A stretch of DNA of 64,000 nucleotides. It comes from Oscillospiraceae bacterium. GTDB lineage: Bacteria > Bacillota > Clostridia > Oscillospirales > Acutalibacteraceae. A program made the translations under genes and the position numbers. Under the pieces are notes generated by a model. That model was not told the origin of the DNA, searched no databases, and saw nothing but the letters and a program-made list of their open reading frames with translations. This document shows positions 1-64,000 of the stretch, piece by piece (positions within the stretch are counted from its first letter, which is position 1; every line of letters starts with the position of its first letter). The stretch covers positions 17,402 to 81,401 of the forward strand of contig JAIRPV010000004.1 in assembly GCA_031256825.1 (NCBI GenBank), in the 5' to 3' direction.

Positions 1-136
1 CCGCCATTTCCCATGGTCGAACCTTCTCTTCGGGCATATCCTTGCCCATAAACCAGCGCCCGGGGTGTCGCAGCGCCTCTCGTGTGCGCGCCCGTGATTC
101 CGCCTTCTGCTCAGGGGATGTTTCTTTGTTCGCCAT
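1..136 (-). CDS. N-terminus of a truncated hypothetical protein (MANKETSPEQKAESRARTREALRHPGRWFMGKDMPEEKVRPWEMA...), running off the window edge
   Basis: Open frame on the minus strand from ATG at 136 to the window edge; no recognised family. Confidence 0.35.
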   Translation of the reverse strand, partial: MANKETSPEQKAESRARTREALRHPGRWFMGKDMPEEKVRPWEMA

Positions 137-530
137 AGAAACCTCAGCCTTTCCGTCATATGTTTTCCAGGGTCGTTGACGCAATAAAAATCGTTCGAAT
201 GCGAGCGATTTTGTGCACTAAAAATTTGCGCTGCCTGATATGATAACGCGACTGATAACGCGATCGGGAGCGATATCCATGCCGTTTTTGCCCGCCGGAG
301 CAAAAAATCGCTCCGTTTAGCCCCTGCACTTTTCCCTTCTGCAAACCATTTGCTGTCTCATTGTCGAAAAACCAATGTTATTATAACACCGGATCCACCG
401 GTTGTCAAGTACAATTTCGCCTCAAGGTTTTTGATCTGCGCGCGCGGAAGCCAAAAGCCGCCTCTGTAAATTATAGCATGTCCGGGAAGAAAAAACAAGC
501 CCAATTTCGCTGTTATTTGCGCGGCGCTCA

Positions 531-683
531 TTAAGGCGTGCCGGGGCCGTTGGGGGTGCCGCCGCTCGCGCCGGTCATACCCGTTGGGCAGCACCAGCAT
601 TCGCACCAATCGTCTGCCGGAATGGCATACGGAACCCAGAGGCAGCCGTTGCAGTCAACATAATAAATCGGGAAACAATCCAT
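531..683 (-). CDS. Small Cys-rich protein (50 aa, MDCFPIYYVDCNGCLWVPYAIPADDWCECWCCPTGMTGASGGTPNGPGTP)
   Basis: Complete small ORF, not in the supplied track; CNGC and CECWCC clusters and a Gly/Pro/Thr tail; only a weak GGGGGTG Shine-Dalgarno. Confidence 0.4.
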   Translation of the reverse strand: MDCFPIYYVDCNGCLWVPYAIPADDWCECWCCPTGMTGASGGTPNGPGTP

Positions 684-812
684 CCAAGCACCCCCACATC
701 CCTGCTATTGTATTCCCAAAAGCCCTCTGTTATGTATGTCGCCGGCGCGCATATTTCTCCCCGCCGCGGGTAAAAATACCAATGGCTACCAAAGAATGCA
801 AGGAGGAATCGT

Positions 813-2909
813 ATGCCGAAAACCAACGAAAAAACAACGCGCATGGGGGCCGACCGCGCGCCCCACAGCGCGGGGAACCAAACCACCAACCAGGGCGTTG
901 GCGTTGCCAACACCGACGACTCGCTCAAGGCAGGCAAGCGCGGGCCAACGTTAATGGAAGACTTCATTTTCCGCGAAAAGATCACCCACTTTGATCACGA
1001 GCGCATCCCCGAGCGCATAGTGCACGCCCGCGGCAGCGGGGCGCACGGTTATTTTCAGGTGTACGAAAGCCTGTCCCATCTGACAAAAGCGCATTTTCTC
1101 AGCGATCCGGCTTTGGTGACGCCCGTTTTCGTCCGGTTTTCCACAGTCGCGGGATCGCGCGGTTCCGCCGATACCGTGCGCGACGTGCGCGGGTTCGCCG
1201 TAAAATTCTATACCCAGCAGGGCAATTACGACATCGTAGGCAACAACATGCCCGTCTTCTTTATCCAGGACGCAATCAAGTTCCCCGATCTGATCCACGC
1301 CGTAAAACCCGAGCCAAACAACGAAATGCCGCAGGCCGCCTCGGCGCACGACACTTTTTGGGATTTTGTCGTCAACACACCGGAGTCGATGCATACGGTG
1401 CTTTGGCTGATGTCGCCGCGCGCGCTGCCGCAAAGCTATCGCATGATGGAAGGCTTCGGCATCCACACCTTCCGCTTTGTCAACGCCGACGGCGAAAGCA
1501 AGTTCGTAAAATTCCACTGGAAGCCGCTGCTGGGCGTGCACTCGCTGGTTTGGGACGAGGCGCAAAAAATTGCCGGCAAAGACGCCGACTTCAACCGCAG
1601 GGATTTGTGGAACAGCATCGCCGCGGGCCATCCCGCCGAGTTCGAGTTCGGCATTCAGGTGCTCGATCCAAAAGACGAGTTCAAGTTCGGCTTTGATATT
1701 CTGGATTGCACAAAGCTTTGGCCGGAAGAACTCGTGCCCGTGCAGCGCGTGGGCAAAATGACCCTCAACGAAAACCCGCAGAATTTCTTCGCCGAAACCG
1801 AGCAGGCGGCGTTCTGCCCGGCCAATATTGTGCCCGGGATCGACTTCACCAACGATCCGCTGCTGCAAGGGCGGCTGTTCTCGTATCTGGATACGCAGCT
1901 GAGCCGCCTGGGCGGGCCAAATTTCCACCAGATCCCCATCAACCGCCCCCTGCCCCCCGTGAATAACGATCAGCGCGACGGCATTCACCAAATGCGGGTG
2001 GACGAAGGCCAAACCGCCTATCATCCGAACGCGCTCAACCGCAACGAGCCGCATTCGGCCCATCAGGGCGAAAGCGCGTTCGCGCACCTGCAAGAAAAAG
2101 TGGACGGCAGCGTGATCCGCGAACGCAGCGAAAGCTTCCGGGATCATTTCAGCCAGGCCGCCATGTTCTGGAACAGCATGAGCGCCTTCGAGCGCAAGCA
2201 TATCATCGACGCGTTTCGCTTCGAGCTGGGCAAGTGCACAAACAAAAACACCCGCCAGCGAACCGTCGATCTGCTGGGGCAGGTCAACGCGGAACTGGCC
2301 GGCGCGGTTGCCGAAGGCCTGGGCATTGTGCCCGCAAAGGCGCGGCCCGCCCAGCCAAACCCCGCCTCTTCCCCCGCGCTGAGCATCGAAAACACCGTCA
2401 AAAGCCCAAAGACGCGCCGCGTCGCGATTTTGATTGAGCAAGGGTTCCAGCAGCAGCAGCTCGACGCGGTAACGCGGGCGCTTGCCGCCGCGGGCGCGCA
2501 GTACGAAATCATTTCCGCCGGCCTGAAGCCGATACCCTCGGCGGAAGGCAAAGCGGCCGAGCCATGCCAAACCTTTGCCACGGCGGCCTCCGTGCTTTAT
2601 GACGCCGTATTTGTGCCGGGCGGCGCGGCGGCGCTGGCGCAAAATGCCGAAGCAAAGCTGTTTGTGGAAGAAGCCTACCGCCACTTTAAAACCATTGGCC
2701 TTTGCGGCGAGGCGGCGCAGCTGCTGGCCGAACAGCCAAACCCCGGCGCTGACTGCTGCCCTTCGGCGGGGGTTGTTGTCTGCGCCGAAAGCCGCGAGAT
2801 ACGCCGCTTTGCCGACGACTTTATCGCGGCGCTGGCCGCCGGCCGGCATTATCAGCGCGCCGGGGCAACGCTTGCGGCGCAGCCAAAGGTGGTGTTGCGG
2901 AAAGGATAA
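813..2909 (+). CDS. katE: Large-subunit catalase (HPII type) with C-terminal DJ-1/PfpI-like domain
   Basis: Clade II catalase motifs ([54 protein letters not shown]) and C-terminal glutamine amidotransferase-like fold region. Confidence 0.95.
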
Positions 2910-2920
2910 CCCCCCGCGCA

Positions 2921-2950
2921 AAAAGAACCCCCTGCCGGGGTTCTTTTTTA
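2921..2950 (+). terminator. Rho-independent terminator downstream of katE
   Basis: AGAACCCC-CTGCC-GGGGTTCT followed by T-tract. Confidence 0.85.
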
Positions 2951-2983
2951 TGCCGTTTCTATGATCCTTCCCCGCGCCCGGGG

Positions 2984-3547
2984 CTAGCGGTTCAGCTCCA
3001 CAATCGTCACCCGATCCGAGTCCAGCCCGGTTTTGCCCAGCAAAATCTCTTTGATCTGCAGCGCCGTCGCCCCGTCGATTGGCTCGCCGCCCAGCACCGC
3101 CTGAACGTTTTCGTCGTCAATCATAACCAGGCACTCGCTGCCGGTTTTCGCTGTAATGAGCGATTCGCAGTCGGCCTCGAGCTTAATGGCGCTGGCCAGC
3201 TTTTGCAGCGATTTCCCCGCGTCGGCAACCGCTTTGGCGCTGGCCTTCGAGTCGGTGATCACAGCATCGAGGGTTTCTTTCGCCTCGTCGTGGGCCGCTT
3301 GCCGCCGCAGCTTCGCCCCGGCAAAATATTCCCCGGCCGCCGTGCTGTAAGGGTTGTGAACATACTGCGAGTCGCCCAGGTGCTCGTTGGGCGTTGTGTT
3401 GGCGGCCGCCGCCGTGGTCGCAGCCATCGGCTTGCCGTCCACAGCCGTGTCGGGCCGCGAATAATACCAGTTCACAAACACCGCCGCCCCCAGGGCCAAT
3501 ACCAGGGTCATCAGTACCAGCTGCCGTTTTTTCAAGAGTTTTTTCAT
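2984..3547 (-). CDS. spoIIIAH: Stage III sporulation protein AH
   Basis: Position in the spoIIIA operon; N-terminal TM; C-terminal ring-building domain resemblance. Confidence 0.9.
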   Translation of the reverse strand: MKKLLKKRQLVLMTLVLALGAAVFVNWYYSRPDTAVDGKPMAATTAAAANTTPNEHLGDSQYVHNPYSTAAGEYFAGAKLRRQAAHDEAKETLDAVITDSKASAKAVADAGKSLQKLASAIKLEADCESLITAKTGSECLVMIDDENVQAVLGGEPIDGATALQIKEILLGKTGLDSDRVTIVELNR

Positions 3548-3602
3548 TGCATACTCCTCCGCTTCGTTTGATTTTTGTTTTGATATGACCGCTGCGGCAA
3601 TG

Positions 3603-4178
3603 TTACCCCAGCCTTGCCACGCTCACTTTGTTCGCGCCAACGCCCAGCACCGCCGTCACCATTTCAATGATGCTCTGGCGCACGAGCAGGTCGTCGCCGC
3701 CCTGGCAGACCACCGCTACGCCCCGCACCTGCGGCTCCACCATCTTCAGCACAAGGCCCTGCTGGCCGCTGCCCGTGCCAATGGTAACATACTGCTTGTC
3801 GGCGCTGAGCGATTCTTCGCTGCCCGCGTCGCTTTCGCTGTGTTTCTGGTCGGTCTTGCCCTGCGTGGCGTAGATCGGTTCGCTCCCGCTGTCCAGCGTC
3901 AGCATCACCCGCGTTTCCCCCGCTCCGGCAATGGCGCCAATGGTCTCCTGCAACCGCCGCTCCAGCTGCTGTTCGTAGTCGGTCAGATCCACCCGTATGT
4001 TCTCTGTGCCAACGGCGTTGGCTTTGCCGCCCGCCTGCGGGCTTCCGCCCGTCAGGGATGTGACGCACAGCAGCAAAATCCCGGCCAGCCCCGCCGCCAA
4101 TACCACTGCCTGCCATTTGCTGATCTTCATTTTCCGCAGCCAGGCGGCCAGCGCGCCGCCCTTTTGCCCCTCATCCAA
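3603..4178 (-). CDS. spoIIIAG: Stage III sporulation protein AG
   Basis: YEQQLERRLQETIGAIAGAGETRVMLTLDSG motif; operon order. Confidence 0.9.
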   Translation of the reverse strand: MDEGQKGGALAAWLRKMKISKWQAVVLAAGLAGILLLCVTSLTGGSPQAGGKANAVGTENIRVDLTDYEQQLERRLQETIGAIAGAGETRVMLTLDSGSEPIYATQGKTDQKHSESDAGSEESLSADKQYVTIGTGSGQQGLVLKMVEPQVRGVAVVCQGGDDLLVRQSIIEMVTAVLGVGANKVSVARLG

Positions 4179-4184
4179 GCGGCG

Positions 4185-4655
4185 TCACCCCTTTCTTTCG
4201 TTCACTTCTATTTCCACATCCAGTCCCGCGGCCTCCCGCAGCGCGGCGGCCAGCCCGCCGGTGTCCGTCCCGGGCGGCAGCGCCACCCTGCATGTTGCTA
4301 TGTTTATGCTCCCTTCGGGCAGAATATCCGTAGCCAGCACAATTTGTCCGGAAATTTTTCGCCTGTCCAAAACTTCCGTAATCCGCGCGCGCAGTTCCGT
4401 TTCCACAGCCGCCTGAATCTGCCGCGAAACCGCCGCGTCAAAGTTGGGCAGCGTGGCTTCGGCCTCCGGCAGGAATTCCAGGTTCAGGCCCCGCCGCCCG
4501 TTGAACAGCGGCGACAAAAACGCGCACAGCAAAAACACCGCCACCACCGTGCGCACAGCCTTCTGCACCGATCCCTTCGGGGTCATCAGCCAAACGATAC
4601 CCCCGGCCAGCGCCGAAAGCGCCACAGTCAGCGCCCAGTTGCGTATGGCATCCAT
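4185..4655 (-). CDS. spoIIIAF: Stage III sporulation protein AF
   Basis: Operon order; two N-terminal TM helices; family-like sequence. Confidence 0.85.
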   Translation of the reverse strand: MDAIRNWALTVALSALAGGIVWLMTPKGSVQKAVRTVVAVFLLCAFLSPLFNGRRGLNLEFLPEAEATLPNFDAAVSRQIQAAVETELRARITEVLDRRKISGQIVLATDILPEGSINIATCRVALPPGTDTGGLAAALREAAGLDVEIEVNERKG

Positions 4656-4661
4656 CCGGCG

Positions 4662-5810
4662 CTACCCCCCCTTTCCAATCGTAATCACCAGCCCCGTGGA
4701 TACCAGCAGAATCGCCGCGTTAAAGATCACGCACGCGCTTAAGATCGCCACGGCATAGGCCGCGCTTTTGAACATCCCGGCGGCGCGATCCTGCGCGAAC
4801 AGTTCGCTGGCCGCCGCCAGCAGCTTCAACATGGCCGACCAGAGCAGCAGTTCCGCCAGAACCGGCGCGTAAATAAGCAGCCCGGCAATCAGCGCAAAGC
4901 CGCCAACCGCCCCTTTGACCAGCGAAACCGAACTCAAAATCGCTCCGCAGGCTTCGCTGAGCGCCCCGCCCACCAGCGGCACGCTGTTGGCCGCGATTTT
5001 TACGCCGCGCACCACCATCGCATCCGCCGTGTTGGCAATCAGGCTCTTTACGCCCAGCCAGGCCGAAAATAACCCCGCCAGCACCGCAAACGTGCCGATA
5101 ACCGCTTTTTTGATCCCCCCCGCCACCGCCGAAAGCTTCACATCCTTCACCGTCGCATCCACCAGGCTCAGGCCCAGCACAATGCCCGTGCAGGGGATAA
5201 TCACCCCGTCGGCCAGCTGCGAAAGCCCTCGCGCCGCCGCAAACGTCAGCGTATGATAGCTCAGCGCCAGCGACGGATTCCCCGCCGCCGTGATGATTCC
5301 CGCCAGAATGGGAATCAGCAGCAGCCCAAAGCCGTTGCCCGCCTGCACCACCCCCGCCGCGCCCTTCATCAGTTCCGAAAGGCCCGGCAGCAGCAAAATC
5401 AGCGCCAGCATGCTCCCCGCCACCTCAATGGTATGGCGGGTTTTTTCGTCGTCAGGCAGCGCGCTGAAGCAAAACGAGAGCATCACCACAACGCAAAGGG
5501 CCATTGCCCCGGCCTTTGCCGCCCGGGGCAGCGCGCCCGAAATCATGCCGAACAGCACCGTGATGATGTCGCGCGGCGAAGCCTTCAGCAGCGCATAAAG
5601 GTCAATCCCATCCACCCCCAGGGCGGCAAGGTTTTCCCGCGTGTCCTCCGGCAGCGCTTCCAGCAGCTGGTTCGCGCCGGAATCTTCCAGCTGCTGGCCG
5701 TAGGCTGCGGGCAGCGGCTGTTCTTCGGCAGCCAGCGCGGGCATGGGCAGCAGGCAGAAAACGCTTGCGAGCACTCCGGCAATCATTAGTTTTTTCATCG
5801 GTATTTTCAT
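4662..5810 (-). CDS. spoIIIAE: Stage III sporulation protein AE
   Basis: Polytopic membrane protein with signal peptide; operon order. Confidence 0.9.
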   Translation of the reverse strand: MKIPMKKLMIAGVLASVFCLLPMPALAAEEQPLPAAYGQQLEDSGANQLLEALPEDTRENLAALGVDGIDLYALLKASPRDIITVLFGMISGALPRAAKAGAMALCVVVMLSFCFSALPDDEKTRHTIEVAGSMLALILLLPGLSELMKGAAGVVQAGNGFGLLLIPILAGIITAAGNPSLALSYHTLTFAAARGLSQLADGVIIPCTGIVLGLSLVDATVKDVKLSAVAGGIKKAVIGTFAVLAGLFSAWLGVKSLIANTADAMVVRGVKIAANSVPLVGGALSEACGAILSSVSLVKGAVGGFALIAGLLIYAPVLAELLLWSAMLKLLAAASELFAQDRAAGMFKSAAYAVAILSACVIFNAAILLVSTGLVITIGKGG

Positions 5811-5814
5811 CTTC

Positions 5815-5938
5815 CCGCCTCCTGACTCCTCCCCCTGTCCTTACTTCCTAACCCCTATCCCCTATCTCCCTATATCCCCTACTCCCTATCTCCCCTATCC
5901 CCCCTAATTCCTGCTCCCTAATCCCTAACCCCTAATCA
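5815..5938 (-). repeat. TAGGGA/TAGGGG low-complexity purine-rich island between spoIIIAD and spoIIIAE
   Basis: Minus strand: gattaggggttagggattagggagcaggaattaggggggataggggagatagggag... Confidence 0.8.
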
Positions 5939-6332
5939 GTCCGACGGCCATTTCCGCCATGCTTTTGAGCAGCGGCAATGTGAGGGCAAGAATCAGCAGG
6001 CGGCCGCCCAATTCCACCAGGTTTGCCAGCGACGAAGAACCCGAGTCGCGGCAAACGTCCGCGGCCAGCTGGGTTGTGATGCAAATCCCCAGCGCTTTGG
6101 CCAGCATCGTGAACGAACCGCTGCCGCCGCCGCCCGCCCCGCCGCCAACGGGCGCAAAGCTGAGCATGCTGTCCACCGTGCCCAGCAGTTCGCGCATGGC
6201 GTCCAGCAGCAGCAGCGCAACCGCAGCCACCCCGCCCAATTGCACAAACATGGCAAACTCCGGTTTCACTTGCCGCACAATCAGCGCCGCCATGCCTGCC
6301 AGCACTGCCGCCGCCGTCAGTTTCCAGACCAT
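5925..6332 (-). CDS. spoIIIAD: Stage III sporulation protein AD
   Basis: Operon order; MVWKLTAAAVLAGMAALIVRQVKPEFAMFVQLGG...; stop codon lies in the low-complexity island. Confidence 0.85.
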   Translation of the reverse strand: MVWKLTAAAVLAGMAALIVRQVKPEFAMFVQLGGVAAVALLLLDAMRELLGTVDSMLSFAPVGGGAGGGGSGSFTMLAKALGICITTQLAADVCRDSGSSSLANLVELGGRLLILALTLPLLKSMAEMAVGLIRG

Positions 6333-6406
6333 ATTCGACGTCCTCCCGCATTCCAATTAAAAATGATTTCGGATGACCGCGCGCCATTGCCCGCCGGAAC
6401 CGCCCT

Positions 6407-6601
6407 TTACATGGGGATCATCGCCTTCACCGTGTCCAGCAGGTTCAGCAGCTGGGGGATGAGCATCATCAGGATGACCACCACGCCGGCGAGCACAACG
6501 AGCATGCCGTATTCGTCACGGCCAATTTTGGCCAGCACCTGGTGAAGTATTGCCACAAGAATACCCACCATGGCAATTTTTAGAACGATTGTCAAATCCA
6601 T
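6407..6601 (-). CDS. spoIIIAC: Stage III sporulation protein AC (64 aa)
   Basis: MDLTIVLKIAMVGILVAILHQVLAKIGRDEYGMLVVLAGVVVILMMLIPQL; start at 6601 rather than the longer tracked ORF. Confidence 0.9.
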   Translation of the reverse strand: MDLTIVLKIAMVGILVAILHQVLAKIGRDEYGMLVVLAGVVVILMMLIPQLLNLLDTVKAMIPM

Positions 6602-6652
6602 TGCTTTGCTCCTTTTTTTGTGATGAAATAACGCAAAAATGTTACATGGGCA

Positions 6653-6998
6653 GGGGCTTTGTTCGCGATTCCGAAATTTCGGATTTTCATAAAAAGCCCC
6701 TCCGGGGAGGCCCTTTTTCCTGTCTGCCATTCCGAAATTTCGAACTATCATAAAAATGCGCGCGGCTCCGGGGGCTTTGTTCGCGATTCCGAAATTTCGG
6801 ATTCTCATAAAAAGCCCCTCCGGGGAGGCCCTTTTTCCTGTCCGCCATTCCGAAATTCCGAACTATCATAAAAACGCGCGCGGCTCCGGTGGCTTTGTTC
6901 GTGATTCCGAAATTTCGGATTTTCATAAAAAGCCCCTCCGGGGAGGCCCTTTTTCCTGTCCGCCATTCCGAAATTTCGAACTATCGTAAAAACGCGCG
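6653..6998. repeat. Three tandem copies of a 118-bp repeat (third copy truncated) with terminator-like hairpins and CCGAAATTTCGG palindromes
   Basis: gttcgcgattccgaaatttcgg starts at 6661, 6779 and 6897 (period 118). Confidence 0.95.
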
Positions 6999-7013
6999 CA
7001 ATCGCAAAATCGC

Positions 7014-7514
7014 TCACAAGAACAAAATCATCACCGTCAGCCCGGCCAATATGCCCAGCAAAAAGAGCGCCTTGCCGCGTTGATCGCGCCGGGCGCGCGC
7101 CTGTTCCAGCAGCGCCCGCAGCTGTTCTTCCAGCACCAGCAGCGCTTCGCACTGCCCGTCGGCGTCGAGCGCGCCCAAAATTTCCGCCAGCGGCAGCAGC
7201 GCCCGGCGATCTTCTTCCTTCAGCGCGGGGCTGTTGCCCGCCACGGCGCCGCGCCAGGCCTGCGGAAAAGCCGCTCCGGCGCGCAGTTCCCGCAGGGCGC
7301 AGGGCAAAAAGGCGGGGCACTGCCCGGCAGCACAGCATTCGGCCAGCATGCGCCCCAGGGGCGGCCGGCTGAATTGCAGCTGCGCCCGCATGCCGGCGAG
7401 CATGCGCAGGGCGGCCTCGAGTTCCCGCGCGCGCTGCGCCAGCGCCCGCGCCGCCATTGCTCCGGCCGCGCCGCAGGCAAGAAGAATCATCGCCAGCGCA
7501 ACATTTTTCAGCAT
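7014..7514 (-). CDS. spoIIIAB: Stage III sporulation protein AB
   Basis: Operon order; N-terminal TM; ELEAALRMLAGMRAQLQFSRPPLGRML. Confidence 0.85.
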   Translation of the reverse strand: MLKNVALAMILLACGAAGAMAARALAQRARELEAALRMLAGMRAQLQFSRPPLGRMLAECCAAGQCPAFLPCALRELRAGAAFPQAWRGAVAGNSPALKEEDRRALLPLAEILGALDADGQCEALLVLEEQLRALLEQARARRDQRGKALFLLGILAGLTVMILFL

Positions 7515-7547
7515 AAAACGCCTTCTTCCTGTGTGGTTTGAACAGCC

Positions 7548-8465
7548 CTACGGCAGGGTGTGCACGGCGTATTCTCCCGGCGAAGACAGGTGCGCCAGCG
7601 CCTGGAACGCCCGCAAATCCAGCAGACGGCGCACAACGGGGCGATCCACGGCCTCTTGCGCGCTGCCCGCGTGCACCGTTGCCGCAAAGCGCACGCCCGC
7701 GCCCAACCCCGCCTCCAGGGCCGCAGCGTCGGGCAGGCCGCCCAGTTCGTCGCAGACAATCACCTCGGGCGACAGCGAACGGATGGCCAGCAGAATCCCT
7801 TCGCCTTTGGGGTATCCGGTGAGCACGTCGGTATTTGGGCCAACGCCGCAGCATGGCTCGGCCCCGCGCGCGCCCGCCAGCTCGCCGCGCTCGTCGATCA
7901 GCGCCACGCGGCGGCACGGGCCGCACAGGCCGGAAGACAGCCGCAGGGCCAAATCGCGCAGCATGGTGGTTTTGCCGGAGCCGGGCGGCCCGGAGATCAA
8001 CACATTGGGCAGCGCGCCGCCCTGGTAAAACTCCCGGCACAGGCGCGCCGCCGCCCCCGGTATCTGCCGGGCAATGCGCAAATTGATGGAAGAGATCTCC
8101 CGCACGGCGGTGACGACGCCGTTTTCGCAAACAGCCGTGCCGCAGACGCCGGCCCGGTGCCCGCCGGGCAATGTGACAAAACCCCGGGCAATGTCTTGCG
8201 TATAGCTATGGACGGAATAGCCGCAGATGGCGCGCAGGGTAAGGTTCAGCTGCTCGGCGGTCAGGCGCGGGCCGTTGTTCTGGAAGAAAGGCGAGACGCC
8301 GCCATGGGATAAGTAAAGCGGCCCTTCGGGCGTTGTGACGGCGACCGGCCCGCCCGCCCGCAGCCGCAGCTCCGTGGCCCGGCCGCGCACATCTTCCGGC
8401 ACAGCCGCCAGCAGCGCGCGCAAAAAGTCTGGCAGAAGCGCCGTGGCCTGCTCGAACGGCTGCAT
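7548..8465 (-). CDS. spoIIIAA: Stage III sporulation protein AA (secretion-type ATPase)
   Basis: Walker A GPPGSGKTTMLRDLAL; RVALIDERGELAG; ICDELGG; start at MQPFEQ (8465). Confidence 0.93.
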   Translation of the reverse strand: MQPFEQATALLPDFLRALLAAVPEDVRGRATELRLRAGGPVAVTTPEGPLYLSHGGVSPFFQNNGPRLTAEQLNLTLRAICGYSVHSYTQDIARGFVTLPGGHRAGVCGTAVCENGVVTAVREISSINLRIARQIPGAAARLCREFYQGGALPNVLISGPPGSGKTTMLRDLALRLSSGLCGPCRRVALIDERGELAGARGAEPCCGVGPNTDVLTGYPKGEGILLAIRSLSPEVIVCDELGGLPDAAALEAGLGAGVRFAATVHAGSAQEAVDRPVVRRLLDLRAFQALAHLSSPGEYAVHTLP

Positions 8466-8629
8466 GGACTTGCCCCCCTTCTGTGGTACATGCTTATGCG
8501 GGGGATGTCCGGGATATGCCCGGGCGCGGAACATCAGAAGCGATTTTTGGCCGGGAGCGATCCAGAAGAATTTTTGCGCATGATGATACCGACAAAAAAA
8601 TTTTGCTTTCACGGTTTGCCGTTACCCTC

Positions 8630-8658
8630 TTGACAAAATTCTTTTGCGCGTGTAAAAT
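8630..8658 (+). promoter_or_regulatory. Sigma-A type promoter of the GPH transporter operon
   Basis: TTGACA (8630-8635), 17-bp spacer, TAAAAT (8653-8658). Confidence 0.75.
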
Positions 8659-8701
8659 AAAAGAGGATTTTTAGACAAACGCGGAATCAATCAAAGAGAG
8701 G

Positions 8702-10141
8702 ATGAGTCTATTGTCATTTTTAGACCGGAAACTCGTTCAGACGGACACGGGAGAAGAAACCTACCTGACCTGGAAAGAAACCCTGTCTTACGCCGTTGGC
8801 AAGGGCGCGCAGGGCATGTCCACCTCTATCATGAGTTCGTCCTATGTGAATTACTTCATCACGAACATCTTCCGCATCCCAACGGCAACGGCGGCACGCA
8901 TCCGTTTATACTGCGGCATATGGGACGCCATCAACGACCCTATCATGGGGGTCATCATCGACAAAACGCGCACAAAGCACGGCAAAATGCGGCCTTACAT
9001 CCGCTGGGCGCCCTATCTTTCGGCACTGTTCACGCTGCTGTTTTTTTTGGGCCGCCCGGATTGGCCCTACGCGTTTAAACTGACGATGATGAGCATTGCG
9101 TTCGTGGGCTGGGACATGGCGTATACGGCGGTGGACGTGCCCATTGGGGCGCTCGCGTTTTCGATGACGCCCAACGGCATTGAGCGCACGAAGCTCTTTG
9201 GGTATTCCAATATTACGCGCGGCATCATCGGCGCTATCGCGGGCGGCATTGTGCCCGTGGCGCTGATGATCCCCTATTTTCAGTCGAACACCACGCCGGC
9301 TTATACCGCGGCGGCAATTGTTGCGGGCGCGGGGATGGTGCTGCTGACGCGGCCCACGTTTTATTTCACGAAAGAGCGCGCCGCTTATTCGGAGGATGTG
9401 CCGAGCCTGATGGAATGCCTGCGGCTGCTGATACACAACAAGCCGCTGTTCATGCTGGTGATTTCGAATGTGCTGTTTCTCTTCGCCACCCTGCCCGCCG
9501 CCGCGCGGATGTATTTCGCGGTGGATTTGATGGGCAGCGGAAAGTTCACGATGCTGCTGGAAATAGCGGGCATGCCGTCGATGTTCCTGGCGGGGCTGAT
9601 TGTGCCGAAAATTGCCGAAAAGCTGGGGCGGCGCATGAACTTTAAGAAGTTTTATATGATCAGCTGCGCTGCGGCCGCCGGGGTTCACCTGCTGTTTTTC
9701 CTGACATGCCGGGGTCTGCTCAACCGGGAAAACACCCAGCAGGTGGGCTGGCCGTTCGCAATTTATATTCTTTTGCTGGCCGGGCTTTCGCTCATTCCGC
9801 TGGAGTTCAAAAACCTTTGCAGCAAAGAAATGGAAGCGGAAACGGTGGACTACATTGAGCGGCGCAGCGGCAAGCGAACAGAAGGCGTCATGCTTTCGGT
9901 CATCTCGTTCACGGGCAAGCTGCAAAACTCCGCTTCGTCCGCCGTGGCGCTCTGGATGCTGACGCTGGGGAAATACGCCACGCACAGCGACGCCGTGCCC
10001 GTGCCGCAGACGGCGAACGCGAAATTTGCCCTGTTCGCTATGTTTACGCTGATCCCCGCCGCCGCGTTCCTGCTGATGCTGATCCCCCTGAAATTCTATA
10101 ACGTGCAGGTCAAAAACAGCAAAACGGAGGCGGCGCAATGA
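8702..10141 (+). CDS. MFS/GPH-family sugar-cation symporter
   Basis: About 12 TM; LRLYCGIWDAINDPIMGVIIDKTRTKHGKMRPYI motif. Confidence 0.88.
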   Translation: MSLLSFLDRKLVQTDTGEETYLTWKETLSYAVGKGAQGMSTSIMSSSYVNYFITNIFRIPTATAARIRLYCGIWDAINDPIMGVIIDKTRTKHGKMRPYIRWAPYLSALFTLLFFLGRPDWPYAFKLTMMSIAFVGWDMAYTAVDVPIGALAFSMTPNGIERTKLFGYSNITRGIIGAIAGGIVPVALMIPYFQSNTTPAYTAAAIVAGAGMVLLTRPTFYFTKERAAYSEDVPSLMECLRLLIHNKPLFMLVISNVLFLFATLPAAARMYFAVDLMGSGKFTMLLEIAGMPSMFLAGLIVPKIAEKLGRRMNFKKFYMISCAAAAGVHLLFFLTCRGLLNRENTQQVGWPFAIYILLLAGLSLIPLEFKNLCSKEMEAETVDYIERRSGKRTEGVMLSVISFTGKLQNSASSAVALWMLTLGKYATHSDAVPVPQTANAKFALFAMFTLIPAAAFLLMLIPLKFYNVQVKNSKTEAAQ

Positions 10142-11496
10142 AACTGGCCGTCATTGCCGACCCGCACTATTATTCCCGCGCGCTGGGCTGCGCCGGCGAA
10201 GCCTACGAGCTGCGCTCCGGTTCAGACCAGAAATTTCTCGCGGAAACAGGCGATATTGTGCAAGCGGCGTTCGAGCGCCTGGCGCAAGAGCGGCCCGACG
10301 CGGTGCTGATAGCGGGCGACCTGACCGACAACGGCGAAGCCCTGAGCCACGAAGAATTCCGCGAACTGCTGCGCAACCTTCAGCGGCAGGTTCCTGTCTA
10401 CGTCATCACCGCCACGCACGACTGGTGCTCCGACGGGCGCAACAAGCGCTACGAGGGCGGCCGGGAAATTTTTGATGTAGCAACGCTGAAAAGCGGCGAA
10501 CTGCGGGACTATTACGCCGACTTTGGGCCGAACCAGGCGTTCAGCGAATATACGACGGCCATTGGCACATCTTCCTGCGCCATTGCGCTTTCGGACGAGG
10601 TAACGCTGCTGGCGCTCAACGACGACCAAAACGGCAAAGGCCGCGCGGGCTACGACACAGCGCACCTGCAATGGATCTTAGCGCGGCTGGCCGAAGCGAA
10701 AGCGGAGGGCAAAACCGTTGTTGCCATGCAGCACCATTTGCTTTGCGCGCACATCGACGGGCTGTTCAGCAACGGCATGCGCATTGGCGACGCAGACGAA
10801 ATCGCCGCCGCGCTGGCCGACGCGGGGCTGCGGTATCTGATCACCGGGCATTCGCATATGCACGATATCGCGGCGTATCTTTCGCCCGCAGGGAACGCGA
10901 TTTATGATATCAACGTAGGCTCCGTCTGCGGGTATCCCGCGCCGATTCTGCTGCTGGAACTGGCGGACGGCGCGGCGCGCCTGCGCACGATTTATCTGGA
11001 AGGCTTTCGCTTTGCGGAGCACGCCGGGCAGATGATCACCCGGGTGTTCGACGGCGCGGCCATGGGCAAAGACGAATTCATCAAGCGCGTCAACGCTCTG
11101 GGCGCAAACGGAACGCAGCTCGCAAAATTTTATCCGCTGATCCGCCCGGCGCTGAGCCATTTGCGAAAAATAAGCGTGCCGCGCGCCGCAAAACTGCTAT
11201 GCCTGCTCACGTTCGGCAAAGCCATACGCCGCAGGGAACTGCGGGAACTGCCGGATATCCCCGCGCTGGAGCTGGCGCTGCGCGTTTTTTTGTCGTCATT
11301 CGAAGGCGGCGCGCTGCTCGCGCCCGGCAGCGGCGCCTATCAAGCCGCCATGGCCGCCGCCCGCGCGCCGGGGTGTTTTGTGAAAAACAGTCTCACGCGC
11401 CGTTTGCCAACGGCCATGGATCGCCTGCTGCGGGGAAACCCCCTCATGGCAAACATGCGGGCGGGCGAAACCGTTACGCTCGCGGCGCCCGACTGA
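10138..11496 (+). CDS. Calcineurin-like metallophosphoesterase
   Basis: IADPHYY, LIAGDLTDNGE, ATHDW, GHSHMHD motifs; overlaps the upstream stop codon. Confidence 0.85.
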   Translation: MKLAVIADPHYYSRALGCAGEAYELRSGSDQKFLAETGDIVQAAFERLAQERPDAVLIAGDLTDNGEALSHEEFRELLRNLQRQVPVYVITATHDWCSDGRNKRYEGGREIFDVATLKSGELRDYYADFGPNQAFSEYTTAIGTSSCAIALSDEVTLLALNDDQNGKGRAGYDTAHLQWILARLAEAKAEGKTVVAMQHHLLCAHIDGLFSNGMRIGDADEIAAALADAGLRYLITGHSHMHDIAAYLSPAGNAIYDINVGSVCGYPAPILLLELADGAARLRTIYLEGFRFAEHAGQMITRVFDGAAMGKDEFIKRVNALGANGTQLAKFYPLIRPALSHLRKISVPRAAKLLCLLTFGKAIRRRELRELPDIPALELALRVFLSSFEGGALLAPGSGAYQAAMAAARAPGCFVKNSLTRRLPTAMDRLLRGNPLMANMRAGETVTLAAPD

Positions 11497-11545
11497 AGCC
11501 AAACGGCGCCTTCGCAAAAAATTCTTGCGCGCCCAAAAATTTCTC

Positions 11546-11574
11546 TTGCAATTTTCGCCGCACTGTGGTATAAT
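11546..11574 (+). promoter_or_regulatory. Sigma-A type promoter of secG
   Basis: TTGCAA, 17-bp spacer, TATAAT. Confidence 0.75.
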
Positions 11575-11624
11575 ACTTTGGCATAAAATATGGCGCTGAT
11601 ATCGCGCTTGGAGGTAGCTTCATT

Positions 11625-11879
11625 ATGGCATGGTACCAAATCGTTCTGGCGGCGGCTGTGATTCTGACTTCTGTCGTTATCACCGTTCTCGTCATGTTGC
11701 AGGAAAGCAAGGCGCAGGGTCTTTCCGGCGTAATCGCCGGCGGGGCCGACAACTTGTTTGGCAAAACAAAAGGCCGCTCCTACGAAGACAAGCTGGTGAA
11801 ATACACCAAATGGGCCACGATAGTGTTCTTTGGGCTAACCCTTGGCGGCACGCTGCTGTTCCTGTTCTGGGTGCGCTGA
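11625..11879 (+). CDS. secG: Preprotein translocase subunit SecG
   Basis: MLQESKAQGLSGVIAGGADNLFGKTKGRSYEDKL. Confidence 0.93.
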   Translation: MAWYQIVLAAAVILTSVVITVLVMLQESKAQGLSGVIAGGADNLFGKTKGRSYEDKLVKYTKWATIVFFGLTLGGTLLFLFWVR

Positions 11880-11963
11880 CAAGCCGCGGAAAGGGAAAAC
11901 ATGGCTGGGCGGGGTTTGTCCGCCCGGTTTTGTTGTGTTCGCGCAGCAAAGGAGGAACCGCCG

Positions 11964-13259
11964 ATGCCGACCGCCCTGCTCATCACCGTTTCCAGCGACG
12001 AGATCAAACGCATTCGCCGCGCGCGGTATATCAAATTTCAGCAATGCACCATGCCCTATCTCGCGGCGCTGTTCCCGCCGGGATGGCGCGTGGTGCATAT
12101 TGACGAGGAAACGCAGACGCCGGACTACGACGGCAGCTACGACCTGGTGGGGCTGACCTTCCATACGCCATGCTGCCGCCATGCTTACGCGATCGCGGCG
12201 GAGTTCCGCGCGCGCGGCGCTTATGTGATCATGGGCGGGCCGCATGTATCGCTGCTGCCGGACGAGGCGGAGCAATATGCCGACAGCATTTTTGTTGGAG
12301 AAGCCGAGCGCACGCTGCCGCAGTTTTTTTTGGATTTTGCCCACGGGCAGCCCAAAAAGCGATACAGCGACCCCGTGCCGGTTGATCTGCGGCACGCGCC
12401 GCAGCTGCTGACGGAGCATTTTCACCGGGCCGATCACACGGCGGGCACGCTGTTCGCCACGCGCGGCTGCCCACACAACTGCGAATTCTGCGCGATTGCC
12501 TGCATGTATCGCGGCGGCTTGCGGCGCAGGCCTGTGGAGGCCGTTGCAAGGGATTTTGCCGCCCTGCGCGGCAAAGTTGTGGTCTTTTGGGACGACAACC
12601 TTTCGGCGGACATGGAATACGCGAAGGAGCTGTGCCGGGCGATCGCGCCGTACCACAAATGGTGGACGTCGCAAGCCGGCGTGCGCGCCGGGGAGGACGA
12701 CGAATTTTTGGCTCTGGCACACCAAAGCGGCTGCCGGCACCTGTTCCTTGGCTTCGAGAGCGTATCGCAAATGTCGCTGGATGGCGCGAACAAATCGTTC
12801 AACCAGGCGGAGCGCTATCGGGATATCATCCGGCGCGTGCATTCCCATGGGATTTCCGTTCAGGCGGGCGTTGTTTTTGGGTTCGACAGCGACGGGCCGG
12901 ATGTATTCGATCGGACGTTGGATTTTTTGCGCGAAAACGGCGTTGATCAGGCCACGTTTAATATGCTCACACCTTACCCCGGCACGCCGCTGTTCGCGCG
13001 GCTGAAGGCCGAGGGCCGCATCCTCACGGAGGACTGGGCAAAATACAACTCCCGCGAAGACGTGGTGTTCCAGCCAAAGCGCATGACGCCGGAACAGCTG
13101 CTCGCGGGATTCCGGCATGTGAACCGGGAATTTTATACGCTGGGCCACATCGCCGCGCGCATGCGGCGATCGCGCACGAATACCTATTGGGTGCTGCCGC
13201 TGAACCTGCTCTATTGGGGATTGCTGCGCGCCCGCCGCTGTTTAAAAGAACCATCATAA
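11964..13259 (+). CDS. B12-binding-domain radical SAM protein
   Basis: GGPHVSLLPDEAEQYADSIFVGEAE; TRGCPHNCEFCA Cys motif; start at MPTALL. Confidence 0.85.
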   Translation: MPTALLITVSSDEIKRIRRARYIKFQQCTMPYLAALFPPGWRVVHIDEETQTPDYDGSYDLVGLTFHTPCCRHAYAIAAEFRARGAYVIMGGPHVSLLPDEAEQYADSIFVGEAERTLPQFFLDFAHGQPKKRYSDPVPVDLRHAPQLLTEHFHRADHTAGTLFATRGCPHNCEFCAIACMYRGGLRRRPVEAVARDFAALRGKVVVFWDDNLSADMEYAKELCRAIAPYHKWWTSQAGVRAGEDDEFLALAHQSGCRHLFLGFESVSQMSLDGANKSFNQAERYRDIIRRVHSHGISVQAGVVFGFDSDGPDVFDRTLDFLRENGVDQATFNMLTPYPGTPLFARLKAEGRILTEDWAKYNSREDVVFQPKRMTPEQLLAGFRHVNREFYTLGHIAARMRRSRTNTYWVLPLNLLYWGLLRARRCLKEPS

Positions 13260-13275
13260 AAAAGGGAGATGCGGT

Positions 13276-14589
13276 ATGGCGCACGCATGCACGTTCAGCG
13301 CGCAGGAAAAGGCCGCGCTGCTGCGCAACCCCGACCGGGGATTGCGCATGGAAACCTATCTGACGCCGGGGGAACCGCCGCAAAGTTACCCCGGCGGCGC
13401 TGCGGAGGATCCCTACGAACGGCTGCTGCGGCTCGTTGAAAAATACCGGGAAGACAGCCCCACGGTCACACAGCTCTATATTTATTTGAGCCGCTACCGC
13501 GAAAAGCCGCTGGACGACCGGGCCTTCGGGCAGATGGATCGCATGCTGGAACTGTGTCGCGCGCAGGGCTTAAGGGTGCTGCTGCGCTTTGCGTATCAAA
13601 ACGAACACGAGCCGGACGCGGAATGGGACCATGTGCGCGGGCACCTGGATCAACTGACGCAGTGGTTCGCCGCGCGCGCGGCGCTGATTGACGAAACCGT
13701 CTGCGCCGTGCAGGCGGGCGTTGTTGGCGCCTGGGGCGAGGGGCACAGCAACGAACGCCTGCACAGCCGCTATATTGGGCAGGCCCTTGACGCGGTCTGC
13801 CGGATGACGCCGGAAAATCTGTTTGTTCAGGTGCGCACTTTGGAGCTAATGGAAAAAATTGCGCCGCGGTATCAGGCGCGGCTGGCTCTGCACGACGACT
13901 ACCTCATAGGGGAACCGAACGGCGTCTGGAGCTTTTTCCTGAACCAACAGCCCAGCCCGGCGCAGGAGGCGCGGTTTTGCCGCACGCTCAACGACGCGGA
14001 AATGCCCTGGGGCCGGGCGAACTATATGGACAAAGACGATGGCGCGCCGCTCCACGCCCTGCCCGCCCGGGATGTTCTGCGGCAGGTGAAGCAATACTGC
14101 CTTTCCACGCTGTCGCTCGAACACAATTACCGGGAAGACTGCGGCCCCACCGCGCCCTATTCCCTGGCCCGCTGGAAGGACGAAATGATTGCGCCGGAGG
14201 AACTGGCCCGGCTGGGCCTGCCGTGTTTGCCCGCGCTGTTTGAGGCTGGGCGTCTGTCGGTATACGACTACCTGCGCTACCATTTGGGATACCTTCTGAC
14301 CATACCGGAGATGGCCGCCACCGGGCGGCGGCTGCGCTTCGCGATCCAGAACCACGGCTTTGCCGCGCCGCTCAACTGCAATTATCTTTGCGTTGCGGCG
14401 GGCGGCAAGGAATACCCCGTGGAGGGGTATGACAAGTTCGCGCTGGGTTCAATGCAGCGCTGCGATTATGTGGTTGACTTGCCGGAAGAAGCGGCGGGCC
14501 AAACGGTGGAAATCAAACTGGCCCGCTCCCGGGGCAGCGGCATTTGCGTCGCCTTCGCGGGGGGCGCGGGAGCCCATAGACAGGTCTAA
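13276..14589 (+). CDS. DUF4832/DUF4874-like protein
   Basis: NPDRGLRMETYLTP..., AGVVGAWGEGHSN motif. Confidence 0.6.
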   Translation: MAHACTFSAQEKAALLRNPDRGLRMETYLTPGEPPQSYPGGAAEDPYERLLRLVEKYREDSPTVTQLYIYLSRYREKPLDDRAFGQMDRMLELCRAQGLRVLLRFAYQNEHEPDAEWDHVRGHLDQLTQWFAARAALIDETVCAVQAGVVGAWGEGHSNERLHSRYIGQALDAVCRMTPENLFVQVRTLELMEKIAPRYQARLALHDDYLIGEPNGVWSFFLNQQPSPAQEARFCRTLNDAEMPWGRANYMDKDDGAPLHALPARDVLRQVKQYCLSTLSLEHNYREDCGPTAPYSLARWKDEMIAPEELARLGLPCLPALFEAGRLSVYDYLRYHLGYLLTIPEMAATGRRLRFAIQNHGFAAPLNCNYLCVAAGGKEYPVEGYDKFALGSMQRCDYVVDLPEEAAGQTVEIKLARSRGSGICVAFAGGAGAHRQV

Positions 14590-14653
14590 AGCTGCGCTTC
14601 CAAAATATTCCCTGTAAATTCATGGAGAAATCCCATAAAATTTCAAAAAGTGC

Positions 14654-14682
14654 TTGACATTCGGCAAATTATATGGTATTAT
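14654..14682 (+). promoter_or_regulatory. Sigma-A type promoter of a short transcript
   Basis: TTGACA (14654-14659), 17-bp spacer, TATTAT (14677-14682). Confidence 0.7.
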
Positions 14683-14688
14683 TAGTTT

Positions 14689-14798
14689 AACGAGGTAATT
14701 CGCGAAGTTGCACAGCCTACAGTATGCTTTCTTCAAGACGCTTGATCTTTTTCTTTTCAGCAACAGCCGGTGCACTGTCATCGGCTGTTGTTGTTTTT
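14689..14798 (+). ncRNA. Candidate ~110-nt small RNA or leader between a promoter and an intrinsic terminator
   Basis: Promoter above; terminator AACAGCCG...CGGCTGTT + TTGTTTTT at 14762-14798; no convincing ORF inside. Confidence 0.45.
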
Positions 14799-14844
14799 AT
14801 GCCGCCCGGGAGCCATACCGGGCACGCGGCGCAGGGTGTTTTGC

Positions 14845-14872
14845 ACCCCCGCCCGCCCGAGGGCATATATTA
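14845..14872 (+). promoter_or_regulatory. Possible sigma-K-like promoter for the Cys-rich ORF
   Basis: AC (14845), 17 bp, CATATATTA (14864-14872) fits CATAnnnTA; motif is degenerate. Confidence 0.35.
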
Positions 14873-14916
14873 TGAATGGGCATTGCCCCAATTAATTCAA
14901 AGGAGTATGAATCAAC

Positions 14917-15270
14917 ATGATGGATGTTTCCGGCTGCGGCATCGGCGGGTTCGGCAAGGGCCTTTTGGGCGCTAGCGTGCTCGGCCTCGGCGGAGCGGCA
15001 GGCCTTGCTGGGCTAGGGCTGATTGCCGGCAGCAATAACTGCTGCGAAGCGTCGCGCCCCCGCTACAAGCAAGTGACCACCTACCAGGAAGTGACGGCCT
15101 ACAAACCACAAACCACCTACAAGCCCGTCACCGTCTACCGCCCCGAGACCACGTATGTTCCCTACAAAACCTGCAAGCCTGTTACCACCTGCGTGGAAGT
15201 GCCGCAGGCCCCGCGCTGCAACAAACCACACGGCCCAACGTGCTGCTGCAGCATTTGCTGCTGCGAATGA
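14917..15270 (+). CDS. Putative spore-coat-like protein: Gly-rich N-terminus, Tyr/Pro/Thr/Lys repeats, Cys-rich C-terminus
   Basis: TTYKPVTVYRPETTYVPYKT repeats; CCCSICCCE tail; AAAGGAG RBS. Confidence 0.6.
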   Translation: MMDVSGCGIGGFGKGLLGASVLGLGGAAGLAGLGLIAGSNNCCEASRPRYKQVTTYQEVTAYKPQTTYKPVTVYRPETTYVPYKTCKPVTTCVEVPQAPRCNKPHGPTCCCSICCCE

Positions 15271-15337
15271 CGCACAACGAACATGACCGCGCAAACGCCC
15301 CTCCCGGCCGGGAGGGGCGCTGCCGTATGGGCGGGCT

Positions 15338-16636
15338 TTATTTTTTTGCCCAAAGCTTTTGCACGGTGTAGTAGGCGGGCTTCGGCGTGCCGTCGCGGTA
15401 TACCAGACCCCAGCGGGTTTCGATCGGGCAATCGGGCTGGCCGCAAACGTAGCAGTATTCAGAATCGGAATAGCAATAGATAAACGAGCCGATGAGGTAT
15501 TTTTTCTTTTCCAGCTTCGGCAGCATGACGGAATAGAACTTCGCCTGGCCTTCCGGGGTGTGCGGGTAGCCTTTGATGACCACGTTCTCTGGCATTTCTT
15601 TGTAAAGATGCAGCTTCATATCGGATGTGGAACCGAACAAGTAATCGCCCCAGTCGCCGGAAGCGTTATTGTAAACCTGATCGCGCAGCCGTTGCGGCAG
15701 CTTTGCGACGAACTTCTTGATGTCCTTGCGGGCTTCCGCCTCGCTCGAGGCGCCATATTTTTTCAGCAGCGCCGTTTTTTCGGCCTCTGTTTTGGGCGCG
15801 CCGTCGCCGATATAGCCAAACTCCGTCATGATAATGGGCTTGCCGGTGAAGCTCCACATATAATCCAGCATGGTGTCGAAGAGCCAGATCCAATTGCCGA
15901 TGGCGGCAAAGCAGCCCAGATACAGATCAAGCCCGATGTAATCGCAGTATTTATAGTAGGGCTGCATGGCGGCGTGTTCGTCGGCCTGGGGGCCGGAGGA
16001 ATTATAGCCAATGATCACATTGCCGCGCACGGGATACATGGCCTCCAGGTTCATGCCGAGGAAGCGGATGCATTCCTCAAAGGTCAGGGGCAGGGCAAAC
16101 CGGGGCAATGTGAGTTCGTTGCTCACCTGTATGGCGCCGATGAGGCCCTTCAAATCCTTCAGGAGGAAGCGGGCAATCTCTTTTACGCGGGCCTCGTTTT
16201 CCGGCTTGCGCGGATCGACCCCAAACTCAATGTAATCTTTTGGATAGGGGGTAACGGCAAAAATTTTGATGCCCGCGTTGTTGAAGCGCTTCATGCGCGC
16301 TTTCCATTCCTGATAGCTCTGGCGGATTTTCCCGTTCTTTTCGAAGGGGAAGGGGATGTCAGCACGATTCCACTCAATCCCCGAGGCGGCGATTTGTTTG
16401 TAGTTGTCGTTCGCGTGGCAAACGCCTTTGAGATAACCGCCCGCCCGCGCCTTGACTTCCTGGACTTCCTTCGAAGTTTTGGCCTTAAAGGGATAGGTGG
16501 CCAGCGCCGAGGGCACGTAGACGATGGAGGGCGGAATTTGGTGCTTGATCCAGTCCTCCGCGCTCCGATAGGGCGGGATCAGATTAAGAACGAAAGAGAG
16601 CAGCGCGATCAGGAGGGAGGTGGCAATTTTGATCAT
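15338..16636 (-). CDS. Secreted/membrane-anchored glycoside hydrolase-like TIM-barrel protein
   Basis: N-terminal hydrophobic signal; IQVSNELTLP and IIMTEFGYIG resemble GH acid/base and nucleophile segments. Confidence 0.5.
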   Translation of the reverse strand: MIKIATSLLIALLSFVLNLIPPYRSAEDWIKHQIPPSIVYVPSALATYPFKAKTSKEVQEVKARAGGYLKGVCHANDNYKQIAASGIEWNRADIPFPFEKNGKIRQSYQEWKARMKRFNNAGIKIFAVTPYPKDYIEFGVDPRKPENEARVKEIARFLLKDLKGLIGAIQVSNELTLPRFALPLTFEECIRFLGMNLEAMYPVRGNVIIGYNSSGPQADEHAAMQPYYKYCDYIGLDLYLGCFAAIGNWIWLFDTMLDYMWSFTGKPIIMTEFGYIGDGAPKTEAEKTALLKKYGASSEAEARKDIKKFVAKLPQRLRDQVYNNASGDWGDYLFGSTSDMKLHLYKEMPENVVIKGYPHTPEGQAKFYSVMLPKLEKKKYLIGSFIYCYSDSEYCYVCGQPDCPIETRWGLVYRDGTPKPAYYTVQKLWAKK

Positions 16637-16729
16637 AAAGAACGCTCCTTTTCTGCCATGAATTGGACATATTTTAATTATAGCACGTCTGATGGGCTTG
16701 TCAAGAAAAATTTTTAAAACGCAAAAAAA

Positions 16730-16810
16730 CAGCGGCCAAACGGCCGCCCCCTGCGTCAACCCCCCATAAAACAGCAACAGGAGCCGGCGGATCGATCGTC
16801 CCGGCTCCTG
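16730..16810 (-). terminator. Two adjacent terminator-like hairpins
   Basis: CAGGAGCCGG/CCGGCTCCTG (16778-16810) and GCGGCC-GTTT-GGCCGC + TGTTTTTTT on the minus strand. Confidence 0.65.
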
Positions 16811-16829
16811 CCCCCTGGTTCCAGATTGC

Positions 16830-16979
16830 TCATGCGCGGTACGCGCGGGCAATGGCATCCAGGGCAAGCAACTTGCTCAGCCTGCGGAAAAAGCCCTTCT
16901 GCTCTTGCGCTTCCCGCAGCAACCGGCGTGCTTCGGTTTGGATATACGCTTCCCAGCTTGCATTGTGGTACATTCCCAT
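16830..16979 (-). CDS. Small protein, 49 aa (MGMYHNASWEAYIQTEARRLLREAQEQKGFFRRLSKLLALDAIARAYRA)
   Basis: AAAGGAGGG RBS, strong promoter and downstream terminators; not in the supplied track. Confidence 0.6.
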   Translation of the reverse strand: MGMYHNASWEAYIQTEARRLLREAQEQKGFFRRLSKLLALDAIARAYRA

Positions 16980-17002
16980 GCCCTCCTTTCGTTTGGTCTA
17001 CT

Positions 17003-17034
17003 GTTATTATACACCAGCCAAACGAATTTGTCAA
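17003..17034 (-). promoter_or_regulatory. Promoter of the 49-aa ORF
   Basis: TTGACA, 17-bp spacer, TATAAT on the minus strand. Confidence 0.75.
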
Positions 17035-17035
17035 G

Positions 17036-17077
17036 GCGTATTGCACAAATCGAGCAATGCGTTTTTGTGCAATATGC
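17036..17077. promoter_or_regulatory. 14-bp inverted repeat (operator candidate) abutting the -35 box
   Basis: GCGTATTGCACAAA (17036-17049) / TTTGTGCAATATGC (17064-17077). Confidence 0.6.
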
Positions 17078-17199
17078 TCAAACAAGAGAGGAGGTTTACG
17101 TGTGTGTCACCAAATCTTTCACCGGATCGATCATTTGTTTTGGCGAATATACACAAATCAAGACGGCTCAATTTAGATGAAATGACGAAAATAAAAAAG

Positions 17200-18417
17200 T
17201 TATGTGTAAAGATAATCGAAGTAGCTCTGGGTATCTTCGTGCTCGTTCTGGTGGCGGAAAACGGTCAGCACAAGGCCAATCGCCAAATACAGGCACAGGT
17301 TCGACGAACCGCCCGAGCTGAAAAACGGCAGGGTGATGCCGATGACCGGCAGCAGCTTGATGCACATGCCCACATTGATGACCGCCTGGGAACTGATCAT
17401 CATGGCAACGCCCGCGCACAGCAGCCGGGCGCGCAGGTTGCGGGTGCGGCTGCTCACCATAATCAGGCGGATCACCACAACCGCAATCACCAGCAAAACA
17501 GCGCAGCAGCCGACGAACCCCAGTTCTTCGCCGGCCATGGAAAAGATCATGTCGCTGTCGCGCACCGGCACGGTGACGGTGGCGTGGAACAGGCCTTTGC
17601 CGAACAACTGGCCCGAACCGATGGCGTTGAGCGCCTGCTGCTGCTGATAAATGATATCTTTGTACTTTGTTTCGGATGTCTGCGCGATGAGAAAATCCTT
17701 CATATAAACAGCGTAGATGCGGTTTTTTTGGAAGCTGTTGATGAGCTGGATCCACACAAACGGCAGCGAAAGCCCCCCCAGCGCCCCGAGGGCCATAAAC
17801 CACCGCAGTTTTAGCCCCGCAAGGAACAGCATGCCCCCCGCAATCACCAAAAACACAAGCGCGCTGCCCAGATCGCCGGTATAGACCACGATGGCGAAGG
17901 GGATAAACGCATGGAGCCCCAGCTGCGCGATGGATTTTAGTTTGTTGATGCGATCGCGCAGCAGATGCAGGTGCCAGGTGAACGAGATGATAAAGGCAAG
18001 CTTCAGCAATTCAGACGGCTGAAACAGAATGTTGCCGGGCAGCTCGAACCAGAGGCGAGAATCGCCGCGGGCGGGGTTGGCCGCCACGCCAAAGGGAATC
18101 AGCAGCAGCATCAGCAGCATGCAGCCCCCGGCCATAACATACCAGAACCGCAGCAACAGCTCATAATCGATAAAACTCATGACAATGGCCGCCAACAGGC
18201 CAATCACAACCCCGGCTGCGGACACAATCACTTTTTGCGGAAAATGATCGGGCGTTTGCCGGAATGTGACGGCGGAATACACCAGCAGCAGGCCAAAGGC
18301 CGAGGCGGCAAGACACAGCGCGATGGTAAGCCAATCGGTTCCCGCAAGGTAGCCTTTGGGGCCTTTCGGCCCTGCCGCCAGGATACTTTTTTGTTTTGCG
18401 CGGCTGAGGCTGGCCAT
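17200..18417 (-). CDS. rodA: Rod shape-determining protein RodA / FtsW-SEDS family
   Basis: Polytopic SEDS protein; GAGQLFGKGLF-like segment (AIGSGQLFGKGLF); C-terminal GGSSNLCLYLAIGL. Confidence 0.85.
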   Translation of the reverse strand: MASLSRAKQKSILAAGPKGPKGYLAGTDWLTIALCLAASAFGLLLVYSAVTFRQTPDHFPQKVIVSAAGVVIGLLAAIVMSFIDYELLLRFWYVMAGGCMLLMLLLIPFGVAANPARGDSRLWFELPGNILFQPSELLKLAFIISFTWHLHLLRDRINKLKSIAQLGLHAFIPFAIVVYTGDLGSALVFLVIAGGMLFLAGLKLRWFMALGALGGLSLPFVWIQLINSFQKNRIYAVYMKDFLIAQTSETKYKDIIYQQQQALNAIGSGQLFGKGLFHATVTVPVRDSDMIFSMAGEELGFVGCCAVLLVIAVVVIRLIMVSSRTRNLRARLLCAGVAMMISSQAVINVGMCIKLLPVIGITLPFFSSGGSSNLCLYLAIGLVLTVFRHQNEHEDTQSYFDYLYT

Positions 18418-18441
18418 GGAAATTCCCCCTTTGAGCATTGC

Positions 18442-19758
18442 TCATTTGATCCCGTCATATATCTTGCCCCAAACCCGCACGGCATTCGGCTCGTAGCGGG
18501 AGGGGATCGCCAGGGCGTGGTATTTGAGCAGCTGGCTGGCGGCAAGTTTGGCCGCCATGCTCTGCAAAATCGGCGCGCGGCTGGCGCCCCGCACGCCGCG
18601 CACGGCCAGTTCCGGAAGGCTGAAGCGCATTTCCTGCCCGGTGCGCGCCTTGATCAGATCGCCGTCTTCCAGCAGTTTGTGCTCAAAAATATAATCCAGC
18701 GAAGCGGGTTTGAGCGCGAGCAAAAAGCCTTTGAGCACATCCAGCGAGGCGTGCACCGCGCCGTATTGCCGCATATAATTCACCTGATAGGGCCAAAGCT
18801 CGGCCACGCTGAAATCGGTCAGAGGATTTTTCTGGATCGTTTCGGCCAGCAGCCGCCCGGCGCGGATAGAGTTGCAGATGCCCGCGCCAATAATGGGCAC
18901 GGTCATGCCCGCCGCGTCGCCCACGGCGGCATACCCGTTGGCCACCATAAGGCTGATCGGCCGCCGCACGGGGATATTGCGCACCTGCCCGCCCCGGAGG
19001 ATTTGATCGCCCATTTCGGGGTGCCGCGGCAGAAGCGACTGCCGCACCTCTTCGGCGTAGTTTTGGCTGGTGTTGACGAACGATCCGCACATCAGATCAA
19101 CATATTCGCCTTCCCGGGCAATCCAGCTCACCGCCTGGCGCTTAAGCGGGAAGAAATATACGCTGAACGGATCGCCCAGCGGCCGCGCGCCCGTATGTTG
19201 ATAAAACGCGCGAAAGGCTGTGAAATATTGATCGCGCCGGAATTCCCGCACAATACCAAAATGGTGGGGCAGCTGCCGCCGGACGGGCGAGTTCATGCCC
19301 GCCGCGTCGATAACCAGATCGGCGGTTAAATCCTGCACCTGCGCGGGATTCCGCACGGCAAGCCCCGCCACGCGGTTGTTCTCTACGATAGGCCCCGCCA
19401 CCTCGGTCTCAAAACGCAGCCGCGCGCCGCCCTCCCGCGCAAAAGCAACCAGACGGCGCAGAATCTCCCGCCGCTCCATGGTTGATTCGGTGCACTCTTC
19501 CGGCGGCACATAGGAGGCAAAGCCCGCCGTGCACGAAGGGTTAAAAAATGTCATACTGCAAGCGGGATGGAATTGCCCCGGCTCCGGCATGGGGATGCCC
19601 GCCTCGCGAAAACTGGCCAGATTGAAGATATCCGTCCAGTCGTGGCCCAGGGTTTCTTCCCTCCCCCGCTCCACAACTGTGACCTGCGCGCCCTGCCGCG
19701 CCAGAAGCCCCGCGGCAACCAGCCCGCCATGGCCCGCGCCCGCTACAAGTATGTTCAT
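18442..19758 (-). CDS. FAD-dependent oxidoreductase (geranylgeranyl reductase-like)
   Basis: N-terminal GAGHGGLVAAGLLARQGAQVTVVE; VGDAAGMTVPIIGAGI. Confidence 0.8.
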   Translation of the reverse strand: MNILVAGAGHGGLVAAGLLARQGAQVTVVERGREETLGHDWTDIFNLASFREAGIPMPEPGQFHPACSMTFFNPSCTAGFASYVPPEECTESTMERREILRRLVAFAREGGARLRFETEVAGPIVENNRVAGLAVRNPAQVQDLTADLVIDAAGMNSPVRRQLPHHFGIVREFRRDQYFTAFRAFYQHTGARPLGDPFSVYFFPLKRQAVSWIAREGEYVDLMCGSFVNTSQNYAEEVRQSLLPRHPEMGDQILRGGQVRNIPVRRPISLMVANGYAAVGDAAGMTVPIIGAGICNSIRAGRLLAETIQKNPLTDFSVAELWPYQVNYMRQYGAVHASLDVLKGFLLALKPASLDYIFEHKLLEDGDLIKARTGQEMRFSLPELAVRGVRGASRAPILQSMAAKLAASQLLKYHALAIPSRYEPNAVRVWGKIYDGIK

Positions 19759-19915
19759 GCCCGCGCTCCTATCTGTTCTTGAGTTTTTTGTCCTTTGACG
19801 CGGAACAGCTGAAATTCTGTTCCGTAACGACTGTTCTTATTATACACGGTACCGCCAAAAATCTCTGTTGGAAAGCCAACAAAGGGGAAATATGATATCG
19901 GCGCCGCCCGCTGGG

Positions 19916-20830
19916 TCACATCGTGCTCAGGTCGTAGGGGGTGCGCTGATAGACAAAGTAATTGAGCCAGTTGGCAAACAACAGGTTGGCGGCGCTGCGC
20001 CAGCGCATTTGCGGCATACGGCAGGGATCGTCGTCGGGAAAATAATGGTGCGGCACATGGGGCGCCAGACCGCGCTTCACGTCGCGGAAATACTCTTTCG
20101 CCAATGTTTCGCGGTCATATTCCGAATGCCCCGTGGCGTATATGTTGCGGCAGTCGCTGTCGCACACCAGGTGCACGCCCGCTTCCTCGGAATACGAAAT
20201 CAGTTGCAGCGCCGGCACGGCGCGGATGTCTTGCCGCCGCACTTCGGTATAACGGGAGTGCGGCGCGAGGTATTCGTCGTCCATGCCGCGCACGAGCGGA
20301 TGGATGGGATCCATCAGCCGATGGGAGTATACCCCGGAAAGTTTTTGGGCCAACTGATATTTTGGCACGCCATGGTGAAAATAAAGCCCGGCCTGCGCGC
20401 CCCAGCAAATATGAAAAGTAGACCAGACATGGTGACTCGTCCAGCGGAAGATTTCGCAAAGCTCCGGCCAGTAATCCACTTGCTCAAAGGGCAGCTGTTC
20501 CACAGGCGCGCCGGTGATAATCATGCCGTCATAGCGGTTGTTTTGGATTTCGCCAAAGGTTTTGTAAAACTCCAGCAGGTGCTCCGGCGTTGTGTTCTTT
20601 GAGGTGTGCGTAGCCATTTGCAGCAGTTCCACATCTACCTGTAGCGGCGAATTGCTCAGCAGGCGAAGCAACTGGGTTTCGGTCTCGATTTTGGTCGGCA
20701 TCAGGTTGAGGATCACAATGCGCAGGGGGCGAATGTCTTGCCGCATGGCGCGTTCCTGGGTCATAACGAAAATATTTTCCATTTCCAGAATGCTGCGCGC
20801 GGGCAGCTGCGAATCAATTTTGATTGGCAT
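19916..20830 (-). CDS. metA: Homoserine O-acyltransferase (MetA family)
   Basis: MPIKIDSQLPARSILEMENIFVM; TGAPVEQLPFEQVDYWPEL; FHICWGAQAGLYFHHG. Confidence 0.93.
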   Translation of the reverse strand: MPIKIDSQLPARSILEMENIFVMTQERAMRQDIRPLRIVILNLMPTKIETETQLLRLLSNSPLQVDVELLQMATHTSKNTTPEHLLEFYKTFGEIQNNRYDGMIITGAPVEQLPFEQVDYWPELCEIFRWTSHHVWSTFHICWGAQAGLYFHHGVPKYQLAQKLSGVYSHRLMDPIHPLVRGMDDEYLAPHSRYTEVRRQDIRAVPALQLISYSEEAGVHLVCDSDCRNIYATGHSEYDRETLAKEYFRDVKRGLAPHVPHHYFPDDDPCRMPQMRWRSAANLLFANWLNYFVYQRTPYDLSTM

Positions 20831-20976
20831 ACGGAACGCTCCTTTCGGCTTTGGATGGGTTGGGTTGGCATGAATCAACAGGTATTTTTACAGTATATCA
20901 CATTTTGCGGCGTTAGGCAAGGAAAATTTTTTGTGGCCCTTGCAAGCCGGGAACTTCCCCGCTTATGGCGCAGCAA

Positions 20977-21005
20977 AAAACAGACGCCGGGGCGGCGTCT
21001 GTTTT
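20977..21005. terminator. Bidirectional terminator hairpin
   Basis: AAAACAGACGCC-GGGGC-GGCGTCTGTTTT. Confidence 0.8.
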
Positions 21006-21016
21006 GCGTGTTTGCG

Positions 21017-22375
21017 TCAGCTCTGCGGCTCGCTCGCTTCCAACTGCGCATCCGTGGGGATCACGTCGCTCATGGTGCCGTTCAGATACTGTTCGTAGGC
21101 GGTCATATCGAAATAGCCGGTGCCGGTCAGCCCAAAGAGAATCGTCTTTGCCTCGCCGGTTTCTTTGCATTTGAGCGCTTCGTCAATCGCCGCGCGAATG
21201 GCGTGCGCGCTTTCGGGCGCGGGCAAAATCCCTTCCACCTTGCTGAATTCCGCCGCCGCGCCGAAGACGGTGGTCTGCTCGTAGCTGACCGCTTCCATAT
21301 AGCCGTCGTGGTAGAGCTTGCTCAGCATGGGGCTCATGCCGTGGTAGCGCAGGCCGCCCGCGTGGTTTGCCCCGGGGATAAACCCGCTGCCCAGCGTATA
21401 CATCTTCGCCAGCGGCGTCACCTTTGCTGTGTCGCAAAAATCGTAGACGTATTTTCCGCGCGTCAGGCTCGGGCAGGAAGCGGGCTCCACTGCCAGGATG
21501 CGGGGGTTGGCCCTGCCTTGCAGCTTGTCTTGCATAAACGGCGCAATCAGCCCGCCCAGGTTGGAGCCGCCGCCCGCGCAGCCGATGACAAGATCCGGGT
21601 ATTCGTCGTAGAGTTCCAGCGCGGCCTTTGATTCCAGGCCAATCACGCTTTGGTGCAAAAGCACCTGGTTGAGCACCGAGCCCAGCACGTAACGGAAGCC
21701 CTCGTTGGTAACGGCCTTTTCCACCGCTTCGCTGATGGCGCATCCCAGCGACCCTGTGGTGCCGGGCATTTGCGCCAGAATCGCGCGCCCGGCGTTGGTG
21801 GTATCGCTGGGGCTGGGGATAATTTCAGCGCCAAAAGTATGGATGATGCTGCGCCGGTAGGGTTTTTGGTTATAACTGCCCTTGACCATGTAGACCGTCA
21901 GCGGCAGCTTAAAGTGCGCGCAGGCCATGGCCAGCGCCGTGCCCCATTGCCCGGCCCCGGTTTCGGTGGTCAGCCCCCGCAGGCCCTGCGCTTTGGCGTA
22001 GTAGGCCTGCGCGATGGCGGAGTTCAGCTTGTGGCTGCCCGAGGTGTTGTTGCCTTCGAACTTAAAATAAATACGCGCGGGCGTGCCCAGTTCTTCCTCC
22101 AGCCGATAGGCCCGGTGCAGCGGCGAAGGGCGGAAGGTTTTGTAGTAGTCGAGCACCTCGCCGGGAATATCAATCCAGGCGTCTGTGTTGTTGAGTTCCT
22201 GCCGGGCCAGTTCTTCGCAGAAGATGGGGAACAGCTCTTCCACTTTCAGCGGCTCGCCTGTGCCGGGATTGAGCAGCGCGGGGGGCTTTTCCGGCATGTC
22301 GGCCCGCAGGTTATACCATTGGGTCGGCGTTTTTTCTTCGGGCAGGATGATGCGGTTCGGGATGTTGGCTTTCAT
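21017..22375 (-). CDS. trpB: TrpB2-type tryptophan synthase beta-like protein
   Basis: GRPSPLHRA-like RPSPLHRAYRLEEELGTPARIYFKFEGNNTSGSHKLNSA; TTETGAGQWG. Confidence 0.92.
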   Translation of the reverse strand: MKANIPNRIILPEEKTPTQWYNLRADMPEKPPALLNPGTGEPLKVEELFPIFCEELARQELNNTDAWIDIPGEVLDYYKTFRPSPLHRAYRLEEELGTPARIYFKFEGNNTSGSHKLNSAIAQAYYAKAQGLRGLTTETGAGQWGTALAMACAHFKLPLTVYMVKGSYNQKPYRRSIIHTFGAEIIPSPSDTTNAGRAILAQMPGTTGSLGCAISEAVEKAVTNEGFRYVLGSVLNQVLLHQSVIGLESKAALELYDEYPDLVIGCAGGGSNLGGLIAPFMQDKLQGRANPRILAVEPASCPSLTRGKYVYDFCDTAKVTPLAKMYTLGSGFIPGANHAGGLRYHGMSPMLSKLYHDGYMEAVSYEQTTVFGAAAEFSKVEGILPAPESAHAIRAAIDEALKCKETGEAKTILFGLTGTGYFDMTAYEQYLNGTMSDVIPTDAQLEASEPQS

Positions 22376-22433
22376 GGTGTTTGCTCCTTCTTTGTTTTGT
22401 TGGGACAAGTTCAGCCGCCCCGGCCGGAGGCAT

Positions 22434-22646
22434 TAAAAAAGCCCCAATGAATCCCACGGGATTCATTGGGACAGGAAATTCCTGCGGTGCCACCCAATTT
22501 GCGGGGCATTCGCCGCCGCCACTTCATTCGCGCACGCCTCCCAGGCCCATTCCACGCATCCTTGCGGCCGCAATCCCAGCCCCTGCGGCTCTCTGTACGC
22601 CGGTTCGCGCGTGTACTCTTCCTGTTCATCGGCAAATAACATTCAT
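22434..22646 (-). promoter_or_regulatory. T-box riboswitch upstream of trpB2, probable Trp (UGG) specifier
   Basis: Minus strand: AGTA, AGAGAG and GGGTGGCACCGC T-box core (22495-22484), terminator CCCAATGAATCC/GGATTCATTGGG + T6, candidate specifier GCGTGGAATG. Confidence 0.85.
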
Positions 22647-22675
22647 ATTTTACTGCTTGCGGTGCGGATTGTCAA
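22647..22675 (-). promoter_or_regulatory. Promoter of the trpB2 T-box leader
   Basis: TTGACA, 17-bp spacer, TAAAAT. Confidence 0.8.
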
Positions 22676-22707
22676 GTGAATTATATTCACACTAAGCGCG
22701 CCGCCGT

Positions 22708-24006
22708 TCAGACGCCCTGCGCCGTGACGCAGTCATACCAATGCACATAACGTTCGCCATTGACGCGGAGCACTTCGCTGCCGGGCAAAAACTCCGTCCA
22801 AAGGCCGTATTGCTCCCGGCGCCAGTCGTTGCGATTGAACCGCCGCCACAGCACCGTGCGGCCATCCGCGCCGATAAATTGCTCGCCGAGCACCCCTTCG
22901 TCGTAGGTCTCCAGGTCAATCAGGCAAATCGTATCGTAGCTCCGGCCGCCAAGGCAAACCGTATAGCGCCCCACAACGTCCATGCAGGGCAAGCGCGGCG
23001 CGGTGAGAACGCTGCCTGATCGGGTGATCAGCCCCTTAGGCGAAAGGGCGATCGCGCGGCCGCAGTTTTCTTCGCCATAGCCCCAATTGCGCAAAAACTC
23101 GTCGCCGTCGAGAAAAGTAAAGCACTGCAATACGCCATCTTCCTCGTGGGCTTCGGCCAAAAAGCGGCTGTGGGTATCGGTCAGCTGCGCCACGAAAGCC
23201 CGGGTCACGCTGCGGCGGGCCGGAACCGCTTCATGCTGCCCGCCGTCAACTTCCTTTGCCGTAATGGCCACGCCCTGCGCGCCGTGCACGCTCGCCGGGC
23301 CTGTCACCTCCAGTTCGTAGGCTTCCGTGCGGCTGCGCCCCGGCTGATCATAGAGGCCAAAGCGCAGCTTTTCACCCAGCCTTGGCACAATGAACCAGCC
23401 CATCAGCTCTTCGCAGCGCACGCGGAAGGCGGGCTGCGCCGACGCTTCTATCTGGTATTCCGGCAGGATCACCGGCAGTTCGTGCAACATTTTGTCACAC
23501 CTTTCTGTTTGATATAGGGGCTGCGCGGCCCCTTGCCAAAGCCGCTGGAACCTGCCCCGCGCGGTATGGAGCCGGCTTTTGACCGTTCCAATCGGGATGC
23601 CCAGCCGAGCGGCAATCTCGTTTTGCGGCAGCTGCCGCCAATAATAGAGCGACAGAAGCTCCCGGTCGGCGGCGCTCAGCCCGGCAAGGGTTTCGCGCAC
23701 GTCGTCGCGCAGATCCAGCCCCGCGCGGGTTTGGAAAAGCTGCGCCTCGGGCAGGCACTCCAGCGGGACTTCGTTCCGGCGCGCCGCCCGCCGGAACCAG
23801 TCTCCGCACTTGTGCGACGCAATGCCCAGCAGCCAGGCCTTGCCGCGCGCCGGATCCTGGAGCGCGTCTTTCGCTTGGTAGGCCGCCAGGGCAATTTCTT
23901 GCAAAACGTCGTCGCCGTCGGCCTTGGAAGGCAGTTTACAATACACATACCGCTGCAAAACGCGCTCGTGCGCGGCATAGAGCGCGGAGAACTCTTTGCC
24001 TGTCAT
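22708..24006 (-). CDS. ECF-type sigma-70 factor with long C-terminal extension (~270 aa)
   Basis: Sigma2/sigma4 regions (DGDDVLQEIALAAYQ; IAARLGIPIGTVKSRLHTARGRF) then an unassigned C-terminal domain. Confidence 0.8.
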   Translation of the reverse strand: MTGKEFSALYAAHERVLQRYVYCKLPSKADGDDVLQEIALAAYQAKDALQDPARGKAWLLGIASHKCGDWFRRAARRNEVPLECLPEAQLFQTRAGLDLRDDVRETLAGLSAADRELLSLYYWRQLPQNEIAARLGIPIGTVKSRLHTARGRFQRLWQGAAQPLYQTERCDKMLHELPVILPEYQIEASAQPAFRVRCEELMGWFIVPRLGEKLRFGLYDQPGRSRTEAYELEVTGPASVHGAQGVAITAKEVDGGQHEAVPARRSVTRAFVAQLTDTHSRFLAEAHEEDGVLQCFTFLDGDEFLRNWGYGEENCGRAIALSPKGLITRSGSVLTAPRLPCMDVVGRYTVCLGGRSYDTICLIDLETYDEGVLGEQFIGADGRTVLWRRFNRNDWRREQYGLWTEFLPGSEVLRVNGERYVHWYDCVTAQGV

Positions 24007-24146
24007 GCGCCGCCCTCCTTTCGCCGCCTGATTCCTTTAAAACCGGTTTCACTGCAATAGTCGTCCGCGGGCCGCGATGCGTTCATATAAATGCAAAAAT
24101 AAAGCAGGGGCGGCCGCAGCGCGCCCCCGTTTTGTTTTTGCAAGCG

Positions 24147-26885
24147 TCAGTTCTTCCGCACATCGCCGCAGCAATTCTTGTATTTCTTTCCGCTCCCGCA
24201 CGGGCAAAGATCGTTCGGCCCAACTTTTTTGCCGGTGCGCCGCACAGGGCGCTTTGTGTCGCTCGCGTCGCCGCCGGCATTGGTTGCGGTCTCTTTTGCC
24301 ACTTCGCGGCGCTCGGTCTCGGCGCCGCTGCGCACGCGGAGGGTCAGCATAAACTTCACGGTTTCTTCGCGGATATTGCGGGTCATCTCTTCGAACATGT
24401 CGAAGCTTTCCATGCGGTAGGCCACGACGGGATCCTGCTGGGCATAGGCCCGCAGGCCGATGCCGCGCTTGAGTTCATCCATCGCGTCGATGTGATCCAT
24501 CCAGTAGGTGTCCACGCTGCGCAGCAGCACCATGCTTTCCAGCTGGCGCATGAGTTCCGCGCCAAGTTCCCGCTCGCGCGCGCCATACAAATCGTGGTAG
24601 CGGGCAATCAGCAGCTCTTTTGCCGCTTCGGGATCAAACTCGCTTTCCATAAAGTCGCCGGGTTCCATCAGCCAGCCGTTGTATTTTTCGCGCAGAGCGC
24701 CCACGTTCCAGTCGCTGCCCGCGTTTGTCTTCGGGCAGAAGAAGTCCACCGTTTCGGCAATCCCCTCTTCCGCCATCTTCAAGATAACAGGTTTTAGCTC
24801 TTCGCCATTCAGCACCCGGTCGCGCTGCGCGTAGATCATCTCGCGCTGCCGCGTCATCACATCGTCGTATTTCAACACATTTTTGCGGATGGCGAAGTTT
24901 TGCCCTTCAATCTTGCGCTGCGCGCCTTCAATCCGGTTGCTCACCATACGCGCTTCGATGGGCATATCCTCCGGCGTTTTCAGGGTTTCCATGATCTGGC
25001 TGAGCCGCTCGCCGCCAAACAGGCGCATGAGATCGTCTTCCATCGAAAGATAAAAACGGCTGGCGCCCGGATCGCCCTGCCGCCCGGATCGGCCGCGCAG
25101 CTGATTGTCGATACGCCGGGATTCATGCCGCTCCGTGCCCAGGATGAACAGACCCCCGGCCTCGATGACCTTCGCCGCCTCCTCTTTGATCTCCCGCTTG
25201 TGTTTTTCTTCCAGCTCCGTAAACACGCGCCGCGCGCTCAAAATCTCTTCGCTATCCGTTTCGGCAAAGCCCGTGGCCTCCACCAGCAATTCCTCGGCAA
25301 TGCCTATGCGGCGCATTTCGCTTTTGGCCATATATTCCGCATTGCCGCCAAGCATGATGTCCGTGCCGCGCCCGGCCATGTTTGTGGCGATGGTGACGGC
25401 GCCGAAGGTGCCCGCCTGCGCGATAATCTCGGCCTCCATCTGGTGATTTTTCGCGTTGAGGACATGATGCTTTATGCCCCGTTTTTGCAGCATGCGGCTG
25501 AGCAGCTCCGATTTTTCAACCGACACCGTGCCGACCAGCACAGGTTGTCCTTTTTCGTGGCAAGCCAGAATTTGCTCGATCACCGCGCCGTATTTTGCCG
25601 CCACCGTCCGATAAACCACGTCGGAATGATCGGTGCGGATCATGGGCTTGTTCGTTGGCGTTTCCACCACATCCAGGTTGTAGATCTCCTGGAACTCGTC
25701 GCGCTCGGTCATGGCCGTGCCGGTCATGCCCGAAAGCTTGTTATAAAGCCGGAAGTAGTTTTGGAAGGTAATGGTCGCCAGGGTCTTCATTTCGTTTTGG
25801 ATCTTTACGCCCTCTTTGGCTTCGATGGCCTGGTGCAAGCCCTCGTTGTAGCGGCGGCCATACATGATGCGCCCCGTGAATTCGTCGATGATCAGCACCT
25901 GATCGTCGGCCACCATGTAGTCCACATCCCGCTTCATCACGCCGTAGGCCCGAATGGCCTGGTTGATATGGTGCTGATAGCGGATGTTTTCCGCATCCAT
26001 CAGATTTTCCAGCCCAAAGTATTTTTCCGCCCGCTCCACGCCAATGCGCGTCAATGTTGCGCTTTTGGCTTTTTCGTCCACCAAAACGTCGGAATCCCCG
26101 GCCACTTCTTCGGCGTTCTGTTTGTCGTTGAGTTCTTTTACGCGGCAATAATCCAGGCTCTTCGCGAAGCTATTGGCCCGCTGGTATAGCTCCGTGGAAG
26201 CTTCGCCCCGCCCGGAAATGATCAGCGGCGTGCGCGCTTCGTCGATCAGAATGGAGTCTACCTCGTCCACAATGGCGAACACATGGCCGCGCTGCACCTT
26301 CTGTTCCAGGTACTGCACCATGTTGTCGCGCAGGTAGTCGAAGCCCATCTCGTTGTTTGTGCCGTAGGTGATGTCGGCGGCGTAGGCCGCGCGCCGCTGC
26401 TCATTTTCCAGGTCATGCACAATCAACCCAACGGTCAACCCCATAAACCGATAGACCTTGCCCATCCATTCGCTGTCGCGCCGGGCCAAATAGTCGTTGA
26501 CTGTGACGATGTGCACGCCTTCGCCGGAAAGGCCGTTGAGGTACGCGGGCAGCGTTGCCACAAGGGTTTTGCCCTCGCCCGTTCGCATTTCGGCAATGCG
26601 CCCCTGGTGCAGCAGCACGCCGCCGATGACCTGCACCGGGTAGTGCTTCATTTTCAGCACGCGCCAGGCGGCCTCGCGGCAGGCGGCAAAGGCTTCGGGC
26701 AGGATGTCATCCAAAGTTGCGCCCGCGGCCAGCCGCTCCCGCAGCTCGGGCGTTTTTGCTTGCAGCTCGGCGTCGCTGAGCCTGCCGTAGGACTCCTCCA
26801 GCGCCAGCGTTGCCTGCACCTGTTTATTCAGGCGTTTGATTTCTTTTTTACTGTAGTTTTTGCGGATGGATTCGATGAGGCCCAT
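24147..26885 (-). CDS. secA: Preprotein translocase ATPase SecA
   Basis: MRTGEGKTLVATLPAYLN; DEVDSILIDEARTPLIISG; C-terminal Zn-binding NDLCPCGSGKKYKNCCG. Confidence 0.97.
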   Translation of the reverse strand: MGLIESIRKNYSKKEIKRLNKQVQATLALEESYGRLSDAELQAKTPELRERLAAGATLDDILPEAFAACREAAWRVLKMKHYPVQVIGGVLLHQGRIAEMRTGEGKTLVATLPAYLNGLSGEGVHIVTVNDYLARRDSEWMGKVYRFMGLTVGLIVHDLENEQRRAAYAADITYGTNNEMGFDYLRDNMVQYLEQKVQRGHVFAIVDEVDSILIDEARTPLIISGRGEASTELYQRANSFAKSLDYCRVKELNDKQNAEEVAGDSDVLVDEKAKSATLTRIGVERAEKYFGLENLMDAENIRYQHHINQAIRAYGVMKRDVDYMVADDQVLIIDEFTGRIMYGRRYNEGLHQAIEAKEGVKIQNEMKTLATITFQNYFRLYNKLSGMTGTAMTERDEFQEIYNLDVVETPTNKPMIRTDHSDVVYRTVAAKYGAVIEQILACHEKGQPVLVGTVSVEKSELLSRMLQKRGIKHHVLNAKNHQMEAEIIAQAGTFGAVTIATNMAGRGTDIMLGGNAEYMAKSEMRRIGIAEELLVEATGFAETDSEEILSARRVFTELEEKHKREIKEEAAKVIEAGGLFILGTERHESRRIDNQLRGRSGRQGDPGASRFYLSMEDDLMRLFGGERLSQIMETLKTPEDMPIEARMVSNRIEGAQRKIEGQNFAIRKNVLKYDDVMTRQREMIYAQRDRVLNGEELKPVILKMAEEGIAETVDFFCPKTNAGSDWNVGALREKYNGWLMEPGDFMESEFDPEAAKELLIARYHDLYGARERELGAELMRQLESMVLLRSVDTYWMDHIDAMDELKRGIGLRAYAQQDPVVAYRMESFDMFEEMTRNIREETVKFMLTLRVRSGAETERREVAKETATNAGGDASDTKRPVRRTGKKVGPNDLCPCGSGKKYKNCCGDVRKN

Positions 26886-27046
26886 TTTGGTTTCCTTTCA
26901 GTATGCACAAATAGTCCTTATTCCCCTGTGTACTATTATATACCAAATTGCGCCGTCCGTCAAGTACCAACAGCGAAAAATGGCGGCAAAAAAGAAGGAG
27001 CGGCCCCGCCGCCCCTTCTTTTAAACAACGCTTTTGGCCTCAGCCG

Positions 27047-28516
27047 TTAATCCTTGCGCATCCACGACACCCAGCGGGAGGGCACGCCCCAGTCGGTCAG
27101 CAGATCATACAGCCCATTGCCAACGCCGTAATACAGCAGATCGGCAATGTTCTTTTGGAGGCTGAACTTCCCGTAGTCGGTGTATTTCATCCAGGCCCAG
27201 CCGCCCAGGAAGATGACGCACATCCACTGCGCGAAGGAATACTTCACCCGCACCGTGATTGTGACATGGCTCCCGTCGGGCGCTGTGATAGTGAGATCGT
27301 GCGCGCCGCGCTCTTTGCCGGCAACATAAAATTCTCCAGGCGATTCGTACCACCAGTACCAGTAATAGACATTAAGTTTTTCCGCGTCGTAAGAGAATCT
27401 CAGTACGTCCATGTCCCATGTCGTGCCTTCCAAAATGCCGGCCTGCAATAGCTCGATTTCATCGTGGTAAGCGATCCGTATCTCGTTGGACTTGACTTTC
27501 AGCACACGGTCGGCCTCTTTGGTCACCTTCACGGTATATTTGCCGTCGCCCCAAGCAGCGGTGCGCAGATAGTAGGTCTTGTCCTTTTCCAGGTGGTACC
27601 CGATACAGAAATCCAATGTCCCCTCGCCGTCACTATAACTGTCATCGCTGTAAGCAAGATATCTGCCCTTCTCGTCATGCAGTTGGCCCTGCGGGTCAAT
27701 ATAAGGCATTGTCAGCGGATCGCCCTCGCCGTCTTTGGGATACAGCGTTTGCCCATTTTGGCCGCCGCTGGATCGGAACTCATAATAACCGCTTTCGTCG
27801 GGTTGGAACTCGAACACCGTTTCGGTATCGCTCACCTGCACTTCTACAGCCGTGTTTAACAGCAGCGGTTGGCGCGGGTAACTCATCCATCTGGAAGACG
27901 GTTCGGTGCAGTGCAGGGTGATCGGCGTTTCGCCATAAAAGACACGCTCCTGCTCGAATGTGCCGTATTCGATTCCGTTCTCGGTCTTCACCAACGTGAA
28001 GTTGGTGTATTCCAGCCCATTGACAATAAGACGCGCCTCGTTGTCGCCCAGCTTCCAGCCATCCGGTTGCTTATCCCAGTCAAGGCGTACACCAAATGTC
28101 CACGTCAGCTTGCCCAGCGCGGGCGAATCCCCTTCGCCTGTTGCCGTGTCGTATTCCACGGTTTCTTCCTGCTTGAGCTGCCCGCCCTTCGCCTGAATGA
28201 CCAGGCCGCTCAGATCAATTGTCTCCAGATTAGCGTATCCGTCGGAGTAGAAGTAAATTTCGCCGCTGGCCGTGCCCGCCGTCTGGATGGTGACTGTGCC
28301 ATTCGCATCGTCTTCCGCATCCTGCGGGGCGGCTTGCGGTGCAAAGGATTTTTGCGCGCCCTTCATAAGGGGCGGCGGGGTTGCCTGCGTGGTGGTGAGG
28401 GTCGCGCTTCCTGCGTCTGCCGTTGCATCGGCCGCCGCGCCCGCCGTGCCGCCAACGCCGAGCAGCATCAGCGCAGCCAGCAGGATGGACAGGGTTTTTG
28501 TTGCCGTTTTTTTCAT
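27047..28516 (-). CDS. Secreted protein of unknown function
   Basis: N-terminal signal peptide; beta-rich body; no family recognised. Confidence 0.65.
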   Translation of the reverse strand: MKKTATKTLSILLAALMLLGVGGTAGAAADATADAGSATLTTTQATPPPLMKGAQKSFAPQAAPQDAEDDANGTVTIQTAGTASGEIYFYSDGYANLETIDLSGLVIQAKGGQLKQEETVEYDTATGEGDSPALGKLTWTFGVRLDWDKQPDGWKLGDNEARLIVNGLEYTNFTLVKTENGIEYGTFEQERVFYGETPITLHCTEPSSRWMSYPRQPLLLNTAVEVQVSDTETVFEFQPDESGYYEFRSSGGQNGQTLYPKDGEGDPLTMPYIDPQGQLHDEKGRYLAYSDDSYSDGEGTLDFCIGYHLEKDKTYYLRTAAWGDGKYTVKVTKEADRVLKVKSNEIRIAYHDEIELLQAGILEGTTWDMDVLRFSYDAEKLNVYYWYWWYESPGEFYVAGKERGAHDLTITAPDGSHVTITVRVKYSFAQWMCVIFLGGWAWMKYTDYGKFSLQKNIADLLYYGVGNGLYDLLTDWGVPSRWVSWMRKD

Positions 28517-28633
28517 GGAGACCACTTCTTTCTTCTTTGATTTATTTTAGCCGGTAAATTTTAGCACGTTGAAGAAGAAAATTTTGTCGAACCAAAACAA
28601 TGAAGTGAAAAGATTTTTCGAAAACCCCGTCGC

Positions 28634-29116
28634 TTACACCCGCTCCGCCCGGAAGTCGAGCACAATGCTTTCACGATCGAATTGCAGCCGCGTGGTGGTA
28701 ACGCCGGCCGCTTCAAACATGCGGCGGCTGGCCGCGAACTTTGGTTCGCCGGCATATTTATCCGAGAGATAGCGCACCTCTTTTATGCCGCACTGTATGA
28801 TGGCTTTCGCGCATTCGCAGCACGGGAACAGGGCCACGTAGATTTTGCTGCCTTCCAGGCTGCGCCCGCCGCTGTTAAGAATCGCGTTGAGTTCCGCGTG
28901 GCAGACATAAGGGTATTTCGCGCTGCCCTCCCAGGGGAACTCGTCGTCGCCGCATCCGGTGGGCAAGCCGTTATAGCCAACGGACATAATCTTGTTTTGC
29001 GCGTTGACGATACACGCGCCCACTTGCGTATGCGGATCTTTGCTGCGGCAGCCGGAAAGCAGGGCGATGCCCATAAAATATTCGTCCCAGCTGATATAAT
29101 CGCTGCGTTTTGGCAT
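28634..29116 (-). CDS. dCMP deaminase / ComEB-like deaminase
   Basis: CHAELNAIL and PCCECAKAIIQCGI zinc motifs. Confidence 0.9.
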   Translation of the reverse strand: MPKRSDYISWDEYFMGIALLSGCRSKDPHTQVGACIVNAQNKIMSVGYNGLPTGCGDDEFPWEGSAKYPYVCHAELNAILNSGGRSLEGSKIYVALFPCCECAKAIIQCGIKEVRYLSDKYAGEPKFAASRRMFEAAGVTTTRLQFDRESIVLDFRAERV

Positions 29117-29200
29117 AAGAGACTCCTTTCGCGCTAGCGCCCGTTCGCATCCGCGGAAGGATTTGCCGCGAAGCGCCGGCATAAATAAAGGCCGCCGATC

Positions 29201-29965
29201 CTAGCCCCTGACGGCAACCCAAACCGGGCAATGATCGGAACCATGGACGTCAGGCAAAATCCCCGCGCCGGAAAGCCGGGGGGCAAACCGCCGCGAGCAC
29301 AGCCAATAGTCAATGCGCCAGCCCACGTTGCGCTCCCGCGCGCCGCCCATATAGCTCCACCAGGAATAGGCCTCCCCGCGCTCGGGATAAAAATACCGGA
29401 ACGTATCGGTAAACCCGGCCGCCAGCAATTCGGTCATCTTCCCGCGCTCTTCGTCCGTAAAGCCGGCGCTGTGGTGATTGGCGGCGGGCCGGGCGATATC
29501 GATGGGCTGATGGGCCACGTTCATATCCCCGCAGACGAGCACGGGCTTTTGCTGATCGAGTTTGCAAACGTGCGCCCGGAACGCGTCCTCCCATTCCATG
29601 CGGTACGAAAGGCGCTCCAGTTCCCGCCGGGAATTGGGCGTGTAGACGTTCACCAGCCAGAATTCCGGGAATTCCAGGTTGACGACGCGGCCTTCTTTGT
29701 CGTGCTCTTCCAACCCCAGCCCAAACGTGGCGTTCAGCGGCTTGGCGCGGCTGAACACCGCCGTGCCGGCGTAGCCCCTTTTTTGCGCGGAGTTCCAGTA
29801 GGCCTCATAGCCCTCGGTCAAAAACAGCTCTGTATCGACCTGCCGCGCTTCGGCCTTTGTCTCCTGCAAGCAAAACACATCCGCATCCAGCGCCGCAAAC
29901 GCTTGCGCGAAGCCGTTCTTCAGGCATGCCCTGACGCCGTTGACGTTCCACGATACCAGCTTCAT
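29201..29965 (-). CDS. xth: Exodeoxyribonuclease III
   Basis: MKLVSWNVNGVRACLKNGF; LQETKAE; GDMNVAHQPIDIA; GSDHCPV. Confidence 0.93.
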   Translation of the reverse strand: MKLVSWNVNGVRACLKNGFAQAFAALDADVFCLQETKAEARQVDTELFLTEGYEAYWNSAQKRGYAGTAVFSRAKPLNATFGLGLEEHDKEGRVVNLEFPEFWLVNVYTPNSRRELERLSYRMEWEDAFRAHVCKLDQQKPVLVCGDMNVAHQPIDIARPAANHHSAGFTDEERGKMTELLAAGFTDTFRYFYPERGEAYSWWSYMGGARERNVGWRIDYWLCSRRFAPRLSGAGILPDVHGSDHCPVWVAVRG

Positions 29966-30483
29966 TGCGCAGCCTCTCCCGCCTTTTTTTTCTTGAAAAC
30001 AAAAAACTTGCTGAAAATATAATTGAGCACGGTAACAAGCACCCCGATCACGCCCCATTGGGTCACGAAGCGGTACGCGTCTATCGGCTCAATTTTGGAA
30101 AGCGGCGGCCCCAGCCCAAGCCACCAGGGCGCAAAAAACGGCTCCGCTTTGGGCCAGATCAGCTCGAATGTCACAACCAGCAGCACATATTCCACCAGCA
30201 CAAACGACACGACCCGCATGGCCGAAAACGAAACCGCCTCCCGCACAACGGCGCGGAGCGGCCGCCATGCCGTTTTGAACACAAAGGCCTTGTTCACCCA
30301 AAAGGCGAACAAAAGCGCCAGCACAAACGACACCCACTTGCTCAACAGGTAGGTGTGATCCCCCCACCGGGGTTTGAGCAGCCATTCCAGACCCTGAAGG
30401 GAAATCATGCTCACCAGCGACGTCAGCACGCCAAACAAAAGATAGGCTGCCAATTCCCGCATCCGCGCGCTCGGCTTTTTCAT
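29962..30483 (-). CDS. GtrA-family membrane protein
   Basis: YLLFGVLTSLVSMISL, FWVNKAFVFK motif. Confidence 0.8.
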   Translation of the reverse strand: MKKPSARMRELAAYLLFGVLTSLVSMISLQGLEWLLKPRWGDHTYLLSKWVSFVLALLFAFWVNKAFVFKTAWRPLRAVVREAVSFSAMRVVSFVLVEYVLLVVTFELIWPKAEPFFAPWWLGLGPPLSKIEPIDAYRFVTQWGVIGVLVTVLNYIFSKFFVFKKKKAGEAAQ

Positions 30484-30502
30484 AGGATACCCCCGCAAAC
30501 GA

Positions 30503-31075
30503 TTACGCCAAAATTTCTCCAACCGCCCCGGTTTCAACACAGCCGGCGTTGGACTCGTCGGTATCGATATGCATGGCCAGCGCAAAATCCGGATGCACGC
30601 GCACCACCACCCCGCCGAAGACAATGCTCCTGTCTTCGCCGTCGTATTTCACCTGCACAATCTGCCGATCCTTCAGGCCATAGGCCTGCGCGTCGGCGGG
30701 CGTTGCGTGAATATGCCGCCTGGCGGCGATAACGCCTTCCGGAATGGCGACTTCACCCAGCGGCCCCACAATGGTGCAGCCGGGGCTGCCTTTTACGTCG
30801 CCGCTTTCGCGCACACGCACGGAAAGGCCGATGGCGCGCGCGTCGGTCAGCGAAATTTCGGCCTGCGTTGCCGGGCGCACGGGCCCCAGAATAGAAGCGT
30901 TGAGCTTCCCCTTCGGGCCAACGATTGCCACCTTTTCTTCGCAGGCAAACTGCCCGGGCTGCGACAGCGCCTTCTTTGGCGTCAGTTCATAACCCGGCCC
31001 AAACAGAGTGTCGAGGGCTTCGCGGCTCACATGCACATGCCGCGCAGAAGTTTCGATGAGAACAGATTTTTCCAC
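30503..31075 (-). CDS. pduL: PduL-family phosphate acyltransferase (GTG start)
   Basis: ETSARHVHVSREALDTLFG; RHIHATPADA; VRVHPDFALAMHIDTDESNA. Confidence 0.88.
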   Translation of the reverse strand: MEKSVLIETSARHVHVSREALDTLFGPGYELTPKKALSQPGQFACEEKVAIVGPKGKLNASILGPVRPATQAEISLTDARAIGLSVRVRESGDVKGSPGCTIVGPLGEVAIPEGVIAARRHIHATPADAQAYGLKDRQIVQVKYDGEDRSIVFGGVVVRVHPDFALAMHIDTDESNAGCVETGAVGEILA

Positions 31076-31176
31076 GGTGCTCCTCCTGAAACAATTTTTA
31101 GTGCAAAAAGTATCATAACACGGAATGCCAATGATGTCAAGCAAAATCGAATGGGGCAACCTCAGTTTGCGAAGGC

Positions 31177-32613
31177 TCACACCCCAATTTCCGCCGTCAT
31201 GCCCAGCCAGCCGGCATGTTTGGCAAGCAGCGGCTGCACCTGCTCCGCCAAAAATTCCTCCGTCTGCCGCGGCGCGCGGCCAACAAACGCCGCCGGATCA
31301 AGCATCGCGGCCAGTTCCTCCAGCGTTGCGCCGAAAGCGGGGTCGGCGGCAATGCGGGGCAAAAGGTCGTTTTCGCCGCCCTCCAGCTTCACCTGCCGCG
31401 CCGCCGCCTGCGAATGCACCCGGATCCGCTCGTGCAGTTCCTGCCGATCGCCCCCGCGTTTTACCGCATCCATCAGGATATTTTCCGTCGCCATAAACGG
31501 CAGCTCCGCCCACAGGCGCTTTTCAATCATCTTCGGATAAACAACCAGTCCGGAGGCCACGTTGAGATACAGTTCCAAAATCGCGTCCGCGGCCAAAAAC
31601 GCTTCCGCCACGGCAATGCGTTTGTTCGCGCTGTCGTCAAGCGTGCGTTCAAACCACTGCGCCCCGGCGGTCATAGCCGGGTTGAGCGCATCGGCGATCA
31701 CATAGCGCGCCAGCGACGCCATGCGTTCGCAGCGCATGGGGTTGCGCTTATAGGCCATGGCGCTGGAGCCAATCTGCTCCTTTTCGAACGGCTCTTCCAG
31801 CTCTTTGAGATGCTGAAGCAAGCGAAGATCATTTGAAAATTTCATGGCCGCCTGGGCAATCACCGAAAGCGCGGCAAGCACCTGGCTGTCCACAATGCGC
31901 GAATACGTCTGCCCGCTGACGGGATAACACCCGGGGAAGCCCATCTTTTCGGCAATTTTTTCGTCCAGCGCCCTGCACTTCGCGTGATCTCCTTCAAACA
32001 GCTCCAAAAAACTCGCCTGCGTGCCGGTGGTCCCCTTTGAGCCCAACAGCCGCATCTGACCGCTCTGGTGTTCCAGCGTCTCCTCGGCCAGCAGCAAATC
32101 TTGCAGCCAAAGCGCGGCGCGCTTGCCAACGGTGGTTGGCTGCGCGGGCTGGAAGTGAGTGAAGGCCAGGCAAGGCAAATCTTTGTATTGCCGCGCAAAC
32201 GCGGCCAGCGCGGCGATGACGTTAATCAGCTTTTTGTGCAGCAGCCGCAGCGCCTCGGTCATGATAATCAGATCGGTGTTGTCGCCAACATAGCACGACG
32301 TGGCCCCCAGATGGATGATGGGCCGCGCCCCGGGGCATTGCTGCCCAAACGCGTAAACATGCGCCATAACGTCGTGGCGAACCAGCCGCTCGCGCTCCTG
32401 CGCCACTTCGTAGTTGATATCGTCCGCGTGCGCGCGCATTTCTTCAATCTGCTCCTGATCAATGGCGGCAAGCCCCAGTTCCCGCTCCGCCTCGGCCAGG
32501 GCGATCCAGAGTTTACGCCATGTGCGGAACTTAAAATCCGGGGAAAACAGGTACTGCATTTCGCGGCTCGCGTAGCGCGAATTCAAGGGGGATTCGTAAG
32601 TTGGTTTTTGCAT
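31177..32613 (-). CDS. purB: Adenylosuccinate lyase
   Basis: YESPLNSRYASREM; IGSSAMAYKRNPMRCE signature. Confidence 0.95.
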   Translation of the reverse strand: MQKPTYESPLNSRYASREMQYLFSPDFKFRTWRKLWIALAEAERELGLAAIDQEQIEEMRAHADDINYEVAQERERLVRHDVMAHVYAFGQQCPGARPIIHLGATSCYVGDNTDLIIMTEALRLLHKKLINVIAALAAFARQYKDLPCLAFTHFQPAQPTTVGKRAALWLQDLLLAEETLEHQSGQMRLLGSKGTTGTQASFLELFEGDHAKCRALDEKIAEKMGFPGCYPVSGQTYSRIVDSQVLAALSVIAQAAMKFSNDLRLLQHLKELEEPFEKEQIGSSAMAYKRNPMRCERMASLARYVIADALNPAMTAGAQWFERTLDDSANKRIAVAEAFLAADAILELYLNVASGLVVYPKMIEKRLWAELPFMATENILMDAVKRGGDRQELHERIRVHSQAAARQVKLEGGENDLLPRIAADPAFGATLEELAAMLDPAAFVGRAPRQTEEFLAEQVQPLLAKHAGWLGMTAEIGV

Positions 32614-32690
32614 GGTGCCTCCTGTCGATGTTCGATTTCGCTTTTTAACATGATACCATAAAAGCCAGCCGCTTTGTCAGCCGGCTGTGT

Positions 32691-33284
32691 TCAGTGGCTG
32701 TATTTCCCCATCGCCTCTTCCATTTTTCCGGCCAGAATGAGGGCGGCGGCCCCGCAGGCGTCGTCTGCGGCCCGGCGCAGCGCCAGCAGCTCTTCCTTCG
32801 GCATATCGCCCAGAACCCAGTCGATCAGGCCGCCATCCGGTTGGGGGGCCTGCCCCACGCCCAGCTTGATGCGCGGAAATTCCTGAGAACCCAGGCAGCG
32901 AATCACGCTCTTGATTCCGTTGTGCCCCCCGGCGCTGCCGCCGCGCCGAATGCGCACCGTGCCGGGCCGCAGCGCGATATCGTCAAAAATGACCAGCACG
33001 CATTCCGGCGGAATGCGGTAAAAATTGGCGCACGCGGCGATCGCCTCGCCGCTGCGGTTCATATATGTATTGGGTTTCATCAAGACGCAGCGCTGGCCGC
33101 CCAGTTCCGTCAGGCCAATCAGCGCGTGGAATTTGAGCTTGTCCGTCTTGCAGCGGCATTCGGCCGCCAGGGCATCCAGGCACAAAAAGCCCGCGTTGTG
33201 CCGGCTGATTTCGTATTGCCTGCCCGGGTTCCCCAGGCCCGCGACAATCCACTGCGGCGGCCCCGGCTTATGAAATAAACTCAT
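32691..33284 (-). CDS. pth: Peptidyl-tRNA hydrolase
   Basis: VAGLGNPGRQYEISRHNAGF; GGSAGGHNGIKSVI; start at 33284. Confidence 0.93.
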   Translation of the reverse strand: MSLFHKPGPPQWIVAGLGNPGRQYEISRHNAGFLCLDALAAECRCKTDKLKFHALIGLTELGGQRCVLMKPNTYMNRSGEAIAACANFYRIPPECVLVIFDDIALRPGTVRIRRGGSAGGHNGIKSVIRCLGSQEFPRIKLGVGQAPQPDGGLIDWVLGDMPKEELLALRRAADDACGAAALILAGKMEEAMGKYSH

Positions 33285-33955
33285 CGCTGTCCCCTGCCCT
33301 CTTTGTTGACCTGCCGCGCCCGCGCGACGGCGAACCCCCCCGCGGGCACGTCTTCGGTGATGACCGATCCCGCGGCGGTATAGGCCCCCGGGCCGACGCT
33401 CACCGGCGCGACCAGGCTGTTGTGGCAGCCGATGAACGCGCCGTCGCCAACCTGGGCGCGGTGTTTTTGTTTGCCGTCGTAGTTCGCCACCGCCAGGCCG
33501 CAGCCCACGTTGATCGCTTTGCCGAAATCCGCGTCGCCAATATAACTCAGGTGCGCAATCTTTGTCGCGTCGCCGATGTTCGCGTTCTTTAGCTCCACAA
33601 AATTGCCAATGCGCAGCCGCTGCCCCAATTTTGTGCCCGGCCGCAGCCGCACCCAGGGGCCAATCTCGCAATCCGCGCCAATTTCGGCCCCTTCGCTTTG
33701 CACATTGTTGAGAACGGCCCGGCTGCCCACCGTTGTATCGCACAGCACGCTGTTTGGCCCAATCACACAATGTTCTCCGATCACGGTGTTGCCGCAGAGA
33801 ATGCTCCCCGGCAAAATGAGCGTCCCCGCGCCGACTTGCACCCCCCCGGTAACGACGACCCCGTCCGCGCAGGGGATGCGCACCCCCGCCGCACGCAGGG
33901 CGGCCAGCGCCGCCGCGCGGTCTTTTTCTTCCATCGCAAACTGCGACGCATCCAT
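33281..33955 (-). CDS. Stand-alone left-handed beta-helix acyltransferase resembling the GlmU C-terminal domain
   Basis: IGPWVRLRPGTKLGQRLRIGNFVELKNANIGDATKIAHLSYIGDADFGKAINVGCGLAVANYDGKQKH; no uridyltransferase domain. Confidence 0.8.
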   Translation of the reverse strand: MDASQFAMEEKDRAAALAALRAAGVRIPCADGVVVTGGVQVGAGTLILPGSILCGNTVIGEHCVIGPNSVLCDTTVGSRAVLNNVQSEGAEIGADCEIGPWVRLRPGTKLGQRLRIGNFVELKNANIGDATKIAHLSYIGDADFGKAINVGCGLAVANYDGKQKHRAQVGDGAFIGCHNSLVAPVSVGPGAYTAAGSVITEDVPAGGFAVARARQVNKEGRGQR

Positions 33956-34050
33956 GGGTTTGGCCCTCCTCCGATACTGCCTACTACCTATTATGCCATA
34001 AAAGCTATGAAAATGCAAGAAATTTCTCTGTACAAACGCTCAAAATTATG

Positions 34051-34218
34051 TTATAATAAGCACAAGGCCTGTGGCGAGGGATGATTTTGCGAAGCAGTTG
34101 CCAATGACGAACCGCTCACCGCAGGTGTGTTATAATAAGCACAAGGCCTGTGGCGAGGGATGATTTTGCGAAGCAGTTGCCAATGACGAACCGCTCACCG
34201 CAGGTGTGTTATAATAAG
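34051..34218 (+). repeat. 79-bp tandem repeat, 2 identical copies plus a partial third, each with an extended -10 and a long hairpin
   Basis: ttataataag at 34051, 34130 and 34209 (period 79). Confidence 0.95.
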
Positions 34219-34258
34219 CGCAGCTTTCCGTATTCCGCATTGATAAAGGGGAACCGCT

Positions 34259-35671
34259 ATGCAAATCACAAGCCTCACCGCCCTTGCGCTGGCCGCAAAG
34301 CTGCATTCCGGCGAATGCTCCGTGGCGGAGGCGCTCGACGCGCACTACGCCGCCATTGAGCAAAGCGAATGCAACTGCTACACCTCCCTTTGCAAAGAGG
34401 AGGCCTATGCGCGGGCGGAAGAAATCCAGCGGCGGCTGAACCGGGGCGAACGTCTGTCGCCCCTGGCGGGCGTGCCCGTTGCCGTAAAGGATCTCATCTG
34501 CACAAAGGGCGCGCGCACCACTTGCGCCTCGCGCATGCTCCGGGATTTCATCCCGCCATACGATGCGACCGTTACAGAAAAGTTGAACGCCGCCGATCTG
34601 ATCATTCTGGGCAAAACCAACATGGATGAGTTCGCCATGGGCTCGACCACGGAGACATCCTGCTTTGGCCCCACAAAAAACCCGAAGAATCCCGCGCATG
34701 TGCCCGGCGGTTCCTCGGGCGGCAGCGCCGCTGCCGTGGCGGCGCACGAAGCCCCGGTTGCCCTGGGCAGCGACACAGGCGGTTCTATCCGCCAGCCCGC
34801 GGCCTACTGCGGCTGCGTTGGGCTGAAGCCAACATATGGCGCGGTTTCGCGCTACGGGCTGATCGCCTACGCTTCCTCGCTGGATCAGATTGGCCCCATG
34901 GCGCGCACCACAGCCGACTGCGCCGCGCTGTTCGATCTCATCAAAGGCAAGGATCCGCGCGACTCCACTTCTGTGGAAAACCCCGGCAAGCCAGCGCGGC
35001 CGATACAGGGGTTGCGCGTCGGCGTCCCATACGAGTTTTTCGGCGAAGGGCTTCAGCCGGAAACCGCCGGGGCCGTGCTTGCCGCGAAAGAAAAACTGGC
35101 GGAGCTGGGCGCTGTTGTGGAGGATTTGCACCTGCCCGCGTCGGAATACGCCGTGCCGACGTACTACATCATTGCCTGCGCCGAAGCCTGCTCCAATCTG
35201 TCGCGCTACGACGGCGTAAAATATGGGCACAGCAGCCCCGAAGCCGTCAACCTGCGCGGCACCTATATCAAATCCCGCAGCGAAGGCTTTGGGTTGGAGG
35301 TCAAGCGCCGCATTATGCTCGGCAATTTTGTGCTCAGCTCCGGCTATTTCGACGCCTATTATAAAAAGGCCCTGCAAGCCAGGCGGCTGATTCAGCAAGC
35401 CTATTTTAAAGCTTTCGAGCGCTGCGACGTTATTCTTGGCCCCGTTGCCCCAACCACCGCCCCAAAGCTCGGCGAAAGCCTCGACGACCCGCTGAAGATG
35501 TATTTAAGCGATATCTATACCGTCACCGTGAACATCGCGGGCCTGCCCGCGCTTTCGCTGCCCTGCGGAACAGACGCGGAGGGTCTGCCCATTGGCATGC
35601 AGCTGATTGGGCGGCCCTTTGAGGAGGCAACGCTGCTGGGCGCGGGGGGAGCGTTCGAAGAAGCGCAATAA
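34259..35671 (+). CDS. gatA: Asp-tRNA(Asn)/Glu-tRNA(Gln) amidotransferase subunit A (amidase signature)
   Basis: VAVKDLICTKGARTTCASRML; GGSSGGSAAAVAA; GSDTGGSIRQPA. Confidence 0.92.
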   Translation: MQITSLTALALAAKLHSGECSVAEALDAHYAAIEQSECNCYTSLCKEEAYARAEEIQRRLNRGERLSPLAGVPVAVKDLICTKGARTTCASRMLRDFIPPYDATVTEKLNAADLIILGKTNMDEFAMGSTTETSCFGPTKNPKNPAHVPGGSSGGSAAAVAAHEAPVALGSDTGGSIRQPAAYCGCVGLKPTYGAVSRYGLIAYASSLDQIGPMARTTADCAALFDLIKGKDPRDSTSVENPGKPARPIQGLRVGVPYEFFGEGLQPETAGAVLAAKEKLAELGAVVEDLHLPASEYAVPTYYIIACAEACSNLSRYDGVKYGHSSPEAVNLRGTYIKSRSEGFGLEVKRRIMLGNFVLSSGYFDAYYKKALQARRLIQQAYFKAFERCDVILGPVAPTTAPKLGESLDDPLKMYLSDIYTVTVNIAGLPALSLPCGTDAEGLPIGMQLIGRPFEEATLLGAGGAFEEAQ

Positions 35672-35684
35672 AAGGAGGCGCCCT

Positions 35685-36296
35685 ATGCTGGCCATCATCG
35701 ACTACGGCGCGGGCAATCTGCAAAGCGTAAAAAAAGCGCTCGATTACCTCGGCGCGGCGTGCGAAATCACAGACGACCCGCATAAAATAGAAACAGCCCG
35801 CGGCGTAATCCTGCCGGGCGTGGGTTCTTTTGGCGAAGCCATGGAGTCCATGCACCGCCGCGGCCTGTTCAGCGCCGTGCGCCGCGCGGCCGACGGCACG
35901 CGCCCTTTTTTGGGCATCTGCCTGGGGCAGCAGCTGCTCTTTGCCGCTTCAGAAGAAAGCCCCGGCGCGCCGGGTTTCGGCGCGCTGCCCGGCAGCGTGG
36001 TGAAGCTCCCGTCCGACGGCGGCAAGCGGAAAATCCCGCACATGGGCTGGAACTCCATCGCCCTGCAAACCCAGGAGGGCCTGTTCGCGGGCGTGCCCCA
36101 GGGCACTTATGTATATTTTGTCCACTCGTTTTATGTGCGCGCACAAAACCCCGCGCACATTGCCGCCACAACGGAATACGGCGCGGAGATCCACGCGGCG
36201 GTGCACAGCGGGCAGCTCTGGGCCACGCAGTTTCATCCGGAAAAAAGCGGGGAAGCCGGTCTGCTGATGCTGCGTAATTTCATTGGATTATGCTGA
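35685..36296 (+). CDS. hisH: Imidazole glycerol phosphate synthase subunit HisH
   Basis: IIDYGAGNLQSVKKAL; LPGVGSFGEAM; GICLGQQLLF; QFHPEKS. Confidence 0.93.
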   Translation: MLAIIDYGAGNLQSVKKALDYLGAACEITDDPHKIETARGVILPGVGSFGEAMESMHRRGLFSAVRRAADGTRPFLGICLGQQLLFAASEESPGAPGFGALPGSVVKLPSDGGKRKIPHMGWNSIALQTQEGLFAGVPQGTYVYFVHSFYVRAQNPAHIAATTEYGAEIHAAVHSGQLWATQFHPEKSGEAGLLMLRNFIGLC

Positions 36297-36344
36297 CAAA
36301 AACCGGCCGGCGCGGAACACCCGCGCCAACCAAATGATAACAGC

Positions 36345-36370
36345 GGGAGGGCAAACGCCCTCCCGTTATA
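36345..36370 (+). terminator. Terminator-like hairpin after hisH
   Basis: CGGGAGGGC-AAAC-GCCCTCCCG + TTATATTT. Confidence 0.6.
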
Positions 36371-36461
36371 TTTGGCCCCTGCGGTTATTTTTTCTGTTCT
36401 GCATAACTTCTGTTGCCCCTGCCAAACTAAACGCGAAACGCCTGCGAACGGAGGGAAGAAC

Positions 36462-36899
36462 ATGCAGACATCCCGCGAAGACTATAAAAAAATGGTAAAA
36501 AAGGCAACGCCGCCCAGCGCCCATGTGCAGCACTGGATTCTCAGTTTTTTGGTGGGCGGAGCCATTTGCGCGCTGGGGCAGGGCATCCGTCTGCTCTGCG
36601 AGGCGCAGAAAGTGGATGAAGAAACCATCCGCATCATTGTACCGTGCGCGCTGGTGGCGCTTTCGGCGCTGCTGACCGCGCTGGGGCTGTTTGACAAAAT
36701 CGGCAAGTTCGCCGGAGCGGGCAGCGCCGTGCCCATCACCGGCTTTGCCAACTCGATTGTGTCTTCCGCCATGGAACACCGCTGCGAAGGCCTTGTGCTG
36801 GGCGTTGGGGCAAACATGTTTAAGCTGGCGGGGCCAGTTTTGGCCTATGGCACCGCCGTTTGCACCATCTATGGGTTGCTTTATCTGATTTTTCAATAA
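36462..36899 (+). CDS. spoVAC: Stage V sporulation protein AC
   Basis: Family-like sequence; followed by spoVAD. Confidence 0.9.
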   Translation: MQTSREDYKKMVKKATPPSAHVQHWILSFLVGGAICALGQGIRLLCEAQKVDEETIRIIVPCALVALSALLTALGLFDKIGKFAGAGSAVPITGFANSIVSSAMEHRCEGLVLGVGANMFKLAGPVLAYGTAVCTIYGLLYLIFQ

Positions 36900-36912
36900 G
36901 GAGGGCTGCGGC

Positions 36913-37938
36913 ATGCCAACGATGACACAGCCGATTCAAAGGCTGGCGCCCGGGGTAATCAAGTGCGCCGCGTTTGTTCTGGGGCAAGCCGCCGTTGGCG
37001 GCAGGCAGGAAGCGCAGGGGCCCCTGGGGCCGAAGTTTGCCGAAACCTTCGGCCGCGCGGAACTCGGCGAGGATTGCTGGGAAATGGCGGAAACCCATTT
37101 GCAGCAGGCCGCGATGCGCCACGCCCTGCGGGCCGCAAACCGCCGGGCAGCCGACCTGCACTTCGGCGGCGATCTGCTGAACCAGTGCTCCGCCACCAAC
37201 TTTACCATGCGCGAAATGCAGTTTCCCGTCGCGGGGCTATACAGCGCCTGCGCAACCTTTGCCGAAAGCCTTGCTCTGGCCGCCCTCGCCGCAGCCAGCG
37301 GGGCGGCGGAATGCGTCAGCGCCTGTGTGTCGTCCCATTTTTGCGCGGCGGAAAAGCAGTTTCGTTTCCCGCTGGAATACGGCGGGCAGCCAACCCCCGC
37401 CTCTCAGCGCACGGCCACCGCCGCGGGCGCGGTGATCCTGGGGCCGGAGGGATCATCGGGCCACGCAAAAATTACCCATGCCATTTTTGGCCGCGTCGTC
37501 GACATGGGGATCAAAGACGCCAACGAGATGGGCGCCGCCATGGCCCCGGCGGCGCTGGATACCTTAAAGCGCTTTCTTGACGCCACGCACACCATGCCCG
37601 GCGATTATGACATGATTCTGACCGGCGATCTGGGCGCCGTTGGATCGGCGTTGCTGCTGAAACTGGCGCGGCGGGAGCTGGGGCTGGAACTGAGCGGCGT
37701 TCACCGCGACTGCGGCATGCTGCTCTACCACGCGGGCGAACAGGATGTGGGCGTTGGCGGTTCCGGCGCGGGCTGCTCGGCAGCGGTGGTTTGCGCGGAA
37801 ATCCTGCCCGCGCTGCAATCGGGAAGCCTGCGCGCGGTGCTGCTGCTGGGCACCGGCGCGCTGCTTTCGGCAATCTCCCCTTTGCAGGGCGAAACCATAC
37901 CGGCCATCTGCCACGGCGTGCGCCTGACGCGCGCGTAA
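36913..37938 (+). CDS. spoVAD: Stage V sporulation protein AD (thiolase-like fold)
   Basis: YCEFGGDLLNQ-like LHFGGDLLNQCSATNFTMREM; GPEGSSGHAKITHAIFGRVVDMGI. Confidence 0.92.
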   Translation: MPTMTQPIQRLAPGVIKCAAFVLGQAAVGGRQEAQGPLGPKFAETFGRAELGEDCWEMAETHLQQAAMRHALRAANRRAADLHFGGDLLNQCSATNFTMREMQFPVAGLYSACATFAESLALAALAAASGAAECVSACVSSHFCAAEKQFRFPLEYGGQPTPASQRTATAAGAVILGPEGSSGHAKITHAIFGRVVDMGIKDANEMGAAMAPAALDTLKRFLDATHTMPGDYDMILTGDLGAVGSALLLKLARRELGLELSGVHRDCGMLLYHAGEQDVGVGGSGAGCSAAVVCAEILPALQSGSLRAVLLLGTGALLSAISPLQGETIPAICHGVRLTRA

Positions 37939-37998
37939 CGCCCTCCCACACGGCTCCCCAACCCGAAAAAAAGTTCTCAAGAAGAAAGGAATACGCGC

Positions 37999-46811: not shown

Positions 46812-48716
46812 ATGAATTCCAACCTTCCCCAGCTGCGCAAAAAAGCGCTCACCCTGCCCCAGCTGCCCGGCGTTTATCTGATGAAGGACAGCCAGGGCGG
46901 CGTATTATACGTGGGCAAAGCCCGAAGCCTGCGCGGCCGCGTCAGCCAATATTTTGGGGCCGACGGCTCCCACGGCCACGCCGCCATCGCTTATGGCCTT
47001 GACCATGTGGCCGATTTTGATTATATCGTCGTCAGCTCCGAGCACGAAGCCCTCGTGCTGGAAAATTCGCTCATCAAGCAGCACGCGCCGAAATATAATA
47101 TTCTGCTCAAAGACGGCAAGGGCCACCGCTATGTCCGCGTCACCCGCGAGGAATACCCCCGATTGAGCTATGCCCTGCAAAAGCGCGACGACGGCGCGCT
47201 CTATCTTGGCCCCTATACCAGCGCCTATGCCGTGAAGCTGGCCGTAGAAGAGGTGCAGCAGATCTTCCGGCTGCCAACATGCAGCAGGCAATTCCCTCGC
47301 GATATCGGCCGGGGGCGGCCCTGCCTGCAATTTTTTATTGAGCGCTGCTCCGGCGTTTGCGCAAAAAAAATCAGCAAAGAGTCCTATGCGCAAAGCGTCG
47401 CCGAAGCGGTCGATTTCCTGCGCCACGGCAGCGCCCAAAGCGAAAAAAAGTTGCGGCGCGAAATGGAAGAAGCGTCGGAGCAGCTTCAATTCGAGCGCGC
47501 GGCCCGCTGCCGGGATCTGCTGCGCGCCATGGAGCAGATCAAGGCGCGGCAATCCGTGGTCAGCGTCGCCGTGGAAGAGCAGGATGTGTTTGCCCTTGCC
47601 GCGGAGCAAACCCAGGCCTGCTGGATGGTTTTACGCTTCGCCGGAGGAAAATTATACGACAGCGAACACTTTTTTCTGGAGGCAATCGACAGAAAACAGG
47701 GAACGGAGATCGCCGCTTCCCCGGAAGCCGCTTTGCGGCAGGAACTGCTGGAACGCTACTATACCATGCGCGGCGACAACCTTCCAAAGCGCGTTTTGCT
47801 GGATGCAGAAGTGGCGGATCAACAATTGCTGGAAGAATGGCTCAGCGGCAAAGCCGGGCACAAAGTCAGCATTCTGGTTGGGCAAAAGGGCGAACCCGCG
47901 CGGCTGCTCGCGCTTTGCCGCCAGAACGCGCTGGAACAGCTGGCGCACCGCACGGGCCGTCAGAGCAAAAGCATCGCCGCCCTCGAAGAACTCGCGAAAC
48001 TTCTCGACCTGCCCGCCCCGCCCGCCTATATTGAGGCCTACGATATTTCCCACACCGCCGGGGCCGACAACGTTGCGGGCATGGTCGTCTTCCAAAACGG
48101 CGCGCCGCTGAAATCGGCATACAAACGCTTCGCGGTCAAGGGCTTTTCCGGCCAGGATGACTACGCCTCCATGGCCGAGGTGTTGTCCCGGCGCTTGCGG
48201 CGTTATACCGAACAAAAAGAGTCCGGCGAAGGCTTTGGCCGCCTGCCGGATCTGATTTTGCTCGACGGCGGGCTGGGGCAAGTGCATGCCGTGGAACCTG
48301 TTCTGCAACAGTTTGGTTTGGATATCCCTCTCTTTGGCATGGTGAAAGACAGCAAACACCGCACCCGCGCCATCCAGGCAGGCAGCAAAGAAATCGCGTT
48401 TGGCCAAACCAGCCGGGCGTTTTCTCTGGTAACTCAAATTCAGGATGAAGTGCACCGCTTTGCGATTGCCTATCATCACCAAAAGCACGGCGCGCGCGCG
48501 CTGGATTCGGAACTCACCCAGATCCCCGGCATCGGCCCTGCCCGCGCAAAGGCTCTGCTCAGCGGCCTGAAAACCATGAAAGCTATCCGCGCCGCGGCGC
48601 AGGAAGAGCTTGCCGCCCTGCCGGGCATGAACGCCGCCGCCGCAAAAGCGGTCTGGAACACATACCATACAGGAGGCAGGGATCAGGAGGCAGGAAGCAG
48701 GAACAGGGGCCGATAG
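46812..48716 (+). CDS. uvrC: Excinuclease ABC subunit C
   Basis: LPQLPGVYLMKDSQGGVLYVGKARSLRGRVSQYF; IEAYDISHTAGADNVAGMVVF; C-terminal HhH; tail RDQEAGSRNRGR encoded by repeat. Confidence 0.95.
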   Translation: MNSNLPQLRKKALTLPQLPGVYLMKDSQGGVLYVGKARSLRGRVSQYFGADGSHGHAAIAYGLDHVADFDYIVVSSEHEALVLENSLIKQHAPKYNILLKDGKGHRYVRVTREEYPRLSYALQKRDDGALYLGPYTSAYAVKLAVEEVQQIFRLPTCSRQFPRDIGRGRPCLQFFIERCSGVCAKKISKESYAQSVAEAVDFLRHGSAQSEKKLRREMEEASEQLQFERAARCRDLLRAMEQIKARQSVVSVAVEEQDVFALAAEQTQACWMVLRFAGGKLYDSEHFFLEAIDRKQGTEIAASPEAALRQELLERYYTMRGDNLPKRVLLDAEVADQQLLEEWLSGKAGHKVSILVGQKGEPARLLALCRQNALEQLAHRTGRQSKSIAALEELAKLLDLPAPPAYIEAYDISHTAGADNVAGMVVFQNGAPLKSAYKRFAVKGFSGQDDYASMAEVLSRRLRRYTEQKESGEGFGRLPDLILLDGGLGQVHAVEPVLQQFGLDIPLFGMVKDSKHRTRAIQAGSKEIAFGQTSRAFSLVTQIQDEVHRFAIAYHHQKHGARALDSELTQIPGIGPARAKALLSGLKTMKAIRAAAQEELAALPGMNAAAAKAVWNTYHTGGRDQEAGSRNRGR

Positions 48717-49057
48717 GGAGTAGGGATTAGGAAGTAGGAATTAGGGAAGCGTATCCCCTACTCCCTACTCCCTAATTCCTATCTCGTCCCTGTCTCCTGC
48801 TCCCTACTCCCTAATTCCTATCTCGTCCCTGCCTCCTGCTCCCTACTCCCTAATTCCTATCTCGTCCCTGCCTCCTACTTCCTGCTCCCTAATTCCTATC
48901 TCGTCCCTATCTCCTACTTCCTAATCCCTACTTCCTATCGGCCCCTATCCCTGCCTCCTACTTCCTGCTCCCTAATTCCTATCTCGTCCCTACTTCCTAA
49001 TCCCTAATTCCTATCGGCCCCTGTTCCTGCCTCCTGCCTCCTGATCCCTGCCTCCTG
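48670..49057. repeat. CCCTA/TAGGG-type low-complexity island bounded by a ~68-bp near-perfect inverted repeat
   Basis: Left arm caggaggcagggatcaggaggcaggaagcaggaacaggggccgataggg... (48670-~48740); right arm is its reverse complement (~48987-49057). Confidence 0.92.
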
Positions 49058-50100
49058 ATAAGTCCGCCGCCCAGCACATATTCCCCGTCATAGAGCACAA
49101 CGGCCTGCCCGGGCGTAATGGCTCGCTGGGGTTCGTCGAACAAAATGCGCAAGCTGCACTCCCCCGTCTGCTCCGCCGTAGCCCACTGCTCCGGCTGCCG
49201 GTAGCGGATTTTTACTTTGCACCGGGTGGGCCGCGCCAACTGATCCACGGCAATCAGGTTGATATCGTGCGCCGTCAGCTCCCGGGCATACAGCAGATCT
49301 TCGTCCCCCACAACAACCGTGTTGCTCTCCGGCCGCACCGCGCAAACATAGCCCGGCCGGGGCAAGGCCAGCCCCAGCCCCTTCCGCTGCCCCAGCGTGT
49401 AGCGCGCCGCGCCCCTGTGCCGCCCCAGCACATGCCCATCCGGATCGACGAACGCGCCGGTTTTCAGCGGCTGGCCCAAATAGCGCTCAATAAACGCGCC
49501 GTAGTCGCCGTCCGGCACAAAGCAAATGTCCTGGCTGTCGCGTTTGTGCGCGTTGAGCAGCCCCCGCGTTTCCGCCAGCGCGCGCGTTTGCGCCTTTGTC
49601 ATATCCCCCAGCGGAAAATGCGTGTGCGCCAGCTGCCCCTGCGTCAGCGCGTAGAGCACATAGCTCTGGTCTTTGTTCGCGTCCGCCCCGCGCCGCAGCT
49701 GCCACCGGCCGTCGAATTCCCGCCGGACATAGTGCCCCGTGGCAATCCCGTCGTATTCCAGCGTTCGCGCCCGCTCCAGCAGCGCGCTGAATTTGATGTA
49801 TTTGTTGCAGTCAATGCAGGGGTTCGGCGTTTCGCCTTTCAGGTACCCCTCAACAAACCGGCGGATCACCGCATCCTCAAATTGGCGCGTGAAAGAAAAC
49901 ACATAAAACGGCAGCCCCAGCTTTTGCGCGGCGGCGCGCGCGTCCTCCGCGTCCGCCAGCGAACAGCACGTGCGCGATCCCGGCGCAAGGGCGTCCGCGC
50001 CCGCGAACAATTTTAAATGCACGCCCGCGCAGGCGTGCCCCTGTTCCGCCAGCAGCGCCGCCGCCGCCGCGCTGTCCACCCCGCCGGACATTGCAACCAT
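48997..50100 (-). CDS. mnmA: tRNA-specific 2-thiouridylase MnmA
   Basis: MVAMSGGVDSAAAAALL; NPCIDCNKYIKF; GATGHYVRR-like IATGHYVRR; C-terminal tail encoded by repeat. Confidence 0.95.
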   Translation of the reverse strand: MVAMSGGVDSAAAAALLAEQGHACAGVHLKLFAGADALAPGSRTCCSLADAEDARAAAQKLGLPFYVFSFTRQFEDAVIRRFVEGYLKGETPNPCIDCNKYIKFSALLERARTLEYDGIATGHYVRREFDGRWQLRRGADANKDQSYVLYALTQGQLAHTHFPLGDMTKAQTRALAETRGLLNAHKRDSQDICFVPDGDYGAFIERYLGQPLKTGAFVDPDGHVLGRHRGAARYTLGQRKGLGLALPRPGYVCAVRPESNTVVVGDEDLLYARELTAHDINLIAVDQLARPTRCKVKIRYRQPEQWATAEQTGECSLRILFDEPQRAITPGQAVVLYDGEYVLGGGLIRRQGSGGRRQEQGPIGIRD

Positions 50101-50348
50101 AATTCGTTCCAGCCTGTTTCTCCCCTTTCCCGCCTTTGCGTCGGAAGGCGTTCGGCCCCCCAATGGCTCTGAAGTATATTATACTCCCGGGGCAAAAAGA
50201 AGTCAAGCCCCGCAATTTGCACAGTCTTTTCCACCATACAGATATGACATATAGGAAAAATAGAAAAAGCGCAAAAAGGACTAGCATTTTTCAGCAAAGT
50301 ATGTTATACTATCATAAGAGGCAAATAACGATGAAGGAGGTTCCCGCC

Positions 50349-51539
50349 ATGCAAGTTTATTTCGACAATGCAGCCACCACAAAACTGAGCGCCCGCGCGC
50401 GCGAAAGCATGTTGCGCGTCAGCGATGATATTTTTGGCAATCCCTCCAGCCTGCACGCCTTTGGGCAAGCCGCTTCGTCCGAGCTTCAGCGCGCGCGCGA
50501 AACTGTTGCCCGCTGCCTGAACGCCGCCCCGCGCGAAATTTATTTTACCTCCGGCGGCACGGAAGCGGATAATCAGGCAATTTTTACCTGCGCCGAAATC
50601 GGCGCGGCGAAGGGAAAAAAGCACATCGTATCCACCGCCATTGAACACCACGCCGTTTTGCACTGCCTGGAGCAGCTGGAAAAAGAGCGCGGGTTCCGGA
50701 TCACCCTGCTGCCGGTAGACGAATCGGGCGTTATCAAGCTGCAAGATTTGGAAGCCGCCGTTTGCGACGAAACGTGCCTGGTAACGGTGATGTTCGCCAA
50801 CAACGAAATCGGCACGATACAGCCCGTCGAAGCCGTCGGCCGCTTCTGTCGCGGCAAAAAGATACCCTTCCATTGCGACGCCGTGCAGGCCGTGGGCCAT
50901 GTTCCGGTGGATGTGAAGGCGCTCAGCATCGACTACCTCAGCCTCTCCGGCCACAAATTCCACGGCCCAAAAGGGGTTGGCGCGCTCTATGCCCGGCAGG
51001 GCATGCCGCTGCGCTCGCTGCTGCTGGGCGGCGCGCAGGAACGAAACCGCCGCGCGGGCACCGAAAATCTGCCCGCGATTGCGGGCATGGCGGCCGCGCT
51101 GGAAGAAGCCGTGTCGGAGCTGGGCGAAGTTGGCCCCCGCCTGACGGGCTATCGCGAGAAATTGATCAACGGCCTGCTGAACGTGCAGCGCTCTCATCTC
51201 AATGGCGACCGCGCGCGCCGCTTGCCCGGCAACGTCAATTTTTGCTTCGAAGGCCTTGAGGGCGAGTCGCTCCTGCTGCTGCTGGATCATCGCGGCGTAG
51301 CGGCTTCTTCCGGATCCGCCTGCACCTCCGGCTCCCTTGACCCCAGCCATGTCCTGCTGGCCCTCGGGCGCCCCCACGAAATTGCCCACGGCTCTTTGCG
51401 GCTGACCCTCTCGCGCTACACCACCCAAGAAGAAGTGGACTACACCCTTGCGGTGATCCCCGCCGTTGTGGACTACCTGCGCGATATTTCGCCCGTTTGG
51501 GAACGGATCATGCGGGAAGAACAAGAAAAAGCGCAATGA
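50349..51539 (+). CDS. nifS: Cysteine desulfurase (NifS/IscS family)
   Basis: VYFDNAATTKLS; SLSGHKFHGPKGVGALYA; ASSGSACTSGS. Confidence 0.94.
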   Translation: MQVYFDNAATTKLSARARESMLRVSDDIFGNPSSLHAFGQAASSELQRARETVARCLNAAPREIYFTSGGTEADNQAIFTCAEIGAAKGKKHIVSTAIEHHAVLHCLEQLEKERGFRITLLPVDESGVIKLQDLEAAVCDETCLVTVMFANNEIGTIQPVEAVGRFCRGKKIPFHCDAVQAVGHVPVDVKALSIDYLSLSGHKFHGPKGVGALYARQGMPLRSLLLGGAQERNRRAGTENLPAIAGMAAALEEAVSELGEVGPRLTGYREKLINGLLNVQRSHLNGDRARRLPGNVNFCFEGLEGESLLLLLDHRGVAASSGSACTSGSLDPSHVLLALGRPHEIAHGSLRLTLSRYTTQEEVDYTLAVIPAVVDYLRDISPVWERIMREEQEKAQ

Positions 51540-51598
51540 GCAAACGGGACATCCCCTGCAATCAGAAAAACGGAACATCAGAAAGGAGTTGACCCCTC

Positions 51599-52042
51599 AT
51601 GGCAATGGGTTACAGCGAAAAAGTAATGGATCACTTCATCAATCCCCGCAACGTCGGCGAATTGGAACATCCCGACGGCGTAGGCGAGGTGGGCAACGCC
51701 AAATGCGGCGATATCATGAAAGTTTATCTGCGCGTAGAAAACGGCGTCCTCACAGATGTGAAATTCAAAACCTTTGGCTGCGCTTCGGCTATCGCCACCA
51801 GCTCTATGGCAACGGAGCTGATCAAGGGCCATCCCATTGGCGAAGCCCTTGCGCTGACCAACAAAGCGGTGGTCGAGGCGCTCGACGGCCTGCCCCCCGT
51901 GAAACTGCACTGCTCTGTTCTGGCGGAAGAAGCGGTGAAGGCCGCTATCAAAGATTATTACGACCGCCATCAGGTGCCCTACGACCCCGCGCTGTTCGCC
52001 GATCTGGACGAAGATCCCCACGGCGATCTGGTGGAAGAGTAA
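51599..52042 (+). CDS. iscU: Fe-S scaffold protein IscU/NifU N-terminal family
   Basis: YSEKVMDHFINPRNVGEL; GNAKCGDIMKVYL; FKTFGCASAIATSSMATELIKG; LHCSVLAEEAVKAAI. Confidence 0.94.
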   Translation: MAMGYSEKVMDHFINPRNVGELEHPDGVGEVGNAKCGDIMKVYLRVENGVLTDVKFKTFGCASAIATSSMATELIKGHPIGEALALTNKAVVEALDGLPPVKLHCSVLAEEAVKAAIKDYYDRHQVPYDPALFADLDEDPHGDLVEE

Positions 52043-52123
52043 GCCTTGCGCCCAACAAAAACCAACAGAATAGGAAACGTTGGAATTGCGCGAAACCCGT
52101 CGAAGCACAAAAAAATTTTTTTC

Positions 52124-52152
52124 TTTACAAATTGCTTCGTCCGTGATATAAT
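52124..52152 (+). promoter_or_regulatory. Promoter of rpsO
   Basis: TTTACA, 17-bp spacer, TATAAT. Confidence 0.75.
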
Positions 52153-52237
52153 ATAACCACTGCCGTTCCCCGGCTGTTGGACTCACCGACCGCGGCTGAG
52201 AAACCGGCGCATTTTATTGACGAGGTGAAATCAAACC

Positions 52238-52501
52238 ATGACACAAACCGAAAAGACCGCCATCATCGCCGAATACGCCACCCACGAGGGCGACACCGGC
52301 TCCCCCGAGGTGCAGGTAGCGCTTTTGACCAAGCGCATCAACGACCTGACCGGGCACCTGAAAGTGCACAAAAAAGATCACCACAGCCGCCGCGGGCTGA
52401 TGATGATGATCGGTCATCGCCGCAATTTGCTCACATACCTGCAAAACAACGACATCGAGCGCTACCGCGCTTTGATCGTCCGTTTGGGAATCCGCAAATA
52501 A
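52238..52501 (+). CDS. rpsO: 30S ribosomal protein S15
   Basis: [51 protein letters not shown]. Confidence 0.97.
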
Positions 52502-52511
52502 AACGGCGCCG

Positions 52512-52545
52512 GGGGCAGGGGCTGGAAACATCCCCTGCCTCCTTC
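52512..52545 (+). terminator. Terminator-like hairpin after rpsO
   Basis: GGCAGGGG...CCCCTGCC followed by weak pyrimidine tract. Confidence 0.5.
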
Positions 52546-52563
52546 CTCATTGCAACCATAGAG

Positions 52564-52676
52564 GGAGGATTGTTTTAGCGGTAAATTGAGGAATTGATTT
52601 TTCTCGCCCCCGGCCTTTTGGGGCAGCAAGCGGAGCGGCCGCCTTGATTCCTGAATTTATTGCTAAACCATTCTCC
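52564..52676 (+). promoter_or_regulatory. Long imperfect stem-loop in the pnp leader
   Basis: 52564-52597 pairs with 52644-52676 over ~30 bp, with several G-U wobbles. Confidence 0.7.
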
Positions 52677-52708
52677 TGTCAGTGGAAATATAGGCAAAGG
52701 AGATTTCT

Positions 52709-54916
52709 ATGTTTTTTAAGGAGTTCAAAACCTACGAAACCACCATCGGCGGCAGGCCGTTCCTGGTGGAAGTAGGCAAAATGGCGCAGCTGGCGGGCGG
52801 GGCCTGCATGGTGCGCTATGGCGAAACAAACGTGCTTTGCACCGCAACCATGAGCGCGAAACCGCGCGACGGAATTGATTTTTTCCCGCTTTCTGTCGAT
52901 TTTGAGGAAAAGCTGTATTCTGTCGGCAAAATTCCCGGTTCCTTCCAGCGGCGCGAGGGCCGCGCCAGCGAAAAAGCCGTGTTGGCCAGCCGCGTCATCG
53001 ATCGCCCCATCCGCCCGCTGTTCCCAAAGGATATGCGCAACGACGTGGGCGTGGTGGCAACGGTCATGAGCGTCGATCAGGATTGCCCGCCGGATATGGT
53101 TGCCATGCTGGGGGTGTCCATTGCGCTGAGCATCTCCGAAATCCCGTGGCGCGGGCCAATCGCGGGCGTGAACGTGGGCCTTGTGGATGGCGAATATGTC
53201 GTCAACCCCACCGCGGAGCAGCGCGAAAAAAGCCGCACAAGCCTGGTGGTTGCGAGCACCGCCGAGCTGGTCGCCATGATTGAAGCGGGCGCCTCCGAAG
53301 TGTCCAACGACGAAATGTATGACGCAATTATGTTCGGCCACGAAGAAAACAAGCGTTTGGTGGAATTCATCAACCAAATCGCGGCCGAATGCGGCAAAAC
53401 AAAAATTGATTTCCCCTCCAACGATCCGCCCGCCGACATGTACGAAGAAATCAAGGCCTTCGCGATCGAAGACATCCGCGCGGCGCTCGATACGGACGAC
53501 AAGCGAGTGCGCGACGAGCGCCTGAAGCCGGTGTACGAAAAAGTGCACGCGGCGTTCGACGAAAAATATGCGGACGAGCTGCCAAAAATTGAGGATTGTC
53601 TCTATAAAACGCAAAAATATGTGGTGCGCCGCTGGCTGCTCGACGACGGCAAGCGCGTGGATGGCCGCGGCATCGACGACATCCGCCCGCTCAACGCCGA
53701 AGTGGACTTGCTCGACCGCGTGCACGGCTCCGGCATGTTCACCCGCGGCCAGACACAAGTGCTCACAGCCACAACGCTTGGCCCGATGAGCATGGATCAA
53801 AAGCTTGACGGTATCGACGAAGAAGAAAGCAAGCGGTATATCCATCACTACAATTTCCCCAGCTTTTCCGTGGGCGAAACGCGGCCTTCGCGCGGCCCGG
53901 GCCGCCGCGAAATTGGCCACGGCGCGCTGGCCGAGCGGGCGCTGCTGCCGGTCATTCCCCCGGTGGAAGAGTTCCCCTATGCCATCCGCCTGGTCAGCGA
54001 AGTGCTCAGTTCCAACGGGAGCACGAGCCAGGGGGCCATCTGCGGCAGCACGCTGAGCCTTATGGCGGCGGGCGTGCCCATTAAGGCGCCTGTGGCGGGC
54101 ATTTCCTGCGGGCTTGTTACCGAAGGCGATCGCTTTATGACCATGGTCGACATCCAGGGGCTGGAAGATTTCTTCGGCGACATGGACTTCAAAGTGGCCG
54201 GCACCCACAAAGGCATTACCGCCATCCAGATGGATCTGAAGATCGACGGCCTGACGCCGGCGATCATCCGTGAGGCCCTCGAGAAAACCTACAAAGCGCG
54301 GCTGTATATCCTCGACGACGTCATGCTGCCGGTGATCGCCGAGCCGCGCAAAGAGCTTTCCAAGTGGGCGCCAAAGATGCTGACCACCACAATCCCTGTG
54401 GATAAAATCAGCGAGGTCATTGGCAAGCAGGGCAAGGTGATCCAAAAGATTTGCGCCGAGTGCAACTGCAAAATTGACGTGGAAGAAGACGGAAAAATCT
54501 TTATCTGCTCCACGGATATCGACGACGCGAAGCGCGCCCTGTTTATGGTAGAAACCATTGCCAACGATCCGGAAATCGGCGCGATCTATAAGGGCGTGGT
54601 AACGCGCCTGATGGAGTTCGGCGCGTTTGTTGAGATTGCTCCCGGCAAAGAGGGCCTGGTGCACATCAGCCGCCTGGATATCCGGCGCACCGAGCGCGTG
54701 GAAGACGTCGTGGCCATCGGCGACGAAGTCATCGTTAAGGTCATCGAAATCGACGATCAGGGCCGCCTAAACCTGAGCCGCCGCGATGCGCTGATTGAAG
54801 TGGAAGGCGCCGTGCCTGAAAATACAATTTCCGATCGTCCCCGTCCCCCGCGCCGCGACGGCCCGGGCGGCAGACCCGGCGGCGATCGCAGACCCGGGCC
54901 GAGCGGCAGAAGATAA
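52709..54916 (+). CDS. pnp: Polyribonucleotide nucleotidyltransferase
   Basis: RPH-like domains, KH (TTTIPVDKISEVIGKQGKVIQKI) and S1 domains. Confidence 0.97.
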   Translation: MFFKEFKTYETTIGGRPFLVEVGKMAQLAGGACMVRYGETNVLCTATMSAKPRDGIDFFPLSVDFEEKLYSVGKIPGSFQRREGRASEKAVLASRVIDRPIRPLFPKDMRNDVGVVATVMSVDQDCPPDMVAMLGVSIALSISEIPWRGPIAGVNVGLVDGEYVVNPTAEQREKSRTSLVVASTAELVAMIEAGASEVSNDEMYDAIMFGHEENKRLVEFINQIAAECGKTKIDFPSNDPPADMYEEIKAFAIEDIRAALDTDDKRVRDERLKPVYEKVHAAFDEKYADELPKIEDCLYKTQKYVVRRWLLDDGKRVDGRGIDDIRPLNAEVDLLDRVHGSGMFTRGQTQVLTATTLGPMSMDQKLDGIDEEESKRYIHHYNFPSFSVGETRPSRGPGRREIGHGALAERALLPVIPPVEEFPYAIRLVSEVLSSNGSTSQGAICGSTLSLMAAGVPIKAPVAGISCGLVTEGDRFMTMVDIQGLEDFFGDMDFKVAGTHKGITAIQMDLKIDGLTPAIIREALEKTYKARLYILDDVMLPVIAEPRKELSKWAPKMLTTTIPVDKISEVIGKQGKVIQKICAECNCKIDVEEDGKIFICSTDIDDAKRALFMVETIANDPEIGAIYKGVVTRLMEFGAFVEIAPGKEGLVHISRLDIRRTERVEDVVAIGDEVIVKVIEIDDQGRLNLSRRDALIEVEGAVPENTISDRPRPPRRDGPGGRPGGDRRPGPSGRR

Positions 54917-55063
54917 AAATGCCGCGGCGCATTTGGGCTGCCTGCAACAGCAAGGGGCTTAGCCGGGAATGTTACGCTGAAAGCTGAATTGAACACGCCG
55001 GGGAACCGGCAAAGGCCAGAGCAATGAACTGAATAACGAAGCAATTCATTGCTTTGACAAGCA

Positions 55064-55103
55064 AAAGTCCGCACGGTTCCCATTGACCGTTGCGGACTTT
55101 TAT
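55064..55103. terminator. Bidirectional terminator hairpin downstream of pnp
   Basis: AAAAGTCCGCACGGT...ACCGTTGCGGACTTTT. Confidence 0.8.
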
Positions 55104-55457
55104 TATGTTCGCTTTCGCGCGATACAACTGTATCTTTTTGCCATGTCAGTTCGTGGAACTATCAGCGCCGCAAAACGCTGCCGATCCCCCTTGCGCATTC
55201 CTTCGGCGAAGGCCGAAGCGCGAATATATTACATTGGTAATTTTCCCGGTTCGTCCCCATGTTTTGCCCAAAGACCACTTATTTCTTCCCAGAAGGCGGG
55301 AAGTGCGCTTTTTCACTGCGAATTCCAGCACTTTTCTAGCGAAAAGCGATTGACTATTCAGGTGTCATGGTGTAATATGGTGAAGCAATAAGTGAAGTGC
55401 GGAAAAACCTGAGGATGAAAAATAAACGGGAAAATCCGGCGAAAGGATGGAAAACTG

Positions 55458-64000: not shown

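Follow-up and report, generated by a model that had tools for sequence, protein, structure and literature searches.

Why does the gatA gene of a gut bacterium of the Oscillospiraceae stand behind a perfect tandem repeat that places an extended -10 box in every unit? The window, by which we mean the whole stretch of 64,000 nucleotides that was analysed, is contig sequence from a draft genome of 2.05 Mb, and assembly could alter the copy number of identical tandem units. Tandem Repeats Finder gives a period of 79 bp, 2.2 copies and 100% matches for positions 34049-34219 of the window, between a divergent gene (33281-34018) and gatA. Reading the sequence itself, we find two identical 79-bp units and then a third TGTTATAAT, behind which AAGCGCAGC may be what is left of a truncated third unit (Table 1). 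An earlier, sequence-only reading of this locus had described the two units and the start of a third, the -35-like TGTACA with its 17-bp spacer, gatA as the downstream gene and a distance of ~45 bp from the last TATAAT to the gatA ATG. All of this is borne out, the distance being 43 bp when counted from the end of the box. Its three TATAAT boxes are likewise present, each starting one base later than it had placed them, and the TG that it reported in front of the second and third precedes the first as well (TGT-TATAAT), making all three extended. The TGTACA promoter is the sole sigma-70-type match in 33900-34400 (1 found versus 0.6 expected). The gene has its own promoter and no gatC before it, and in several relatives a gatC-like gene precedes gatA.

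Table 1. Positions of the promoter, the repeat units and related arrays in the window.
Feature	Position	Strand	Basis or remark
-35-like hexamer TGTACA, native promoter P1	34029..34034	+	17-bp spacer to first TATAAT
Extended -10 box, copy 1, TGTTATAAT, native P1	34049..34057	+	Sequence; TATAAT from 34052
Probable inserted element, unit 1, ~70 bp, AAGCACAAGGCC...CTCACCGCAGGTG	34058..34127	+	Sequence, Tandem Repeats Finder, BLAST
Extended -10 box, copy 2, TGTTATAAT, candidate P2, without -35	34128..34136	+	TATAAT from 34131
Probable inserted element, unit 2, identical to unit 1	34137..34206	+	Sequence, Tandem Repeats Finder, BLAST
Extended -10 box, copy 3, TGTTATAAT, candidate P3, then AAGCGCAGC	34207..34215	+	TATAAT from 34210
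gatA, downstream gene with its own promoter	34259..35671	+	TIGR00132, E 2.5e-182
Second array of the family, TGGTATAAT at 63883 and ~63962	63883..64000	+	Unit 2 cut by contig end
217-bp tandem composite	58751..59194	+	Degenerate unit-like segments fused to TTCGGAATTTCGGAAT palindromic segment

A BLAST search with one unit returned 61 matches on many contigs of the window genome, and a sequence-only model of the unit gave 89 hits. Arrays were read from the DNA around the copies only (~444 kb, from which the promoter counts below are also taken), and ~55 arrays of one to several units were found, with >50 scattered copies. Given 61 matches and ~55 arrays, the copy number is far beyond chance. 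The genes downstream of the arrays are unrelated: gatA, yebC, tpiA, ruvC, trmD, uvrA and apgM (phosphoglycerate mutase), as well as genes for methylenetetrahydrofolate reductase (MTHFR), a lacZ-like beta-galactosidase, a ClpB/C-like ATPase, a pyruvate-formate-lyase-activating-like radical SAM protein and type III pantothenate kinase. All arrays found have a single orientation and face their gene, with the ribosome-binding site and start codon usually 30-60 nt past the last unit. The unit is a member of a dispersed and apparently mobile family that sits at -10 boxes genome-wide, which the earlier reading had missed. Its motif GACGAAC-GCTCACCGCAGGTG is well conserved among units. Many arrays end in a right-truncated unit and some units are internally deleted, as would be expected if the leader tolerates such losses while P1 is kept. 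Neighbouring units in the window genome range from 100% identity down to 67%; in several arrays they are 96-100% alike, in some only 67-73%.

Nearly all arrays are placed exactly with respect to the promoter. A left-complete first unit is present in 55 of them. In 45 of these 55, a spacer of exactly 17 bp separates the first TATAAT from the best -35 hexamer upstream of it; the first box is TATAAT in 47 (with near variants in the rest), and the N is preceded by TG in 54 and by CG in one. A -35 with at least 4 of 6 matching positions accompanies 32/55 first boxes versus 0/43 later boxes, which are often eroded. The TG is present in 27/27 element-bearing promoters versus 31/59 element-free promoters of the same DNA (Fisher p=2.5e-6), the latter set being biased toward the ~444 kb around copies. 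This enrichment, together with the placement, identifies the extended -10 box as the insertion site.

In the window genome, the -35 regions to the left of the arrays are unrelated between loci, and N and the box variant are locus-specific. Near-identical cores (94-97%) occur at different loci with differing N, for example at L052 and L056 (97%), which makes the promoter a property of the locus and the core a property of the family. Putative mobile promoters are promoter elements that occur in many copies before unrelated genes, and the present family is like them in that respect; the difference is that here the -35 and everything upstream are native to each locus, and only the segment behind the -10 is mobile. 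A whole promoter cassette copied between loci by gene conversion would account for units that carry -10 boxes, and in some loci of another genome, G137, the left flank is repeated too. However, no identical whole promoter is shared between loci of the window genome, where left flanks and N differ, and this flank comparison already counts against such copying, to which we attach very little probability.

The box itself occurs twice per insertion, the 9 bp YGNTATAAT flanking the inserted ~70 bp at either end. All four bases occur as N among the loci, and in 20 of the 22 arrays with an intact right end the left N equals the right N, where shuffling gives a mean of 6.8 and at most 16 in 20,000 shufflings. 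The other two pairs mismatch, as do some pairs in G003 and G006, and the right-hand box is mostly degraded in G012. Non-consensus boxes are likewise common to both sides, namely TACAAT (L051) and TAAAAT (L055) in the window genome and TAAAAT (L117) and CGTTATACT (L121) in G004. At single-unit loci, the right-hand box is joined to the locus's own leader. Since the base right after the left box follows the element type and not the locus, we infer that the duplication spans 9 bp, YGNTATAAT. The matched N on both sides resembles a target-site duplication.

Orthologous promoters without the element exist in related species. The tpiA promoters of G002, G003, G004, G008 and G012 have a -35 and YGNTATAAT without an insert; G004, which matches the Oscillospiraceae metagenome assembly WQWM01000001, reads TTGACA...TGTTATAATAGAAAG where the window genome reads TTGCAA...TGTTATAAT, the unit and then TGTTATAT. 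At the yebC promoter, G010 looks empty and G012 has a different insert behind the same box, and this gene is only partly useful as an empty-site test. We set gatA aside for this comparison, as in relatives it follows gatC or other genes and has no comparable promoter. The five species with an empty tpiA promoter are of the same genus as the window genome. The empty sites come from other species, at ~70-85% protein identity, with no clean recent insertion among them, and the tpiA and yebC sites show the ancestral layout, not a fresh insertion.

These comparisons bear on the simplest account of the gatA repeat, in which slippage or unequal crossing-over duplicated the gatA promoter locally and the stack was selected for dose, with no mobile element at all. 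The identity of the units in the window, and the arrays whose units are 96-100% alike, are as this account would have them, and local duplication probably does contribute to array growth. It meets, however, ~55 loci before unrelated genes, single-unit loci whose right box is joined to their own leader, orthologous promoters that are empty, and different elements at one box: one promoter of G004, at L123, has a type A element and a type B element in tandem, with boxes TGGTATAAT, TGGTATAAT and TGGTATACT. Slippage alone cannot yield L123 or the dissimilar neighbours of other arrays; both can result from repeated insertion, local duplication acting in addition. As a full account, local duplication is already largely refuted, and we give it hardly any credence.

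On the computational evidence (dispersal, exact -10 placement, a duplicated box, orthologous promoters that are empty, and different elements stacked at one box), we consider it very likely that the gatA repeat consists of two stacked copies of a short, dispersed mobile element, which is non-autonomous, inserts always in the same direction right behind the -10 of YGNTATAAT promoters and duplicates 9 bp. The element would have been inserted by a recombinase or transposase recognising the extended -10. This putative enzyme would recognise YGNTATAAT, insert the element just behind it and copy the box, so that the host promoter P1 (-35, 17 bp, TGNTATAAT) would stay intact at the left of the insert. 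The right copy of the box would become a second, -35-less extended -10 (TGTGNTATAAT), formed partly from the element's terminal GTG; placed before the copied TG, this GTG would give GTGTGNTATAAT, a good extended -10 for a candidate second start. Because each insertion would recreate the target, further copies could stack in tandem, and because P1 is left intact, insertion is probably near-neutral. Some findings sit less comfortably with a mobile element. A symmetric transposon would not usually give arrays of one orientation only, the left end varies by type and the terminal inverted repeats are not perfect. At some G137 loci a longer left flank is repeated as well.

The earlier proposal of stacked promoters holds as a layout, with an extended -10 in every unit and a -35 at 17 bp for the first, and by their sequences stacked promoters are plausible in structure at gatA and at dozens of other genes. 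P2 and P3 may be able to start transcription. Most expression is nevertheless probably carried by native P1 and not set by copy number, since a -35 is retained by the first -10 alone and erosion of the later boxes is frequent. Caution is also called for with tandem -10 boxes in these genomes, which may have arisen as footprints of insertion and not as promoter stacks under selection. An element that occupies the leaders of numerous housekeeping genes and spares P1 would explain dozens of copies in a 2-Mb genome, and it provides natural promoter variants with 0, 1, 2 and 3 units across genes and species.

The other earlier proposal, a tandem small-RNA gene, finds no such backing. An Rfam scan of the window gave no match, the fold z-scores of the unit are weak (-0.8 to -2.1), only 1/9 predicted pairs of the consensus fold has any compensatory change, and a scan of 33900-34400 found no terminator-like site inside the units; the unit does not look like a structured or small-RNA gene. 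The same results weigh on the broader possibility that the unit is a conserved RNA or DNA module (a riboregulator, an operator or a small RNA) that defines a regulon and was spread by recombination. Such a regulatory leader would fit the invariable co-directionality with the gene, the position inside the leader and the conservation of GACGAAC-GCTCACCGCAGGTG. Yet, besides the lack of an Rfam family and covariation that is near nil, units are frequently truncated or internally deleted, the genes are unrelated housekeeping genes, and the leaders of related species are empty or different, which makes a regulatory module improbable.

Returning to insertion of a mobile element behind the -10 box, we searched for an enzyme that could move it. 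The Y1/RAYT transposase profile (PF01797) had no match in G000 (the window genome), G003, G012 or G228, reverse transcriptase (PF00078) had none in G000, G004, G006 or G012, and DDE_Tnp_1 was present in G000 as a single fragment only. None of RAYT, DDE_Tnp_1 and reverse transcriptase has a distribution that follows that of the element. No mobilising enzyme was found among the Y1, DDE_Tnp_1 and reverse transcriptase profiles in the window genome, nor an autonomous parent transposon among its strict right-end matches. The terminal inverted repeats are gapped as well as imperfect (CACA-n-CCTGTGGCGAG / CTCACCGCAGGTGTG; left TGTGGCGAG, right complement TGCGGTGAG), and type A does not have the same left end as type B. 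By the profiles above, the window genome has neither the RAYT gene that accompanies REPIN or REP sequences nor the reverse transcriptase of a retroelement-derived, target-primed repeat.

Bacterial MITEs (Correia/NEMIS, RUP and ERIC-like) are short, non-coding, intergenic elements with a direct duplication at their flanks, some of them with promoter parts. In these terms, the family qualifies by its length (~70 bp), non-coding nature, multiple dispersed copies (~55 arrays, unrelated loci) and target-site duplication, with YGNTATAAT on both sides and empty sites elsewhere. It could be read as an ordinary, symmetric MITE with terminal inverted repeats and little target preference, its -10 placement and orientation being due to selection for survivors that recreate a promoter. 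The imperfect inverted ends, the 9-bp duplication and the short, non-coding sequence agree with this. However, insertions in leaders, terminators and other intergenic DNA should be tolerable, yet full-length copies in the window genome begin at the -10 box, and TG is found in nearly all of the promoters concerned versus about half of the element-free ones. We regard this reading as unlikely. The family is like MITEs, including the enterobacterial RU elements, which are MITE-type repeats (PMC2759123), in being short, non-coding and dispersed, with a direct duplication at the flanks. It is unlike MITEs in that its target is the extended -10 box and the duplication is that 9-bp box, as well as in its one orientation, tandem stacking, weak terminal inverted repeats and the absence of a parent transposon from the strict right-end search. 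With REPIN populations (PMC8049555) and REP sequences it has in common dispersed short repeats that contain palindromes, and in other genera a portion of the family takes the form of a terminator-like hairpin near tRNA genes (CACCTGCGGTG...CACCGCAGGTG); the family differs in that the window genome has no Y1/RAYT gene, the target box is duplicated and copies are placed at promoters. The duplication of CRISPR repeats by integrases offers an analogy only: there too a short target is duplicated per insertion, growth is box-insert-box and polarity is fixed, but the inserts here are copies of one family and not diverse spacers.

Small dispersed repeats are common, but we know of none that uses an extended -10 box as a duplicated insertion target. 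The full-text literature yielded no description of an element that uses and duplicates this box, which is weak evidence as most subscription papers lie outside such a search. The insertion target is apparently without a precedent that we could find, and the original promoter is left in place. We tentatively suggest that there is a class of mobile elements in the Oscillospiraceae whose machinery reads the extended -10 itself (as DNA, sigma-bound or as open promoter), in fixed orientation, and copies the 9-bp box; such elements would spread over promoters while leaving them intact and accumulate in arrays. A recombinase reading TGNTATAAT is a concrete search target.

Other species and genera have related elements at their -10 boxes, with other interiors and the same right end, GCTCACCGCAGGTG. 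With up to 2 mismatches allowed, the right-end motif GAACTGCTCACCGCAGGTG occurs in 39/251 family genomes and 33/136 genera, the reversed control giving zero. Box-element-box arrays with other interiors are present at L184 (G228), L203 and L204 (G137), L215 and L216 (G203), L176 (G222) and L070 (G091). G137 has 63 sites at which right end and -10 box are joined; among 397 genomes of an order-level sample, this joined pattern occurs only in G137 and the window genome (reversed control, 0 in all 397). In viral contigs there was no -10-joined right end, and 16 looser matches were each single. Several loci of G137 (L203, L206, L234 and L242) have the same longer stretch of left flank before the box, AATACTCTGTCGCGGTGGCGGGCTGGTCAGGGATA, and some of the copies in this genome may be mobile as a larger unit.

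The window itself holds further repeats. The 217-bp composite (Table 1) consists of long relatives of the element. A 118-bp tandem repeat at 6653-6999 combines CCGAAATTTCGGA palindromes with GGGGCTTTTTATGATAG stretches, and its palindromic segment is the middle of the element's long relatives (217-300 bp). Degenerate CCTACTCCCTAATTCCTATC tandem arrays with periods of 7, 39 and 78 bp lie at 48757-49059, and CCTACTACCTA strings akin to them are found near other promoters (e.g., ~33985).

In other genera, the right-end motif forms one arm of a hairpin that looks like a terminator, found beside tRNA genes but also at other places. At L185, L187, L188, L199 and L209, the hairpin is CACCTGCGGTG...CACCGCAGGT and the opposite strand bears a T run, so that it resembles a dispersed intrinsic terminator near tRNA genes. 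At L153 and L156 of G012, the element's last 22 bp, GCGAACTGCYCACCGCAGGTGC, are themselves tandemly amplified. Finally, at L140 (G012:C232, ~1398), an element-like leader runs straight into a tRNA-Gly-like gene, the 5' end of which (GCAGGTGTAG) resembles the right end of the element (GCAGGTGTG), a likeness that is a possible clue to the origin of this end.
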